From contig CAIUCH010000040.1 of NCBI GenBank assembly GCA_903897605.1, positions 1 through 64,000 on the forward strand: a stretch of DNA of 64,000 bases, given 5' to 3'. Position 1 is the stretch's first letter; the number at the start of each line of letters is the position of its first letter. The position numbers and the translations under genes were made by a program. Origin of the DNA: an uncultured Alphaproteobacteria bacterium. GTDB lineage: Bacteria; Pseudomonadota; Alphaproteobacteria; Micropepsales; Micropepsaceae. Positions 1-64,000 of the stretch are shown here, in pieces. The notes beneath the pieces were generated by a model. It was not told the DNA's origin. It saw nothing but the letters and a program-made list of their open reading frames with translations, and searched no databases.

Positions 1-18
1 CCCCAGAAACCGCGTCGT

Positions 19-71
19 CGCTATGGCCGCCCTCCGGTTCCGCTACGCTCCACCTACGGCCGGCCATAGCG
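19..71. repeat. 11-bp perfect inverted repeat, possible end of a mobile element
   Basis: The arms CGCTATGGCCG (19-29) and CGGCCATAGCG (61-71) are perfect inverted repeats around a 31-base GC-rich spacer. No gene lies in the first 200 bases. The arrangement and the following non-coding sequence to about 115 resemble the terminal part of an insertion sequence whose body would lie left of the window, but no transposase is visible here. The mobile-element reading is inference; the inverted repeat is directly seen. Confidence 0.35.
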
Positions 72-146
72 CTGGAGGCTGGAATGCACTAACAATCAAA
101 ACGGACCACTCAGTGGGGGCCGATCAATATCCGCGCGGGCCTTCTT

Positions 147-160
147 TTGATCCAGATCAA
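147..160 (+). promoter_or_regulatory. FNR/FixK-type anaerobox
   Basis: TTGATCCAGATCAA matches the FNR/FixK consensus TTGAT-N4-ATCAA exactly. It lies 44 bases before the start codon of the small gene at 205. Boxes of this type bind CRP/FNR-family activators under low oxygen in alphaproteobacteria. A related box precedes the next gene, and both share CCAGATCAATG. Confidence 0.7.
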
Positions 161-204
161 TGCACCGGCGGTTGCATATGCGGACTCTGAAATAAGGAGG
201 TGCC

Positions 205-465
205 ATGATCTCGCTCGATGACTGTGTTGCCCTTTGTGGGTTGACGGAGAAAGAGGTCGCAGCGATAGCCGAACATGAGCATGTTCCAGAGATCGTGGCA
301 GCAACGTTGGCACGCTATCTTCTGCATCGCGAGCATGGCGCGGATAAGATCCGCAAAATGATAGTCGACGATATCCGTGCCGCGCTCGCAGCTAGCGATC
401 GGCAACATGCCTCCGCGCTATTATCGGCGCTGCGCCACTTCATGACCGTCTATCCGCAAGTCTGA
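205..465 (+). CDS. Small conserved-looking hypothetical protein, putative anaerobic-regulon member
   Basis: This 86-residue soluble, helical, acidic/His-containing protein has no signal peptide or membrane segment. The start is well supported: a strong AAGGAGG ribosome site at 194-200 lies four bases before the ATG. The N-terminus (ISLDDCVALCGLT) and the segment EHEHVPEIVAATLARYLL look like a small protein family I have the impression of seeing in other alphaproteobacteria as a hypothetical, but I cannot name a domain. An exact FNR/FixK box at 147-160 suggests expression under oxygen limitation. Function unknown. Confidence 0.75.
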   Translation: MISLDDCVALCGLTEKEVAAIAEHEHVPEIVAATLARYLLHREHGADKIRKMIVDDIRAALAASDRQHASALLSALRHFMTVYPQV

Positions 466-610
466 ACCCAAAATCGTTCTTGCACACGAATGCTCTGAGC
501 AAGGACCGCAACTAAAATATTTCGCGGCCTGCCATCGGATGGTTCCACTTCCGATGGGCCGCCCCAATATCCCTCGACTGTGAATTCCATCGAAGTGGCC
601 AAACCGCGCA

Positions 611-624
611 ATGACCCAGATCAA
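611..624 (+). promoter_or_regulatory. Degenerate FNR/FixK-type box
   Basis: ATGACCCAGATCAA keeps the right half-site ATCAA and a weakened left half-site. It shares CCAGATCAATG with the perfect box at 147-160 and lies 53 bases before the start codon at 678, a usual distance for an FNR-activated promoter. Confidence 0.5.
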
Positions 625-677
625 TGTGCTTTCGATATGAACGCTTAATTTGTTTGGCACACGCGGGAGTTTGAGCG

Positions 678-917
678 ATGAAGCAATGTCTGACGCGTCA
701 GAAGCTTGAAGATCTCGTCCTAGCGGAAGCATTGGGCGAGTGGGGATGTGAGGATATTACCGGTGTGACCATCGAAAAATGTGATCCCGCGTTGCATGGC
801 CGGAATTGGACCGTGACCCGTGTCGAAAATGAGGATTTGCCTGCCGGAGAGCGCACGGTGCAGAAAATCGTCGAACAGCTTGGCAAGCGGTACGATCTCA
901 GGGAAGAGCCAGAATAG
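678..917 (+). CDS. Small hypothetical protein, putative anaerobic-regulon member
   Basis: A 79-residue cytoplasmic protein beginning MKQCLTRQKLEDLVLAEA, with no membrane or export segment. GGGAG at 665-669 serves as ribosome site. The pattern of an N-terminal helix, a WTVTRVEN strand and a C-terminal helix (VQKIVEQLGKRYDL) looks like a compact folded domain. No family is recognised. It follows a FNR/FixK-like box (611-624), and so may be co-regulated with the gene at 205 although each has its own promoter region. Codon use matches the neighbourhood, so it is probably a true gene. Confidence 0.65.
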   Translation: MKQCLTRQKLEDLVLAEALGEWGCEDITGVTIEKCDPALHGRNWTVTRVENEDLPAGERTVQKIVEQLGKRYDLREEPE

Positions 918-966
918 TCAAAATTCCCGGTCACGAGTCGCTCTTCGGGTTCCGTTTCATTCGTTT

Positions 967-1006
967 GAAAATAGATGGCGCCCCGAGCCGGGATCGGACG
1001 ACCAAC
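967..1006 (-). repeat. Decayed copy of the tRNA-Asn 3' end (possible attachment-site remnant)
   Basis: Bases 967-1006 align with 1668-1709, the 3' half of tRNA-Asn plus its downstream flank. About 28 of the first 32 aligned positions agree, including the CCA end (TGG at 976-978 on the plus strand) and the T-arm core GGGATCG. The copy has the same orientation as the intact tRNA and breaks off before the anticodon arm. Such direct repeats of a tRNA 3' end are what tRNA-targeting integrases leave behind; no integrase is present between the copies. Confidence 0.45.
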
Positions 1007-1013
1007 ACCATTC

Positions 1014-1373
1014 TCATTTCAAATCTGCCATCCCGTAAAACGGCCGGATTTCGATCTCGCTCGGTCCCGGCATGGGATTGGGGCAACGCTTCACCCAGGC
1101 GACCGCCTCGGCGATGTCCTTGACATCCCAGATCCAGAAGCCGGCGACCAGCTCGCGGGTTTCAGCGAAGGGGCCATCGATGACCGTGCGGCCGGAGCCA
1201 TCGAACGCAATGCGCTTGCCGTGTGAAGAGGGCGCGAGGCCCTCGGCCATGATCAGGATCTTGGCCTTGCGCAACGCGTCGTTAAATCTGCCCATCGCCT
1301 CCATCATCTCGGGATTGGAGCTAAGGTCCTTTTCGCTGTCGTCGGTGGCCTTCACGAGCACCATCACACGCAT
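1014..1373 (-). CDS. YCII-related (DGPF-type) protein
   Basis: A 119-residue protein beginning MRVMVLVKATDDSEKD, a typical opening of the YCII-related/DGPF superfamily. The DGPF-like core is visible as IDGPFAETRELVAGFWIWDVK, followed by the SxDEAxxWVKRCP-like helix and a C-terminal IEIRPF. The ATG at 1373 is chosen over an upstream start because AAGGAGA precedes it and the family starts here. Family members are small ferredoxin-like-fold proteins, often found next to ECF sigma factors; no sigma factor gene is adjacent here. The precise function is unknown. Confidence 0.85.
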   Translation of the reverse strand: MRVMVLVKATDDSEKDLSSNPEMMEAMGRFNDALRKAKILIMAEGLAPSSHGKRIAFDGSGRTVIDGPFAETRELVAGFWIWDVKDIAEAVAWVKRCPNPMPGPSEIEIRPFYGMADLK

Positions 1374-1623
1374 CGCCTGTCTCCTTGTTTGTGCCGACCG
1401 CATCAACCTGGCATCGGAACAACAAACGGGGGTTTCGATGACCGACATCGTCCCGCAAATTTTTTAGACGATTGAGGCGCAGGGCGCGAGTGGCCGTGTT
1501 CAGGCCAGGGGATCGCGATGACGCGACCGGCGGCGATCCAAAGGGAGGGCCCTGCGGGGAGGCCGGGGACCGGTGTCCGACAAGTTGCCGCCGCACGGGG
1601 TGCCCAGGGCTGTGCCCAGAATG
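1374..1623. other. Intergenic stretch without recognisable gene
   Basis: I see no coding frame with convincing start and codon pattern between the YCII-like gene and the terminator downstream of tRNA-Asn. A run of six T at 1459-1464 is not preceded by a stem, so it is not called as a terminator. Confidence 0.5.
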
Positions 1624-1649
1624 AAAAAGCCCCGGAAAATTTCCGAGGC
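1624..1649 (-). terminator. Rho-independent terminator after tRNA-Asn
   Basis: On the minus strand GCCTCGGAAA pairs with TTTTCCGGGGC (one G-U pair) and is followed by TTTTTC. It lies 27 bases beyond the 3' end of tRNA-Asn and so fits as its terminator. Confidence 0.75.
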
Positions 1650-1675
1650 ATTTGCACTTAAGTTACTGAAATAAA

Positions 1676-1750
1676 TGGCTCCCCGGGCCGGGATCGAACC
1701 AGCGACCAACCGGTTAACAGCCGGTTGCTCTACCACTGAGCTACCGAGGA
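1676..1750 (-). tRNA. tRNA-Asn (GTT)
   Basis: The minus-strand sequence folds into a full cloverleaf: acceptor TCCTCGG pairs with CCGGGGA, the D-arm has GCTCAGTGGTAGAGC, the anticodon stem/loop CCGGCTGTTAACCGG carries GTT, the T-arm has GGTTCGATCCC, and CCA is encoded. It is followed by a rho-independent terminator at 1624-1649. Confidence 0.97.
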
Positions 1751-1850
1751 ACAGGACGCGGTGTCTAGCGCGTCCCCACCCCCAAGACCAGCGGAAATTT
1801 TCCAGCAGTTCGCGGCATTTCGCGCACCGCCAGGTGCAAATACTGGGCAC

Positions 1851-1880
1851 AAAAAAATGAGGCCGGGTGTGAGCCCGGCC
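1851..1880 (-). terminator. Rho-independent terminator
   Basis: On the minus strand GGCCGGG and CCCGGCC close a six-base loop and are followed by TCATTTTTTT. It ends the candidate small RNA and/or transcripts from the gene at 2030-2899. Confidence 0.8.
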
Positions 1881-1940
1881 CCAAGGCGTTGGGTAATGGT
1901 GGGGTGTCTTCAAGGAAGACATGGGCATCATGCCAACCCA
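1851..1940 (-). ncRNA. Candidate small RNA downstream of a CtrA box
   Basis: On the minus strand this segment has a possible hairpin at 1924-1934 (GGCATGATGCC), a perfect 7-bp hairpin at 1905-1921 (TGTCTTC-CTT-GAAGACA), a C-rich unpaired stretch, then a strong terminator hairpin ending in seven T (1851-1880). No convincing protein is encoded. A perfect CtrA-type box lies just upstream at 1944-1959. A promoter, folded body and terminator in about 100 bases fit a trans-acting small RNA of roughly 70-90 nt. The 5' end is estimated, not seen. The hairpin could instead terminate the upstream gene at 2030-2899. Confidence 0.45.
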
Positions 1941-1943
1941 GGG

Positions 1944-1959
1944 TTAACAAACACTTAAC
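1944..1959. promoter_or_regulatory. CtrA-type binding site
   Basis: TTAACAAACACTTAAC matches TTAA-N7-TTAAC, the full recognition site of the alphaproteobacterial cell-cycle regulator CtrA. It reads as a full site on either strand. On the minus strand it would place a start near 1920, just ahead of the candidate small RNA; no gene is correctly placed on the plus strand. Confidence 0.55.
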
Positions 1960-2029
1960 CAGACTGATTCGCGGACAATTTTTCAAAAAGATGCGGTCGG
2001 GCGCAATTTTCGGCCGGGCGCTGCAGCGC

Positions 2030-2899
2030 CTATTTCGGCAGAGGCATGGAGACCGCCCGGTCAGCGGTGCGTTCTCCCATCCATAGGGTGTCACCCGCCG
2101 GTTCGATCGCCGTCGGTGTGCCAAGCCCGTCCTTCAGGACGGTGATCGCGGCAATGTCGCCAGTGACCGTCACCATGTCCACTTTGCCGGCGCCATTCTC
2201 AGTCAGAAACAGCTTGCCGTTGGCCGCGCGCATTCCATCCGGCCCCTTGATCGGCTTGTCCATCCAGATGTCCACTAGCTTGCCGGCCTTGCCACTGGCA
2301 TCCATCGGTACGCGATAGAGATTGTTGGAAATCACATTGTTGGCGTAGAGCGTCGTGCCGACGAAGGTGAGGCCATCGATACCGTTTAGAGCGCGATCCT
2401 CGATCAGCAATTCGCCTTCCGGCGCGCCCGGTTTCAGCCGCCAAATCCGGCTGGCGGAAGTATCGGAAACGTAGAGCGCCTTGTCCGGCCCGATCGCAAT
2501 ATCATTGCAGAGATTGGTTTCCCCAGGCAGCGCCCAGCGAAATTTCGCGGCGCCGGTTTTCAGGTCGAAGCCGCGCAGGGCGCTGTGGCGATTGGGATTG
2601 CCGGGTGTATTGGCGATCTGGCAAGCCCACAAGATATTGCTCGCGCCATCCGCCAGCACGCCCAGGAAGGTGGCGTTGGCGTCTTCGGCGCTGACATCGA
2701 TGAATATTTCCGCAGCGCCACTGGTCTTCCTGGCGCGGTAGATTTTCGGCGAACTGGCGCTGCCCAAAATCAATTCACCGTCCGGCGCGATGGTGATGCT
2801 TTCCGGCTGGGATTGGGCGGGGACAGTGACCGTGGCGGCCATCGCCATTGTGGTCAGCAACGCCGACAGACAGGCAGTGGCGGTCGCAATGCGGATCAT
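2030..2899 (-). CDS. Exported SMP-30/NHL-type beta-propeller protein
   Basis: This 289-residue protein starts at the ATG with GGGGAG upstream; longer readings run into tRNA-Cys and are rejected. Residues 1-21 (MIRIATATACLSALLTTMAMA) form a signal peptide. The rest shows repeated blades of the type PDGELILGS, PDKALYVSDTSASRIWRL, GLTFVGTTLYANN and NGKLFLTENGAGKV. This is the six-bladed propeller of the SMP-30/gluconolactonase/strictosidine-synthase clan, likely periplasmic. A lactonase is possible but the metal ligands cannot be assigned with certainty, so no substrate is proposed. It lies alone between tRNA-Cys and a terminator. Confidence 0.8.
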   Translation of the reverse strand: MIRIATATACLSALLTTMAMAATVTVPAQSQPESITIAPDGELILGSASSPKIYRARKTSGAAEIFIDVSAEDANATFLGVLADGASNILWACQIANTPGNPNRHSALRGFDLKTGAAKFRWALPGETNLCNDIAIGPDKALYVSDTSASRIWRLKPGAPEGELLIEDRALNGIDGLTFVGTTLYANNVISNNLYRVPMDASGKAGKLVDIWMDKPIKGPDGMRAANGKLFLTENGAGKVDMVTVTGDIAAITVLKDGLGTPTAIEPAGDTLWMGERTADRAVSMPLPK

Positions 2900-2957
2900 G
2901 AGAAACTCCCCAAAATTCCCTGGGGCAGTTTTATAGCGCGGTTTTGAGAAGGGGATA

Positions 2958-3031
2958 TGGAGGCCACGCCCGGAATCGAACCGGGATGCAAGGATTTGCA
3001 GTCCTCTGCGTAACCATTCCGCCACGTGGCC
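2958..3031 (-). tRNA. tRNA-Cys (GCA)
   Basis: The minus strand gives a complete cloverleaf: acceptor GGCCACG pairs with CGTGGCC with U as discriminator, the anticodon loop CTGCAAA carries GCA, the T-arm has GGTTCGATTCC, and CCA is encoded. The U discriminator base is characteristic of tRNA-Cys. Confidence 0.97.
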
Positions 3032-3207
3032 TCACGAAAACTGCCGGACCTTGGGGGTCCGGCGAGCGGGTGGCGGCTATAGCAGACCCCCAGCAGTCAG
3101 GACAACAGTGCCGGGACAATGGGCCCGGCGACAGGCAGAAAAAGCCGCGTTGTCGACCACGGGCGGGGGGCCTATAAGCCGCAGCGACGCTATCCGGGAA
3201 TCTGCCC

Positions 3208-3849
3208 ATGTCCGCATCCGCTCGCTTCAACATGATCGAGACGCAGATCCGCAGCAATGACGTGACCGATGTGCGCATCCACGCCGCCCTGGATGCAGTG
3301 GCGCGGGAGCGGTTCGTGCCCAGCTCCAAGCAGGCCTTGGCCTATGCCGATGTGCCGGTCGAAATCGCGCCGGGCCGCTATCTGCTCGACCCCAGGAGCT
3401 TCGCCAAGGCGCTGCAACTTGTCCGAATCACCGCCGAGGACAAGGTTCTGGATGTGGGTTGCGGCACCGGCTATTCGTCCGCGGTGCTGGGCCGGCTGGC
3501 CAAGAATGTGATTGCCCTGGAACAGGACGCGGATCTGGTGCGCATTGCCTCCGGTCTGCTGGAAGGCCAGGCCAACGTCCAGATAACCCAGGGCGCGCTG
3601 ATCGAAGGATTCAAGGGCGGCGGACTTTACGACGTCATTTTCGTCAATGGCGCTATCGAGGCCCAGCCCGACACGCTTTTGTCCCAGCTCGAGGAAGGTG
3701 GCCGCCTGGTCGCGTTCCTGCAGTCCGGAGCGCAGGGTCGCGCCACCCTGTATCTGAAAGAGCAGGGCATGGTCGGCCATCGTGCCGATTTCGATGCCAA
3801 TGTCCCGCTTCTGGCGGGCTTCAAGAAGCATCTCGGCTTCGTCTTCTAA
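3208..3849 (+). CDS. Protein-L-isoaspartate O-methyltransferase-like protein
   Basis: A 213-residue cytoplasmic SAM-dependent methyltransferase of the PCMT family. The N-terminal region has the family's VARERFVPSSKQALAYADVP segment, and SAM motif I reads VLDVGCGTGYSSAVL (about residues 84-98). PCMT repairs isoaspartyl residues in aged proteins. Many alphaproteobacteria carry a diverged Pcm paralogue like this one, and it may not have the classical activity. The fourth strand of the Rossmann core appears as YDVIFVNGAIE. It stands alone upstream of popZ, with 132 non-coding bases between. Confidence 0.85.
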   Translation: MSASARFNMIETQIRSNDVTDVRIHAALDAVARERFVPSSKQALAYADVPVEIAPGRYLLDPRSFAKALQLVRITAEDKVLDVGCGTGYSSAVLGRLAKNVIALEQDADLVRIASGLLEGQANVQITQGALIEGFKGGGLYDVIFVNGAIEAQPDTLLSQLEEGGRLVAFLQSGAQGRATLYLKEQGMVGHRADFDANVPLLAGFKKHLGFVF

Positions 3850-3981
3850 GTATTTAAGAACTCACCCAGAAATCGGTTCCAGAAACCTTTGGGTACGCTT
3901 CGTTAACTTCGTCTTTGCGTTCGCTCGGGCACTGTCCTAGGGTTTTAAGAGCCGAAACCACGGCCGGTCGGGAGTTCCTCT

Positions 3982-4605
3982 ATGTCCAGTCCTCAGCACG
4001 AACCTACGATGGAGGAAATCCTTGCCTCCATCCGCAAAATCATCTCCGAGGACACCCCGGAAGCGGCTCCGGCCGCCGAAGCGGCGGCTGCGCCCCCGGA
4101 AGCCGCCAAGCAGGAACTGCAGGCCGAACCCGAGATCGACGTCCTGGAACTAACCCAGGAAGTGTTTGAAGAGCCGGTTGCCGCAAGCGAGCCGCCGCCC
4201 AAGGTTGACCATAAGCCCGACGACATCGTGTTCGAGCCGGTCCAAGAGGCGCCCCAGCCTGCGCCAGTGATCGAGGGCATCTTCTCCGACCAGACCCGCC
4301 AGGCGATGGAAGATACTTTTGCATCCATCTCCACCGAGCCTGAGACGCCCGCACCGGCCCCGCGCCCAGCGGCTGCGCCACTTGCCGCTGTCGGCGGGGC
4401 GAGCGTGGAAAATGTATTCGAGCGCGCCGTGCGCGAAAGCTTCGAACCGGTGATGGCGAAATACCTGTCCGACAATTCCGGAGTGGTGATCGAGCGCATG
4501 AAACCACTGATCCGCGAATGGATGGACGAGCATTTCCCCGCGCTTCTGGAAGGGGCGGTACGGACGGAAATCGAGCGGGTGGTAAAGGCCGGCGGCAGGC
4601 GCTGA
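3982..4605 (+). CDS. popZ: Polar organising protein PopZ-like (DUF2497)
   Basis: A 207-residue protein with the two conserved ends of PopZ. The N-terminal helix is EPTMEEILASIRKIISED (residues 7-24), and the C-terminal three-helix module runs from NVFERAVRESFEPVMAKYL to the terminus (about 139-207). The middle, residues 25-135, is Pro/Ala/Glu-rich and acidic, as expected for the disordered linker. PopZ polymerises at cell poles and anchors the ParB-parS centromere and signalling proteins in Caulobacter-like bacteria. Presence next to valS is common in this class. Confidence 0.92.
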   Translation: MSSPQHEPTMEEILASIRKIISEDTPEAAPAAEAAAAPPEAAKQELQAEPEIDVLELTQEVFEEPVAASEPPPKVDHKPDDIVFEPVQEAPQPAPVIEGIFSDQTRQAMEDTFASISTEPETPAPAPRPAAAPLAAVGGASVENVFERAVRESFEPVMAKYLSDNSGVVIERMKPLIREWMDEHFPALLEGAVRTEIERVVKAGGRR

Positions 4606-4775
4606 ACCCCTTTCGAACCGAGCAGACTTGACCGCGGATGTGCAGAGCGCATGAGCGGCACCCGCAAGCCCGTGCAAGCCGCAAGTGGCGCGACGGTCCT
4701 TCCCAAATGCTGCTGTTCGGCTTGACCTAAAAGGCAAAAAGCCCGAAAGCCTCGGCTGCGGATTACGGTTTTCCC

Positions 4776-7409
4776 ATGCTCGACAAGACATTTTCTCCCA
4801 AGGATGTGGAAGGGCGCATTTACGCCCAGTGGCGGAACGCGGGCGCGTTCCGCGCCGGCAACCGTCCGCAGGCCGAACCGTTCGCCATCATGATCCCCCC
4901 GCCCAACATCACCGGGCGGCTCCATATCGGCCATGCCCTCAACAGTACCTTGCAGGACATCTTGGCCCGCTTCGAGCGCATGCGGGGCAAGGACGTGCTT
5001 TGGCAGCCAGGCACCGACCATGCCGGCATCGCCACCCAACTGATCGTGGAACGCCAACTGGCGGAGCGGCAAATGAGCCGGGTCGGGCTGGGGCGCGAAA
5101 AATTCCTCGCCGAGATCTGGAAATGGAAAGCGGAGTCGGGCGGCGCGATCGTCGAGCAGCTGCACCGGCTGGGCGCCAGCGCCGACTGGAGCCGCGAGCG
5201 CTTCACCATGGACGAGGGGCTGTCGCGCGCGGTCGCCAAGGTCTTCGTCGAACTCTACCGCCAGGGCCTGATCTATAAGGACAAGCGGCTGGTGAATTGG
5301 GATCCCCGGCTGGAAACGGCGGTCAGCGATCTGGAAGTCGAAAATATCGAGATCAAGGGTCATCTCTGGCACATCCGCTATCCCATCGACGACATGCCGG
5401 GAAAGTTCATCACCATCGCCACCACCCGCCCGGAAACGATGCTGGGCGATACCGCCGTGGCGGTGCATCCGGATGACGAACGCTACAAGGCGCTGGTTGG
5501 TCATACCGTCGTGGTACCGTTGACCGGACGCCTGGCGCCGATCATCGCCGATGAACATTCCGATCCGGAAAAAGGCACCGGCGCGGTCAAGATCACACCG
5601 GCGCACGACTTCAACGATTTCGAGATCGGCAAGCGCCACAAGCTGGCGATGATCACCATTCTCAACAAGGACGGCACGCTCGCGGATACGGTGCCGGCGC
5701 CCTATCGCGGATTGTCGCGCGAGGCGGCCCGCAAGAAGATCATCGCCGATCTGGATGCCGCGGGCCTGCTGGAACGCACGGACGCGATCACCCATTCGGT
5801 GCCGCATGACGAAAAGACCAAGACCGTCGTGCTGGAACCCATGCTCACCGAGCAATGGTATCTCAATGTCGAACCGCTGGCGGCCAAGGCCATCGCGGCG
5901 GTGGAGACCGGCCAGACCAAATTCGTTCCCGAGAATTGGACCAATGTCTTTTACAGCTGGATGCGCAACATCCGGCCCTGGTGCATCAGCCGCCAGATCT
6001 GGTGGGGGCATCAGATTCCGATCTGGTACGACGCGGACGGCAAAATCTATTGTGCCGAGACCGAAGCCGAGGCGTTCGCCCAGGCCGGCGGCAAGACGCT
6101 CACCCGCGATACCGATGTGCTGGACACCTGGTTCTCGTCCGCGCTCTGGCCCTTCTCGACCCTGGGCTGGCCGGACAAGACGCCGGAGCTGGCGCGCTTC
6201 TATCCCACCAGCGTGCTGGTAACCGGCTTCGACATCATCTTCTTCTGGGTCGCCCGCATGATGATGATGGGCACCCATTTCATGGATAACGTGCCGTTCA
6301 GGACCGTGCTGATCCACAATCGCGTGCTGGACGAGCAGGGCGCCAAAATGTCCAAGACCAAGGGCAATGTGGTGGACCCGCTCACCCTGATCGACGAGTT
6401 CGGCGCCGACGCGCTGCGCATCACATTGGCGCTGACGGCGGGGCAGAACCGCGACATGCGCATCGGACCGGCCCGGGTGGAAACGGGGCGCAACTTCGCC
6501 ACCAAATTGTGGAATACGTCACGCTTCTGCGAAATGAATGGCTGCGTCACCGTCCCGGGCTTCGATCCCGCCGGTGTGCAAGAAACCGTCAACCGCTGGA
6601 TCGTTGGCGAAACGATGAACGCGATCGGCGCCGTCACCGCGATGATCGAGGAGCAACGCTTCAACGAGGCTGCCAGCAACGCTTATCACTTCGTCTATGA
6701 CACCTTCTGCGACTGGTATGTCGAAATCACCAAGCCGATCTTCCAGACCGGAACTGATGCAGCGAAGATGGAAACCCGCGCCACCACAGCCTGGGCGCGC
6801 GATCAGATTCTAAAACTGCTGCATCCCTTCATGCCCTTCATTACCGAAGAGCTTTGGGCCCGCACCAGCGAGATGCCGCGCGACACGCTTCTGGTCCTGG
6901 CGGAATGGCCCAAACGGATCGAGATTCCGGGAACCGATGCCGCGAATGCCGAAATTTCCTGGGTCGTCGAAATGATCAAGGGCATTCGCTCGGTGCGTTC
7001 CGAAATGAATGTTCCCGCCGGCGCGAAGATTCAGATGCTGCTGACGGGTGCAAGCAAAATTGCCGCAGAAAGACTTGCACGCAATCGCGATGTGATCCTG
7101 TCCCTGGCCCGGCTGACGTCCGCCGACATCGCGGATGCCATTCCAGGCGGTTCGGCCCAGTTCGTATTGGAAGAAGCCACCGTGGCATTGCCGCTAGGCG
7201 ATGTGATCGATTTCGCCAAGGAGCGGGCCCGGCTGGAGAAGGACCTCAAAAAGACCGAGGAAGAGGTCGCCCGCTTCGACGCCAAGCTTTCGAACGAACA
7301 ATTCGTCTCCCGCGCGCCGGAAGAGGTTCTGGCCGAGCAGCGTGAAAAGCGGACAGAGGCGGCCACCCTGGCGGCCCGACTGGCCGACGCGATCAAGCGG
7401 CTGGCTTGA
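4776..7409 (+). CDS. valS: Valine--tRNA ligase
   Basis: This 877-residue class I aminoacyl-tRNA synthetase charges tRNA-Val with valine. The HIGH signature is at residues 50-53 (in PPPNITGRLHIGHALN) and the KMSKS-type loop KMSKT at 524-528. The editing domain (ATTRPETMLGDTAVAVHP) sits around 217-340. The tungsten-rich WCISRQIWWGHQIP segment and the C-terminal coiled coil (FAKERARLEKDLKKTEEEV) are typical of ValRS rather than IleRS or LeuRS. Length is normal. It stands as a single gene 170 bases after popZ; the ATG at 4776 gives the expected MLDKTFSPKDVE start. Confidence 0.97.
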   Translation: MLDKTFSPKDVEGRIYAQWRNAGAFRAGNRPQAEPFAIMIPPPNITGRLHIGHALNSTLQDILARFERMRGKDVLWQPGTDHAGIATQLIVERQLAERQMSRVGLGREKFLAEIWKWKAESGGAIVEQLHRLGASADWSRERFTMDEGLSRAVAKVFVELYRQGLIYKDKRLVNWDPRLETAVSDLEVENIEIKGHLWHIRYPIDDMPGKFITIATTRPETMLGDTAVAVHPDDERYKALVGHTVVVPLTGRLAPIIADEHSDPEKGTGAVKITPAHDFNDFEIGKRHKLAMITILNKDGTLADTVPAPYRGLSREAARKKIIADLDAAGLLERTDAITHSVPHDEKTKTVVLEPMLTEQWYLNVEPLAAKAIAAVETGQTKFVPENWTNVFYSWMRNIRPWCISRQIWWGHQIPIWYDADGKIYCAETEAEAFAQAGGKTLTRDTDVLDTWFSSALWPFSTLGWPDKTPELARFYPTSVLVTGFDIIFFWVARMMMMGTHFMDNVPFRTVLIHNRVLDEQGAKMSKTKGNVVDPLTLIDEFGADALRITLALTAGQNRDMRIGPARVETGRNFATKLWNTSRFCEMNGCVTVPGFDPAGVQETVNRWIVGETMNAIGAVTAMIEEQRFNEAASNAYHFVYDTFCDWYVEITKPIFQTGTDAAKMETRATTAWARDQILKLLHPFMPFITEELWARTSEMPRDTLLVLAEWPKRIEIPGTDAANAEISWVVEMIKGIRSVRSEMNVPAGAKIQMLLTGASKIAAERLARNRDVILSLARLTSADIADAIPGGSAQFVLEEATVALPLGDVIDFAKERARLEKDLKKTEEEVARFDAKLSNEQFVSRAPEEVLAEQREKRTEAATLAARLADAIKRLA

Positions 7410-7491
7410 GACTAAAGACCCTGTTGGCGGCGCAGTTGCAGCCGGGCGGGGGCGTTCCTAATTCTTGTTTTCGCTATTGCCGGAGATTTTC

Positions 7492-8613
7492 ATGCCGACC
7501 TTGTTCGACCCGCTGAAAGTGGGCGCTCTCAATTTGCCCAATCGCATCGTGATGGCGCCCTTGACGCGCTCGCGGGCGCATCCTGACACCCGCGTGCCCA
7601 GCGATCTGGCGGTGAACTATTACAGCCAGCGAGCCGGGTTCGGGTTGATCATCACCGAGGCGACCAGCGTCTCGTCTATGGGCGTGGGCTATGCCGCCAC
7701 CCCGGGGATCTGGTCTGATGAACAGACCGAGGGCTGGGTGAAGATCACCCGGGCGGTTCATGACAAGGGCGGGCGCATTCTGCTGCAGCTTTGGCATGTG
7801 GGACGCATTTCCGATCCCATGTTCCTGAATGGCGCGCTTCCGGAAGCGCCCAGCGCGGTGCGGCCCAAAGGCAATGTCAGCCTGGTGCGGCCGGAGAAAC
7901 CCTTTGTCGAACCCCGCGCCCTGGATACGCTTGAAATTCCCGGCATCATTTCCGCCTATCGGCGCGGCGCGCAGAATGCCAAGCATGCGGGTTTCGACGG
8001 CGTCGAAATTCATGGCGCCAATGGCTATCTGCTGGATCAGTTCCTGCAGGATTCCACCAATCACCGTGACGATGCCTATGGCGGCAGCCGCGAGAAACGG
8101 GCCCGGCTAATGCTGGAAGTCGCGGATGCCTGCATCGATGTGTGGGGCGCCGACCGGGTCGGCATGCATCTGGCGCCGCGGATGGACAGTCACGATATGG
8201 GCGACAGTGACGGGCTTGCCACCTTCACCTATGTCGGGCGCGAATTGGGAAAACGCCGCCTGGCGTTTCTTTGCAGCCGCGAAGCAGAGATCAAGGAAGG
8301 CGATGTGCTGCTGGATCCGCAAGGACGGCCGCGCGGCGGCACGCCGCGGCCGAGCATCGGCCCGGCCATCAAGGAGGCGTTCGGCGGTATCTATATCGTC
8401 AATGAAGGATTCACCTTCGAAAGCGCCACCGCCGCCTTGGCGGCAGGCACCGCCGACGCCGTCGCGTTCGGCAAGCTGGCGATCGCCAACCCAGATCTGC
8501 CGGAACGGTTCGCGGCGAACGCGCCGCTCAATCAATGGAACAGCAGCACTTTCTATTCCGGCGGTGCGTCGGGCTACACCGATTATCCCGCCCGCGTGGC
8601 GGAACCGGTCTGA
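7492..8613 (+). CDS. Old Yellow Enzyme family NADH:flavin oxidoreductase
   Basis: A 373-residue FMN-dependent TIM-barrel ene-reductase. The start MPTLFDPLKVGALNLPNRIVMAP is the conserved opening of this family and has GGAG upstream; an ATG 27 bases earlier lacks support. The substrate-binding HxxN motif is HGAN in GVEIHGANGYLLDQFLQ, and the phosphate-binding region lies in AVAFGKLAIANPDLPERF. Relatives (NemA, xenobiotic reductases, morphinone reductase) reduce activated C=C bonds or nitro groups of electrophiles. The natural substrate cannot be told from sequence. The C-terminal FYSGGASGYTDYP is typical of the NemA branch. Confidence 0.93.
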   Translation: MPTLFDPLKVGALNLPNRIVMAPLTRSRAHPDTRVPSDLAVNYYSQRAGFGLIITEATSVSSMGVGYAATPGIWSDEQTEGWVKITRAVHDKGGRILLQLWHVGRISDPMFLNGALPEAPSAVRPKGNVSLVRPEKPFVEPRALDTLEIPGIISAYRRGAQNAKHAGFDGVEIHGANGYLLDQFLQDSTNHRDDAYGGSREKRARLMLEVADACIDVWGADRVGMHLAPRMDSHDMGDSDGLATFTYVGRELGKRRLAFLCSREAEIKEGDVLLDPQGRPRGGTPRPSIGPAIKEAFGGIYIVNEGFTFESATAALAAGTADAVAFGKLAIANPDLPERFAANAPLNQWNSSTFYSGGASGYTDYPARVAEPV

Positions 8614-8709
8614 TCGCGCCACCCTTTCGCCCCAATTTGGCCTTTCGGAACGATTAGGTACGCAACACGTTGTTCCGACATATTCCGGCCATCGGCCAAG
8701 GAGGATTAG

Positions 8710-9006
8710 ATGAAACGCTTTGCGAAGTTCGCCGCGGCCTGCGCCATCATGCTCGGCGCAGGAACCATCGGTGCCGCAGCGGACGATTGCAGCGGCCATT
8801 CCCATGACACCGGCACAGCCTTGGGCGCCGGTGGCGGCGCCTTGATTGGCGGGTTGGCGTCCCACAGCTTGGTCGGCGCTGTGGTTGGCGGCGTCGCGGG
8901 CGGCTTTGCCGGAAACGCAATCGCCCGCAGCGAAGACTGCAATCATATGCGCCATCGCCATTTCTATCGGGATCGCGATGGGCATCGTCATTACAATTAC
9001 CGCTAG
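8710..9006 (+). CDS. Small exported glycine-zipper protein with His-rich tail
   Basis: A 98-residue protein with a signal peptide (residues 1-23, ending IGAAA). A glycine zipper follows (GTALGAGGGALIGGL...GAVVGGVAGGFAGNAIA, about 34-72), of the 2TM glycine-zipper type found in outer-membrane/envelope stress proteins. The tail is rich in His, Arg and Tyr (MRHRHFYRDRDGHRHYNYR) and could bind metal or nucleic acid. AAGGAGG at 8698-8704 supports the start. A strong terminator follows at 9027, so it is a single-gene unit. Confidence 0.85.
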   Translation: MKRFAKFAAACAIMLGAGTIGAAADDCSGHSHDTGTALGAGGGALIGGLASHSLVGAVVGGVAGGFAGNAIARSEDCNHMRHRHFYRDRDGHRHYNYR

Positions 9007-9026
9007 AACATAAGCCGGCATGGATC

Positions 9027-9061
9027 AGCCCCGGAAGCTTGCGCTTCCGGGGCTTTGGTTT
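9027..9061 (+). terminator. Rho-independent terminator
   Basis: AGCCCCGGAAGC and GCTTCCGGGGCT form a perfect 12-bp stem around a four-base loop, followed by TTGGTTT. It lies 20 bases after the stop codon of the glycine-zipper gene. Confidence 0.85.
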
Positions 9062-9147
9062 GCCCGCAGGGCAGGGTCGCGGAAATCCGCCTTGAACGGG
9101 GCCGGGGCTCAATGCGATAAGTCCGCAGCCCTTTCCGGAAAGATCTC

Positions 9148-10863
9148 ATGTCCAAATTCGGTAATTTCCGGCTGCCGTCCCGTCATGTCACCGAGGGACC
9201 CAGCCGCGCCCCGCATCGCTCCTATTATTACGCGATGGGGCTGACGGAGGAGGAAATCCACCAGCCGTTCGTCGGCGTGGTCAGTTGCTGGAACGAAGCG
9301 GCGCCCTGCAACATCGCGCTGATGCGCCAGGCCCAGTCGGCAAAGAGGGGCGTAAAGGAAGCCGGCGGCACGCCGCGCGAATTCTGCACCATCACCGTGA
9401 CCGACGGCATTGCCATGGGCCATGAAGGCATGAAGTCGTCCCTGGTGTCGCGTGAGGTGATCGCCGATTCCGTCGAATTGACCGTGCGCGGCCATTGCTA
9501 TGACGCCATCATCGGCATCGCGGGCTGCGACAAGTCCCTGCCGGGCCTGATGATGTCGATGCTGCGCCTCAATGTGCCGTCGGTGTTTCTGTATGGCGGC
9601 TCGATCATGCCGGGCCGTTTCAAGGGCAAGGACGTCACCGTGGTGGATGTGTTTGAAGGCGTCGGCCAGCACTCGGCGGGCAAGATGCCGGATGACGATC
9701 TCTGCCTGCTCGAGCGCGTGGCATGCCCCGGCGCCGGTTCTTGCGGCGGCCAATTCACCGCCAACACCATGGCCTGCGTCGCCGAAGCGATCGGCCTGGC
9801 ATTGCCTTACAGCAGCGGTCCGCCCGCCGTGATTCTGGAGCGTGACGATTTCGCGCTGAAGGCCGGTCATGCGGTGATGAACCTTCTGGAACGCAATCTG
9901 CGCCCGCGCGACATCGTAACCCGCAAGAGTTTCGAGAATGCCGCCATGGTGGTCGCCGCCACCGGTGGCTCGACCAACGCGGCACTGCATCTGCCCGCCA
10001 TGGCGAACGAAGCCGGCATCAAGTTCGACCTGTTCGATGTCGCCGAGATTTTCAAGAAGACCCCTTACATCGCCTCGATGAAACCGGGCGGCAAATATGT
10101 CGCCAAAGACATGTGGGAAGCCGGCGGTATGCCGATGCTGATGCGCGCACTGCTGGATGCGGGCCTGCTGCACGGCGACTGCATGACCGTGACCGGCAAG
10201 ACAATTGCGGAAAATCTCAAGGACATCGTTTTCGATCCCAACCAGAAGGTGATCGTTTCGGTGGACAAGGCGCTGGCGCCGACCGGCGGTGTGGTCGGTC
10301 TGAAGGGCAATCTCGCGCCCGAAGGCGCCATCGTGAAGATCGCCGGCCTCAAGCACATCAAGCACAAAGGCCCGGCGCGGGTGTTCGATTGCGAAGAAGA
10401 CTGTTTCGAATTCGTCCAGGCGCGCAAATATCAGGAAGGCGATGTGCTGGTGATCCGTTGGGAAGGCCCCAAGGGCGGTCCAGGCATGCGCGAGATGCTT
10501 TCGACGACCGCGGCGCTCTATGGCCAGGGTGTGGAGAATATCGCCTTGATCACCGACGGGCGTTTCTCCGGCGGCACGCGCGGCCTCTGTGTCGGCCATG
10601 TCGGCCCCGAAGCCGCCGATGCCGGACCGATCGGACTGCTCAAGGATGGCGACATCATCACCATCGATGCCGAGACCGGCGAGCTTTCGGTTGATGTTTC
10701 GGACGCCGAACTGGCGGAGCGCAAGCGCGCCTTCCAGCCGAAACCAGCCAGTTTCCGGACCGGCGTGCTGGCGCGTTATGCCAAGAATGTGGGACCGGCG
10801 CGGCATGGCGCGGTCACCACGCCCGGCGCTGATCAGGAAGTCCGCTGCTACGCGGACATTTGA
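9148..10863 (+). CDS. ilvD: Dihydroxy-acid dehydratase
   Basis: This 571-residue Fe-S dehydratase of the IlvD/Edd family converts 2,3-dihydroxy-3-methylbutanoate/pentanoate to the 2-oxo acids in valine and isoleucine synthesis. The three cluster-region cysteine motifs are present: [10 protein letters not shown] (C47), GCDKS, and [17 protein letters not shown]-terminal [15 protein letters not shown] and the GRFSGG loop are family hallmarks. Length and motif spacing favour the short [2Fe-2S] DHAD class, although sugar-acid dehydratases of the same family (e.g. xylonate/arabinonate dehydratases) resemble it closely. The gene stands alone and is convergent with the dipeptidase gene. Confidence 0.92.
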
Positions 10864-10896
10864 TTTCGATTCGAACTCGGATTCGAATTCCTGGGG

Positions 10897-12120
10897 TCAG
10901 GCTTTCTTGCGGGCCTCGTGCGCGTTGCCAAGTACCCGCAGCGCATTGCCGCCCCAGAAATTCGCCAGCTGTGCCTCGGTGTAACCGGCTTTCACCAACC
11001 GTTCGGTGATCTTCGGAAGAGCCGTGATGTCGTTCAATCCGCTCACCCCGCCGCCGCCGTCCCAATCGGCGCCGATGCCGACATGATCCGGTCCCACCAG
11101 ATCAAGCGCGTGGAGGATATGATTCATATAGTCGTCCAACGTGGCGCGGGGCACCGGATAATTCTTGTCCAGCGCCTTGGTGTCGGCGGCGGCCTGGCGC
11201 ACCGTGGCGGCGGCCTGGGCAGGGGTCATGTCGCCCAGGCTTTCCAGCTTGGCCCCGATGGCGGCTTCCGCCTTGGAGCGTTCCGGATGGGGCGGCGTGG
11301 TGATCAGATAGACGGAATTCATCTGGATGGTGCCGCCGACGGCCGCAAGTTTTTTGATTCGAGCATCATCCAGATTGCGGGGATGGTTGTTGAGCGCGCG
11401 GCAACTGGAGTGGGAGCAGATGATCGGCGCGCGCGACAATTCGATCATCTGGTCGAAGACATCGTCGGAGGAATGGCTGGCGTCCAGCACGACGCCCAGA
11501 TCGTTCGCTTCCTTGACGAATTCCTTGCCCAGCGGCGAAAGCCCGCCCCATTTCTTCTTGTCGGTGGCGGAATCGCCCAACTGGTTGTTGAGAAAATGGA
11601 TCGGCCCTGCCAAGCGTACGCCCAGCTTGTGGAAGCTGCGCAGCAGCGTGACATCGTTGCCCAGGATGCCGGAATTCTCGATCGACTGGAAAACGAAGAT
11701 CTTGCCCTTGGCCGCGATCCGCGCCGCGTCCTCGGCGACAAAGGCGAGCTCGAAATGCTGAGGATTGGCCGCGACCATTTCGCGGATCTCCGCCGCCCGG
11801 AGGAAGGCGGCGTCGCGCATCGCATTCATGCCTTCCGGCGTCACCGGCGCCTGGGCGGTATAGATGGCGAAAAACCCGCCATCCAACCCGCCCTCGATCA
11901 TGCGGGGATAATCCACCTGGGTGAAATCCAGGTCGACATTGTGCTTTTCCATCACATTCCAACCGGGCCGCGCCAGGTTGGCGGGCATGTCGAGATGGGT
12001 GTCGAGGCACATCAGTCTTTTATGCAGCGCCAGCGTGTCCGTCGCTGCCCTGGCAAGTCCCGGCGCCAGCGCCAAGGCCGCCACACCATTCACCATCAAC
12101 GCGCGTCGTGAAAATTCCAT
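10897..12120 (-). CDS. Exported membrane-dipeptidase-type peptidase (M19)
   Basis: A 407-residue zinc dipeptidase of family M19. The N-terminus MEFSRRALMVNG...LARAA is a twin-arginine (Tat) signal. Metal ligands of the amidohydrolase-type barrel are visible: THLD (HxD), the glutamate in FQSIENSG, histidines in IICSHSSCRALNNHPRN, and DHVGIGADWDG. Relatives cleave dipeptides, including D-containing ones, in the periplasm. The C-terminal NFWGGNALRVL is conserved in M19 enzymes. It is convergent with ilvD and faces the MarC-like gene in the same direction after 96 bases. Confidence 0.93.
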   Translation of the reverse strand: MEFSRRALMVNGVAALALAPGLARAATDTLALHKRLMCLDTHLDMPANLARPGWNVMEKHNVDLDFTQVDYPRMIEGGLDGGFFAIYTAQAPVTPEGMNAMRDAAFLRAAEIREMVAANPQHFELAFVAEDAARIAAKGKIFVFQSIENSGILGNDVTLLRSFHKLGVRLAGPIHFLNNQLGDSATDKKKWGGLSPLGKEFVKEANDLGVVLDASHSSDDVFDQMIELSRAPIICSHSSCRALNNHPRNLDDARIKKLAAVGGTIQMNSVYLITTPPHPERSKAEAAIGAKLESLGDMTPAQAAATVRQAAADTKALDKNYPVPRATLDDYMNHILHALDLVGPDHVGIGADWDGGGGVSGLNDITALPKITERLVKAGYTEAQLANFWGGNALRVLGNAHEARKKA

Positions 12121-12216
12121 AATCCCCTCCAGCCCATCTCTAACCGATGCTAGGGGATTTGCCCGGCCTTCGCCAATGCCCTGCCAGCCTCGCGGCGGGC
12201 CATTTTGCTTACGGCA

Positions 12217-12831
12217 TCAGGTCAGGGTTTTGCTCAAGGTCAAAATACCGTCGGCAACATACTGCACTGCCAATGCCGCGAGCATGACGCCCAGCAATCG
12301 CCCAAACACCGCCTGACCTTGGGCGCCGAGCAGCCGCTCCAGATAGGACGAAGTCAGGAACACCGCATAAGCAATCACCAGTATCGATGCCATCGCTGTG
12401 ATCAGAAGAGAAAATCCCAACGCACCGTTCATCCGCCCCGCCAAAAGCACCATGGCAGTGATCGCGCCCGGGCCCGCCATCAAGGGAATGGCGAGGGGAA
12501 AGGCCGCGATATGGGCGCCCGGCGAACCGGTTTGATCCGCTTTTCGTTCAACCCGGCGCTCGAACACCATCTCAAAAGCGATCGCGAACAACAGCAATCC
12601 GCCCGCGATACGAAAAGCCGCCAGCGAAATGCCCAGCTTGGCCAGCAGCCAGTCTCCGAACAGCGCCGATCCTGCTAGGACGATAAAGGCGATGATGCAC
12701 GCCTCCAGCCCGATCTTGCGCTTAAGACGCCCGGGCATGCCGAACGTCAGGCCGATGAAAACCGGTCCCAGCCCGATCGGATCGATCACCACGAACAAGG
12801 TGACAAGGGCGGAAATCAGGGTCGTGGTCAT
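12217..12831 (-). CDS. MarC family integral membrane protein (UPF0056)
   Basis: This 204-residue protein has six predicted membrane segments. It starts MTTTLISALVTLFVVIDPIGLGPVF, which carries the conserved VIDPxGxxPxF signature of the MarC/UPF0056 family. A second half-repeat is seen in FPLAIPLMAGPGAITAMVLLA. The ATG at 12831 is chosen because the family begins there; upstream in-frame residues are not conserved-looking. The function of the family is not established (the early link to multiple antibiotic resistance was withdrawn). It sits in the inner membrane. Confidence 0.92.
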   Translation of the reverse strand: MTTTLISALVTLFVVIDPIGLGPVFIGLTFGMPGRLKRKIGLEACIIAFIVLAGSALFGDWLLAKLGISLAAFRIAGGLLLFAIAFEMVFERRVERKADQTGSPGAHIAAFPLAIPLMAGPGAITAMVLLAGRMNGALGFSLLITAMASILVIAYAVFLTSSYLERLLGAQGQAVFGRLLGVMLAALAVQYVADGILTLSKTLT

Positions 12832-13138
12832 GTAAAACTCGGTGTCGGTGCAATGAAGGCGATCAGACGCCTGGTCGCGGGCTCGATTTGCGCGGGAAAC
12901 ACCCCGCACTCCGGAAGATCGTGGAATATGTCCTTCCCGTCCAGCCGGTCGGTCCCGGCGGCACGTGCAGCCAATTATCGACTTATTTGGCCATGAAAAG
13001 GCGCTTGGCAGCGAAAGCGTGTCGGACATTGCGCCGCACATTGGCCTTGGCGCCAGCTTGCCCAAGCAGGGGCTAAGGGATTGAAAGCGCCGCTACAAAG
13101 GGGCATCGTCCGGCCACATAAAAAGGGGAGGGTACTTC
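12832..13138. other. Divergent intergenic region, no gene seen
   Basis: These 307 bases separate the MarC-like gene (minus) from the acylase gene (plus) and must hold both promoters. Short reading frames inside lack ribosome sites and recognisable sequence. The only clear signal is GGGGAGGG just before the acylase ATG. Confidence 0.5.
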
Positions 13139-15331
13139 ATGGGTCATCTGTCCGCGCGCCTGCTTGGAACGGCTGCGCTTCTGTCCGCATTGGCGATTTT
13201 GCCGGCACATGCCGCCGGCGGCGACGATGCAAGACTCAAGGCTATCGCCTCCAAGATCCAGGTCACGCGGGATAGCTATGGCATCGCCCATGTGAAGGGG
13301 CACGCCGACGCCGACGCTGTGTTCGGCATGGTCTATGCCCAGGCGGAAGATGACTTCAACCGCGTCGAAACCAACTACGCCACCAATCTGGGCATCACCG
13401 CTCAATATGACGGCGAGAAGGCGATCTGGAGCGATCTGCGCCAGCGCCTCTACACCGATCCCGATGTCCTGAAGGCCGACTACGCCAAGAGCCCGGACTA
13501 TCTGAAGAAGATCATGACGGGCTGGGCGGACGGGTTGAATTACTATCTGCAGACCCACCCGAATGTGAAACCCAAATATATCGCCCATTATGAGCCTTGG
13601 ATGGCGCTCAGCTTTACGGAAGGCAGCATCGGCGGCGACGTCGAAAAGGCCCGCCTGACCCAGGTCCAGGCTTTCTATGCCAAACGCACTGTGGCGATGA
13701 CCGACATCGAAAATGGCTTCCAGTATGTCGAGCCGGTGGGCTCGAACGGCATCGCGATCGGGCCCAAGAACACTCAGGATGGCCACGCCATGCTGTGGAT
13801 CAACCCGCACACCTCCTTCTATTTCCGCGCCGATGTGCAGATGACCAGCGACGAGGGGCTCAACGCCTATGGCGCCGCGACTTGGGGCCAGCCCTTCCTG
13901 TACCAGGGCTTCAACGAGCATCTGGGTTGGATGCACACCACCAGCTCGGCGGATTGCGTTGACGAATTTGCCGAAACCGTTACCCAGAAGGACGGCAAGT
14001 ATGTTTACAAATACGGCAATGAAGAGCGCCCGGTGACGGTGAAGAATATCACCATCAACTACAAAGCCGCTGACGGCAGCATGGCGAAGAAGACCTTTGT
14101 CACCTATGCCACCCATCACGGCCCGATCGTGCGGGAAGCCGATGGCAAATGGATCGCCATGGCGATCATGAACAAGCCGATTGAAGCCCTCGAACAGTCC
14201 TTCGGGCGGACCAAGGCCAAGGATCTCGCCGAGTACCAGAAAGTCGCCAGCGTGCAGGCCAATTCGTCCAACGACACGCTCTATGCCGACGACAAGGGCA
14301 ATATCGCGCTGCTGCTTCCCCAGTTCGTGCCGCTGCGCGACAACCGCTTCGACTATACCAAGCCGGTCGATGGTTCCGATCCCGCCACGGATTGGAAGGG
14401 GATGACGCCGGTGAACAATATCCCCCATGTGATAAACCCGGCGTCCGGTTGGGTCTTCAACAGCAATGACACGCCGGAGAATTCCGCCGGCCCGCATACC
14501 GTCGACATGACCAAATTTCCCAAATACATGGACGCTTCGGGTGAAAACCCGCGCGGCGTTCACATGGTACGGGTGCTGACGAACAACAAGGGCATGACGC
14601 CGCAGACCTTGATCAAGGCGGCCTTCGATCCTTATCAGCCCGCCTTCGCCCAAATGATTCCGGCGCTGGTGCGTGACTATGATGCGTTGCCATCTTCCAG
14701 CCCGCTGAAGACCAAGCTGGCTGAACCGGTGGCGCTGTTGAAAGCCTGGGACTTCAAATGGAGCGCGGATTCGGTCGCCAACTCGGTCGCCATTTTCTGG
14801 GGCGAGGTCTTGTATAATCGCGATATTCGTCCGATGCGCGCCGCCGGAATCCGGGATGATTACGTCGATTACCTGACCAACAAGGCTTCGGCCAACGAGC
14901 GGTTGCAATCCTTGTCCGATGCGATGGACAAGCTGACCGCCGATTTCGGCAGCTGGAAGACCCCCTGGGGCAATATCAACCGCTACCAGCGCATCAATGA
15001 CGACATCGAAGCCAAGTTCGACGACAACGCGCCCAGCGATCCGGTGCCGTTCACTTCGGCGCAGTGGGGTTCGATCGCGTCCTATGGCGCGGTGCACGAC
15101 CACACCAAGAAATGGTACGGTGTCGGCGGCAACAGCGTCATAGCTTCGGTGGAGTTCGGGCCCAAGGTCCGGGCCTGGGCGGCGACGGTGGGCGGCGAAA
15201 GCGGCGATCCCAAATCGCCGCATTTCAAGGACCAGGCGCAGGCCTATATCACCGGCAATCTGCTGCCGGTCTTCTTCTATCCGGAAGACCTCAAGGCGCA
15301 TACCGAGCGCAGCTATCATCCGGGCGAATAG
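13139..15331 (+). CDS. Periplasmic acylase, penicillin-acylase family (Ntn hydrolase)
   Basis: A 730-residue precursor with a signal peptide (cleavage near AHA-AGG, residue 26). The alpha-region shows ITRDSYGIAHVKG-like sequence (VTRDSYGIAHVKGHADADAVFGMVYAQAEDD). The nucleophile is Ser202 in EPVGSNGIAIGPKNT, where autoproteolysis after Gly201 would free the catalytic serine; TGKAMLWxNPH-like HAMLWINPHTSF follows. Family members hydrolyse amides such as beta-lactam side chains, acyl-homoserine lactones and cyclic lipopeptides. The substrate here is unknown; quorum-quenching activity is possible but not shown. GGGGAGGG supports the start. The amidohydrolase gene follows after a hairpin. Confidence 0.93.
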   Translation: MGHLSARLLGTAALLSALAILPAHAAGGDDARLKAIASKIQVTRDSYGIAHVKGHADADAVFGMVYAQAEDDFNRVETNYATNLGITAQYDGEKAIWSDLRQRLYTDPDVLKADYAKSPDYLKKIMTGWADGLNYYLQTHPNVKPKYIAHYEPWMALSFTEGSIGGDVEKARLTQVQAFYAKRTVAMTDIENGFQYVEPVGSNGIAIGPKNTQDGHAMLWINPHTSFYFRADVQMTSDEGLNAYGAATWGQPFLYQGFNEHLGWMHTTSSADCVDEFAETVTQKDGKYVYKYGNEERPVTVKNITINYKAADGSMAKKTFVTYATHHGPIVREADGKWIAMAIMNKPIEALEQSFGRTKAKDLAEYQKVASVQANSSNDTLYADDKGNIALLLPQFVPLRDNRFDYTKPVDGSDPATDWKGMTPVNNIPHVINPASGWVFNSNDTPENSAGPHTVDMTKFPKYMDASGENPRGVHMVRVLTNNKGMTPQTLIKAAFDPYQPAFAQMIPALVRDYDALPSSSPLKTKLAEPVALLKAWDFKWSADSVANSVAIFWGEVLYNRDIRPMRAAGIRDDYVDYLTNKASANERLQSLSDAMDKLTADFGSWKTPWGNINRYQRINDDIEAKFDDNAPSDPVPFTSAQWGSIASYGAVHDHTKKWYGVGGNSVIASVEFGPKVRAWAATVGGESGDPKSPHFKDQAQAYITGNLLPVFFYPEDLKAHTERSYHPGE

Positions 15332-15346
15332 GGATGCACAAGATTT

Positions 15347-15379
15347 GGCCGCCGCCTGAATGTTTTTCAGGCGGCGGCC
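15347..15379. terminator. Strong GC hairpin, probable transcription terminator
   Basis: GGCCGCCGCCTGAA and TTCAGGCGGCGGCC form a perfect 14-bp stem with a five-base loop, 15 bases past the acylase stop codon. No T-tract follows, so termination strength is uncertain; it may instead stabilise the mRNA 3' end. Confidence 0.5.
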
Positions 15380-15460
15380 CATCTTGATGCTTGAACAATT
15401 CCAGAGGCCAAATATCGCCGCCGCCGCGGGATGTTTCGCGCACGATCAAAGGGGCTTTCC

Positions 15461-17167
15461 ATGCCGAACCTGCACAGCCGTAGAGGATTCCTCAATCTGA
15501 GCGGCGCCAGCGCCGCTGGCCTCTTGGGCGCGTCGGCCTGGACGCGCGCCTGGGCCGCCGAGACGCCCGATCTCGTCGTCACCAATGCCAAGGTCTATAC
15601 GGTCGACAGCGCCATGCCGCGAGCGGAAGCCTTCGCGATCCGCGACGGCAAATTCATCGCCGTGGGCAAGAGCGATGAAATCAAGGGCCTGGCCGGCAAA
15701 GGCACCCAGGGTTTCGATGCCAAGGGCATGACCGTCGTGCCGGGCTTCATCGACTGCCACAACCATGCGCCCGGCAATGTGCTGATGTATGAGGCGGTGG
15801 TCGGCAATCCCTATGTGGTGGAATTCGTCACCATCCAGAGCATCATCGACAAGCTCAAAGTGCGAGCCGCCAAGCTGCCGGCTGGCACCTGGGTCGAAGG
15901 CTATTTCTTCGACGACACCAAGGTGAAGGACAATCGCATCATCGACGTCCACGATCTGGACAAGGTTTCCACCGACCATCCTGTGGCCGTGCATCATCGC
16001 GGCGGTCACACATCCTTCTACAACAGCAAGGCGTTGCAGATGGCGGGACTGACCAAGAACACACCCGATTCCTTTGGCGGCACTTATGACAAGGATGCCA
16101 AGGGCGAGTTGAATGGCCGCGTCACCGATCGTGCCCGCGGCGTCTTCGCCAAAGTGGGCGCCCGCGAGAGCTTTAGCCCGGCGGAACAGCTGCAGCGCGA
16201 CCGCGAGGGCCTGGCCTTCATCTCCAAACAGTTCGTCAAATACGGCCTCACCACCGTGCATCATGAGGGCGGTGACTTGATGGCGCTGCAACAGGTACGC
16301 GCGCGCGGCGATCTGCTGCACCGGGTCAGCTATGAATGCCAGGACAAGATGCTGGAGGCGATGATCAATATCGGGATCGAGACCGGCTTCGGCGACGAAT
16401 GGATTCGCTTCGGCGCCACCTCGGAACACACCGTTGACGGCTCCTTCTCCGAACGCACCATGGCGATCAGCAAGCCTTATATTGGCATCACTCCCGCCTA
16501 TCAGGGCAACCTGACCGAGAAGCAGGAAGACCTCGACGCCTGGGCGGACAAGGTCAACCGCGCTGGCATCCAGATGAACTGCCACGCCAATGGCGATGTC
16601 GCCATCGATCATGTGCTGACGGCCTATGAGCGGGCGCTGATGGCATTCCCGCGCGCCGACGCCCGGCCCAAGATCACCCATTGCAGCCTGATCAACGACA
16701 GTCTGCTGGCGCGCATCAAGGCGATGAATGCGGTGCCGGCACTCTTCACCACCTATGCCTATTACAATGCCGACAAATTCCATTTCTACGGCGAAGACTT
16801 CATGAAACACATGATGGCCTATCGCAGCCTGCTGGATGCCGGTGTGCATGTGGCGGCGGGCTCCGATTTCAGCCCCGGTCCTTTCGATCCCCTGATGGGC
16901 ATGCAGGGCATGGTGACGCGCCATGGCTGGAACGGTGAAACCTGGGGCGCCAACCAGAAGATCACGGTGGAAGAGGCGCTGCGCGTCAACACCATCAACG
17001 GCGCCTACAATAGCCATGAGGAAAACATCAAGGGCTCGATCACGCCGGGCAAGCTGGCCGACTATGTCGTACTGGCGGAAGACCTCCACACCATCGATCC
17101 CGAGAAGATCAAGGACATCAAGATTGTCCGTACCGTCACCGGCGGCAAGACGGTCTATCAGGGCTAA
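15461..17167 (+). CDS. Tat-exported amidohydrolase (YtcJ-like)
   Basis: A 568-residue member of the amidohydrolase_3 family. The start at 15461 gives a twin-arginine signal (SRRGFLNLSGASAAGLLGA) and has AAAGGGG upstream; an ATG 30 bases earlier is less likely. The metal-binding HxH-type motif appears as GFIDCHNHAPGN, with later histidines in VHHRGGHTSFYNSKAL, QMNCHANGD and ITHCSL, and the aspartate in AAGSDFSPGP. YtcJ-like proteins hydrolyse amide or imine bonds of poorly known substrates. Export suggests a nutrient-scavenging or xenobiotic role. It lies between an exported acylase gene and a convergent acetyltransferase gene that ends 3 bases away. Confidence 0.92.
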   Translation: MPNLHSRRGFLNLSGASAAGLLGASAWTRAWAAETPDLVVTNAKVYTVDSAMPRAEAFAIRDGKFIAVGKSDEIKGLAGKGTQGFDAKGMTVVPGFIDCHNHAPGNVLMYEAVVGNPYVVEFVTIQSIIDKLKVRAAKLPAGTWVEGYFFDDTKVKDNRIIDVHDLDKVSTDHPVAVHHRGGHTSFYNSKALQMAGLTKNTPDSFGGTYDKDAKGELNGRVTDRARGVFAKVGARESFSPAEQLQRDREGLAFISKQFVKYGLTTVHHEGGDLMALQQVRARGDLLHRVSYECQDKMLEAMINIGIETGFGDEWIRFGATSEHTVDGSFSERTMAISKPYIGITPAYQGNLTEKQEDLDAWADKVNRAGIQMNCHANGDVAIDHVLTAYERALMAFPRADARPKITHCSLINDSLLARIKAMNAVPALFTTYAYYNADKFHFYGEDFMKHMMAYRSLLDAGVHVAAGSDFSPGPFDPLMGMQGMVTRHGWNGETWGANQKITVEEALRVNTINGAYNSHEENIKGSITPGKLADYVVLAEDLHTIDPEKIKDIKIVRTVTGGKTVYQG

Positions 17168-17170
17168 GGT

Positions 17171-17647
17171 TCAGCATTCCTTCGCCAAACGGTGCAGCGC
17201 CTCGCCGGTGAGCCGCTGCACCGTCCATTCACTCAAGGGCAGGGCGCCCAGCGCGCGATAAAAGGCAATCGCATTCTCGTTCCAATCGAGAACGGACCAT
17301 TCAAAGCGCCCGCACTCTTCAGCAACCGCTTTTTTCGCCAGCCATTGGAACAAGCCCCTGGCGATGCCATTGCGGCGAAATGCGGGTCGCACGAACAGGT
17401 CTTCCAGATAAAGGCCCGGGCGCCCCAGAAACGTCGAGAAATTGTAGAAATAAAGCGCGAAGCCGGCCGGCGCGCCGCTCCAATCCGCCATCACCGCGCT
17501 GGCGCGTTTGTCCTCGAACAGGAATCGCCGAAGTTGCGCGGCGTCCGTCACGCATTCATGCGACAATCGCTCGAACGCCGCCAGCTCGCGGATATAGGCC
17601 AGGATCAGCTCCGCATCCTCTGGCCTGGCTTCGCGCAATGTCAGCAT
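17171..17647 (-). CDS. GNAT family N-acetyltransferase (diamine-acetyltransferase-like)
   Basis: This 158-residue protein has the GNAT fold. Residues 1-30 match the usual LREARPEDAELILAYIRELAAFE opening, the beta4 strand is LYLEDLFVRPAFR, and the acetyl-CoA loop is RRNGIARGLFQWLA (Q/RxxGxG/A). WNENAIAFYRALGA is the conserved helix near the C-terminus. The LxxYIxxLAxFE and YNFSTFxGxxGLYLEDLFV segments are like spermidine/spermine (SAT-type) acetyltransferases, so an amine substrate is plausible. The start is 7 bases from the end of the WbsX-like gene, so the two probably form one transcript. Confidence 0.9.
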   Translation of the reverse strand: MLTLREARPEDAELILAYIRELAAFERLSHECVTDAAQLRRFLFEDKRASAVMADWSGAPAGFALYFYNFSTFLGRPGLYLEDLFVRPAFRRNGIARGLFQWLAKKAVAEECGRFEWSVLDWNENAIAFYRALGALPLSEWTVQRLTGEALHRLAKEC

Positions 17648-17653
17648 ATATTG

Positions 17654-18961
17654 TCACTCCTTAGATCGAGCACGCGCCAAGCGGCGATGTATTTTCCGCT
17701 GCAGCTTCGCCAACCGATTGATGAATCGCGCATGCCTTGAAGGGCGTGCCTGCATCAGATCGCCGCCATCAGCGACAATATTCCGCCTGGTGGGAACATC
17801 GCCTGCCGCCAGCGTGTCCAATACGCGCCTGGTTTCGGCCAGAAAGGCGAACCCATAATGGCGATCAGGCTCCAGATAGGCGCCCTCAGCCCATTCGTTC
17901 CAAGCATTGATGAAAACAATGCGTTCATCGGCGGCCGTCGCGGCCATCGCCCGGCGTGCAGCGGCGTACAGCCATTCTCCGTAAGACCGCGGCGTGGATC
18001 CATAGAAGCTGACGCCATGCCCCGGCTTTCGCGCTTCATTGTCCCATCGCGGACAGACCCCCGGAAAAAGCCGGTATTCATTCGGATTGTTGGCCAATAT
18101 CCGCGACACAAGCGCGGCATAGGAATGGGCCTCCCCGGCAAACTCGATGTCGAGAAGACGAATATCGTCGCGATCATTGGGCAAGTCCCAGCCACCATGA
18201 TGTGGCGGAAATCCTGCCGCCGCATCCATGCCAAACACGCACGGATCCATTTCCCCGAAACTTTGTGCCAGGACGAAATAGGGGGATGCCACACCATTGG
18301 CCGTGAAAAACCCGCGCCAGCTTTTCACCCATTCCGCCGCATTGGGCAGCAGGGACGGCCGATAGATCATGATCAACGGGCGGCCGTCGATCCGGATGTA
18401 ACGCGGATCGCGAAGCGCCGACAGGATGGATCTGGCATAGCCGGCATCGTCCCCGGGATGAAATTTTTGCTCGAGCAGAATATCGTCCTCGGATCCGTCC
18501 CAGCGGCGCGACCAGTTTTCGTTCGCCCAATCCAGACAAAAGGGCAAATCGATATCGGGGTTTTCCAGCAACAGCTTTAGCGGCGTCTCCAAGACCTTGA
18601 CGCCGCTGAACCAGTAATCATGGATGCAGAATCCGTAAATTCCCGCACGCTTGGCAAGCTCGGCTTGGCGTCGAAGAACGTCTGCCTGGCTGAGATCGTA
18701 AAACCCGAGATCGGCAGGCAGATTGGGCTGGCGATGGCCAAGATAGCGCGGAATGGCCTTTGTGACATTGGACCATTCGGTAAAGCCCTTACCCCACCAA
18801 CGATCATTTTCCGGAATGGCATGAAACTGCGGCAGGTAATATGCGATCAGCCTGACCGGCAATTTCGCCGGCGGCGCACCCGGCAGCGCATCGGCGCCTT
18901 CGTGCAATGGCCCCTTGCTGACATTGTATCGATGCTGTTCAAAGAACCCGGCACTCATCAT
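17654..18961 (-). CDS. WbsX-like glycoside hydrolase 99-type/glycosyltransferase protein
   Basis: A 435-residue protein with the unmistakable WbsX opening PVRLIAYYLPQFHAIPENDRWWGKGFTEWSNV. Further family signatures are FCIHDYWFSGVKVLETPL, FCLDWANENWSRRWDG and the C-terminal INAWNEWAEGAYLEPD. WbsX proteins are found in O-antigen and rhamnan loci and have a GH99-like barrel. Whether they hydrolyse or transfer sugars is unsettled. No signal peptide is seen. Two start codons at 18958/18961 follow AGGGA; an upstream ATG at 19015 is weaker. It is not inside a polysaccharide cluster and lies just 3' of tRNA-Ser. Confidence 0.88.
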   Translation of the reverse strand: MMSAGFFEQHRYNVSKGPLHEGADALPGAPPAKLPVRLIAYYLPQFHAIPENDRWWGKGFTEWSNVTKAIPRYLGHRQPNLPADLGFYDLSQADVLRRQAELAKRAGIYGFCIHDYWFSGVKVLETPLKLLLENPDIDLPFCLDWANENWSRRWDGSEDDILLEQKFHPGDDAGYARSILSALRDPRYIRIDGRPLIMIYRPSLLPNAAEWVKSWRGFFTANGVASPYFVLAQSFGEMDPCVFGMDAAAGFPPHHGGWDLPNDRDDIRLLDIEFAGEAHSYAALVSRILANNPNEYRLFPGVCPRWDNEARKPGHGVSFYGSTPRSYGEWLYAAARRAMAATAADERIVFINAWNEWAEGAYLEPDRHYGFAFLAETRRVLDTLAAGDVPTRRNIVADGGDLMQARPSRHARFINRLAKLQRKIHRRLARARSKE

Positions 18962-19033
18962 CGGCTGCGTCCCTGATAGCCCGCTGACCAACGCAATTGC
19001 CGGGCCATCGCGCAAAGCTCGCCATACCTGTTT

Positions 19034-19123
19034 TGGCGGATGGGGTGAGATTCGAACTCACGGTGACGTTTCCGCCACGCCGGTTTTCAAGACCGGTGCC
19101 TTAAACCGCTCGGCCACCCATCC
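19034..19123 (-). tRNA. tRNA-Ser (TGA)
   Basis: A 90-nt class II tRNA on the minus strand: acceptor GGATGGG pairs with CCCATCC, the anticodon stem/loop CCGGTCTTGAAAACCGG carries TGA, a long variable arm GCGTGGCGGAAACGTCACC follows, the T-arm has GAGTTCGAATCTC, and discriminator G plus encoded CCA end the gene. Confidence 0.97.
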
Positions 19124-19205
19124 ACGTAGGAGGATCAATTACTTAGGGCCGCTTCCCAATGCAAGGCGTTATGACGAACCGGCGCAACCCGGCATCGCCA
19201 GGTCG

Positions 19206-19958
19206 CTAGAGGCGAATGCCGCCGTCCACCAGAATGTCGGTACCCGTTGTATAACCGGACTCGTCGCCTGCCAGGTAAACCGCCACCGCCGCGATTTCCT
19301 CCGGTCGCCCAAGGCGGCCGATGGGTTGGCGCGCGGTATAATTCAGCATCGACTTGGATTCGTCGCCCGTGCTTGCGGCGCGGGCATGCAACGAAGGCGA
19401 ATCGACCGTCCCCGGGCAAATCGTGTTCACCCGAATGCCATTTTTAATATAGTCCATTGCGATCGCTTTGGAGAGCCCGATCACGGCTGCCTTGCTCATC
19501 GTGTAGGCAAGACGGTTCGGGAAGCCTTTGAGGCTTGAGGCCAGCGAAGCGACATTTATGACGCTGGCTCCTCCGTTCTTGAGGAAGTGCGGCAGGAACG
19601 CCTGTGTCAGCACGAACATCGACGTGACATTGAGGTCGAACGATTTCTGCCAATCGGCGATCGAAGTGTTGGCCAAGGTGCCTTCATGCACCCAGCCGGC
19701 GCAGTTGAAGAGCACATTGACCTCGCCATGCATATCCGCGGCTGCCTTTAACGCAGCGTTGTCGAGCACATCGAGAGCAAAGACTTTGTGCCCGCTCGAA
19801 ATAGCTGAAAGATCCTTGGCCAAGCTCTCGAGTGCTTTGGCATCGCGATCCGTCGCGATCACGCGCGCGCCTTCCTTTGCAAAGGCAAGTGCCGTCGCCC
19901 GGCCAATTCCAGCGGCGGCCGCGGTTAGAAACGCCACCTTCCCATTCAAGCGATCCAT
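19206..19958 (-). CDS. Short-chain dehydrogenase (DHRS6/KDF-dehydrogenase-like)
   Basis: This 251-residue NAD(P)-dependent SDR starts at MDRLNGKVAFLTAAAAGIGRA with GGAGGAG upstream. The cofactor motif is TAAAAGIG, with Ala in place of the first Gly of TGxxxGxG, a feature of the DHRS6/2-keto-3-deoxy-L-fuconate dehydrogenase branch. The catalytic Ser (NVASLASS), Tyr and Lys (YTMSK) are present, and VDGG closes the chain. IATDRDAKALE gives an acidic residue after beta-2 and suggests NAD. It is transcribed divergently from the catabolic operon at 20.1-33.05 kb, with a palindromic operator-like site between, so it most likely belongs to that pathway. Confidence 0.9.
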   Translation of the reverse strand: MDRLNGKVAFLTAAAAGIGRATALAFAKEGARVIATDRDAKALESLAKDLSAISSGHKVFALDVLDNAALKAAADMHGEVNVLFNCAGWVHEGTLANTSIADWQKSFDLNVTSMFVLTQAFLPHFLKNGGASVINVASLASSLKGFPNRLAYTMSKAAVIGLSKAIAMDYIKNGIRVNTICPGTVDSPSLHARAASTGDESKSMLNYTARQPIGRLGRPEEIAAVAVYLAGDESGYTTGTDILVDGGIRL

Positions 19959-20038
19959 CTGCTCTCCTCCGACGACGGGCAGCGTTCCTGTATCCGATAT
20001 ATCCGTCTTGGTGTAGTCATTTTCGCCTACAAAAAATA

Positions 20039-20052
20039 TTTGCATATGCAAA
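20039..20052. promoter_or_regulatory. Perfect 14-bp palindrome, candidate operator
   Basis: TTTGCATATGCAAA is a perfect palindrome between the divergent SDR gene (starts 19958) and the catabolic operon. A self-complementary site in a divergent promoter is the expected layout for a dimeric repressor; the operon encodes an IclR-type regulator, the natural candidate. Not proven. Confidence 0.5.
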
Positions 20053-20101
20053 AATGTTAGGGCAACCTCACAAGGATAAAAATGGGCAGTGGGAGAGGGG
20101 C

Positions 20102-21265
20102 TTGATCATCGGAATTGCGTGGGACCATCGGCGTTGCTGGGGACCATTGGACGCCAGTATTGCACCCTATCGCGAGCAAGCGGGGGAGGATGTCCGCTGG
20201 GACCGGCGCAGCCTGTACAGCTTCGGTGACGGTGATCTGGCAGGCTTCGCCAGCAAATACGATCTGGTGATCTTCGATCATCCTTTTGTTGGCGATGCCC
20301 GCACGCAAGGTTGGCTGTTGGATCTTGGACCGCTGCTGAGCTTGCAGGATAAGGCGCTGTTCGAGCGCGACGCGGTCGGGGCATCCTGGCGCTCTTACGC
20401 GAGCGAGGGCGGCATCTGGGGTCTGCCGCTGGATTCGGCCGCGCAAACCGGTGCCTGGCGCGCCGATCTGCTGCAACAGAGTGGCTTTGCCGTGCCGCGA
20501 ACATTTGAAGACGTGATCGCACTTGGTGAACGGGGCGCCGCCAAGGGTATCGCTGTCGGCTGGCCGTGCGTGCCGACGGATCTGATGTGCACATTGGTAT
20601 CGGTCGCCGCCAGCATGGGGCTCGATCCCGGCCACCGGGGCAGCGAGTTCCTTTCGGGCGCCGAGGCGGATGGCGTGCTCGCACAGCTGAGGGCGCTGGC
20701 CCGCGTCGCGCATCCGAAATCCAAGGAGTGGAATCCCATCCGCTGTCTGGACCATATGGCCGCGAATGACGATGTCGCCTATGTGCCGTATCTGTTCAAC
20801 TATGTGAACTATTCCACCGGCGATCTTGCGCGGCCGATCACTTTTGGCGCGGCGCCAACCATTAATGAAGGGCTGGCGGCTCGTACTCTGTTGGGCGGCG
20901 CCGGCATCGGGATCAGCGCAAGCTCCCTCAACCCGCGCGCGGCCTTCGCCTACGCAATGTATCTGTGCTCGCCGGCCTATCAGTCTGGCGACTATGTCAC
21001 CTTCGGCGGACAGCCCGGCAGCCGTACGGCATGGCAGTCGGAGCGGTGCAACCAACTGACGCGCGGATTTTTCCGCAACACGCTGCCGGTGCTCGACAAT
21101 GCCTATCTACGGCCGACCCATCCCGGTTTCGTGCCATTCTTCCACAATGCATCGCTGCGCCTCGCCGCGGTGATTCACGAGGACGCCCCGGCAGCCCAGT
21201 TCGTCGATTGGCTGAACGCCAGTTATGACGATGTCAGGCAGCGGTCGATCGGTGGGGCGCGCTGA
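20102..21265 (+). CDS. Solute-binding-fold protein lacking an export signal
   Basis: A protein of 387 residues with the sequence pattern of family 1 extracellular solute-binding proteins: IGIAWDHRRCWGPLDASIAPY at the start, WDRRSLYSFGDGDLAGFASKYDLVIFDHPFVGDA, then GGIWGLPLDSAAQTGAWRADLLQQSG. No signal peptide or lipobox is present at any candidate start, so it should be cytoplasmic. A TTG at 20102 follows GGGAGAGG; an in-frame ATG at 20054 has no ribosome site. Its stop overlaps the IclR gene start (TGATG), so the two are translationally coupled. It may bind the pathway ligand inside the cell; that role is inference. Confidence 0.8.
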   Translation: MIIGIAWDHRRCWGPLDASIAPYREQAGEDVRWDRRSLYSFGDGDLAGFASKYDLVIFDHPFVGDARTQGWLLDLGPLLSLQDKALFERDAVGASWRSYASEGGIWGLPLDSAAQTGAWRADLLQQSGFAVPRTFEDVIALGERGAAKGIAVGWPCVPTDLMCTLVSVAASMGLDPGHRGSEFLSGAEADGVLAQLRALARVAHPKSKEWNPIRCLDHMAANDDVAYVPYLFNYVNYSTGDLARPITFGAAPTINEGLAARTLLGGAGIGISASSLNPRAAFAYAMYLCSPAYQSGDYVTFGGQPGSRTAWQSERCNQLTRGFFRNTLPVLDNAYLRPTHPGFVPFFHNASLRLAAVIHEDAPAAQFVDWLNASYDDVRQRSIGGAR

Positions 21266-22107
21266 TGGTCAAGGACGAGGTCGTGGACGCGGACGATGCC
21301 GAGAGCGGGGGCAAGCGCAGCTATTCGGTGCCGGCGGCGGAAAAGACACTCGATATTATTGAGTTCATGGCCGGCCAGCCCGATGGAATGACGGTCACGG
21401 AGCTGGCGGGCGCATTGGGCCGCTCCGTGCATGAATTCTACCGCGTAATCCTGGTGCTTGAAGCTCGCGGCTATCTCTATCGCCGCGCCGATTCCGATCG
21501 TTATCGGCTATCGCTCAAGCTATTCGAGCTGGCGCACCAGACCCCGTCGGTGCGCCAGCTCACCGACTCGGCGCTCTCGGTCATGCAAACCCTGGCCCCG
21601 GCGGCACAGCAATCCTGTCACCTGGCGGTGATGAGCGGTCACGAAGCGCTGATCGTTCTGCAGGTCGATTCCCCGCTGCCAATGCGCTATTCGGTGATGC
21701 TTGGGGCGAAATTCGACTTCGCCCAGACCAGTTCCGGCGTCGTCATCTTCGCTTATTCCGCCCAGCGGGTGCGCGACGAATTGATCGCCTTCTTGCGTGC
21801 CGATGGTCGGCCTGCCGAAGAGATCGGCCAGGTCGGCGTGCGCGCAGCCGCCATCGTCAAGAATGGGTGCGAGGTCAAGAAGTCCCTCGCCGTCGAAGGC
21901 GTCACCAACATTTCGGTGCCCGTATACGACTATCTCGGTCACGTTGTGGCGGCGCTGACCGTTCCCTATGTACCGCAGCGGGCGGCGACCGTGCCGCTGT
22001 CCACGGTCCGCGATCTTGTTGTCGAGGCTGGGCGCACTATTTCCACCAATCTTGGCGCCGGTTCGCGCGCGGCGCCCGCCGAGATCTTCAGCCGGAAAAA
22101 GGCTTGA
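21265..22107 (+). CDS. IclR family transcriptional regulator
   Basis: This 280-residue regulator has an N-terminal winged helix-turn-helix (about residues 25-85: SYSVPAAEKTLDIIEFMAGQPDGMTVTELAGALGRSVHEFYRVILVLEARGYL) and a C-terminal IclR effector domain (about 100-265; SCHLAVMSGHEALIVLQVDSP, ISVPVYDYLGHVVAALTVPY). IclR proteins usually regulate neighbouring catabolic genes and respond to a pathway intermediate. The ATG overlaps the previous stop (TGATG), and the CoA-transferase gene begins 2 bases after its stop. The recognition sequence is likely the palindrome at 20039-20052 (inference). Confidence 0.95.
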   Translation: MVKDEVVDADDAESGGKRSYSVPAAEKTLDIIEFMAGQPDGMTVTELAGALGRSVHEFYRVILVLEARGYLYRRADSDRYRLSLKLFELAHQTPSVRQLTDSALSVMQTLAPAAQQSCHLAVMSGHEALIVLQVDSPLPMRYSVMLGAKFDFAQTSSGVVIFAYSAQRVRDELIAFLRADGRPAEEIGQVGVRAAAIVKNGCEVKKSLAVEGVTNISVPVYDYLGHVVAALTVPYVPQRAATVPLSTVRDLVVEAGRTISTNLGAGSRAAPAEIFSRKKA

Positions 22108-22109
22108 TC

Positions 22110-23861
22110 ATGTCTCTGGCAAAATCCAATCGCCCAGTCGTGGAATCGCTCGATGCTCTGGCGAACCGTGTCGCGAGCGGCACTCGGCTTTCGATCGGCG
22201 GACATCATTTTGCGCGCCTGCCGATCGCGCTGCTGCGAGCCATTGCCAAATCGGGCGTCCGGGACCTCAACTATTTCGCCTGGGCCGGCGGCCTGCCATT
22301 GGAGCTGCTGCTCGAGGCGGGTGTCATCGGCAGCATCGATATCTGCTTTTCGAGCCTCGACATTTTCGGTTTGGCGCCGCGCTTCCGCGAAATTGCCGAG
22401 AAACGCCGGCTGCCGGTCAGGGACTGGCCGGCATTGACCATGATCCAGGGCTTGCGCGCCGCGCAGCAGAACTTGCCCTTCATGCCGGTACAGTTGCCCA
22501 AAGGTTCGACCATGATGGAGCGTTGCCCGGCGCTCACCAATTATCACGATACGCGCACCGGCATGGAAATAGGTCTGGTGGAAGCCCAGGTGATAGACAC
22601 GCTGTTGCTTCATGCGCCCCGCGCCGATAGCGATGGCAATGTCGAGATCTACGGCGCCAAGGCACTTGACCTGGCGCTTACGGGGGCAGCCCGGCAGGTC
22701 CTGGTAACCGTAGAGGAGATCGTGCCGGCAGGAACGCTGCAGCAGGGTAGCCGGAACACCATTCTGACGCGGAATCTGATCACCGCCATCGCCGAGGTGC
22801 CAGGCGGAGCCTATCCGACGTCATGTCTCCCTTATTATGCGACCGACTATGCCCGGATTCGCGATATCCTTGAAGGCAAGCATGGACTTTTGATCGACGC
22901 GCTGGGCAGCGACGGCCCTTCGGAGCTGCTGCGCCGCGCCGCAAAAGTTCAGGCAACCGATGTCGTCCCGCAACCGTTCCGGGACGGTTCGCCGGAGCCG
23001 GCCCATCCGCGTGTCGATGAAATCATGACGGTGCGGATTGCCCGTATGCTCGACAATGAGAGCTTCGCCAGCGCGGGCGCCGTGTCGCCTTTGGGCAATG
23101 TCGCCTATCGCCTGGCCAAGGCGACCCATGCACCTGGCTTGTTCATCGGCACGTTCAGCTGCGGCCATGTCGATGTGCGGGCCGGCACCATGACGCTGAG
23201 CCTACTTGAAGCGATGGATGCCAGCTCCGCGGTTTCGCACAGCGGTGGTGACGAAGCCTATTCCACTTATTACCAGCCCGGCATCGTCACTCACGAAATT
23301 ATCGGTGCCGCGCAAATTGACGCTCTTGGGCAGACCAACAATCTGGAATTGTCCAAACCATCCGGCGGCCGGCTCAGGTTGCCCGGCCAGGGCGGCATGT
23401 CGGACGTGGCCAACATGCACCGCGATTATGTGGTCTATGTACCGCGGCATAGCCGGATGGCGCTGGTCGACAGTGTCGAAACCGTCAGCTCTGCCCGCGG
23501 ACTGATCGCTGCGGATGAGCGCATGCGTGTGGGGTATCGCCCCGGCGATATCTTCCTGGTTACCAATCTCTGTCTGTTCCGTTTCGACGAGACGCAAGGG
23601 CAGTTGGTCGTGGTGGAAACAATGCCGGGCGTGACGCGCGAGACGATCGTGGCGGAGACCGGATTCAAAGTGATCTTCGCCAAGGATTGCCACGAAATGG
23701 TCGCGCCGACTGCACTTGAGCTGAAAGTGCTGCGCGAGCAGATCGACCCGTTGGGGATCAGGCGGCTGGAATTTGTTGGCGCCAAGGACAGGGGCGCCCT
23801 GCTCGACGAAATCCTGCGCCGCGACCTCGACGGCACGGCGCATATCATCGGTGAGGTTTAA
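22110..23861 (+). CDS. Fused two-domain CoA-transferase (GctA-GctB type)
   Basis: This 583-residue protein joins two class I CoA-transferase modules that are separate alpha and beta subunits in glutaconate CoA-transferase and IpdAB. The N-terminal half contains LSIGGHHFARLPIALLRAI and ADSDGNVEIYG; the C-terminal half, from about residue 300, contains TVRIARMLDNESFASAGAVSPLGNVAYRLA and LPGQGGMSDVAN. Such enzymes move CoA between carboxylic acids, or act as hydrolases in IpdAB-like members. Its place after IclR and before an RraA-like gene suggests it acts on a small carboxylic-acid intermediate. The ATG at 22110 begins MSLAKSNRPVVESLDA; no separate ribosome site is obvious. Confidence 0.88.
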   Translation: MSLAKSNRPVVESLDALANRVASGTRLSIGGHHFARLPIALLRAIAKSGVRDLNYFAWAGGLPLELLLEAGVIGSIDICFSSLDIFGLAPRFREIAEKRRLPVRDWPALTMIQGLRAAQQNLPFMPVQLPKGSTMMERCPALTNYHDTRTGMEIGLVEAQVIDTLLLHAPRADSDGNVEIYGAKALDLALTGAARQVLVTVEEIVPAGTLQQGSRNTILTRNLITAIAEVPGGAYPTSCLPYYATDYARIRDILEGKHGLLIDALGSDGPSELLRRAAKVQATDVVPQPFRDGSPEPAHPRVDEIMTVRIARMLDNESFASAGAVSPLGNVAYRLAKATHAPGLFIGTFSCGHVDVRAGTMTLSLLEAMDASSAVSHSGGDEAYSTYYQPGIVTHEIIGAAQIDALGQTNNLELSKPSGGRLRLPGQGGMSDVANMHRDYVVYVPRHSRMALVDSVETVSSARGLIAADERMRVGYRPGDIFLVTNLCLFRFDETQGQLVVVETMPGVTRETIVAETGFKVIFAKDCHEMVAPTALELKVLREQIDPLGIRRLEFVGAKDRGALLDEILRRDLDGTAHIIGEV

Positions 23862-23862
23862 C

Positions 23863-24540
23863 ATGGACGATCACGAGCTCTTTGAATTGATCCGCAGCAA
23901 TTTGTTCACGGCGGTGGTCGGCGACATTCTCGATGTGCTGGGATATCAGCACCAATTCCTGTCGCCCGGCATCATGCCATTGCAGAAGCATATGCGGGTG
24001 ATCGGCCGCGCCATGCCGGTGCTGGAAGCGGATGTATTCGCCGTCAAGGCCGAGACGGCGGGGCCGTTGGCTGCCAAGCCGTTCGGCCTGTTGTTCGAGG
24101 CGCTCGACGATTTGCGCAAGGATGAAATCTATATCGCGACCGGCTCTTCGCTGCGCTATGCGCTCTGGGGTGGCCTGATGACGACGCGGGCGATGCATCT
24201 GCAGGCGGCCGGTGCGGTGCTTGACGGCTATGTGCGGGACACCAACGAAATCGAAGCGCTGGCATTTCCGGTCTTTTGCCGCGGCAGCTACGCCCAGGAC
24301 CAGGGTCCGCGCGGCAAGGTCATCGACTACCGATGCAGCATCGAACTGGACGGCGTGCGGATCAACCCCGGCGACTTGCTGTTCGGCGATCGCGAAGGCG
24401 TGCTGGTGATCCCGCGCGCGGTGGAGCAAGAGGTGGTCGCGAAAGCGTCTGAAAAGGTACGCACCGAGAACAAGGTGGCAATTGCCATCCGCAATGGCAT
24501 GAGCACGGTCGAGGCCTTCGCGACCTTCGGTGTGATGTAG
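23863..24540 (+). CDS. RraA-like protein (HMG/CHA aldolase family)
   Basis: A 225-residue member of the RraA-like family, which includes 4-hydroxy-4-methyl-2-oxoglutarate aldolase, oxaloacetate decarboxylases and the RNase E inhibitor RraA. The family core is visible: SLFTAVVGDILD-like opening, WGGLMTTRAMHLQAAGAVLDGYVRDTNEI with the conserved R-D pair, then the VNPGDxLFGDxxGVLVIP-like INPGDLLFGDREGVLVIP. In catabolic clusters these are metal-dependent aldolases or decarboxylases of 2-oxo acids; RraA proper is shorter and unlikely here. It starts 1 base after the CoA-transferase stop. Confidence 0.9.
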   Translation: MDDHELFELIRSNLFTAVVGDILDVLGYQHQFLSPGIMPLQKHMRVIGRAMPVLEADVFAVKAETAGPLAAKPFGLLFEALDDLRKDEIYIATGSSLRYALWGGLMTTRAMHLQAAGAVLDGYVRDTNEIEALAFPVFCRGSYAQDQGPRGKVIDYRCSIELDGVRINPGDLLFGDREGVLVIPRAVEQEVVAKASEKVRTENKVAIAIRNGMSTVEAFATFGVM

Positions 24541-24585
24541 CGCAGCTTGTGAATTGAATTTGAGGATCGCCGTGGAGGAAACACC

Positions 24586-25611
24586 GTGACCAAGCCACTG
24601 GGACAGTTGCTCGCTATTTTGGCGACGCTGGCCGTCATGATGGTCCCGGCTTGGGCGGCAAACATGCCCAGGAGAATTGGCTACGTCACCAACTATGCCA
24701 CCCATGAATGGTACCAGAATGTGATCAAGGGCATGAAGGCACGCGCAGCGGAGCTCGGAATCGCGTTTGAGGTGCGCGATGCCAACCTTGATGTGAACAA
24801 GGAAGTATCGGCGGCCGAGGACTTCATGTCCCAGGGCGTTGACGTGCTTATCATCACGCCGGTGAACGAAGGCATTGTGCCGCTGGTCCGCCGCGCCAAA
24901 GAGCAGGGCATTCCGCTTGTGCTCGAGGGCAGTCCGGTCAAGCGCATGACCACCATGGTCGCGACCTGCGACTATGACACGGGGTATCTGGCCGGTGTCG
25001 AAGCAGGCAATTATGCCATGAACCATCTGGGCGGCATGGCGAAGGTGATGAATGTCGGGCTGCCGCTCCTGTCGGCGACCGTATTGCGGGCGCACGGTTT
25101 CATGGATGGTTTGCGGACGATCGTGCCAAACGCAAGGCTGGCAAACGACATTGACGGCGGCGGCAATCCCGACACGGCTCTGGCCGCATCTACCGCTGCG
25201 CTGGCCAGGAATGCCGACATCAACATCATCTACGGCATCAATGATTCATCGGCGCAAGGTGGCCTGCAGGCATGGAAGGCCAGCGGCCGGTCGCAAAAGA
25301 ACCTTTTGGTGGTCGGGACCGGCGGAGAAGGCCTTGGCTTCATCCATTCGATGAACACCGAACCCGCCTACAAGATTGAAGCGGCGATGTTTCCGGAGAA
25401 GGAAGGCTTCACCGCCATCGACACTGCGGTCAAGCTGTTCAACAAGCAGAGCGTGCCGCTGCATATCGTCTCGCCAAGTGCCGCTATCGTGGGCGCCGAC
25501 GGTTGGAAGAAATATTACTCCGTCGGCGAAAACGTCAGAACCATCAAATGGGATGCGGTCAACCGCCTGACGCCCCCTGCCAATTGCATGAAGACCTCGG
25601 CTCCATTCTAG
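24586..25611 (+). CDS. Ribose-type ABC transporter substrate-binding protein
   Basis: This 341-residue periplasmic protein starts at GTG with GGAGGA upstream. Signal peptide residues 1-25 end in AWAA. The Peripla_BP_4 fold shows as RRIGYVTNYATHEWYQNVIKGMKARAAELG, VNKEVSAAEDFMSQGVDVLIITPVN and AREQGIPLVL-like AKEQGIPLVLEG, then CDYDTGYLAGVEAGNYA. Relatives bind ribose, galactose, inositol, AI-2 or polyols. It precedes two permease genes and a double ATPase gene of the same class, giving a complete importer. The ligand is unknown. Confidence 0.93.
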   Translation: MTKPLGQLLAILATLAVMMVPAWAANMPRRIGYVTNYATHEWYQNVIKGMKARAAELGIAFEVRDANLDVNKEVSAAEDFMSQGVDVLIITPVNEGIVPLVRRAKEQGIPLVLEGSPVKRMTTMVATCDYDTGYLAGVEAGNYAMNHLGGMAKVMNVGLPLLSATVLRAHGFMDGLRTIVPNARLANDIDGGGNPDTALAASTAALARNADINIIYGINDSSAQGGLQAWKASGRSQKNLLVVGTGGEGLGFIHSMNTEPAYKIEAAMFPEKEGFTAIDTAVKLFNKQSVPLHIVSPSAAIVGADGWKKYYSVGENVRTIKWDAVNRLTPPANCMKTSAPF

Positions 25612-25614
25612 TCC

Positions 25615-26668
25615 ATGGCCGGCAATAGAATAAATCGGAACGCCTTATCGCAACTCGAACCCTCGATGAACACTGTTTCACAGCCATTCCGGGCTTCCAT
25701 GCGTGAGATCTTGCAATCCGCGAATAGCACGCCAACTCCGCATCGGCTTGGGGCGAATAGCCCGGTCGTGCTGATTGTTCTGCTGGCATTGCTTTGCATT
25801 GCAATATCAATCGGCTCCTCAAGATTCTACGCAATCGAAAACATCACCGCCATACTGCGCCAATGCGCATTGGTGCTGATCATCGGCTCGGGCATGACGT
25901 TGCTGTTGATCGCGGCCGAGGTCGATCTCTCGGTTGGCGCTTCAATGGCCTTTGCCGGCATGATCGCCATGGATGTGACCAATCAGACCGGCAGCGTCTG
26001 GCTGGGCGCGGCGGCGGGAATTTTGTTCGGTGGGCTCGTGGGGCTGGTGAATGCGATCATCGTCACGCGCCTCAAGGTCAAATCACTGATCGCCACCATC
26101 GCGGCCATGATGATACTTCAAGGCGGCGTGTTTCTCTATTCGCGCCAGGCAATTCAGAACAACAATCAGCTGCCAGCCTTTACCGCCATCTCAACCGGTT
26201 TTTTTGGGCCGGTGCCGGTGCCCGTGTTGATCGCCGCGATCATCTTCATCTGCACATACATCGTGCTGCGTCACACCCTGTTCGGCCGCTATGTCTATGC
26301 CGTCGGCTCCAACCCGCAAGCCGCTCGACTCTCCGGCCTAAATCCGGAACGGCTGAAGCAAATTTTGTTCATTGTTACAGGACTTCTCGCCGGGCTTTCC
26401 GGGCTCATTCTTGCTTCGCTGATGAATGCCGGCCAGCCCACTGCCGGCCGCGGTTTCGAACTTACGGTCATTGCCGCGGTAATTCTTGGCGGGACCAGCC
26501 TCAATGGAGGACGCGGCACATTGCTCGGCACACTGCTTGGCGTATTGATCCTGCAAGTAATAAACGATGGCATCATCATCCTGGGTTGGGACCAGGAGTT
26601 GCAGCTGGTTGTGCCTGGGATAGTTATCGTGCTGGCCGCCTATCTCGATATCGTGCGGAGGCGCGCCG

Positions 26669-26679
<11 letters not shown>
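25615..26679 (+). CDS. Ribose-type ABC transporter permease 1
   Basis: A 354-residue inner-membrane protein of the RbsC/BPD_transp_2 family. It has about ten hydrophobic segments after a 45-residue polar N-terminus. The family loop GMTLLLIAAEVDLSVGASMA (Gx2xVxLTGGIDLSVG type) and YAVGSNPQAARLSGLNPERLK (EAA-like cytoplasmic loop) are clear. Starts further downstream (25666, 25699) are possible because no good ribosome site precedes 25615. It overlaps the ATPase gene by 11 bases. A second, different permease gene follows, so the channel may be a heterodimer. Confidence 0.92.
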
Positions 26680-28166
<1,487 letters not shown>

Positions 28167-28183
<17 letters not shown>

Positions 28184-29165
28184 CCTGTCCGCGACCGCCG
28201 GTGACATGGGCGCAGTTGCGTTCTGCAATGCGCTGTTCCGGCGCAATGAAATGGTTTTGCTGCTGTGCCTTGCCATGGTGATTGTCTTCTTTTCGCTGGC
28301 GTCCGGCAGTTTCTTCACCATCCGCAATTTTGCCAACGTGTTTGGCCAGGCTTCCCTAGCCATGATCGCCGGCATCGGTGTCGGTGTCATCGTGCTGGCT
28401 GGAGAAATCGATATCTCGATCGGGTCTCTTGCCGGGGCTGCGGGTATTCCGCTCGTGGTGATCATGAATAATGGCGGTTCGCTGGAACTCGGCATCGCCG
28501 GGGCTTTGGCGCTGGCCCTGACGGTTGGCTTGGTGAACGGCTATCTTGCCGCATATCTCGGCATCAACTCGCTTATCGTCACCCTCGGTTCGATGTTCGT
28601 TATTCGTGGCCTCATCTATCTCTATACCGGTCAGAAGGCGATTCCAGACGAGCAATCTCTCGAGAGTTTCTACCAGATCGGTAACGGCAGGCTTTTGGGC
28701 ACGGTGCCCTATTCGGCACTGACGGCGTTCGCGCTGCTGATGGGCTTCATGTATTTGATGCGACACCGGCCGTTCGGCCGTAACATTTACGCGGTCGGCG
28801 GCAACCCGGAAGTGGCGCGGTTGGCCGGATTCAATGTCAAGGGCATCAAGTTCATTTGCTTCGTCATCAGCGCGGTACTCGCCGGCATTTCGGGCATCCT
28901 GCTGTCATCCCGGCTGGGCTCGGCTGTGCACGTCGCCGGGCTCGGTTTCGAGTTTCAGGTGGTGGCGGCGGTGGTCCTGGGCGGCGTGAGCCTCGCAGGC
29001 GGCGTCGGCAGCTTGTTCGGGGTCGCGCTGGGAGTCTTGATCCTGTCGTTTCTATCAAACGGTTTTGGTATGCTCGATGTGCCGACCGAGTGGCAAGAAG
29101 TGGCGACCGGAATCATCATCATCACGGCTGTCGCGTTCGACGAATATAAGCGCCAACGGAAATAG
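28167..29165 (+). CDS. Ribose-type ABC transporter permease 2
   Basis: A 332-residue RbsC-type membrane protein. The ATG at 28167 has AGGAGG upstream inside the ATPase gene. Family motifs are GVGVIVLAGEIDISIGSLAGAAG and YAVGGNPEVARLAGFNVKGIK. It differs from permease 1 throughout, so it is a paralogue and not a recent duplicate. One binding protein and one ATPase with two permeases suggests a heterodimeric channel, a less usual layout for this transporter class. Confidence 0.93.
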
Positions 29166-29175
29166 TGAGATCGAT

Positions 29176-29961
29176 ATGAAAAGACTCAACGGCAAAATTG
29201 CCATCGTAACCGGCGGTGCCGATGGCATCGGTCACGCCATCAGCGAAGCGATGGCGGGCGAAGGCGCACACATATTTGTTTCGGATATCGACGATGCCAA
29301 AGGCCACGCCTTTGTCGATGCGCTAAACCGGTCGGGCGGCAAGGTGAACTACGTCCATTGCGACGTGTCGGTGGAAAGCGACATTGCGGACTTGATCGCC
29401 AAGGCTGTCGAACAAACGGGCCGGCTCGACATCCTCGTCAACAATGCCGCCGTTGCGATTGGCGGAATGCCGGTCCATGAAATGACGGACGAACAATGGC
29501 ACCGGTTGATCGCGATCAATCTGACGAGTGTCTTTCGCGGCTGCAAATACGCGCTGCCGCACATGATCCGTCAGCATTCGGGTGCAATCATCAACATGGC
29601 TTCGGCGCAGGGACATATCGGACTCGAAGGATGGACCGCCTATGCGGGCGCCAAGGGGGCGGTCATGGCAATGACGCGCCAAATGGCGGTGGAGTTTGGT
29701 CCCCACAATGTGCGCGTAAATTCGATTTCCCCGGGGACAATCAACACCCCGATGAACGAGAAAATCATCGCCGAGCATGGCGACAAGATCGCCCGCGCCT
29801 GGGTCAAGATGCATCCCATTGGCCGCATAGGAACGCCGCAGGAAGTCGCCGAAGCGGCGGTCTATCTCGCCAGCGATGCCGCCGGCTTCACCACCGGCAT
29901 GGATCTTCGTGTCGACGGCGGATTGACCGCGACCCCTCGCTACGTTCCCGATCTCATCTAG
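29176..29961 (+). CDS. Short-chain dehydrogenase/reductase
   Basis: A 261-residue classical SDR with cofactor motif TGGADGIG, NNAA (VNNAAVAIGG), Ser in NMASAQG, and Tyr-Lys in YAGAK. The acidic residue in VSDIDDAK after beta-2 suggests NAD(H). VDGG is at the C-terminus. It is the second SDR of the locus; the other is the divergent gene at 19206-19958. A role in oxidising a hydroxyl of the imported substrate or a lactol is likely. It begins 10 bases after the permease stop. Confidence 0.93.
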   Translation: MKRLNGKIAIVTGGADGIGHAISEAMAGEGAHIFVSDIDDAKGHAFVDALNRSGGKVNYVHCDVSVESDIADLIAKAVEQTGRLDILVNNAAVAIGGMPVHEMTDEQWHRLIAINLTSVFRGCKYALPHMIRQHSGAIINMASAQGHIGLEGWTAYAGAKGAVMAMTRQMAVEFGPHNVRVNSISPGTINTPMNEKIIAEHGDKIARAWVKMHPIGRIGTPQEVAEAAVYLASDAAGFTTGMDLRVDGGLTATPRYVPDLI

Positions 29962-29970
29962 GACAATGCT

Positions 29971-31179
29971 ATGAACAAAGCACTCGAAGGCGTCACCATT
30001 CTCGATTTCAGCCATCTCTTGCAGGGGCCCTTCGCCACGCAATTGCTGGCCGACATGGGCGCCGATGTAATCAAGATCGAGCGGTCGGGAACCGGGGACA
30101 TGTTCCGGTCGATGACGTTTTTTGCCAAATGGGTCGGAGGTTCGGAAAGCCCCAGCTTTCTCGCCTGGAACCGCAACAAGCGTTCGATTGCGTTGAACCT
30201 CAAAAGCCGCGAAGTGCATCGGATCATCATGGACATGGCCAAGAAGGCCGATGTGGTGGTGCAGAATTTTCGGCCCGGCGTGCTGGCCCGGCTTGGCTAT
30301 GGCTATGAAGATTTCAAGGCCGTCAATCCCGCCGTCATCTACTGCTCGGGATCTGGCTATGGAGAGACGGGACCATATGTCGACCGGCCCGGCCAGGATA
30401 TGTTGATCCAGGGTCTCTCCGGTCTGGTCGCCAATACGGGCCGTGGAGATAGCGCGCCGATTCCGGCAGGCGCCGGAATGGCCGATCAGATCGGCGCCAT
30501 GAACATGGTCTATGGCATTCTGTCGGCGCTCTATTACCGGGAAAAGACCGGCAAGGGACAGAAGATCGAGGTCAATCTGCTTGCCGGCATGCTGGCGCAT
30601 CTTGGCCAGGAATATGTCGCCGTTCTCAATCTCGGCGAAGATTTCGTACGACCCAATTCCGGGATCGGCCACCCCGGCATGCAGGCCCCCTTCGGCATCT
30701 ATCAAACGCGTGACGGCGGCTATGTCTCGATCGCGATGAGCCCCTTCAAGACGCTCTATGAGACGTTGGATGTTCCGGCGCTCGCGATCTATGACGATTT
30801 GGAAACATTATTCGAGAAGCGTGATGAAGTGTGGGGAAAAATCAACGCAGTGACGCGCCAATATGATAAGGAGGACTTGCTGACCCGTTTGCTGGCCGCC
30901 GATATCTGGTGCGCCGGCGTCAACGATATCCGCAGCGCTTCGGAAGACCCCCAAGTCAAATTCGCTCATATGATCACCAGCTACGAGCACCCGACAGCGG
31001 GAACAGTCCGCGTCGTCGCACCGGCGGTAAATATGAGCGAAACTCCTGCCACGATTGAGCGGCCGGCGCCGCTCATTGGACAGCATGGGCGGGAAATACT
31101 CGCCGAATTCGGTCTTTCGCGAGAAGCCATCGCCGAGCTCGAACGCAGTGGCGACTTGACCGTGCAGGATCCGGGGTGA
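29971..31179 (+). CDS. CaiB/BaiF-family CoA-transferase
   Basis: A 402-residue class III CoA-transferase. It begins with the family's ALEGVTILDFSHLLQGPFATQLLADMGADVIKIE, then NRNKRSIALNLKSRE and DVVVQNFRPGVLARLGYGYE. The catalytic aspartate is in RPGQDMLIQGLSGLV. Relatives (formyl-CoA, carnitine, succinyl-CoA:mesaconate transferases) pass CoA from a donor thioester to a substrate acid. It is the second CoA-transferase in the operon, so two acids or two steps may be activated. Its stop overlaps the next start by four bases (GTGA). Confidence 0.95.
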   Translation: MNKALEGVTILDFSHLLQGPFATQLLADMGADVIKIERSGTGDMFRSMTFFAKWVGGSESPSFLAWNRNKRSIALNLKSREVHRIIMDMAKKADVVVQNFRPGVLARLGYGYEDFKAVNPAVIYCSGSGYGETGPYVDRPGQDMLIQGLSGLVANTGRGDSAPIPAGAGMADQIGAMNMVYGILSALYYREKTGKGQKIEVNLLAGMLAHLGQEYVAVLNLGEDFVRPNSGIGHPGMQAPFGIYQTRDGGYVSIAMSPFKTLYETLDVPALAIYDDLETLFEKRDEVWGKINAVTRQYDKEDLLTRLLAADIWCAGVNDIRSASEDPQVKFAHMITSYEHPTAGTVRVVAPAVNMSETPATIERPAPLIGQHGREILAEFGLSREAIAELERSGDLTVQDPG

Positions 31180-32189
31180 GCGCGTCCGAACCCTATCGCG
31201 GGCTGGGCTGGGCACACGGCGCGCTGACGGTTCAGCGACTGGGGGCGATGCTGGCACCTCTGACATTTGTGTTAGCGAACGGGCGTCAGATAAACCCGAT
31301 GCATGTGGCGCCATGGGCAGGGGAGCCGGGAACCGATGACTTGCCCGGTATCCTTCAAAGGCTGCGCGGCGAGTGGCCCTGCGTGCCTTTCGGCTATTCC
31401 GTTCCCGGCGATGGCTTTGCACCGGAATGGGCCAGACTGATGCACGCGGCGGCGCCCGACGAAGAGATTCACGGACACAGTTCCAACACCTTTTGGAATT
31501 GGGAGGATGGAGACGGCCGCAGTTTGAAAATGTCTATCGACTATCCCATCGACAGCCCGGTGGCCCGCCTCGAACGCACGATCACGCCCGACCCCGCAAA
31601 TCCAGCCGTGGATATCGAACTCAAGGTTCGGGTTCGTGCGGATTGTCGCTTACCGTTCGGTCTTCACGCGACCTTTCGCATTCCCGCCATTCCGGGTGGT
31701 GCGCACATCGAACCCGCCGAATTTTCAGAAGGACGAACCTATCCCGGTACGGTGGAACCGAGCGCGCCGCTGTTCGCTGTCGACAAGGGCTTCACGAGCC
31801 TGGCCGCGGTTCCTGCACGGGACGGGACAATTGTCGATGCAAGCCGAGTGCCGTTGGCGGTGGACACCGAGGAACTTCTACAACTGAACAATTTGGGCTC
31901 GGTCGCGCTCGCCAACGAGGTCGAGGGTTATCGGGTGCGGCTGATTTGGCAGCGGGAACATTTCCCCAGCCTGCTGCTGTGGATGTCCAATCGCGGACGC
32001 AAGATGGCGCCATGGAGCGGTCGCCATCTCGCGCTTGGCTTGGAGCCCGTCTGCTCGCCGTTTGGACTAGGTCCGGCGACGGCATTGGCCGACAACCCCA
32101 TGTCACAGTCGGGCACGCCGACGGCCCATTTTTTTAGTGCCAGCGAGGATTTTGTCACGCGCTATCGCCTCGAGGCCGAGGCACTTTAG
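31176..32189 (+). CDS. Mutarotase-like (galactose-mutarotase-fold) protein
   Basis: A 337-residue cytoplasmic protein starting at GTG inside the previous stop codon. The N-terminal half has INPMHVAPWAGEPG, the PFGYSVPGDGF segment and HSSNTFWNWEDGDG; the C-terminal half has LWMSNRGRKMAPWSGRHLALGLEPVCSPFG. The GLEPxxSPFG block and general beta-rich pattern resemble aldose 1-epimerase-like proteins that equilibrate sugar anomers. Canonical catalytic His/Glu cannot be assigned with confidence. Its place between CoA-transferase and lactonase genes supports a sugar-like substrate. Confidence 0.65.
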   Translation: MSASEPYRGLGWAHGALTVQRLGAMLAPLTFVLANGRQINPMHVAPWAGEPGTDDLPGILQRLRGEWPCVPFGYSVPGDGFAPEWARLMHAAAPDEEIHGHSSNTFWNWEDGDGRSLKMSIDYPIDSPVARLERTITPDPANPAVDIELKVRVRADCRLPFGLHATFRIPAIPGGAHIEPAEFSEGRTYPGTVEPSAPLFAVDKGFTSLAAVPARDGTIVDASRVPLAVDTEELLQLNNLGSVALANEVEGYRVRLIWQREHFPSLLLWMSNRGRKMAPWSGRHLALGLEPVCSPFGLGPATALADNPMSQSGTPTAHFFSASEDFVTRYRLEAEAL

Positions 32190-32199
32190 GGAGAGCTTG

Positions 32200-33051
32200 A
32201 TGCCGATATTGCCGATCAGCGCCGCACGCGTCTTCTTCGATGGCATTTTCACCGAACCGCGTGTCGCCCACCCGGAAGGGATCGCCATCCATCCAGACGG
32301 TTCGATTTGGTGTGGCACTGAAACGGGCGACTTGTTGCGCATCGCAGCCGACGGATCGCGTGTCGAACGCATGGGTGCCACATCGGGATTTGCATTGGGC
32401 ATCGCATTTGACTCGGCGGCAAATTGTTACATCTGCGATCTCAAGCATGCGGCGATTTTCCGCTATGATGCAAAAAGCGGAGTGACCGCGAGATTTGCTT
32501 CCGCCGGTATCCTGGTACCCAACTATCCGATCGTCGATGAGGCCAGGGGGGCGCTTTATGTCTCCGACAGTCGCGGCAATCACAATGTCGGGCCTGGTGT
32601 TTTCCGGTACGATCTAAAAACAGGCGAGGGCGGAGTATGGAGCACCGCGCCGATGGACTTTGCCAATGGTATGGCCATGGCACTGGATGGGAACGGTCTC
32701 TATGTTGTCGAGAGCGACCTGGCACAATTGAGCTATTTGCCGATCGAACCCGATGGCTCCGCCGGTGTGCCGCGGGTCGCGGTTCGTGACGTGCAGAATG
32801 TGCCGGATGGCGTTGCCGTGGCACCGGACGGAACGCTCTATATTTCGTGCTATGAGCCGAGCCGGATATATCGATACCGGGCAGGCGGTCCGCTCGAGGT
32901 GCTGATCGAAGATCGGGCCGCCACCACGATCGCCCATCCCACGAATGTCGCGCTCAAGGGCAATCGCCTCTACACAGCCAATCTCGGCCGTTGGCATATC
33001 ACCGTGATCGACCTCGAGCATGATGCCGCTTCCGGCTCACGCGCCTCATAA
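32200..33051 (+). CDS. SMP-30/gluconolactonase family protein
   Basis: A 283-residue cytoplasmic six-bladed propeller. The ATG at 32200 follows AGGGAGAG. The family opening is PEGIAIHPDGSIWCGTETGDLLRI, followed by GFALGIAFDSAANCYICDLKHAAIFRY, DFANGMAMALDGNGLYVVES and NVPDGVAVAPDGTLYISCYEPSRIYRY, where the Glu/Asn/Asp metal ligands are expected. SMP-30 lactonases open sugar lactones, which would follow an SDR oxidation step. It is the last gene of the operon. The exported SMP-30-like protein at 2030-2899 is a distant paralogue. Confidence 0.92.
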   Translation: MPILPISAARVFFDGIFTEPRVAHPEGIAIHPDGSIWCGTETGDLLRIAADGSRVERMGATSGFALGIAFDSAANCYICDLKHAAIFRYDAKSGVTARFASAGILVPNYPIVDEARGALYVSDSRGNHNVGPGVFRYDLKTGEGGVWSTAPMDFANGMAMALDGNGLYVVESDLAQLSYLPIEPDGSAGVPRVAVRDVQNVPDGVAVAPDGTLYISCYEPSRIYRYRAGGPLEVLIEDRAATTIAHPTNVALKGNRLYTANLGRWHITVIDLEHDAASGSRAS

Positions 33052-33123
33052 TGCGCCTGGTGAAATTCCACGCGGTGGGATCGAAGCACTTCGCTTGAAA
33101 AGCCTATGCGCGCGCCGTCGGCC

Positions 33124-33351
33124 CTATCCCGGGCGGATCTGGGCGATCATGTTCTGCAGACTTTTCTCATAAGCGCCCGCGATGCGCCGGGCATTCCATT
33201 CTTCCGCCAGGCCTTCTTCGGCCGTGTTCGAGGAATTGGCGATTGCGTCCCGGATTTGATTGGCCAACAGAACGTAATGGTCGCGGGCCTTGCGCAAGCC
33301 TTCGAACTGCTCGTCCAGGGTCGCAATCTGTCTTTGCCTGATTTTCAACAT
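33124..33351 (-). CDS. Small helical hypothetical protein
   Basis: A 75-residue, mostly helical, charged protein beginning MLKIRQRQIATLDEQFEGLRKARDHYVLLANQIRDAI, with no export or membrane segment. The ribosome site is weak. Codon use is like the surrounding genes, and there is no competing frame. It lies convergent with the catabolic operon and divergent from rlpA. No family recognised. Confidence 0.5.
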   Translation of the reverse strand: MLKIRQRQIATLDEQFEGLRKARDHYVLLANQIRDAIANSSNTAEEGLAEEWNARRIAGAYEKSLQNMIAQIRPG

Positions 33352-33534
33352 CGCCTGTCACTATACAGGATGCGGCACAATCCACCATTGCCCCGGCCAT
33401 GCGATGCCTCACCCGCAGGCAGCCGTAATTTCAATTAAGCCCTTGTAACAATGGAGGCAAATGTCCCAGGACCGCTTTGCACCTGCTGGCGCCATCCTTT
33501 AGTTTCCCAGCGTTCCCATGGTTGATTCGGCCTG

Positions 33535-34476
33535 ATGCGCGCAGTGCGATTTCCAGTCTTCGTGTTGCTGTGCCTGGCGGCAGCAGGCTGCGCCACGCCC
33601 CGCCCCACGCCACCCGCCCCGGAAAACCATGCCGTGACAGTGCCGCGCAGCGCCGGTGTCTACAAAGTCGGCAATCCCTATCAGATCGACAATGTCTGGT
33701 ATTACCCGCGTGAGCAGCCCGAATATGACGAAACCGGCATCGCTTCCTGGTACGGGCCGACTTTCTACGGCAAGTCGACCGCCAACGGGGAAGCCTATGA
33801 CGGCAATGCCCTGACCGCCGCCCATCGCACATTACCGATGCCGGTGAATGTGCGTGTCACCAATTTGGACAATGGCAAATCCATCATCGTCAGGGTGAAT
33901 GATCGCGGGCCTTATGCGCGCGGACGCATCATCGATCTATCCCGGCGCGCCGCCGAGTTGCTGGACGTGGTTCAGACCGGCACCGCCAAAGTGCGCGTCA
34001 CGTATCTGAGCCGCGCCGATATGGAAGGCGGCGGACCGCCGCCGCCGCAAACCCCGCCCGAGATCGCTGCCGCGTTGCCCGCCGTGCCCGCCGCCAAGGT
34101 GGATACGTCCGCGCTTGGCATTTTGCCGGGCGCGCCCGTGGCCCCCCCGGTCAAAGCGCACACATTGCCCATCCCGGCGGCAGTGCCCCCCATCCAGGTT
34201 GCATCCAGCCAGCCGGCCGGCCAGGTGGTCCAGCAACCCGTTCCCGTGGCAACCCACCTTTATGTTCAGGTGGGGGCGTTTTCCAAGCTCGACAACGCCA
34301 AGACCTTGTTGAACAAGTTGGGTGGAGACTTGCGGATTTCCGCCCTTCAACGGAACGGACAGACTCTCTATAGAGTGCGAAGCGGCCCGCTCAATTCGGT
34401 CGAGGATGCCGATGCGGCGCTGTCCCGCATTTCTGGGGCAGGAAGCAACGATGCCCATATCGTGGTCGATCAATAA
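33535..34476 (+). CDS. rlpA: Septal-ring lytic transglycosylase RlpA family lipoprotein
   Basis: This 313-residue protein has a lipoprotein signal with the lipid-modified residue predicted at Cys19 (LAAAGC). The double-psi beta-barrel domain (about 65-155) contains GIASWYGPTFYGKSTANGEAYD, LTAAHRTLPMP and VRVNDRGPYARGRIIDLS, the hallmarks of RlpA. A Pro/Ala-rich linker leads to a C-terminal SPOR domain (about 238-313; YVQVGAFSKLDNAKTLLNKL) that binds denuded peptidoglycan at the septum. It is followed 20 bases later by a D,D-carboxypeptidase gene, a common alphaproteobacterial pairing. Confidence 0.95.
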   Translation: MRAVRFPVFVLLCLAAAGCATPRPTPPAPENHAVTVPRSAGVYKVGNPYQIDNVWYYPREQPEYDETGIASWYGPTFYGKSTANGEAYDGNALTAAHRTLPMPVNVRVTNLDNGKSIIVRVNDRGPYARGRIIDLSRRAAELLDVVQTGTAKVRVTYLSRADMEGGGPPPPQTPPEIAAALPAVPAAKVDTSALGILPGAPVAPPVKAHTLPIPAAVPPIQVASSQPAGQVVQQPVPVATHLYVQVGAFSKLDNAKTLLNKLGGDLRISALQRNGQTLYRVRSGPLNSVEDADAALSRISGAGSNDAHIVVDQ

Positions 34477-34496
34477 GCCGCCACCGGAGTAAACGC

Positions 34497-35642
34497 ATGC
34501 GCCGACTTTTTCTAATCGCTTTGTCGCTTTTCACCTTCGCCATTCTCCCGGCGCAGGCGGCCCTGGATACCAGCGCCGAGCATGGATTGCTGATGGACGC
34601 CGCGACGGGGCAGGTGCTCTGGCAAAAGGATGGCATGGTCCCGATGGTGCCGTCATCAATGTCAAAATTGATGACCTTGGAGCTTCTGTTCCAGCGCCTG
34701 AAAGACGGAAGGATAAAACTCACCGACACATTGCCGGTGTCCGAACGTGCCTGGCGAACGCAAGGCTCCAAAATGTTCGTCGAACTTGGAACGCGCATAT
34801 CGGTCGAAAACCTCATTCGCGGCATCATCACCCAGTCGGGCAATGACGCTTGCGTCGTGGTGGCCGAAAGCATGGGCGGTACGGTTGAGGGCTTTGCCGA
34901 TCTGATGAACAAGCGGGCGAAGGATTTGGGCCTGGCCCAGTCCCACTTCGTCAATCCGGACGGCCTTACCGATCCGCCGGGACAGCTGATGAGCGCCTTC
35001 GATCTCGCCAAACTGGCGCGGCATCTAATCAGCGACTATCCCGACTATTATCACTATTTCAGCGAGAAGAGCTTTACGTGGCACAACATCACCCAGCCCA
35101 ATCGAGACTTGGTGCTGGGGACCTTGCCGGGCGCGGATGGCCTGAAGACCGGTCATACCGATGCCGGTGGTTATGGCGTCATCATCTCGGCGGTGCGGGA
35201 CAATACGCGCTTCATTCTTGTTCTGAACGGATTGCGCTATCCCCAATACAACAATGATTATTTCCCCAACATCAAACGCGCCGAGGAAGCCGGCCGGATG
35301 ATGGACATGGCGTTCCGCGAGTTCCGCCGCTATCCAGTCACAACCGCCAATCAGACCGTGGGGCAGGCGATGGTGAAAGAGGGAACCGAGACCAGCGTGG
35401 CGGTAACGCCTGGCGCGGCGATCGCCGCCACCATGCAGGTGGATTCTCATGCGGGCCTGAAGACCGTCGTGAATACCGATCCCGGCCTGACCGCGCCCGT
35501 GACCCAGGGCCAGAAGGTCGGCACCATGACGGTCACGGCGCCGGATTTTCCCGCCATGACGGTGCCGGTCTATGCCGCCCAGCCCGTGGCCCGGGCCAAT
35601 ATCTTCGCGCGCACCTGGAATCGCTTTTTTGGAAAGCACTGA
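34497..35642 (+). CDS. D-alanyl-D-alanine carboxypeptidase (PBP5/6 family)
   Basis: This 381-residue penicillin-binding protein trims the terminal D-Ala from peptidoglycan pentapeptides. The signal peptide ends near AQA (residue 21). The active-site motifs are SMSK (S54-K57), SGN in TQSGNDACVV, and KTG in GLKTGHTDAGG. The second domain spans about 270-365, and the amphipathic C-terminus NIFARTWNRFFGKH would anchor it to the inner membrane. It lies between rlpA and tmk, 8 bases before the latter. Confidence 0.96.
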   Translation: MRRLFLIALSLFTFAILPAQAALDTSAEHGLLMDAATGQVLWQKDGMVPMVPSSMSKLMTLELLFQRLKDGRIKLTDTLPVSERAWRTQGSKMFVELGTRISVENLIRGIITQSGNDACVVVAESMGGTVEGFADLMNKRAKDLGLAQSHFVNPDGLTDPPGQLMSAFDLAKLARHLISDYPDYYHYFSEKSFTWHNITQPNRDLVLGTLPGADGLKTGHTDAGGYGVIISAVRDNTRFILVLNGLRYPQYNNDYFPNIKRAEEAGRMMDMAFREFRRYPVTTANQTVGQAMVKEGTETSVAVTPGAAIAATMQVDSHAGLKTVVNTDPGLTAPVTQGQKVGTMTVTAPDFPAMTVPVYAAQPVARANIFARTWNRFFGKH

Positions 35643-35650
35643 CGCAAGCG

Positions 35651-36277
35651 ATGGCGGGACGCTTCATCACCCTGGAAGGCGGCGAGGGTAGCGGCAAGTC
35701 CACCCAGGTCCGGCGGCTGGCGGCAGCGCTGCAGGCCAAAGGCATGTCCATACTGACAACGCGAGAGCCCGGCGGTTCGCCGGGCGCGGAAGAAATCCGC
35801 ACTCTTTTGGTCAACGGCGCGCCGGGGCGCTGGGATGCGCTTACCGAAACCCTGCTGGTCTATGCCGCCCGCGCCGATCATGTCGGGCGCACCATCGGGC
35901 CGGCATTGCTGGCCGAGACGTGGGTGATCTGCGACCGCTTCACGGATTCCACCTATGCCTATCAGGGCGCCGGCCGCGGGCTGGCGCGCGAGACGATAAG
36001 GCGCATCGATTCCGTCGTGCTGGACGATTTCAAGCCCGATTTCACGTTGATGCTGGATATCGACGTCGAAACCGGATTGAAGCGCGCCGGCGCGCGCGGC
36101 GGCGCAGAATCCCGGTTCGAGAATTTCGACCGCGATTTCCATGAGCGATTGCGGCAGGCCTTCATCGAAATCGCCAAGCGCCACCCGGATCGGTGCGCCC
36201 TCATCGATGCCGCGCAGGGCGAAGACGATGTCGCGGCCGCAATCTGGGCGGCGGTGGCTCGCCGTTTTGGGTTATAA
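35651..36277 (+). CDS. tmk: Thymidylate kinase
   Basis: This 208-residue kinase phosphorylates dTMP to dTDP. Motifs are the P-loop GGEGSGKST (residues 10-18), TREPGG, the DRF motif in CDRFTDSTYAYQGAGRGL, and a LID region RGGAESRFE. The start MAGRFITLEGGEGSGKS is standard. It is followed after 6 bases by holB, the classical tmk-holB pair linking nucleotide supply and replication. Confidence 0.97.
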   Translation: MAGRFITLEGGEGSGKSTQVRRLAAALQAKGMSILTTREPGGSPGAEEIRTLLVNGAPGRWDALTETLLVYAARADHVGRTIGPALLAETWVICDRFTDSTYAYQGAGRGLARETIRRIDSVVLDDFKPDFTLMLDIDVETGLKRAGARGGAESRFENFDRDFHERLRQAFIEIAKRHPDRCALIDAAQGEDDVAAAIWAAVARRFGL

Positions 36278-36283
36278 TTCGCC

Positions 36284-37342
36284 ATGGCCAAACGTGCGCG
36301 CGCCAGCGAACCGAGTGAAAGCGATCGCATCGAGGGTTTTGCGCATCCGCGCGAAACCAGCGATCTGATCGGGCACGATGTGGCGCTGTCCCGTGCCGCG
36401 CGTGCCATCCGCGGCGGCAAGCCACCCCAAGGCTGGTTGATTTCTGGCCCTCCCGGGATCGGCAAGGCCACTTTTGCGTATCGCATTGCGCGTTATCTGC
36501 TGGCCTATGGCGCCCGCGACGATGGCGCGGAAGATCTGTCGGTGCCGAACAATGATCCGAACGCCGTACAAGTCCGTGCCGGGTCGCATCCAGGTCTTAT
36601 GGTGTTGAAGCGCGGCGTCAATGAAAAAACCGGCAAGTTGATGACGGAGCTGCCGGTCGCTGAAGTGCGCCGCCTGGCGGGATTTTTCGGCATGACATCG
36701 GGCGCGGGCGGCTGGCGTGTCGCTATCGTGGATACCGCCGACGACATGAACACCAATGCCGCCAACGCCATCCTGAAGCTGCTGGAAGAACCGCCCCGCC
36801 GCGCCATGGTCATCCTTTTGGCAAACAGGCCGGGGCAATTGCTGCCCACCATTCGCTCACGCTGTCAGCGCTTGGCGTTGCGGCCGCTGGACGAAGCGGC
36901 CGTGGTCGAGGCGCTGAAATCCCGTCTTCCAGATGCCAGCGCGCAAGAACGCGCGTCCTTGGCCCGGCTCTCGGGCGGCGCCATCGGGGCGGCGCTCGCA
37001 CTGGCAGGGGGGGAGGGCAGCGAACTCGCCGCGGAAGCCGACCGGCTGATTGAGAATGCCGCCACGCCCGATGTCATCGCGCTTCTCGCACTGGGCGAGC
37101 GGATTTGGCGGATGAAGGACGGGCTGGCGCGGTTCGGCGATTTCCTGACGGAAGCCCTGGCGGCGCGCATTCGCGTCCAGGCCCGCGCACCGGGCGCGCA
37201 ACTGAATCGCTGGACGGCGCTGCTGGACCGGCTGGAAAACCAATTCGCGCGCAGCCGTGGCCTCAATCTGGAACCGCGCCAGACGATCCTCAGCGCCGCC
37301 CGCGAGATGGCGGCGACGGCAAGACGGGCGGGATCTCTGTGA
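36284..37342 (+). CDS. holB: DNA polymerase III subunit delta'
   Basis: A 352-residue clamp-loader subunit. The P-loop-like GPPGIGKATFAYRIAR (about 51-66), the VDTADDMNTNAANAILKLLEEPP sensor region and TIRSRCQRLALRPL (SRC motif) are those of the delta'/DnaX family. It assists loading of the beta clamp at the replication fork. The stop overlaps a possible GTG start of tatD. Length is normal. Confidence 0.95.
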   Translation: MAKRARASEPSESDRIEGFAHPRETSDLIGHDVALSRAARAIRGGKPPQGWLISGPPGIGKATFAYRIARYLLAYGARDDGAEDLSVPNNDPNAVQVRAGSHPGLMVLKRGVNEKTGKLMTELPVAEVRRLAGFFGMTSGAGGWRVAIVDTADDMNTNAANAILKLLEEPPRRAMVILLANRPGQLLPTIRSRCQRLALRPLDEAAVVEALKSRLPDASAQERASLARLSGGAIGAALALAGGEGSELAAEADRLIENAATPDVIALLALGERIWRMKDGLARFGDFLTEALAARIRVQARAPGAQLNRWTALLDRLENQFARSRGLNLEPRQTILSAAREMAATARRAGSL

Positions 37343-37347
37343 GACCG

Positions 37348-38130
37348 ATGCTGGTCGACAGCCATTGCCATCTCGACTTTCCGGATTATGCGGGAGATGT
37401 GGACGGCGTGGTGATGCGCGCGCGCGCCGCTGGGGTCGGCACCTGTCTCAGCATCGGCACCGAGTTTTCGCGTTTTGCCGGCGTACGCGCAGTGGCGGAA
37501 CGATTTCCCGATGTCTGGTGCAGTGTCGGCGTTCATCCCCACGAAGCGGAAAAGGAATTGCTGTCCGACGCCGCGCCGTTGCTGGTCGAGGCCGGTCATC
37601 CCAAGGTGGTGGGGATCGGTGAAACCGGGCTCGATTACTATTACGAGCATTCGCCGCGTCAGCCGCAGATCGCCAATTTCCGCGCCCATATCGCGGCGGC
37701 GCGCCAGACCAAGCTGCCCGTGATCGTCCATACCCGCGACGCCGATGACGACACGATATCGGTGCTGGAAGACGAGATGGGGAAGGGGGCCTTTACCGGC
37801 CTGATCCATTGCTTCACAGGTTCGCAAAGGCTGGCCGATGCCGCGCTGGCGTTGGGGCTTTATATTTCCGTCTCCGGCATCGCCACCTTCAAGAATTCCG
37901 CACCCTTGCGCGATGTCATCCAGACCGTGCCGCTGGACCGGCTGTTGGTGGAAACCGACGCGCCTTTCCTGGCGCCGGTGCCGCACCGGGGCAAGACCAA
38001 CGAACCGGCGCTGGTCGTGCACACCGCCAGGATGCTGGCGGATCTCAAAGGCGTCAGCGAGGCCGAGCTCGCCGCCGCCACCACGGAGAATTTCTTCCAC
38101 CTGTTTCGCAAAGCGCGACGACCCGAATGA
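37348..38130 (+). CDS. tatD: TatD family metal-dependent hydrolase
   Basis: A 260-residue TIM-barrel metal-dependent DNase-type hydrolase. It begins MLVDSHCHLDFPDYAGDVDGVV with the HxH metal motif, followed by GVHPHEA, the glutamate in GIGETGLDYYY, HTRDADDDT, HCFTGS and ETDAPFLAP. A GTG at 37339 overlapping the holB stop (GTGA) would add three residues and is possible. The next gene overlaps the stop by four bases (ATGA). The cluster holB-tatD-hydrolase is usual in alphaproteobacteria. Confidence 0.95.
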   Translation: MLVDSHCHLDFPDYAGDVDGVVMRARAAGVGTCLSIGTEFSRFAGVRAVAERFPDVWCSVGVHPHEAEKELLSDAAPLLVEAGHPKVVGIGETGLDYYYEHSPRQPQIANFRAHIAAARQTKLPVIVHTRDADDDTISVLEDEMGKGAFTGLIHCFTGSQRLADAALALGLYISVSGIATFKNSAPLRDVIQTVPLDRLLVETDAPFLAPVPHRGKTNEPALVVHTARMLADLKGVSEAELAAATTENFFHLFRKARRPE

Positions 38131-38957
38131 GCACCGAGACTTTGCAGGTGCGAATTCTGGGCTGCGGATCGTCGGGGGGCGTGCCGCGTTTGGGTGGTCC
38201 GGGCGAGGCGGGCAATTGGGGCGATTGCGATCCCGCCAATCCCAGGAATCGCCGCCGCCGCTGCTCGATCCTGGTGCGCCGCAGATCGGGCGAGGGCGAA
38301 ACCCGCGTGCTGGTGGACACCGCTCCCGATTTGCACGAACAACTTCTGGCGGCGCGGATTGGCCGCTTGGACGGCGTCCTCATCACCCATGACCATGCCG
38401 ATCAGACCCATGGAATGGACGACCTCAGAGCCATCGCCATGAACGCCGGTAGCCGCACGGATGTGTGGGGCGATCGCGCCACTTGGAAAAGCTTGATGAC
38501 CAAGTTCGGCTACTGCTTCTCGCAGCCGCCGGGCAGCGACTATCCGGCCATTCTCAACGCCCATGAAATCCATGAGCCATTCAAGCCGTTCGTGATCGTG
38601 GGCGCCGGCGGGGCGATTCCGATTGAAGCTTTCAAGCAGGGGCACGGCCAGGTCCACAGCCTGGGCTTCCGGTTCGGTCCCATCGCCTATTCCAGCGATG
38701 TGGATATGCTTGACCAGGCTGCCTTCGACACACTTCAAGGCGTGGAATGCTGGATTGTCGATGCGCTGCGCCGCAATCCTCACCCCAGCCATGCCCATCT
38801 GGCCAGAAGCCTGGAATGGATCGCGCGGGTCCGGCCGAAGCGCGCGATCCTCACCAATATGCATCTGGATATGGATTACGAAACCTTACGCCGGGAGCTG
38901 CCGGCCGGGGTCGAGCCGGCTTTTGACGGCATGATTCTGGACTTTCCCGTCCCATAA
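38127..38957 (+). CDS. Metallo-beta-lactamase-fold hydrolase (PhnP-like)
   Basis: A 276-residue cytoplasmic protein whose metal site is visible in THDHADQTHGMDDLRAI. The opening LRILGCGSSGGVPRLGG-like sequence (LQVRILGCGSSGGVPRLGG) and CSILVR are typical of the PhnP/RNase Z-like branch; AYSSDVDML and HLARSLEWIARVRPKRAILTNMHLDMDY supply the remaining ligands. PhnP is a cyclic-phosphate phosphodiesterase; this chromosomal homologue found after tatD in many alphaproteobacteria has no settled role. Translation is coupled to tatD. Confidence 0.92.
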   Translation: MSTETLQVRILGCGSSGGVPRLGGPGEAGNWGDCDPANPRNRRRRCSILVRRRSGEGETRVLVDTAPDLHEQLLAARIGRLDGVLITHDHADQTHGMDDLRAIAMNAGSRTDVWGDRATWKSLMTKFGYCFSQPPGSDYPAILNAHEIHEPFKPFVIVGAGGAIPIEAFKQGHGQVHSLGFRFGPIAYSSDVDMLDQAAFDTLQGVECWIVDALRRNPHPSHAHLARSLEWIARVRPKRAILTNMHLDMDYETLRRELPAGVEPAFDGMILDFPVP

Positions 38958-39038
38958 AATTCACGCCTCTTATAAGAAATCGTGCTACATTGGAGCCTGG
39001 CAGTCCGATCTGTAGACCCGTTATATTGGAGGTTTGCG

Positions 39039-39647
39039 ATGAAACGTCTCGCTCTCATTTCCGCTTTGTTTCTTTCCACCATGGCCGCGCCCATGGCGGT
39101 GGCCGCACCCCAGCTTGGGGGACCGATGCCGGACAAATCGATCGATAACTTGCGCATGATCTACACCAGCGATCCCGCGCTTGACTGTTTTCAGACTGCG
39201 CGCGACGGCGTGAATCTCCGATACGGCTTGGAACACTGCAACACGGCGATAATTGATCCGTTGATAAATTATCGGGCAGAGACTTTCGTCAATCGCGGCA
39301 TCATCCGCTATGACATGGGTGACCGCAGAGGCGCCTTGAACGATTTCGGCAACGCGCTGGCTTTCAATCCGACTTTGGGCGACGCCTATCTGAATCAGGC
39401 GCTGGTGCTGGTCGCCGAAAAACGTCCCACTGAGGCGATGGCGGCAATCAACCAAGGCATCGCGCTGGGCGCCACCAATCTGCAGGTCGCCTATTACAGC
39501 CGGGGCGAGATTGAGGACGATGCCGGTCATTACGCCCAGGCTTATCGCGACTACAAGCAAGCGTTGATGGTCAAGCCGGACTACGCACCGGCACAGCGTC
39601 AGCTTGATCGTTTCAAGGTGGTTCCGAAGAAGGCAGCGACCCAGTGA
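39039..39647 (+). CDS. Exported TPR protein 1 (tandem paralogue)
   Basis: A 202-residue protein with a signal peptide (residues 1-23, MKRLALISALFLSTMAAPMAVAA). TTGGAGG lies upstream. A conserved DCFQTARDGVNLRYGLEHCNTAI block precedes about three tetratricopeptide-like repeats (e.g. FVNRGIIRYDMGDRRGALNDFGNALAFNP, YSRGEIEDDAGHYAQAYRDYKQALMVKP). The downstream gene encodes a homologue with the same order of segments. Periplasmic protein-protein interaction is likely; the partner is unknown. Confidence 0.85.
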   Translation: MKRLALISALFLSTMAAPMAVAAPQLGGPMPDKSIDNLRMIYTSDPALDCFQTARDGVNLRYGLEHCNTAIIDPLINYRAETFVNRGIIRYDMGDRRGALNDFGNALAFNPTLGDAYLNQALVLVAEKRPTEAMAAINQGIALGATNLQVAYYSRGEIEDDAGHYAQAYRDYKQALMVKPDYAPAQRQLDRFKVVPKKAATQ

Positions 39648-40213
39648 TGGGCTGGCGCGGCGCGATCTGCGGCTGCGCCACACTTCTGCTTTTGTCGGTT
39701 CCCGCGCATGCGCTCGTGGCGGTAATCGGCGCCGGCATGGCGCATGATTGCTTCATCGCGGCAAAAGCGGGCGTCGACCCGCGGCATGGAATTGCAATCT
39801 GCGATATGGCGTTGGCCGAAGAAGCGCTCGACCGCCATGCCCGGGCCGGCACTTATGTCAATCGTGCGGTCATGAAGATGGCGTTGGGCCATGTCGACGA
39901 CGCGATGTCCGACTACAATGCGGGCTTGGCGCTTTTTCCCGATCTGGGCGACGGATATGTCGATCGCGGTGCCGCCCTGATCGCGCAGAAACACTATGAT
40001 CAGGCGCTGACCGACATCAACCGGGGCATCGGCCTGGGTCAGACCTATGAGGAGGTCGGTTACTATAACCGGGCGGTCGCGGAATTTTTCCTAGGACGGA
40101 TCGCCGAATCCTATCGCGACTATAAAAAGGCGCTTGAGATCGCACCGGACTTTGGCCCCGCCCGCGAACAACTCAAGAATTTCGTAGTGACGCGGCGGCC
40201 TGTCTCGCAATAA
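39647..40213 (+). CDS. Exported TPR protein 2 (tandem paralogue)
   Basis: A 188-residue paralogue of the preceding protein, with a signal peptide (MGWRGAICGCATLLLLSVPAHA), a DCFIAAKAGVDPRHGIAICDMAL block matching the first protein's pattern, and TPR-like repeats (YVNRAVMKMALGHVDDAMSDYNAGLALFP, YNRAVAEFFLGRIAESYRDYKKALEIAP). The ATG overlaps the previous stop (TGATG); a GTG one codon earlier is also possible. The pair arose by duplication and has diverged widely. Confidence 0.85.
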   Translation: MGWRGAICGCATLLLLSVPAHALVAVIGAGMAHDCFIAAKAGVDPRHGIAICDMALAEEALDRHARAGTYVNRAVMKMALGHVDDAMSDYNAGLALFPDLGDGYVDRGAALIAQKHYDQALTDINRGIGLGQTYEEVGYYNRAVAEFFLGRIAESYRDYKKALEIAPDFGPAREQLKNFVVTRRPVSQ

Positions 40214-40350
40214 GGGCCGTCGCCACGGGATGCCGCTGCGCCCGGATCGGGCCACCATTGCCGCGCTGGCAAGGCCCATGGCGAAATTCGGCGTGTTTGC
40301 AGCCACCGCAAGCGGATGTATGACTTTGGCGCCAGCAAAGAAGCCCGATC

Positions 40351-41091
40351 ATGAATGATGCCATCCGCCATTACGATGAATTACTGGCCGAGCATTACAG
40401 CTGGATGGTCGGCATGCCGTTCGAGGAGAAGACCGCCGAGCAGCGCGCGCTTTTGACGGAATTGGGACTGGGGACGGGCCGCCATGGCGTTGGCGTCGAT
40501 CTGGGCTCCGGGCCCGGTTATCAATCCGCGGCGCTCGCCGATCTGGGTTTTTCGCGCGTGATCGCCATCGACACCAGCCAGACTTTGCTGGATGAACTGG
40601 CGGCGCATAAGGGCAGGCGGCCAATCGAACCCCTCAAGGCCGACATTCGCCGCTTCGCCGATCATGTCGCCCCCGGCAGCGCCGATGCCATTCTCTGCAT
40701 GGGCGATGTCCTGCCGCATCTTCAATCCCATGCCGACTTGCCCCGGCTGTTTGCCGACTGTTTCGCGGCATTGGCGCCCGGCGGGCGGCTGATTCTCACA
40801 TTCCGGGATCTTTCCCAGGCGCTCATGGGCCTGGACCGCTTCATCCCGGTCCGCAGCGACGCCGACCGGATCATGGTCTGCTATCTGGAATATGAACCGC
40901 AAACCGTGATCGTGCATGATCTGATTCATCGCCGCGACGGAAGCGATTGGACATTGCGCAAAAGCAGCTATCGCAAATTGCGCCTGGCGCCGGACCAGGT
41001 CGCCGCCCAGCTCCGGGAGAGCGGTTTTCAGATCGAGGTCAGCAAGCCGGCAGCGCGCATGTGGGCAATTGGCGCCGCAAAACCGGTCTAG
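40351..41091 (+). CDS. Class I SAM-dependent methyltransferase
   Basis: A 246-residue cytoplasmic methyltransferase. Motif I is GVDLGSGPGYQSAALADLG, followed by VIAIDTSQTLLDELAA, ADAILCMGDVLPHL and LAPGGRLILTFRDLSQ. No substrate-specific domain is recognised; the C-terminal part (YRKLRLAPDQVAAQLRESGFQIEV) is a common small-molecule methyltransferase ending. It stands alone with 137 bases upstream and 81 downstream. Confidence 0.9.
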   Translation: MNDAIRHYDELLAEHYSWMVGMPFEEKTAEQRALLTELGLGTGRHGVGVDLGSGPGYQSAALADLGFSRVIAIDTSQTLLDELAAHKGRRPIEPLKADIRRFADHVAPGSADAILCMGDVLPHLQSHADLPRLFADCFAALAPGGRLILTFRDLSQALMGLDRFIPVRSDADRIMVCYLEYEPQTVIVHDLIHRRDGSDWTLRKSSYRKLRLAPDQVAAQLRESGFQIEVSKPAARMWAIGAAKPV

Positions 41092-41172
41092 GAATTGATT
41101 TTCCAATAGCGGCGTGCAAATGGACCCAGTAGATCGAGACGTTTCACCAATTTCGTGCTAGCCGGGAAGCGC

Positions 41173-41865
41173 ATGAAGATATCGCCAACTCTGGTCGTCA
41201 TTCTTGCGGTGGCCATATTCATCGCCGCGATCACGCCGTTCGACGTTGCGTTCTCCGCCGCCACCTTGGGTTCGACATGGTTGCGCGTTTTGCTGGTCGC
41301 GGCACTCGCGCTGCGCGGGGCCTATTTTGCCGACCGGATCGGGCTGCGCCTGAGCGCTGCCGGCATAAAAACTCAAATTCTTGTTGGTGCGTCCGGCGCA
41401 CTTATCGTCGCGCTATATGTCGCCATGATCGATACCGTCCTGTTCCGCCATGCCTTGCCGGCGGACTATGTGCAATTATTCCATGCCAACAGCCTGCAAA
41501 ATCGCTTTCTCTATTTCATGTTCCGGGCGTTCAACGAGAACGTCATCTACCGCTTGTTTTTGTTCTCGACCTTGGCCTGGCTGCTCACGTGTGCCGCCAA
41601 GGTGGTGAAGGTTGCGAGCTTGCCGCCATATCTGTTGTGGGCCGCGATGATCGCGGTGCAATCTATCAATATCGCGATCAATGTCACCGCCTTCGCACCG
41701 GACCCGCTGGCATTTTCGACGCTGTCTTATGACCTGCTGCGCTATGTCGTGCCCGGTGTCGGCTGGGTTTGGCTGTTCTACCGATATGATTTTGTGACCA
41801 CCGAAATCGCGGCGGTGGGATCGCATCTGTTTCTGCAGCCGATCCTCGGCGCGGCGCTGGGATAG
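41173..41865 (+). CDS. Multi-pass membrane protein, possibly degenerate CPBP-like
   Basis: A 230-residue protein with about six hydrophobic segments. The start at 41173 follows GGGAAG; a GTG at 41155 is an alternative. FRAFNENVIYRLFLFSTLAWLL resembles the first CPBP (intramembrane metalloprotease/bacteriocin-processing) motif EExxxR with the second Glu replaced by Asn, and a later histidine is in VGSHLFLQPILG. If related, it may lack protease activity. The family assignment is tentative; it may be a plain unknown membrane protein. Confidence 0.7.
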   Translation: MKISPTLVVILAVAIFIAAITPFDVAFSAATLGSTWLRVLLVAALALRGAYFADRIGLRLSAAGIKTQILVGASGALIVALYVAMIDTVLFRHALPADYVQLFHANSLQNRFLYFMFRAFNENVIYRLFLFSTLAWLLTCAAKVVKVASLPPYLLWAAMIAVQSINIAINVTAFAPDPLAFSTLSYDLLRYVVPGVGWVWLFYRYDFVTTEIAAVGSHLFLQPILGAALG

Positions 41866-41906
41866 CCCGGCCAGCCGCTCAGGCTAGGGATCAGCCCAGG
41901 GGACGA

Positions 41907-42041
41907 TCAGAGCAATCCGACGGCCAAAAACCCGATAGCGGCCCAGAATGCCAAACATAACAGGACGCTGATGATGATCGCTTTGGCACGCCCAGCATGC
42001 TCCGCGTCATGGAGGTCGTGGTAATCGTGCCAAGAAACCAT
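41907..42041 (-). CDS. 44-residue single-span membrane protein
   Basis: A short open frame begins MVSWHDYHDLHDAEHAGRAK, a His/Asp-rich head, and ends in one hydrophobic segment (IIISVLLCLAFWAAIGFLAV) directly before the stop. The charge pattern (acidic head, RAK before the span) suits an inner-membrane mini-protein. The ribosome site is weak (GCGAG). It shares an AT-rich divergent promoter region with mazG. Lying in an otherwise empty 340-base gap, it is a plausible real gene missed by length filters. Confidence 0.5.
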   Translation of the reverse strand: MVSWHDYHDLHDAEHAGRAKAIIISVLLCLAFWAAIGFLAVGLL

Positions 42042-42207
42042 AGCTCGCGTTCCAGAAGGAGACTTCCTGATGGAACACCGCAATTTGCGTGCCGCCGGGG
42101 TTTTTGGCCGGTAGGTATGATATAATTTTACATAATATTACTTATACGATTATTGGAAGCCTGGAATCGGCCTTGCGGCCCGGCGCCCGGCCCCATCCTA
42201 TCCGATC

Positions 42208-43023
42208 ATGACGAATCCTGCCCCAACCAAGCCCAGCTGCGACATTGCCGATCTTCTGGAGATCATGCGCGTCCTTCGCGGCCCCGATGGTTGTCCCTGG
42301 GATCGCTCCCAGAGTTTTCAAACCATTGCGCCATATACTGTCGAGGAAGCCTATGAGGTCGCGGCCAGCATCGAAGACCGCGATTATAACGCCTTGCCCG
42401 ATGAGCTGGGCGACCTTCTGTTCCAGGTCGTGTTCCATGCCCGCATGGCGGAGGAAGCCGGGCTTTTCAGCTTCGGCGATGTGGTCGCGGCCGTCACCGA
42501 CAAGATGATCCGGCGCCATCCGCATGTCTTTGGCGACGCTGGCGCCGCTGCCAATCCCCATAGTCAGAAATTGGCCTGGGAAGAGCTCAAGGCCAAGGAA
42601 CGCCAGGCCAAGGCTAAGGATGGAAAGACGGCCAGTATTCTGGACGATGTACCGCTCGCCCTGCCCGCCCTGTTGCGTGCGGACAAACTTCAACGCCGTG
42701 CCGCAAGCGTTGGATTTGACTGGGATAATGCCGCCAAGGTGGTCGATAAGATCGCCGAGGAAGCCCGTGAAGTGGTGGAGGCTGGTTCAGATCCGGCCAA
42801 GCGCGCCGAAGAGATCGGCGATCTGCTGTTCGTTGTGGCCAACCTCGCACGCCATTTAAAGGTCGATCCGGAGGCGGCCCTTCGCGCCGCGAACGCCAAA
42901 TTCACCCGCCGCTTCAAATTCATCGAAGCCGCGCTGGAGACCCAAGGCCGTCAGGCCGCCGATGCCAGCCTGGATGAGATGGAGGCGCTTTGGCAGGCGG
43001 CCAAGCGGACCGAGCAAGGTTGA
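42208..43023 (+). CDS. mazG: Nucleoside triphosphate pyrophosphohydrolase MazG
   Basis: A 271-residue protein with tandem MazG domains. The N-terminal domain has MRVLRGPDGCPWDRSQSFQTIAPYTVEEAYEVAASIE and DELGDLLFQVVFHARMAEE (ExxE-12-28-ExxD metal site); the C-terminal domain has KVVDKIAEEAREVVE and EEIGDLLFVVANLARHL. MazG hydrolyses NTPs and dNTPs to monophosphates, cleaning the nucleotide pool. It is convergent with hflX, 46 bases apart, as in many alphaproteobacteria. Confidence 0.96.
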   Translation: MTNPAPTKPSCDIADLLEIMRVLRGPDGCPWDRSQSFQTIAPYTVEEAYEVAASIEDRDYNALPDELGDLLFQVVFHARMAEEAGLFSFGDVVAAVTDKMIRRHPHVFGDAGAAANPHSQKLAWEELKAKERQAKAKDGKTASILDDVPLALPALLRADKLQRRAASVGFDWDNAAKVVDKIAEEAREVVEAGSDPAKRAEEIGDLLFVVANLARHLKVDPEAALRAANAKFTRRFKFIEAALETQGRQAADASLDEMEALWQAAKRTEQG

Positions 43024-43069
43024 GCCCCTCTTCCACAGCCCTCCCCTTTGACAATTCACACGAGCGTTT

Positions 43070-44392
43070 TCATACACGCAATTGAATTGGCTTAATTTTC
43101 CCCGGAAATCGATTTTGGAAGCGGGCGGCGTTCTGTGGAGAAATCCTGAGTGAAAGGGCGATGCGGCCGGCCCGTTCGCGCCGCCGCACCACTTCGGCGT
43201 GGCGGTAGACCCATGCCAAACCAGCGCCATCGCTAACCTCCAGGCTGAGGTCCAGACTGATGTTGTCATGCGACACGTCAGCTTCCAGCCGGCCCAGAAG
43301 TGCTGGAAGGCCTTCGCCGGTCAGGGCAGAGACCGCGACCGCCTGCTTGCCCCGATCGTTGCCGGTCAGAAGGCCGGCGCGAACTTCCACAGCCAGCAGA
43401 TCGATCTTGTTCAGGATCTCGATGGTCGCCCGGTCCTCCGGCACCCCCAGCTCGGCCAGGACCTTGAGGACATCGGCCTTTTGCGCCTCGCTCTCGTCAT
43501 GGGCGGCGTCCCGGACATGGGCGATCACATCGGCAGCCAGCACCTCCTCCAAGGTGGCGCGGAAGGCCGCCACCAGCTCGGTGGGCAAATCGGCGATGAA
43601 GCCCACCGTGTCTGACAGAATGACTTTGGCGCCATGGGGCAGTTTCAGGCCCCGCATGGTGGGATCGAGGGTGGCGAACAGCAGATCCTTGGCCACCACA
43701 TCGGATTTGGTCAGGCGGTTGAACAAGGTGGACTTGCCGGCATTGGTGTAGCCCACCAGCGCGACCACCGGGAACGGCACTTTTTGGCGCGCTTGCCGTC
43801 CAAGGGCGCGGGTGCGCTTCACGCCTTCCAGCTCTCGCTTGATCTTGACGATCCGGTCGCCGATCAGGCGCCGGTCGGCTTCGATCTGGGTTTCGCCGGG
43901 ACCGCCCAGAAAGCCGAAGCCGCCGCGCTGACGCTCCAGATGGGTCCAGCTTCTGACCAGGCGGGAGCGCTGATAGGTCAGATGCGCCAGCTCCACTTGC
44001 AAGCGGCCTTCCCGGGTGGCGGCGCGGGCGCCGAAGATTTCCAGGATCAGCGCGGTGCGGTCCAGCACCTTGGCATCCCAGGCTTTCTCGAGATTGCGCT
44101 GCTGCACTGGCGACAATTGTGCATTGACGATGATGAGTTCGGGTTCCAGGCGCTTGGCGTCCGCGGCGATCTCGGCCACCTTCCCCGAACCGATCAGGGT
44201 CGCGGGGGTCGGACGGGACAGCGGCGCAATCCGGGTTTCCACCACGCCAAGGCCGATCGCGGCGGCAAGGCCGACCGCTTCGGCCAGCCGTTCGTCGGCA
44301 TCCCGCGGGCTGCGTTCGCTTCGCGATTTGGGTTCGACATGAATGACAAAGGCTGTCGCCGCCGGCGCCGCCCTCTTCTCACGCTTGGACAA
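43070..44392 (-). CDS. hflX: GTPase HflX
   Basis: A 440-residue ribosome-associated GTPase. The N-terminal HflX domain contains NAQLSPVQQRNLEKAWDAKVLDRTALILEIFGARA and the linker GGFGFLGGPGETQIEADRR. The G-domain has GYTNAGKST (G1), DTVGFI (G3) and NKID (G4). HflX rescues stalled ribosomes after stress. It starts at TTG, 2 bases after the hfq stop, so the two genes are cotranscribed and coupled. The C-terminal ISPQNAARFQNRFPG is as expected. Confidence 0.95.
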   Translation of the reverse strand: MSKREKRAAPAATAFVIHVEPKSRSERSPRDADERLAEAVGLAAAIGLGVVETRIAPLSRPTPATLIGSGKVAEIAADAKRLEPELIIVNAQLSPVQQRNLEKAWDAKVLDRTALILEIFGARAATREGRLQVELAHLTYQRSRLVRSWTHLERQRGGFGFLGGPGETQIEADRRLIGDRIVKIKRELEGVKRTRALGRQARQKVPFPVVALVGYTNAGKSTLFNRLTKSDVVAKDLLFATLDPTMRGLKLPHGAKVILSDTVGFIADLPTELVAAFRATLEEVLAADVIAHVRDAAHDESEAQKADVLKVLAELGVPEDRATIEILNKIDLLAVEVRAGLLTGNDRGKQAVAVSALTGEGLPALLGRLEADVSHDNISLDLSLEVSDGAGLAWVYRHAEVVRRRERAGRIALSLRISPQNAARFQNRFPGKIKPIQLRV

Positions 44393-44394
44393 TG

Positions 44395-44640
44395 TCAGGC
44401 AGACTCTTGCACTGCTTCATCCTGAAGCTGGATCGGCCCCATCGGCATCACCGTCGAGATGGCGTGCTTGTAGACCAGCTGCGCCTGGCCGTCTCGACGC
44501 AGCAATACGCAAAAATTGTCGAACCAGGTGATATTGCCCTGAAGTTTGACGCCATTGACCAGGAAGATTGTGACGGGGGATTTGCTTTTGCGGACGGCGT
44601 TGAGAAACGTGTCTTGCAGATTTTGTTGTTTTTCACTCAT
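44395..44640 (-). CDS. hfq: RNA chaperone Hfq
   Basis: An 81-residue Sm-like protein. Sm1 is [40 protein letters not shown] and Sm2 contains [13 protein letters not shown]. The proximal-face YKHA and the distal-face residues are intact. The ATG at 44640 with GTGGGAA upstream is preferred over a GTG four codons earlier. Hfq joins small RNAs to mRNAs; its presence makes the small-RNA candidate at 1851-1940 testable as an Hfq client. Confidence 0.97.
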
Positions 44641-44734
44641 GGGTTTTCCCACTTATCTGTGTGTCCACCAGGCGGGGCACTACAAACAGCATAATCTATT
44701 GCTGCAATTGCGAAAGCAAATAAACCGTAACCGA

Positions 44735-45625
44735 TCAGCTTTCTATGCCTGCCTTTTGGGCATAGAGCGCGTGAATCCGGCGAGTCAGCGGCCCGGGCTT
44801 GCCATCGCCGATCAAAGTGTCGTCGATCTTTACCACGGGGATCGCCGCGCCCGAGGCCGATGACAGAAATGCTTCGCGTGCCTTCAAGGCCTCAGCCACG
44901 GTGAATTTGCGCTGAGTAATGGGCAGACCGGCGGCAGCCGCCGCCTCCAGAATCACGCGGCGGGTCACGCCCGGCAGAATGTCATTGGACAGCTGACGGG
45001 TGACGACGAGATTCTCGCTATCTACGATCCAGGCATTGGTCGAAGCGCCTTCGGTCACAAAACCTTCGCCGTCCACCAGCCAAGCCTCATAGGCGCCCGC
45101 CTTGCGCGCCTCGGTTTTGGCCAGAAGATTGGGCAAGAGCTGCACCGTCTTGATGTCGCGCCGCGCCCAGCGCTGGTCAGGACGGGTGATGACCGCAATG
45201 CCTTCGGCCCGCTTCTTTTCCCCGGCCTGCGGATCCATCGCCCGGGCGGTCATGATCAAGGTCGGACGCGGAACCACGTCCGGAATGGGGTGGTCGCGCC
45301 TGACTGCGCCGCGGGACACTTGCATATAAAGAAGACCATCGCGCACGCGATTGCGCGCCACCATCTCGCGCATGACCAGCTTGAGCGCGGGCCTGCCCAT
45401 CGGCATCGCGATGCCGATTTCGCGCAAGGAACGCTCCATCCGGTCGAGATGCTGTTCCTCGTCGATCAGCTTGCCCGCGGTGATGCCGGCCACTTCATAG
45501 ATGCCGTCGCCCAACTGCAGCGCGCGATCCTCGATATGCACGCCGGCGCGGGTGTGCGGCAGATAACGGCCATTGACATAGGCGATCCTTCCCGCCGGCG
45601 CGCGCGATGCCGTCCATTTTTTCAT
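44735..45625 (-). CDS. dat: D-amino-acid aminotransferase
   Basis: A 296-residue PLP-dependent fold type IV aminotransferase. Key segments are YVNGRYLPHTRAGVHIEDRALQLGDGIYEV, the catalytic lysine in RDIKTVQLLPNLLAK, the cofactor-binding EGASTNAWIV and LPGVTRRVILEAA. D-alanine/D-glutamate interconversion for the cell wall is the usual role; branched-chain aminotransferases are relatives. It lies between hfq and ntrX, its usual position in this class. Confidence 0.93.
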   Translation of the reverse strand: MKKWTASRAPAGRIAYVNGRYLPHTRAGVHIEDRALQLGDGIYEVAGITAGKLIDEEQHLDRMERSLREIGIAMPMGRPALKLVMREMVARNRVRDGLLYMQVSRGAVRRDHPIPDVVPRPTLIMTARAMDPQAGEKKRAEGIAVITRPDQRWARRDIKTVQLLPNLLAKTEARKAGAYEAWLVDGEGFVTEGASTNAWIVDSENLVVTRQLSNDILPGVTRRVILEAAAAAGLPITQRKFTVAEALKAREAFLSSASGAAIPVVKIDDTLIGDGKPGPLTRRIHALYAQKAGIES

Positions 45626-45642
45626 TGCCGACCCCGGATGCC

Positions 45643-47046
45643 TCAGGCGTTGAAATTCTGCGCCGAACCCACGCCCAAGGATTTGAGCTTGCGGTGCAGC
45701 GCCGACCGCTCCATGCCGATAAAGGCAGCGGTGCGGGAAATATTGCCGCCGAAGCGGTTGATCTGGGCGACCAGATAATCGCGCTCGAAAATCTCCCGCG
45801 CCTCGCGCAGGGGCAGCGAAATGACAAGGTCACCGCCCTTGCCGCCATTCCAGCCACTGCCGTGGCCCAGATCGGTGGGCAGAAGATCGGCGGTGACCGC
45901 TTCGGTAAGATCGTCGCCGGCAAGAATCAGCAGCCGCTCGACGATATTGCGCAATTGGCGGACATTGCCGGGCCAGCCATGGGCCTGCAGCACCGCCATG
46001 GCGTCGTCGCCGATATGGCGCATCGGCAGGCCGCCGGCCGCCGACAGCCGCTTCATGAAATGCGAAATCAGGGCCGGAATATCGTCGCGCCGCTCGGCCA
46101 GCGACGGAACGCGGACCGGCACCACATTGAGGCGGTGATAAAGGTCTTCCCGGAAGCGCCCCGCTTCGGTCTCGCTGCGAAGGTCGCGGGTGGTGGAGCA
46201 GATCACCCGCGCATCCACCTGGACGCGCGCCGTGCCGCCGACGCGGCTGAAGGTCTGGTCGATCAGCACGCGCAGAATCTTTCCTTGCGTCTCCAGAGGC
46301 ATATCGGAGACTTCGTCCAGATAGAGCGTGCCGTTATGGGCAAGCTCGAACAATCCGGTCTTGTGTGAACCATCCGGCTGTTCGATGCCGAACAGCTCGG
46401 TTTCGATCCGCTCCGGCGCCATGGTGGCGCAATTGACAGCCACGAAAGCGTTGGCGGCGCGGCGCGAGCGGGCATGGATCAGGCGCGCCGCCACTTCCTT
46501 GCCCGAACCGGCCGGTCCGGAAATCAGCACCCGGCTGTTGGTGGGCGCGATCTTTTCAACCAGGGCGCGCAACTGCGCGATGATCGAGGACTGCCCGATC
46601 AATTCGCCATCGTCACTGGCCTTGAGCTTCAGTTCCTGTATTTCGCGCTTCAGCCGCGCCGCTTCCAGCGCGCGCTCGACCACATGCAGCAAGCGGTCGG
46701 CCTTGAACGGCTTCTCGATGAAGTCATAGGCACCCTTCTTGATCGAGGAGACTGCCGTTTCGATCGTGCCATGGCCAGAGATCATGACCACCGGCACGTC
46801 CGGCTGCTCGCGTTTGAGCGCGTCCAGCACCTGAATCCCGTCCAGCCGCGAGCCCTGCAGCCAAATGTCGAGAATGATCAGCTGCGGCCGGCGCGCCCGC
46901 GCCGCCGCAAGCGCGGATTCGCTGTCGCCCGCCATGCGGGTCTCATAGCCCTCGTCCCGCAGAATTCCCGAAATCAAGTCGCGAATATCTTCCTCGTCAT
47001 CCACCACGAGAATTTCAGACGCGATCAGCAATCCGTTTTTGCTCAT
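45643..47046 (-). CDS. ntrX: Nitrogen-regulation response regulator NtrX
   Basis: A 467-residue response regulator: receiver domain (phospho-acceptor Asp in LIILDIWLQG), AAA+ domain with the P-loop GPAGSGKE and DEVSDMPLETQGKILRVL, and a Fis-type helix-turn-helix at the C-terminus (NISRTAAFIGMERSALHRKLKSLG). The sigma-54 GAFTGA loop is replaced by IEQPDGSHKTGLFE, as in other alphaproteobacterial NtrX. The start at 47046 has AAAGG 8 bases ahead; one at 47052 is possible. It overlaps the ntrY end by 32 bases. Confidence 0.95.
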   Translation of the reverse strand: MSKNGLLIASEILVVDDEEDIRDLISGILRDEGYETRMAGDSESALAAARARRPQLIILDIWLQGSRLDGIQVLDALKREQPDVPVVMISGHGTIETAVSSIKKGAYDFIEKPFKADRLLHVVERALEAARLKREIQELKLKASDDGELIGQSSIIAQLRALVEKIAPTNSRVLISGPAGSGKEVAARLIHARSRRAANAFVAVNCATMAPERIETELFGIEQPDGSHKTGLFELAHNGTLYLDEVSDMPLETQGKILRVLIDQTFSRVGGTARVQVDARVICSTTRDLRSETEAGRFREDLYHRLNVVPVRVPSLAERRDDIPALISHFMKRLSAAGGLPMRHIGDDAMAVLQAHGWPGNVRQLRNIVERLLILAGDDLTEAVTADLLPTDLGHGSGWNGGKGGDLVISLPLREAREIFERDYLVAQINRFGGNISRTAAFIGMERSALHRKLKSLGVGSAQNFNA

Positions 47047-49216
47047 CCTCATTGCCTTTCTGACGCAAATTCTTTTGCAGGAAGGGGAAGGTCAGCGTCA
47101 CCTCCGCGCCCTCACCGCCTTCGGCATCGGCCAGGGCGATCTCGCCGCCATGGTCTTCCATGATCTTGCGCACGATCGCCAGGCCCAGACCCGTGCCCTT
47201 GGCGCGGGTGGTGACATACGGCTCGGTCAAGCGATGGCGATGTTCCGCCGGCAGCCCGATGCCATTGTCGCTGACCTTGAACGCAAAAGTGAGGCCATGG
47301 GGCTGGAGCGCCACCGTGATCCGGCCTGGCACCTCATCGCCCCTGGCGCGCCGCGCGGCGATGCCTTCGCCGGCATTTTTCAGCACATTGGTGAGCGCCT
47401 GGGCGATCAGTCTGCCATCGCCTTCGAAGAAGAGCGGCTCCTTGGGGCCTTCGACCGCAAAAGTGATGTCCGGATGCGCCACCCGTTGCAGGAACACCGC
47501 CTGCTGCAGCAGTTCGGCGGCATTTTCCCGTTTCATCACCGGCGTCGGCATCCGGGCAAAGGACGAGAATTCGTCCACCATGCGCCCGATATCGCCAACC
47601 TGACGGATGATGGTGTCGATGCATTGGCGGAAAATATCGGGATCGGTGGAGATTTCATCCATGTATTTGCGCTTGAGGCGCTCGGCCGACAATTGAATCG
47701 GTGTCAGCGGATTTTTGATCTCATGGGCGATGCGCCGCGCCACATCGGCCCAGGCGGCGGTGCGCTGGGCCCCGACCAGATCGGTGATGTCATCGAAGGT
47801 GACGACAAAGCCGTGCGGATTTCCCCATTCGCTGGACACCTGCACCGACAGCGCCCTCGGCGCGCCGGCACGCTTGATCGCAACCTCTCCGCCGGCATGG
47901 CCCACCGGCTCCGACAGCGCCCGACGGATAAGGGCGCCCAGTTCGGGCACCGATTCCGAATAATGCCGGCCCTCCAACTCTTCGGGCGTGGCGTTCAACA
48001 GCCGCGCCGCGGCGCGGTTCACGATGGTGATCGTGCCGTCGCGGTCCACACCGATGACGCCGGCGCTGACACCCGACAGCACCGTCTCGGTGAAACGCCG
48101 CCGCTCCTCGTTCAGCCGATTGGCCGAAACCAGATCGCCGCGCTGGGCCGCGAGCTGTTGGGTCATGCGATTGAAGGCAAGGCCCAGGGTGCCGATTTCA
48201 TCGTCATCCCGCGACACCTTCACCTGGGCGGTGAGATCGCCTTCGGAGACCCGCTCTGCCGCGGTGATCAGATTCGAGATCGGATGCACCAGCCGGTTTG
48301 CCGCCCAGATGCCGGACCACACCGCGCCCAGCAAGGTCACCAGCGACACCACCGCATAGAGCGCGGCAAAGACCAGTTGCACTTCCAGCCGGTTCTCGTC
48401 CAACCGATTATATTCGGTCACCGCATCGACGGTGCGGCGGTAATAGCCGATCACTTGCGGGTCCACCAAGCGAACCACCAGCAGATAGGCGTCGTTCAAG
48501 GCCTGCATCTGGATCAGCGCGGTGACGGTGCCGCCATCGGGCGCGGCGTCCACCACAATCGAGCCAGATCGGGCCTGAGTGATGTCGGTGCCGGACGGCG
48601 GCTTGGGATCCTTGAGGAATTGCTGCTTGGTCGAAGCGAGGATTTTTCCGTGGCCATCGACAATATAGGATGCTTGCAGTCCGCGATCCTTGGTCAAGGA
48701 ATTCAATTTGGAAAAGAACGCAGCAGGACGGACATGCTTGTCCGCATCGAACAGGCTGGGATCGTGCTGGATATTGTTGGCGATGTCGAAGGCGTCGCCG
48801 ATGATGCCCCGCTCATGCTCTTTCACATAATGCTGCGCGACATTGACGGCGCTGCCGAGCGCGTCCTTCACGCGGCCGGAGAACCAGGCTTCCAGACCCA
48901 GATTGAGAGTCACCGCCGCGAAAATCGCGATCAAGATCGCGGGCACCACCGCGATGGTGCCGAACCAGGCGACCAGCCGCACATGCAGCCGCGCGCCGGC
49001 GCGGCCGGATTTGCGCTCCGCCCAAAGCCGCACCAGACGCCAGGCGATCAAGGCGCCCAGCGAAAGACCCAAGGTGAGATTTACCAACAGTAGCGCGATC
49101 AGCCCGGCGCGGCTGGGCGTCCAAGGGGTAAGGCCAGACAGGATGGCGTAGGTGATGGCGCCCGATGCCGCCGCCAGCAGCCCGGCCCCCAGCGCCAGAA
49201 GCGATGGACGGGACAC
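47015..49216 (-). CDS. ntrY: Nitrogen-regulation sensor histidine kinase NtrY
   Basis: A 733-residue membrane kinase. Three or so N-terminal membrane segments and a periplasmic domain lead to a last span near 300, HAMP (RLVHPISNLITAAERVSEGDLTAQV), PAS (VLSGVSAGVIGVDRDGTITIVNRAA), HisKA with the phospho-His in [26 protein letters not shown], and a HATPase domain (ALTNVLKNAGEGI, DNGIGLP, GTGLGLAI). NtrYX senses redox/nitrogen status in alphaproteobacteria. It is 311 bases from ntrC. Confidence 0.95.
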   Translation of the reverse strand: MSRPSLLALGAGLLAAASGAITYAILSGLTPWTPSRAGLIALLLVNLTLGLSLGALIAWRLVRLWAERKSGRAGARLHVRLVAWFGTIAVVPAILIAIFAAVTLNLGLEAWFSGRVKDALGSAVNVAQHYVKEHERGIIGDAFDIANNIQHDPSLFDADKHVRPAAFFSKLNSLTKDRGLQASYIVDGHGKILASTKQQFLKDPKPPSGTDITQARSGSIVVDAAPDGGTVTALIQMQALNDAYLLVVRLVDPQVIGYYRRTVDAVTEYNRLDENRLEVQLVFAALYAVVSLVTLLGAVWSGIWAANRLVHPISNLITAAERVSEGDLTAQVKVSRDDDEIGTLGLAFNRMTQQLAAQRGDLVSANRLNEERRRFTETVLSGVSAGVIGVDRDGTITIVNRAAARLLNATPEELEGRHYSESVPELGALIRRALSEPVGHAGGEVAIKRAGAPRALSVQVSSEWGNPHGFVVTFDDITDLVGAQRTAAWADVARRIAHEIKNPLTPIQLSAERLKRKYMDEISTDPDIFRQCIDTIIRQVGDIGRMVDEFSSFARMPTPVMKRENAAELLQQAVFLQRVAHPDITFAVEGPKEPLFFEGDGRLIAQALTNVLKNAGEGIAARRARGDEVPGRITVALQPHGLTFAFKVSDNGIGLPAEHRHRLTEPYVTTRAKGTGLGLAIVRKIMEDHGGEIALADAEGGEGAEVTLTFPFLQKNLRQKGNEDEQKRIADRV

Positions 49217-49527
49217 GGCATGAATGACGCCGCGCCCGCGATAGATGAATGACCCGTTTTCGATGACTGGCGTCCGTCGTTAGTAGGAGCAAAGCTCGTT
49301 CGTCAGATTTGCGACATTGTAGTCACAGCACAGGCTGTTGCAAGAATGCAGCGGTGTAATTCTACAACATAGGTTCCGAAGCCCGGCTTCGGAGCCTATG
49401 TGGCGCTGAGCGCGAGCGGCAGCGTAGCAGCGGCGCAAGCCAAGCCACGGGCGCAAATCGCTAAAATCGTACTTTTTTGATTGATTCCCCGAGATCCGGA
49501 CGCTCGCAGCGCTGCGCCGCTTCGCGC
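49217..49527. other. ntrC-ntrY intergenic region
   Basis: No gene is seen. The 311 bases probably hold the ntrYX promoter; a TTTTTTG tract and an A/T-rich stretch lie near 49470. A strong hairpin occupies 49367-49401 (listed separately). Confidence 0.5.
49367..49401. repeat. 15-bp inverted repeat between ntrC and ntrY
   Basis: ACATAGGTTCCGAAG pairs with CTTCGGAGCCTATGT (one G-T pair) around a five-base loop. No T-tract follows on either strand, so it is not a standard terminator. It may stabilise an RNA end or bind a protein. Confidence 0.7.
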
Positions 49528-50973
49528 CTACTCGGCGCGAAGCCCCTTGATGACTTCCAATCCCAGGTCGCGGATTTTTTTGCGCAGAGTATTGCGGTTA
49601 AGACCAAGCAACTGCGCCGCCCGGATCTGGTTACCGCGGGTCGCGGCAAGACAGATGGAAAGCAAGGGCCGCTCCACTTCCTGGATGACGCGGTCATAGA
49701 TCCCCGGCGGCGGTAGCCGGTCGCCATGGCTGAGGAAATAGCGGGTGAGGAATTGCTCGACCGCTCCGCCCAGCGACACCGCCTCTTCCTGTTCTTCCAC
49801 TGCCAGGATGTGGTTTGGCTCCTTCAACTCGCCTGCGATCACCGCGGCGGGAATGGAATCCCCCGCATGCAACACCGCCAGGCGGCGGACCAAATTTTCC
49901 AGCTCGCGGACATTGCCCGGCCAGCGATGGCGGCGAAGAATTTCCAGGCCGTCATTGTCCAGCGATTTGGCGGGCAATCCCTCATTCTCTGCTTTGCGCA
50001 GAAAATGCCGCGTCAGATCGGCGATATCTTCGACTCGCTCACGCAGCGGCGGCAGGCGCAGCGGCACCACATTGAGGCGATAATAAAGATCCTCGCGAAA
50101 CAGGCCCTGCCCGATCAGTTGGCGCAAATCCCGGTTGGTGGCGGCGATGATGCGGACATCGGTGCGGATGGGCGTGCGGCCGCCCACGGTGGTATACTCG
50201 CCCTGCTGCAGCACACGCAAAAGCCGGGTCTGCGCTTCCAACGGCATGTCGCCGATCTCGTCCAGGAAGAGCGTGCCGCCCTCGGCCTGTTCAAAACGCC
50301 CAACGCCGCGATTGTTCGCGCCGGTGAAGGCGCCGCGCTCATGTCCGAACAATTCGCTTTCCACCAGTTCCTTGGGGATCGCCGCCATGTTGACCGCGAC
50401 AAAGCGGCCATGACGGCGCTTGCCGTAATCATGCAGCGCCCGCGCCACCAGTTCCTTGCCGGTGCCGGATTCTCCCATGATCATCACGGTGAGATCCGTC
50501 TGGGTCAGCCGCGCGATGACGCGATAGATTTCCTGCATCGCAGGGCTGCGGCCAATCAAGGGAAGACGATCTTCCCCTTCCTGGGTTTCCGGTTCGCGCT
50601 TGACGCCCGGGCCGGCCAAGGCCCGCTGCACCACATTGGTCAGCTCCTTCAAATCGAACGGCTTGGGCAGATATTCAAAGGCGCCCCGCTCGGCAGCGGT
50701 AATGGCGGTGAGAAGCGTGTTCTGCGCGCTCATCACCAGCACCGGCAATTCGGGCCTGATGCGCTTGATGCGGGGGATCAGATCGAAGCCGCTCTCGTCG
50801 GGCAGCACCACATCGGTAATGGCGACATTGCCCTCGCCCGCCGCAATCATCTTCCACAGACCGGCGGCGGTGCCGGTGGTGCGGACATTGTAGCCTGCCC
50901 GGGCCAGGGCCTGGTGCAGCACGGTGCGGATGGCGCTGTCGTCATCGGCAACAAGAATGGTCGCGGCGGTCAT
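49528..50973 (-). CDS. ntrC: Nitrogen-regulation response regulator NtrC
   Basis: A 481-residue sigma-54 activator. The receiver domain has [11 protein letters not shown] and [16 protein letters not shown] (phospho-Asp). The AAA+ domain has [22 protein letters not shown] (sigma-54 contact GAFTGA) and [12 protein letters not shown]. The Fis-type HTH is at the end ([25 protein letters not shown]). It activates nitrogen assimilation genes when phosphorylated by NtrB. The start overlaps the ntrB stop by one base. Confidence 0.96.
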
Positions 50974-52067
50974 CAGGTCTCCTCAGTCAGTGCTATGGGC
51001 AGCAGCACACGGAAAATCGTGCGGCGGGGAACGGAATCGCATTCGACCACGCCGCCATGGTCGCCAACGATCTTGGCGACCAGCGCAAGGCCGAGGCCCG
51101 AGCCGCGCACCTTGGTGGTGACGAACGGATCGAAGATGCAGGACAGAAGATCGGCCGGCACGCCGATGCCATTGTCGCGCACCGTCACTTCCAGCGGCAG
51201 TGAAACGCGCTCGCCCGCGGTGCCCGCGCCAAGTCGCACCCCGGGACGGAAGCTGGTGGTGAGCGTGATCTCGCCGCCATTTTCCGGCAGCGCGTCCGAC
51301 GCGTTGCGCACCAGATTGAGGAAGACCTGAATCAGCTGGTCGCGGTCTCCCGACACCGGTGGCAGCGAGGGATCGAAATTCTCCACAAAAGCCGCACTAC
51401 GGGCGAAGCCGGATTCGGCGATGCGGCGCACTCGCGTCAGCACTTCGTGAATATTGACCGGATGGCGCTGGAAGCTGCGGGTATCGCCGAACGCCTCCAT
51501 CCGGTCGATCAAGCCACGGATGCGGTCGGTCTCGTCGCAGATCAGCTGCGTCAATTCCCGCTCGGCAGGCGCCAGTTGCTCCTCCAGCAATTGCGCCGCG
51601 CCGCGGATGCCGGCCAGCGGGTTTTTGATTTCATGGGCCAGCACCGCCGCCATGCCATGCATGGAGCGCACCGCGCCCCGCGCCATCAACTGGCGGTCCA
51701 TCCGCTGAGCCAGGCTGCGTTCGGAGAAGGCGATGACCAGCGAGCCGTCCGGCTCGGGCAAAGGTGTCACCGTGACATCGGCAAGACGCTCGCCATGCTT
51801 GGGCGTGGAAAGATCGACGTCCCGTTCCGCCGCCGAGGCATTGCGCTCGCGCGCCTGCGCCACCAGTTGGAACAGCGGTGAATCAAAGACCAGAAGATCG
51901 GTGAGATTCTGCTTCAGCAGGATGGCCGCGCCGGTATCGAAGAATTGCTCGGCGGCCGGATTGACGTAGATGATCTCCTGCTGCGGCCCGACCACCAGAA
52001 TGGGAGACGGCAGGGTATTGGCGATGGGAAATTCCGTCGGGGAACGACGAAACAAGGGCGGTTGCAC
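50973..52067 (-). CDS. ntrB: Nitrogen-regulation sensor kinase NtrB
   Basis: A 364-residue cytoplasmic kinase. It has a PAS domain ([24 protein letters not shown]), the phospho-His in [26 protein letters not shown], and a HATPase domain ([29 protein letters not shown]). It is regulated by GlnB-type PII proteins in known systems. The GTG at 52067 is preferred because the family starts nearby; a TTG at 52136 would add unrelated residues. No dusB gene is present upstream, unlike many relatives. Confidence 0.93.
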
Positions 52068-52188
52068 GAAATGCCTATATTTTAGCCATGCAGTATCTAT
52101 GACGATATTATAGGCAAATACCTCACCCACAAACAATTATCGCAAACCGCCTCTTGGCGGTGTTAGGCAGACCGCAAAGGGAACATCC

Positions 52189-53343
52189 ATGCCCCGTACC
52201 GCCATTTTGATTGTCGCTGCCGGAAAAGGCGAGCGCGCCGGCCGTGCCGGGCCCAAGCAATATGAGCCATTGACCGGCCAGCCGATGCTGGTGCGGACGG
52301 TTCAGGCCTTCCCGGACTGGCCGGTACGGGTGGTGATCGGGCCCGGACAAGAGGCGTTGTACCGGGGGGCGATGGGACCAGACGCCCCCGAGCCGATAGC
52401 CGGTGGACCCCGGCGGCAGGATTCCGTGCGATTGGGACTGGAGGCGTTGGCTGGCGACCCGCCGGATTTCGTCCTTATCCATGACGCGGCCAGGCCGCTG
52501 GTCTCGCGCGCAATCATCGCCCGTGTGATCGCGGCCCTGGAGGCGGGTGCGGCGGGCGCGGCGCCGATGCAGGCGGTGGCCGACACGCTGCGGCGCAAAG
52601 AAGGCGAATGCTGGATAACCGTGCCGCGCGAGGGACTCTACCGTGCCCAGACACCGCAAGGATTTCGCTTCGCCGATATCCTCAAGGCGCACCGCGATCA
52701 TGCCGGTACCGATGCCACCGACGATGTCGCCATTGCCGGGCTGGCCGGACTTGCGGTGGAAGCGGTGCCGGGCGAGGAAAGTAATCTGAAAGTGACCACG
52801 GAAAAGGACTTCATCTTGGCAGAGCGTCTACTGGCAGGAGAGACCCGCAGCGCCATGGGCTATGACGCGCATCGTTTCACCGCCGGCGATCACGTCTGGC
52901 TCTGCGGCGTGAAGGTGCCACACGATCACGGGCTGGAAGGCCATTCCGACGCCGATGCCGGCTTGCACGCCCTGACCGACGCGATACTGGGATGCATTTC
53001 CGCCGGCGATATCGGTCAGCATTTTCCGCCCACCGACGATCGCTGGAAAGACGCCCCGTCCTGGAAATTCCTCGACCACGCCCATGCGCTGGTGAAGCAG
53101 AAAGGCGGCGCCATCCTGCATTGCGACGTCACCTTGATCTGCGAGAGGCCCAAGATCGGCCCGCACCGCCAAGCCATGCGCGCCCGCATCGCCGAAATCC
53201 TGTCGCTTGCGATCGATCGCGTCAGCGTCAAGGCCACCACCACCGAGGGCATGGGGTTCACCGGACGGCGCGAGGGTTTGGCGGCGCAGGCAATCGCGAC
53301 GGTGAGGCTGCCCTCGAACAGCGATGCGGCAGGGCAAGGATAG
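52189..53343 (+). CDS. ispDF: Bifunctional IspD/IspF isoprenoid enzyme
   Basis: A 384-residue fusion for the MEP pathway. IspD (residues 1-about 222) has IVAAGKGERAGRAGPKQYEPLTGQPML, VLIHDAARPLVS and TDDVAIA; IspF (about 223-384) has MGYDAHRF (metal D/H), LEGHSDADAGLHALTDAILG, and ATTTEGMGFTGR. It makes CDP-methylerythritol and then ME-cyclodiphosphate. Fusion is typical of alphaproteobacteria. It is divergent from ntrB with 121 bases between. Confidence 0.97.
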   Translation: MPRTAILIVAAGKGERAGRAGPKQYEPLTGQPMLVRTVQAFPDWPVRVVIGPGQEALYRGAMGPDAPEPIAGGPRRQDSVRLGLEALAGDPPDFVLIHDAARPLVSRAIIARVIAALEAGAAGAAPMQAVADTLRRKEGECWITVPREGLYRAQTPQGFRFADILKAHRDHAGTDATDDVAIAGLAGLAVEAVPGEESNLKVTTEKDFILAERLLAGETRSAMGYDAHRFTAGDHVWLCGVKVPHDHGLEGHSDADAGLHALTDAILGCISAGDIGQHFPPTDDRWKDAPSWKFLDHAHALVKQKGGAILHCDVTLICERPKIGPHRQAMRARIAEILSLAIDRVSVKATTTEGMGFTGRREGLAAQAIATVRLPSNSDAAGQG

Positions 53344-53347
53344 AGCC

Positions 53348-53812
53348 ATGAGATTTTCCACCATCATCGCCTCGGTCCTGGGCATCGGCTATTTCCCCGT
53401 CGCATCGGGCACGGTGATGAGCATCATCGCGGTGCCGCTGGCGATCTTCATCGCCGGACATGCCGGCGGCGGCCTCGGCCTGATCGTCGCCAGCCTAATC
53501 GCTTTCGCCATCGGGGTGTGGGCGTGCGGCGCCCATGTCCGCGCCACCGGCCGTGACGATCCTTCCGAATGCGTGATCGACGAGTTGGCGGGGCAATGGC
53601 TGGCCTGCGCCGGCATTTGTTTCGCGCCGGCTTCGGCGGCGGAGTTTGCCCTCGCCTTCCTGCTCTTCCGTCTGTTCGACATCCTGAAGCCCTGGCCAAT
53701 CTCGGCGGCGGAAAAGCTTCCCGGCGGCATGGGCGTGATGGCTGACGACATGCTGGCGGGTCTCGCCGCCGGTATCATCGCGGCCGGCGTGCAATATACC
53801 CGGGTGATCTGA
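53348..53812 (+). CDS. pgpA: Phosphatidylglycerophosphatase A
   Basis: A 154-residue membrane phosphatase. The conserved opening MRFSTIIASVLGIGYFPVASGT and the DPSECVIDELAGQWLA and FRLFDILKPWPISAAEKLPGGMGVMADDMLAG motifs are complete. It removes phosphate from phosphatidylglycerophosphate to make phosphatidylglycerol. The start has AAGGA upstream; it lies 4 bases after ispDF and overlaps pncC by one base. Confidence 0.96.
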   Translation: MRFSTIIASVLGIGYFPVASGTVMSIIAVPLAIFIAGHAGGGLGLIVASLIAFAIGVWACGAHVRATGRDDPSECVIDELAGQWLACAGICFAPASAAEFALAFLLFRLFDILKPWPISAAEKLPGGMGVMADDMLAGLAAGIIAAGVQYTRVI

Positions 53813-54300
53813 TGTTCGACGCCGCGCTTTTGGCACAGGCGCGAATTCTGCTGGATGCCGCGCGGCGCAAAGGCGTTCATATCGCCACCGCCGAAAGCTG
53901 CACCGGCGGCCTGATCGCCGCGTTGCTGACCGAAATTCCCGGCTCGTCGGATGTGGTGGATCGCGGCTTCGTCACTTATTCCAATCAGGCCAAGCAGGAG
54001 CTGCTGGGCGTACCGACCGAACTTCTGGGCGCCCATGGCGCGGTATCCGAACCGGTTTGCCGCGCCATGGCCGAAGGCGCACTAAAGAATTCCCGCGCCC
54101 AGCTCAGCGTCGCAGTTACCGGCGTCGCCGGTCCTGGCGGCGGCAGTGCGCAAAAGCCGGTGGGGCTGGTCTATGTCGCCGTGGCGCAAGGGGACGGCCC
54201 TGTCACCATCCGCGAATACCGCTTCGGCGATATCGGCCGCGATCAGGTGCGTCTGGCTACCGTGACGGAAGCGATCAGGCTTCTGCGCGACAGTCTCTAA
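53812..54300 (+). CDS. pncC: Nicotinamide-nucleotide amidohydrolase PncC (CinA C-terminal domain)
   Basis: A 162-residue stand-alone CinA C-terminal domain. Motifs are TAESCTGGLIAALLTEIPGSSDVVDRGFVTYSNQAKQELLGV and VAVTGVAGPGGGSAQKPVGLVYVA. It deamidates NMN to NaMN. It is coupled to pgpA (TGATG). It is convergent with the exported SGNH-like gene, overlapping by 4 bases. Confidence 0.94.
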   Translation: MFDAALLAQARILLDAARRKGVHIATAESCTGGLIAALLTEIPGSSDVVDRGFVTYSNQAKQELLGVPTELLGAHGAVSEPVCRAMAEGALKNSRAQLSVAVTGVAGPGGGSAQKPVGLVYVAVAQGDGPVTIREYRFGDIGRDQVRLATVTEAIRLLRDSL

Positions 54301-55187
54301 TTCATCGCCAGCTTGACGCCTTGCGCCGCCAGTTCGTCATGCGCCACCTGCTCCAGCGCGTGCATCTGCATTGCGGAAAGACCCAAATCCATCGCCACAT
54401 GCTCGCGGTCGCCCAACGACACGGGGTCGCGTCCGGTCAACTGACCGAAGATCACCAAGCTCGCCAGGATGTAACCGGGGGTGCTGCCATGCTGGGAATT
54501 ATAGGTCCATAGATTCATCTTGCCGGCAGCGATGCCATCGGTGGGATCGCTGTCGGCGACGCCGGTCGCCCAGGCCCGGTTCCAGGCCAGGCCCACCGGA
54601 ATGATGCCCGTCACATCGGGTGACGCGGCCCATGCTTTCTCAAATCCGGCATAGACGTCCTTGGCCATCTGGTCGATCGGCTTGCCTCTCCAGGGCGCGA
54701 TCTCCGGCGAGGAATAGTCGGCGCGCGACCAGGTGGCATTGAACCACACATGCACATTGGGATTCTTGGCGTGGAAGGCCTTGTCGAGCTTGGCGCCGTA
54801 CTCGGTCACGATGGCTGGATCGCCCGGCTTGTCCTTGTTGAGCTGAGAATAGCTTTGCATTACCACCTCGTCCCAGGGACGATCAATCACCGCCAGCTTT
54901 TCGGTGTAGTGAAAGTCAAAATTCTTGCCACCCACCGCTTCGATGCTCACATCATAATCCAGGCCGGCTTCCTTGGTGAACTCCTTGAAGATCGAGGCCA
55001 TCCCGCCGATGGTCTGGCCGCGCTCGTTGGGCGCATTGAGATCGTGCACCGTGCTGGCCTGATAGGTGCGAACCGGTGAGCCGGCGCCCAAGGTGAAGCT
55101 GTTGCCGATGAACAGGATGGTGCGGGCGGATGCCGGAACGGCGGCAAAAACGACCAGCGCGACAGCGGCGCGCAACAGGTTCCTCAT
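54297..55187 (-). CDS. Exported SGNH-like hydrolase of unknown substrate
   Basis: A 296-residue protein with a signal peptide (1-21, ending ASA). ILFIGNSFT supplies a GNS(F) nucleophile-region motif as in SGNH/DUF4886-type esterase-like proteins, followed by GQTIGGMASIFKEF and VVMQSYSQLNKDKPGD. YSSPEIAPWRGKPI and HGSTPGYILASLVIFGQLTGRDP appear to be lineage-specific. Function uncertain; a periplasmic esterase or a non-catalytic relative. Confidence 0.82.
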   Translation of the reverse strand: MRNLLRAAVALVVFAAVPASARTILFIGNSFTLGAGSPVRTYQASTVHDLNAPNERGQTIGGMASIFKEFTKEAGLDYDVSIEAVGGKNFDFHYTEKLAVIDRPWDEVVMQSYSQLNKDKPGDPAIVTEYGAKLDKAFHAKNPNVHVWFNATWSRADYSSPEIAPWRGKPIDQMAKDVYAGFEKAWAASPDVTGIIPVGLAWNRAWATGVADSDPTDGIAAGKMNLWTYNSQHGSTPGYILASLVIFGQLTGRDPVSLGDREHVAMDLGLSAMQMHALEQVAHDELAAQGVKLAMN

Positions 55188-55219
55188 GGCGTTTCCCCTT
55201 GATTTTCCGGACTATACCG

Positions 55220-55672
55220 TCAGCCCTGATCTTGCGAAAGGCTGGCGGCGCGGGCCTCGAACGCATCCGTCATCTTCATCAGAACTTTCTCGAAAGCGCT
55301 GCCGGCGGCGGCCTGCAGCAAGCGGTTGGAAAACTCGAACACCACCCGGAACTCCACCTTCGTGCCCGCGCCTTCGGGGGTGAAGCGCCAATGATTTTCC
55401 AGCCGGTGGAAAGGGCCCTCGATTGCCACGACATCGATGGTGCGCGCGGCGGGGGCCAACGTCACGCGGCTGGTGTAGCGTTCGCGCAGGGCGCGAAAGC
55501 CGACCGCCATTTCCGCGATCGCGATTTCATGCGGACCTTCGGACATCCGCGACTTGACGCGAAGCGCCACCACCCAGGGCAGGAATTCGGGATAGCGCTC
55601 AACATCGGCGACCACGGCATACATGAGATCGGCCGTGTACGGAACAATGCGACTTTCGCTGTGTTCGCTCAC
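55220..55672 (-). CDS. Coq10/RatA family START-like protein
   Basis: A 150-residue protein starting at GTG inside the lipA stop (GTGA overlap). [35 protein letters not shown] is the START/RatA-type opening; the C-terminal part is [37 protein letters not shown]. In mitochondria and alphaproteobacteria these bind ubiquinone (Coq10-like). The lipA adjacency is a standing feature of the class. The toxin name RatA used for E. coli is not implied here. Confidence 0.92.
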
Positions 55673-56610
55673 CTGTGCGACGCGCGCGCCGTCTTCAAAG
55701 CCGCGAAGTCGCTGTCGGCGTGATAGGAGGAACGGGTCAATGGCGAGGACGACACCATCAGGAAACCCTTGGCGCGCGCCACCTGCTCCAGGCCGGCGAA
55801 TTCCTGCGGCGTCCAGTAGCGTTCCAGCTTGGCGTGCTTGCGGGTGGGCTGCAGATACTGGCCGATGGTGAGGAAATCCACGCCCGCGGCGCGCAGATCG
55901 TCCATCACCTGCATGATCTCCTCGCGGCTTTCGCCCAGGCCCACCATCAGGCCCGATTTGGTGAAGCCTTCGGGATATAATTCCTTGGCCCGCTCCAAAA
56001 GCCGCAGGGACGCAAAATAGCGCGCGCCGGGCCGCACCCGCAGGTAAAGCCGCGGGACGGTTTCCAGATTGTGATTGAGGACTTCGGGCCTCGCCGCCAT
56101 CACGGTTTCGATGGCGCCGTCCTTGCGCAGGAAATCCGGCGTCAGCACTTCCACGGTGGTGTTTGGGCTCATGGCATGGGTGGCGCGGATCACTTGCGCG
56201 AAATGGTCGGCGCCGCCGTCCGCCAGATCGTCGCGGTCCACCGACGTGATCACCACATGGCGCAGACCCAGCTTCTTGACCGCCGACGCGACATGGGCGG
56301 GCTCTTCCGGATCGAGCGGGCCCGGCAATCCGGTCTTCACATTGCAGAAGGCGCAGGCCCGCGTGCAGGTATCGCCCATGATCATCATGGTGGCGTGCGC
56401 CTTGGTCCAGCATTCGCCGATATTGGGACAGGCGGCTTCCTCGCAGACCGTGTGCAGATTGAACTCCCGCACCACGGCGCGGGTGGCGGCATATTCGCGC
56501 GAGACCGGCGCCTTGACCCGGATCCAGTCCGGCTTGCGGAGAATCTCCTGGTCGGGGCGGTGCGCCTTTTCCGGATGGCGCGGGGTCAGATGGTCGATCA
56601 CGACGGTCAT
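55669..56610 (-). CDS. lipA: Lipoyl synthase
   Basis: A 313-residue radical SAM enzyme inserting sulfur into octanoyl groups to make lipoyl cofactor. The auxiliary cluster motif is [12 protein letters not shown], the radical SAM motif CTRACAFC, and RSSYHAD is the conserved C-terminal R-S-S-Y. Length is normal. The ATG lies opposite an intergenic region and starts the lipA-coq10 unit. Confidence 0.97.
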
Positions 56611-56814
56611 GGCTGAGATATAGAGCGCCGATGATTGAAAATCACCCGCCCCTGGCGCGATCCGGCCATGCGTTATGGGATTTTATTCCCAATTACGTAT
56701 TCGGCACCACAAGCGCAAGATGGTGTGATTCTCTTCGACAGGCCGACCCAAATTGGCCTTTGGAGGTCAAAGTGAGAAAGAATTTTGGTCATAAAACGAT
56801 CAAAGCGGGGCCGG

Positions 56815-57513
56815 TCAGGGTTTCTGCCGAAATGCGCGATTTAGGCGGTGCCACACTGGCTTCCGCGTTAGCCGGTTCACCTGAAGTTCCAGCCGCCGTA
56901 CTTCTGGGATAGATCGCAGGCGAGGTTTACGAGGCGATGGAAGCGGCTCGTTTGGAAAAGCTATCGCGTAGCCGACAAGGCGCGCGTACTGATTGAGCAC
57001 CAGAAGATCGCTGGCAATCTTGTCCCATAGTTGATCCCGCTTCATGTGCATCAGCAGTCCCCGGATGGCGGTTGCGCGTTTGGAAGCCTGCTGGTCCGGC
57101 ATCAGAAAATATTCTTCTTCCCCCTCCACCAGCATGGGCAAATGGGCCGCGATGTTGCGGTAGCTGGAAAGGTTATCAATCATCCGCACCAGCCACCGTA
57201 TCCGCTCGAAATGCTTTGGCTGATCCCAGAAGCGCGGTGCAGCCACTTCTAAAAGCAGTTTCCGTTGGGATGAATCCATGCCTGCGCTGTGCCAAATGGC
57301 GCTGACCATCAGGAATGAGGGGCCGTTAAACATTGAAGCGAAAAGGGCCAGTAGCTCCGAATGCAATTGATTCCATTCCCAAAGGACGCGCCCGGTCTGT
57401 ATCGCATATGCGTCAATCACAGCCTGATGTTTCGAGCTGTTTTTCCGGTGAAGCTTGCCGTAACCGGTTTTGGTTCTCGGCGGCACAGGGAGTGAGAGTT
57501 TAGTCATGTCCAT
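56815..57513 (-). CDS. HEPN-like hypothetical protein
   Basis: A 232-residue, alpha-helical protein. The start at 57513 has GAGGG four bases before the ATG. LWEWNQLHSELLALFASMFNG, IWHSAGMDSSQRKLLLEVAAPRFW and MIDNLSSYRNIAAHLPML include an RNxxxH motif typical of HEPN RNase-like domains; without structure prediction the domain is tentative. The C-terminal 40 residues are basic. No recognisable antitoxin gene (such as MNT) is next to it. The region has an accessory character. Confidence 0.65.
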   Translation of the reverse strand: MDMTKLSLPVPPRTKTGYGKLHRKNSSKHQAVIDAYAIQTGRVLWEWNQLHSELLALFASMFNGPSFLMVSAIWHSAGMDSSQRKLLLEVAAPRFWDQPKHFERIRWLVRMIDNLSSYRNIAAHLPMLVEGEEEYFLMPDQQASKRATAIRGLLMHMKRDQLWDKIASDLLVLNQYARLVGYAIAFPNEPLPSPRKPRLRSIPEVRRLELQVNRLTRKPVWHRLNRAFRQKP

Positions 57514-57748
57514 AAAGCCCTCAGATAGCGACCAATACAGCCAGGAAGAAACTGAGTAGCGGATACAGCGGGCGCTGAAGGGTGCCTTCAAATGTAGCCT
57601 CACACCTTTAAGGGGGTGCCCCGAAAGCCAAGATCGAGTCGGACTAAGACCGCCAGCGGCAAGCCGCGCAAAAGCGCCTAGCCCACAGATTCGCATCCGA
57701 AGAACCAGGAAACTATAGTCCCGCCGGGCATGATTTTCGGAGGGCATA

Positions 57749-58021
57749 ATGACGACGCTACAAACCCGCATCCATGAAATCTGGAATCGAGAAGGGTTCA
57801 TGATTGATGTTTTGCGGGGCAATAGGCTTTTAGACGTCCATCGCAACGGCGTCATTGGTCCTTGGCCTCATCGCAATAAGACGCGCGAAACTCACAGTGT
57901 TACCGAATTTCAAGGAAAGTTTTCGGATACTTATCCCGGCTATTCATGCCGGGTACTCAAAGCGAATGGAATTGCCGCGCACGGTAATACCCGGCTATCA
58001 GTGGTACGCGCCTCCTACTGA
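57749..58021 (+). CDS. Orphan 90-residue hypothetical protein
   Basis: A short frame with strong GGAGGG six bases upstream and no recognisable domain; starts MTTLQTRIHEIWNREGFMIDVL. Codon use is less GC-biased than in neighbours, consistent with recent acquisition. It runs divergent from the HEPN-like gene, about 235 bases away. Confidence 0.5.
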   Translation: MTTLQTRIHEIWNREGFMIDVLRGNRLLDVHRNGVIGPWPHRNKTRETHSVTEFQGKFSDTYPGYSCRVLKANGIAAHGNTRLSVVRASY

Positions 58022-58149
58022 AAAAGAGAGTAGTTGGTTTTCGCTTTTGGCGCGCCTATCTCGCATTTCGGTCCCGCCCGCGCGAGAAATGTGCTGTCAG
58101 CCATAAAAACGCGGCGCAAATGTCAAATGTAGAGTAGCCGCGCCTCCGC

Positions 58150-59508
58150 TCAAGCGCGTTTCTTGAGCTCGGGATAGCGCGCAAAGATAAGGCGTCGGTC
58201 GTCTTCACTGAGTTGACCGAGCCTCACTGGATTGTCCTGCGCCCGCGTACCCTTCTGGTTCAGCACATTCATCAGGCTCCACTCGCGCTGCGGGCCCTGC
58301 GGCTCCTGCGCTTTCAGGTCGTAGCGGGTGAAATCGATTGCCATCCACGGATCGTCCGCGCTCCAGTTTCGCAAGAGTCCCAGCCGGAACTCCCGGTTCA
58401 TGAACCACTCGATCTCCAGTTCCTTCTCCGATCCCGGTGCGCCAGTGCCTTTCTCGTCGAACCGGTAGTCGAGCCGGTCATTGTTGGGCGTGTGCTTGCG
58501 CCACTCCAGGCCAAAGGCGCCCTCCGTCATCACGCGCGTGTCCGGCCAGCGCTGCTGCACGGCCTCAAGCCACCACACCAGGTCGTCATCATGGCCGATC
58601 GATATTTCCCAGATGCCGGTCACAAAACCGAATCCGTTTAACGCCTGGCCGGTATCGAAATGCATGGCCGTGGTGTCCATCATCTCTTTGTGGCCCGCCG
58701 CGGCGCCCAGATTGCCGACCGTCTCGATCGGCCCCACCCCCAGCCGGCTGTTGAAGCCGCCTTCAAATCCTTCGCGCCGCGCCGTGAGAAAATCGCAGGT
58801 CCAGCCGTCGAGGCAGACGCAATCGATAAAGTCCGCCGGGCCCTGCGCCGGTTTGAGGTAGTGCTCGCGGCTGGGATAGTAGGGATAGCAAATGCCGCCA
58901 TCGCCGTCGCCATTGTCGATGCCGTGCTGGCTCCAGATCTGACCCTGGCAAACATGAATTCCTTCATCGCTGGCGAGCAGCCGTTGATTCTCGGCGTCCA
59001 TGTAGCCGGCAACCAGGGACTGGGGACGATAGCCGCCGCCCACCATCTGCGAGAGTTTGCGCAACGCCGCGTGAATGGTCTGGCGGTTGTTCTCGCGGGT
59101 GTCGTACATCGGCGAAAAATAGCCGCCGGGAATGAAGGTGACCTCGTCGCCATATTTGTGGTGATATTCGGCGAGCAGCCTGCGAGCTTCCTTGAATTCC
59201 TCCCGGTCGTCGTGCAGCGCCTGCCAGCTGATGGCCCAGGTCATGGCGCCGCCGGGGCAGCCGCGTGCAAAGGCCTCGCGCCGCGAGCGAATACGCTCCG
59301 GCCGATTGTCCGCGGCCTCGTCTTGGCCGACGGACCGGGTTGGCGTGACCTCGATCTGGTTCACCCGCACGACCGAAACGTGAGTCAGAAATCGTCCGGT
59401 GAGCGGTAAAGGGCTTGGGGCAGCCGCCAGCCGCGATGCAAGCGCAAGCGATGCCACCGAACCCGCCGCGCCACCCAGAAAATTGCGTCTCGTCCGTGAA
59501 CTGTCCAT
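58150..59508 (-). CDS. Tat-exported protein of unknown function (DUF3863-like)
   Basis: A 452-residue protein. The N-terminus DSSRTRRNFLGGAAGSVASLALASRLAAA is a Tat signal, with AAAGGAAA upstream of the ATG. The rest (MTWAISWQALHDDREEFKEARRLLAEYHHKYGDEVTFIPGGYF..., DGWTCDFLTARREGFEGGFNSRLGVGPIETVGN) recalls a family seen in Bacteroidetes/Verrucomicrobia with polysaccharide-deacetylase-like fold, but I cannot be sure of the name. It is presumably periplasmic and perhaps carbohydrate-related. Confidence 0.75.
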   Translation of the reverse strand: MDSSRTRRNFLGGAAGSVASLALASRLAAAPSPLPLTGRFLTHVSVVRVNQIEVTPTRSVGQDEAADNRPERIRSRREAFARGCPGGAMTWAISWQALHDDREEFKEARRLLAEYHHKYGDEVTFIPGGYFSPMYDTRENNRQTIHAALRKLSQMVGGGYRPQSLVAGYMDAENQRLLASDEGIHVCQGQIWSQHGIDNGDGDGGICYPYYPSREHYLKPAQGPADFIDCVCLDGWTCDFLTARREGFEGGFNSRLGVGPIETVGNLGAAAGHKEMMDTTAMHFDTGQALNGFGFVTGIWEISIGHDDDLVWWLEAVQQRWPDTRVMTEGAFGLEWRKHTPNNDRLDYRFDEKGTGAPGSEKELEIEWFMNREFRLGLLRNWSADDPWMAIDFTRYDLKAQEPQGPQREWSLMNVLNQKGTRAQDNPVRLGQLSEDDRRLIFARYPELKKRA

Positions 59509-59662
59509 CGTTTCCTTTCGCGGCGCTCGCGTCCTCGAACGGCTCTCGCCTCCATGCTTTGTCGATGATATTGAACGGGGGCGCAATCGGCGGATGGGGG
59601 CGGACCGCAGCGCGGACGATTGACGCCCGCCCCAATGCAAAACGCCGTGCTAATGTGGAATC

Positions 59663-61264
59663 ATGGACAGCGTCGCCAGAACCAATCCCTCCGGACGGCC
59701 CACACGCATCCGGTTTGATCCCGAAGACGCGCGCGGCTCCATCTTCCAAGCCCTGCTGAAGGCGCGCACCGAATTTGGCGGCGGTACGCCGGCCCTGGTC
59801 GATGGCGATGGCCGTGTCCTTTCCTATGACGAGATCGTGCGGGCCAGCTTCGCGCTGGGTCATGCGCTCAAGCGCGGCACAAGGCGCGACGAGAAAGTGG
59901 GTGTGCTGCTGCCCACCGGGCTGGGTGCGGCGCTCGCCTTTCTGGCGCTTGGCGCCTATGGCCGCGTGCCAACCATGCTCAATTTCACGTCCGGCAACAC
60001 GGATCTGAAAAGCGCCATCCGCACCGCCGAAGTGAAGCGCGTCGTCACCGCGCACCGTTTCATCGAACTGGGCAAGCTGGAGGATGTTGCCGCGGCAATC
60101 GGCGAGGTCGCCGAACTGGTCTATCTGGAAGACGTGCGCGCCAAACTTTCGCTGTCCAGCAAGCTGACGGGGCTGGCCGGCAGCCTGATGCCTGGGCTGG
60201 TGTCGCGGCCGCCGTCAGATCTGAAACCCGCCGCGATCCTCTTCACCTCGGGCACCGAAGGCCAGCCCAAGGGCGTGGCGCTCAGTCACCAAAATCTCCT
60301 GACCAATATCGCCCAGGTGCGCGCCCATATCGATCTCTATGACAGCGATGTGCTTTTCAATCCCCTGCCCGTCTTTCATTGCTTCGGATTGACCGTCGGA
60401 ATGCTGCTGCCGCTGCTGGCCGGCGTGAAAGTCATCTGCCATCCCACGCCGCTTCAGCCGCGCGAGATCGTACGGCGCATCCGCGAAACCGGCGCCACTA
60501 TCCTGCTCTCCACCGACACCTTCATCACCCAATATGCCCGGGCGGGTGAACCGGGCGATCTCGACAATCTTCGCCTGGCGGTCTGCGGCGCCGAACGGGT
60601 GCGAGACGAGACCCGCACTTTGTTCCGCCGCAAATACGGCATGGAAATTCTCGAAGGCTATGGCGTCACCGAAGCCTCGCCCGTGATTGCGGCTAACCAG
60701 ATCGAAGCCAACCATCCCGGCACGGTCGGAAGATTGATGGCGGGAATGCAAGCGCGCCTCGATCCGGTGGAAGGCATCCCCAATGCCGGTCTTCTGGTGG
60801 TCAAAGGTCCCAATGTGATGCTGGGCTATATCAGGCCCGATGAACCCGGCTGCATCGTGCCGCCGCAAGACGGCTGGTACGATACCGGCGACGTCGTCAG
60901 CATCGATGCCGAAGGCTTCATCGCCATTCGCGGCCGCATCAAGCGCTTCGCCAAGATCGGCGGCGAGACCGTGTCATTGACGGTGGTCGAAAATATCGCC
61001 GCCGCGCTCTGGCCCGACAACCACCACGCCGCAGTCACGGTTCCCGACCGCAGCAAGGGCGAGCAAATCGTGCTGGTGACGGACGCTGTTGGGGCGCGCC
61101 GCCTGGACCTGGTCGCCTGGGCCCAAAACCATGGCGTGTCCGAGTTGGCGGTGCCGCGCCGGATCGTCGTGGCGGAGGCTTTGCCGGTGCTGGGAACCGG
61201 CAAAACGGACTATGTGACGGTCCAGAAGCTGGTGGCGGATGAGGCAAACCCGGCTCCACTATGA
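59663..61264 (+). CDS. AMP-dependent acyl-CoA/acyl-ACP ligase
   Basis: A 533-residue adenylate-forming enzyme. The AMP-binding P-loop is ILFTSGTEGQPKGVALSHQN; further motifs are GYGVTEASPV and the C-terminal WYDTGDVVSIDAEGFIAIRGRIKRFAKIGGETVSL. Similarity in pattern to the C-terminal half of Aas (2-acyl-GPE acyltransferase/acyl-ACP synthetase) suggests fatty-acid activation for membrane lipid repair; the transferase half is absent. Confidence 0.9.
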   Translation: MDSVARTNPSGRPTRIRFDPEDARGSIFQALLKARTEFGGGTPALVDGDGRVLSYDEIVRASFALGHALKRGTRRDEKVGVLLPTGLGAALAFLALGAYGRVPTMLNFTSGNTDLKSAIRTAEVKRVVTAHRFIELGKLEDVAAAIGEVAELVYLEDVRAKLSLSSKLTGLAGSLMPGLVSRPPSDLKPAAILFTSGTEGQPKGVALSHQNLLTNIAQVRAHIDLYDSDVLFNPLPVFHCFGLTVGMLLPLLAGVKVICHPTPLQPREIVRRIRETGATILLSTDTFITQYARAGEPGDLDNLRLAVCGAERVRDETRTLFRRKYGMEILEGYGVTEASPVIAANQIEANHPGTVGRLMAGMQARLDPVEGIPNAGLLVVKGPNVMLGYIRPDEPGCIVPPQDGWYDTGDVVSIDAEGFIAIRGRIKRFAKIGGETVSLTVVENIAAALWPDNHHAAVTVPDRSKGEQIVLVTDAVGARRLDLVAWAQNHGVSELAVPRRIVVAEALPVLGTGKTDYVTVQKLVADEANPAPL

Positions 61265-61281
61265 TATTGACAATCATTCGC
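61263..61281 (+). promoter_or_regulatory. Fur-type iron box
   Basis: GATATTGACAATCATTCGC matches 15 of 19 positions of the Fur consensus GATAATGATAATCATTATC. It lies 41 bases ahead of the bfd start and overlaps the end of the ligase gene, suggesting iron-dependent control of bfd-bfr. Confidence 0.6.
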
Positions 61282-61321
61282 AACTGACCTATATGGTTGG
61301 GACCTTCGGAGGTTCCCTTTC

Positions 61322-61501
61322 GTGATTGTCTGCGTCTGCAATAGGCTGAATGAGGATCGCATCCGCACCGTCATCGACGGCGGTGCCTGCTGTTCCGACG
61401 ACGTCTATGCGCGCTGCGGCGTGAGAAAGAATTGCGGACGATGCCAGGAAACGATCGAGGAAATGTTGGACGAAAAAACCGCACTGGTCGCGGCCGCCTA
61501 G
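61322..61501 (+). CDS. bfd: Bacterioferritin-associated ferredoxin
   Basis: A 59-residue [2Fe-2S] protein starting at GTG with GGAGG upstream. Cysteines are arranged IVCVCNRLNE and RKNCGRCQETI, the BFD-like Fer2_BFD pattern. Bfd reduces ferric iron stored in bacterioferritin to release Fe(II). A Fur-type box at 61263-61281 precedes it, and bfr follows in another reading frame. Confidence 0.92.
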   Translation: MIVCVCNRLNEDRIRTVIDGGACCSDDVYARCGVRKNCGRCQETIEEMLDEKTALVAAA

Positions 61502-62028
61502 TCCCGGCCGACGCTCCCGGTCCCAGCCCGCACGCCTCCCTCCCCGGCGATCCCACCACCCTCAAATTTCTCAACCTCGTCCTGAAGAACGAGTTGACCG
61601 CGATCAACCAGTATTTCCTGCATTCGCGCATGCTGGCCGATTGGGGCCTGAGCGAGTTCGCACGCAAGGAATATGAGGAATCGATCGACGAGATGAAGCA
61701 TGCCGACAAGCTCATCAAGCGCATCCTGTTCCTGGGCGGCCTGCCCAATCTGCAGGATCTGGGCAAGCTGATGATCGGCGAGAATGTCCGTGAACTGATC
61801 GAATGCGACCTGTCGCTGGAAACCCGCGCCCTGCCCGACCTCAAAATGGGGGTCTCCCATTGCGAGAACATCAAGGATTTCGTCAGCCGCGAACTGTTCG
61901 TGGATATCCTGGAGAACGAGGAAGAGCATATCGACTGGCTGCAGACCCAGCTCAGGCTGATCGAGCAGATGGGCATCCAGAACTTCGTCCAGCTCCAGAC
62001 CAAACCCAACCAGAACGGGGCGTCTTAA
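61441..62028 (+). CDS. bfr: Bacterioferritin, start uncertain
   Basis: A heme-binding ferritin. Conserved sequences are LVLKNELTAINQYFLHSRMLADWG, SIDEMKHADKLIKRILFLGGLPNLQDLGKL (heme-ligand Met, ferroxidase Glu/His) and ENEEEHIDWLQTQL. No ATG, GTG or TTG occurs close to the conserved GDPTT start; the first in-frame ATG is at 61441, inside bfd in a different frame, giving about 33 extra residues. A rare start, a lost start codon or a frameshift joining bfd to bfr are alternatives. Iron storage role is secure. Confidence 0.9.
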   Translation: MPGNDRGNVGRKNRTGRGRLVPADAPGPSPHASLPGDPTTLKFLNLVLKNELTAINQYFLHSRMLADWGLSEFARKEYEESIDEMKHADKLIKRILFLGGLPNLQDLGKLMIGENVRELIECDLSLETRALPDLKMGVSHCENIKDFVSRELFVDILENEEEHIDWLQTQLRLIEQMGIQNFVQLQTKPNQNGAS

Positions 62029-62129
62029 CCCCAACGAAAAATTCTTTCGCGCCGCAACATAAAATGCATTAGGCTGGGAGAATCCAGGGCGAAGGTGCCC
62101 GGGCGGGGCTTTCGAGGGCTGGAGCGCGC

Positions 62130-63350
62130 ATGTTGTACAACGCCTATCAGGCGCAGGCTGATTTTTTGTCCTCAAGCCGCGCCTTCACCGTGATGACCGC
62201 CGCGCTTTTCGATGGCGGCCAGTTCGGCCCCGGCGGCAACATGTTCGCCCGCAGCTTTTCCGCGGCGACGGAACTTTTCGTCCGTGCCGGCCTCACCCAT
62301 GAACGGCCGGACTATGAAATCGAGAATGTCACGATCGACGGCCGTGAGATCGCGGTCCATGAAGAAGTCGCGCTGGAAATGCCGTTTGCCCGGCTGCTGC
62401 ATTTCCGCAAGAACGTTGCGCTGGATCAGCCGCGCGTCCTGATCGTGGCGCCGATGGCGGGTCATTTCTCCACCCTCTTGCGCCACACCGCCCACACCAT
62501 GCTCGCCGATCACGACGTTTTCATCACCGACTGGAAAAATGCCCGGGATGTGCCCTTGTCGGCAGGCCGTTTCGGCACCGACGAATATGTCGATCACCTG
62601 ATCCGGTTTCTGGAAGCGATTGGCCCTGGCGCGCATGCCGTGGCGGTGTGCCAGCCTTGCGCCGCGCTTTTGCCGGCCGTGGCGGTGATGTCGAAGAACA
62701 ATAACCCCGCCGTTCCCCGCAGCATGATCCTGATGGCCGGGCCGGTGGACGCCAGCATCAATCCCACCGAGGTCAACCGCTTCGCCACCAGCCATCCGAT
62801 TTCCTGGTTCAAGCACAATCTGATCACCCGGGTTCCGTCGCGCCATCCGGGCGCCGGGCGGCATGTTTATCCGGGCTTCCTGCAGGTCAGCGCTTTCCTG
62901 TCGATGAACCCGGCGCGGCATATCCGGGCGCAATGGGATCTGTTTGGGCATATTCTGCATGATCGCGAGCCGGAGGCTGATGCCAATCGCCGCTTCTATG
63001 ACGAATATCTGGCGGTCGCCGATTTGTCGGCGGAGTTCTTTCTGGAAACCGTACGCAATGTATTCCAGGAATTCCGCCTGGCGCGCGGAACATTGACATA
63101 TCGCAGGGAGCCCGTGGAGCTCGGCGCGATCGACAAGACCGCGATCCTGACCGTGGAAGGCGAAAAAGACGATATCTGCTCGGTGGGCCAGACCGGCGCC
63201 GCGCTGGCGCTTTGCCCCAATGCGCCGCAGAAGCAAAGTTACATCCAGCAAGGTGCCGGACATTATGGCGTCTTCTCCGGCCGGCGCTGGCAGAACGGGA
63301 TCTATCCGACCCTGCGCGACATGATCCGGTCTAGCGAAAAATCGTGTTGA
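62130..63350 (+). CDS. phaZ: Intracellular polyhydroxyalkanoate depolymerase
   Basis: A 406-residue alpha/beta hydrolase of the PhaZ type. It begins MLYNAYQAQADFLSSSRAF; the nucleophile is Cys174 in AVAVCQPCAALLPAV (lipase-box-like with Cys); HPISWFKHNLITRVPSRHPGAGRHVYPGFLQVSAFLSMNP and HYGVFSGRRWQ provide the C-terminal domain and catalytic His. It mobilises stored PHB. It is convergent with the nuclease gene. Confidence 0.95.
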   Translation: MLYNAYQAQADFLSSSRAFTVMTAALFDGGQFGPGGNMFARSFSAATELFVRAGLTHERPDYEIENVTIDGREIAVHEEVALEMPFARLLHFRKNVALDQPRVLIVAPMAGHFSTLLRHTAHTMLADHDVFITDWKNARDVPLSAGRFGTDEYVDHLIRFLEAIGPGAHAVAVCQPCAALLPAVAVMSKNNNPAVPRSMILMAGPVDASINPTEVNRFATSHPISWFKHNLITRVPSRHPGAGRHVYPGFLQVSAFLSMNPARHIRAQWDLFGHILHDREPEADANRRFYDEYLAVADLSAEFFLETVRNVFQEFRLARGTLTYRREPVELGAIDKTAILTVEGEKDDICSVGQTGAALALCPNAPQKQSYIQQGAGHYGVFSGRRWQNGIYPTLRDMIRSSEKSC

Positions 63351-64000
63351 GCATCGCCGCCAGCCGAAGGCCCGCGCGCGCCAATTGCTGACGGACCACC
63401 GCTTTCTCGCGGTCGGTGTAATCGCGCGGCAATCTCACCGGCCCGTTGGATGGAAGCCGCGCATAAATTTCGTGCGCCGCGACCTGGAAGCTTTCATTGG
63501 CCCAGTCTGTGGGTGACCCGGCGGCGATGTGGCCCTTGTCCTGTGGCGAAATCCCGCGCTCGATGCCGCCGGCCACGCTCATCGCGTCGGGGCCCAGCGC
63601 TTCCACCACATCCTGATCCCAGACGCGGTGCAGGTTGCTGCGGCGGCGCCCTTCAAACACGGCGAAGCTGTTGCCGCCCTTGTCGTGGCGATCGGCGGCA
63701 TGCAGCGGCTGATGCAGATCGCCGACAAAATGAATCAGAAACCGCAAGGCATCCAGCCGCGCCGCATGGTCCGCGCGCGGATCACGCAGCGCCGCGGCAT
63801 CGCGGCCGATCTGCGCCACCACGCAATCGTCACGCGGACAATCGCGGCGCGGGTCATACCCCTTGGCGCCGATCTCGATATTCACGAAATGCCAGGCGGC
63901 GGTGTCGGGCCGATCGGCGCGGATCTCGTCGGCCCAATTGGAATCCAGCACCATCAGCGCGGGCGCATCGCCGCCCAGAAGCTGGGAAATGCGCAAATGC
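63331..64000 (-). CDS. S1/P1 nuclease, N-terminus beyond window
   Basis: The frame is open to the window edge, so the gene is partial. Metal-site motifs are AAWHFVNI, LRFLIHFVGDLHQPLHA and NLHRVWD, the zinc-coordinating His/Asp sets of the S1/P1 family. These are exported single-strand-specific nucleases or phosphodiesterases; the signal peptide and first zinc ligand would be off the right edge. Its 3' end overlaps phaZ by 20 bases in convergent orientation. Confidence 0.93.
   Translation of the reverse strand, partial: HLRISQLLGGDAPALMVLDSNWADEIRADRPDTAAWHFVNIEIGAKGYDPRRDCPRDDCVVAQIGRDAAALRDPRADHAARLDALRFLIHFVGDLHQPLHAADRHDKGGNSFAVFEGRRRSNLHRVWDQDVVEALGPDAMSVAGGIERGISPQDKGHIAAGSPTDWANESFQVAAHEIYARLPSNGPVRLPRDYTDREKAVVRQQLARAGLRLAAMLNTIFR

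Follow-up and report, generated by a model that had tools for sequence, protein, structure and literature searches.

The stretch upstream of the tRNA-Asn gene in this DNA raises the question of whether it encodes a small RNA and, if so, whether that RNA belongs to the CtrA circuit of the cell cycle, as had been proposed in the initial annotation. The window, that is, the whole 64-kb stretch of DNA that was analyzed, comes very probably from a genome of Rhizomicrobium, which the NCBI taxonomy places in the order Micropepsales. The features of the locus are collected in Table 1. The stretch is very probably a real regulatory RNA gene of 72 letters; its dependence on CtrA and its mode of action are argued below with less certainty.

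Table 1. Positions of the predicted RNA, its parts, its putative promoter and the neighboring tRNA genes in the window
Feature	Positions	Strand	Remarks
Predicted small RNA, about 72 nt	1851-1922	(-)	5' end predicted; R1 match of 91.6 bits; fold
5' hairpin (hairpin 1), UGUCUUC-CUU-GAAGACA, 7 bp	1905-1921	(-)	Sequence and pairing both conserved
Unpaired C-rich linker with CCCCACCAUUACC, presumed interaction site	1884-1904	(-)	Nearly invariant in 30 loci of the genus
Intrinsic terminator, 10-bp stem and T run	1851-1883	(-)	Stem 1858-1883, seven T 1851-1857
CtrA box TTAA-N7-TTAAC, TTAAGTGTTTGTTAAC	1943-1958	(-)	Near-palindrome; plus-strand reading TTAACAAACACTTAAC at 1944-1959 (+)
Spacer, 20 nt, presumed -10 region	1923-1942	(-)	Contains the nonconserved hairpin 1924-1934
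tRNA-Asn(GTT), conserved downstream neighbor	1676-1750	(-)	Rfam match 1679-1750
tRNA-Cys(GCA), frequent upstream neighbor	2958-3031	(-)	Rfam match 2961-3031

Distribution of the RNA among relatives

A BLAST search with window positions 1845-2000 as the query gave matches in 52 of 100 genomes. One of these belongs to another family, and the other 51 are among the 60 genomes of the genus, counting that of the window itself. Named genome records contained the exact 22-nt core in 50 stretches. A record titled Planctomycetota (L054, JABDGM010000116.1) has the exact core and is perhaps a mis-binned contig. An RNA model, R1, was built without the box from 12 sequences, six from Rhizomicrobium and six from the G335 order, a set of 100 genomes taken to be Caulobacterales. 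Within the genus, R1 matched 51 of 60 genomes, none of them below 60 bits, and 40 of the 42 genomes of good quality. In the G335 order, 84 of 100 genomes and 24 of 26 genera were matched (62 genomes at ≥43.4 bits and 70 at ≥40 bits), and in the class, 32 of 386 genomes (21 at ≥43.4 bits). The 16 genomes of the G335 order without an R1 match belonged to family f161 (13 genomes) and to one genus of family f160 (three genomes); all remaining matches in f161 were weak.

Matches below about 40 bits were regarded as unsafe, eight of the nine such loci inspected from the class search having neither the box nor the tRNA. Matches of at least 43 bits occurred under ten GTDB family labels, eight from the class search plus f159 and f160 from the G335 order; the box and tRNA neighbors were checked under eight of these labels, f159 and f160 being represented by the R1 match alone. 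For detailed comparison, 80 loci were searched with R1, three of which (L083, L095 and L106) gave no match, and removal of six secondary or partial rows, L109 among them, reduced the 82 rows obtained to 76 tabulated loci. Of these, 65 were treated as members of the family, namely the 64 at ≥43.4 bits, with the 43-bit line drawn after the table had been seen, and L134 (35.3 bits), which was admitted with its box and tRNA already known. In one genome of the genus, a second, weaker copy (44.3 bits) was observed about 2.2 kb from the first and on the opposite strand (G055:C69:11205-11277 and 13509-13579).

A conserved hairpin-linker-terminator structure

The 72-nt RNA was predicted to fold with -27.5 kcal/mol (z = -4.64), a stability reached by none of 200 shuffles, and five relatives folded alike, with z values from -4.75 to -7.24. 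In 30 aligned loci, GAAGACACCCCACCATTACCCAACGCCTTGGGGCCGGG was almost unchanged and the box was kept, while the surrounding sequence varied. The linker, which also contains CACCCCACCATTACCCAACGCC on the minus strand, retains its CCCACCAU-ACC core in the G335 order as well. Across the 65 aligned members (62 distinct sequences), 99.5% of the cells were paired and 8 of 14 pairs had changes on both sides, values favored by an alignment that had itself been fitted to the structure; none of 500 shuffles reached any of the five structure measures. Covariation was found mostly in the terminator, where seven of eight modelled pairs showed double changes. Hairpin 1 was 99.7% paired and varied hardly at all, a double change being confined to one pair of a single sequence; this constancy explains the little covariation seen there. 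The initial annotation had named, as a refuting outcome, hairpins that are not conserved while the flanking genes are; instead, the flanks were often kept together with the RNA, and so was the hairpin.

The perfect 7-bp hairpin, the C-rich single-stranded stretch and the strong rho-independent terminator of the initial annotation correspond to conserved parts of one unit (Table 1). A further "possible hairpin" named there, GGCATGATGCC at 1924-1934, does exist, placed in the spacer that separates the box from the conserved RNA, but its pairing was not kept in the relatives when these were compared by eye, and it was rejected as a part of the RNA. The statement that the stretch holds no plausible protein was borne out: the distance from the hairpin to the core was not tied to one codon phase, the three phases having 30, 28 and 7 of the 65 loci, with indels shifting the phase, and an ATG lay within the RNA in only 12 of 65 loci. 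A protein-coding reading was therefore rejected.

A CtrA box at a near-fixed distance

As initially annotated, a full CtrA box precedes the RNA on the minus strand. It is the only TTAA-N7-TTAAC site in the 64-kb window, where the pattern occurred only as two overlapping readings of one palindrome, compared with a mean of 0.02 in 100 shuffles. TTAA-N7-TTAA(C) near a start site is the mark of a CtrA promoter, and such a motif lies here near the predicted start; if transcription begins at the hairpin, as we infer, the box would occupy about -36 to -21. When the 30 Rhizomicrobium loci of the alignment were inspected by eye, most of them carried CAT within the spacer.

Among the 65 members, the box scored 9/9 in 40, 8/9 in 22 and 7/9 in two, the remaining locus (L125) being cut at a contig end with just 16 nt upstream. 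In 63 of the 64 members with upstream sequence, the box started 35, 36 or 37 nt before the start of the RNA model, and in L134 it started 32 nt before. The 30 Rhizomicrobium loci (L002-L031) had been collected with a BLAST query that contained the box, and the fair count is therefore that of the other 35 loci, which are independent for the box. All 34 of these with upstream sequence had a CtrA-type box (7 to 9 of 9) 32 to 37 nt before the RNA; 33 of them scored 8 or 9, including 11 with 9/9, and 33 boxes lay at -36/-37, with that of L134 at -32. Without L134, the count is 33 of 33. These loci are spread over eight family labels (f1, f4, f63, f91, f116, f123, f137 and f146). Elsewhere in the same loci, a score of 8/9 occurred at about 3 per million of 334,628 positions and a score of 9/9 never. 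In the aligned Rhizomicrobium loci, 29 of 30 boxes scored 9/9, while that of L022, which carries an eighth spacer base, scored 7. In the 11 nonmember loci, no box scored above 7/9 (L107, at -27), and a tRNA was absent from all of them. Since the loci are related, the recurrence of the box reflects conservation rather than 34 independent events. The proposed tie of the RNA to CtrA rests on this box and its near-fixed distance. CtrA itself is encoded in the same genome (G000:C54:136175-136858, 85% identity to a typed Caulobacter CtrA), as is GcrA.

Genomic locus

The tRNA-Asn gene was found near 62 of the 65 members, 24 to 704 nt downstream, with 61 genes on the same strand as the RNA and 5 on the opposite strand (66 genes in all). 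A tRNA-Cys gene lay near 41 of 65, and one or the other near 64 of 65. In the 50 named stretches (up to 8 kb), relatives of proteins encoded in the window were present near the RNA, that of its PCMT-type methyltransferase in at least 34, of its PopZ-family protein in at least 30, of ValS in at least 26 and of its SMP-30-like protein in at least 12; these are lower bounds because the stretches reach unequally far.

In the window, a PopZ-family protein (DUF2497) is encoded at 3982-4605 (+), adjoining ValS and about 2 kb from the RNA; its product matched NCBIfam PopZ_fam with 90 bits, below the cut-off of 125. An SMP-30/virginiamycin B lyase-like gene lies at 2030-2896 (-) between tRNA-Cys and the RNA and, being found near only 12 of the 50 named stretches (a lower bound), was perhaps inserted later. 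A second terminator-like stem was noted downstream of tRNA-Asn at 1629-1649 (-).

Relationship to the Caulobacter RNA CC0196

At its own cut-offs, Rfam reported only tRNAs over the window. In a relaxed search, the best match was to RF01519, the model of the Caulobacter sRNA CC0196; it spanned all 58 model positions and reached 29.3 bits, against a cut-off of 35. RF01519 matched 2 of 289 genomes of the class and, among 14 controls, Caulobacter vibrioides; in the G335 order it matched 22 of 100 genomes, 10 of them with scores above the cut-off. Of the 10 loci scoring above it, nine (L082 and L087-L094) have the core, the box and tRNA-Asn as in the window; L095 is over the cut-off yet has neither the core nor the tRNA, and it gave no match to R1. 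In the 24 RF01519 loci listed, the hairpin, core and CtrA-type box occurred together in 18, of which 17 had tRNA-Asn inside the 3-kb locus, while six (L095, L098 and L106-L109) did not have this set.

CC0196 shares with the window RNA the core UUGAAGRCACCC(C)ACCAUYAC and the layout of hairpin, linker and terminator, and its relatives in the G335 order share the CtrA-type box and the adjacent tRNA-Asn. The 3' part of the linker and the sequence of the terminator stem differ, as judged against the Rfam consensus. By its core, structure and locus, the window RNA is a homolog of CC0196, though it scores below the Rfam cut-off. The recovery of 22 of 100 genomes by RF01519, against 84 by R1 (62 at ≥43.4 bits) in the same sample, suggests that the Rfam model is too narrow.

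Three points make it likely that CC0196 is CCNA_R0004: RF01519 has a match in C. vibrioides, the name of the RNA includes the gene number, and a published Table 1 gives the position of CCNA_R0004 (PMC6237742). CCNA_R0004 is described there as 133 nt long, with its own promoter, between CCNA_00197 and CCNA_00196, and as rising 3.7-fold after mitomycin C, a response that was not specific (PMC6237742). Another data set gives a transcription start site (TSS) at 210993 on the minus strand under the label "Cell cycle regulated," with low 5' RACE TSS counts (2.2 to 12.8) and no cycle phase assigned; it reports no full CtrA site and one half site, and names cpaE and maf as predicted targets (PMC5988900). 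CCNA_R0004 is absent from the 18 Hfq-enriched rows of a third study's table, the text of which gives 21 noncoding RNAs (PMC11005374). The published Caulobacter data hence fit simple CtrA activation only partly, considering the low TSS counts without a phase and the length of 133 nt; this length does not match a 72-nt product, so that transcription may begin upstream of the box. In the literature searched, which lay mostly outside subscription papers, no functional study of a CC0196/CCNA_R0004-type RNA, of its box or of its spread was found. Landt et al. in 2008 reportedly described one new sRNA that appears to be controlled by CtrA; this may be the CC0196-type RNA, in which case the link would already be partly known in Caulobacter.

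Search for pairing partners

The initial annotation had suggested that the C-rich stretch could pair with ribosome binding sites, a suggestion for which we found no support. Against ctrA leaders (29 of 30 ctrA loci), the linker gave a mean duplex energy of -13.1 kcal/mol, compared with -13.9 for letter shuffles, and against gcrA leaders (17 of 30 gcrA loci) -14.3, compared with -15.9; neither was better than its shuffles, and both genes were rejected as targets. In 2.0 Mb of genome G027, 36 of 1563 self-predicted starts had a 7-mer match nearby, while control windows had 33 to 41 and shuffled cores a mean of 61.9 (SD, 17.9). The real matches were not above the controls, so the linker is no general anti-ribosome-site sequence in G027. 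The best single candidate was an 11-mer match in the glnA leader of G027, where two segments complementary to the RNA follow each other in the correct order (L306:10507-10550, that is, G027:C1:1730507-1730550). This match was not conserved: of the 33 genomes in which glnA was matched, G027 and G028 alone carried the 11-mer ahead of the gene, and glnA was rejected as well. Conserved complementarity was thus found in none of the ctrA and gcrA leaders, the G027 starts and glnA, in tests that were crude and extended to two chosen genes and to 2.0 Mb of a single genome.

Proposed mechanism and alternatives

The idea of a CtrA-controlled small RNA is supported, as far as sequence comparison reaches, by a conserved RNA unit in a conserved locus, the near-constant distance of the box (34 of 34), the ctrA gene in the genome and a probable Caulobacter relative that is annotated as an RNA with its own promoter. 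We favor, with a probability of roughly three in four, a free-standing small RNA gene of the CC0196 type that has a CtrA-dependent promoter and acts in trans by pairing. Phosphorylated CtrA (CtrA~P) would bind the box, tying RNA output to the CtrA-active part of the cell cycle, and transcription would end at the terminator, before tRNA-Asn. The RNA would then act in trans, pairing through its unpaired CCCCACCAUYACC linker, and the conserved 5' hairpin possibly helps to bind a partner.

The absence of a pairing excess at the 1563 translation starts of G027 and of any conserved target in the searches above would also fit an RNA that binds a protein or sponges another RNA through its invariant hairpin and C-rich linker, with no pairing to mRNA, and the conservation of hairpin 1 in sequence, beyond its pairing, points the same way. 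In its layout of hairpin, linker and terminator, however, the RNA matches sRNAs that act by base pairing, for example the alphaR8 family (PMC12559287), and the target tests were crude in the scope given above; we regard this account as rather doubtful while giving it real weight. It is unlikely, in our estimate, that CtrA binds the box of a real RNA to repress it, or that the box serves a neighboring gene, with the RNA high when CtrA is low. Such a site would overlap the -35 region, the box is near-palindromic, and half-site starts in Caulobacter include groups repressed as well as activated by CtrA (PMC4287350). Full-box start sites in Caulobacter nevertheless mirror CtrA (PMC4287350), and the distance of the box is fixed to the RNA, whereas tRNA-Asn lies 24 to 704 nt off and on the opposite strand in 5 of 66 cases. 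For the box of the window RNA we infer activation rather than repression.

In the window, the RNA shares the minus strand with the SMP-30-like gene and tRNA-Asn and lies between them, which might suggest a mere leader, spacer or terminator of a tRNA-Cys/tRNA-Asn unit, or the 3' end of the SMP-30-like gene. This we consider very improbable. The distance to tRNA-Asn varies widely, 5 of 66 tRNA-Asn genes are on the opposite strand and the terminator separates the RNA from the tRNA, all of which argues against a tRNA leader; the upstream box is kept in addition. A 3' untranslated region of the SMP-30-like gene was rejected because that gene was near only 12 of 50 relatives, in stretches of unequal reach. 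An accidental grouping of the box, the hairpin and the terminator, in favor of which nothing was found, has a negligible probability and is refuted by the conserved pairing, box and tRNA neighbors: R1 matches of at least 43 bits, with pairing, occur under ten family labels, and the box and tRNA under eight.

The favored reading, a CtrA-dependent RNA acting in trans, could be extended to an ancestral output of the CtrA circuit, an idea that we hold tentatively and rate at somewhat below even odds. The box and the RNA would have been locked together since before the split of Caulobacterales and Micropepsales, the linker would act on an equally old partner, and the RNA would be absent from few good genomes besides those of f161.

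Comparison with other small RNAs of Alphaproteobacteria

Few small RNAs have been tied to the CtrA circuit, and 6 noncoding RNAs were counted among 183 CtrA-bound, cycle-regulated start sites (PMC4287350); CcnA (CCNA_R0094) is the one studied in detail in the literature consulted. CcnA resembles the window RNA in its presumed activation by CtrA, from a box given at -23, and in its unpaired region bearing CCCC (PMC8959179). By its description it is set apart, being 182 nt long and situated inside the replication origin (PMC8959179), whereas the window RNA is predicted at about 72 nt and lies between tRNA-Cys and tRNA-Asn with popZ and valS nearby, and the ctrA and gcrA leaders are not its favored partners. 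Because of its place inside the origin, CcnA could not be deleted (PMC8959179); the window RNA is a separate gene, and its box can therefore be mutated cleanly.

The alphaR8/mmgR/SisA-D family (RF00519) has a similar build, with a weak 5' hairpin, a pyrimidine-rich linker and a terminator (PMC12559287). The window RNA, however, matched RF00519 with 23.8 bits, below the cut-off of 41, and the alphaR8 10-mer UUUCCUCCCU (PMC12559287) is absent from it; the alphaR8 siblings are described as having no common promoter motif (PMC12559287). EcpR1 of Sinorhizobium meliloti is likewise a small RNA connected with the cell cycle in Alphaproteobacteria but, compared by description, is stress induced. With its box at a near-constant distance under eight family labels, the promoter of the window RNA would be, as far as is known, among the best conserved of CtrA-linked RNAs.
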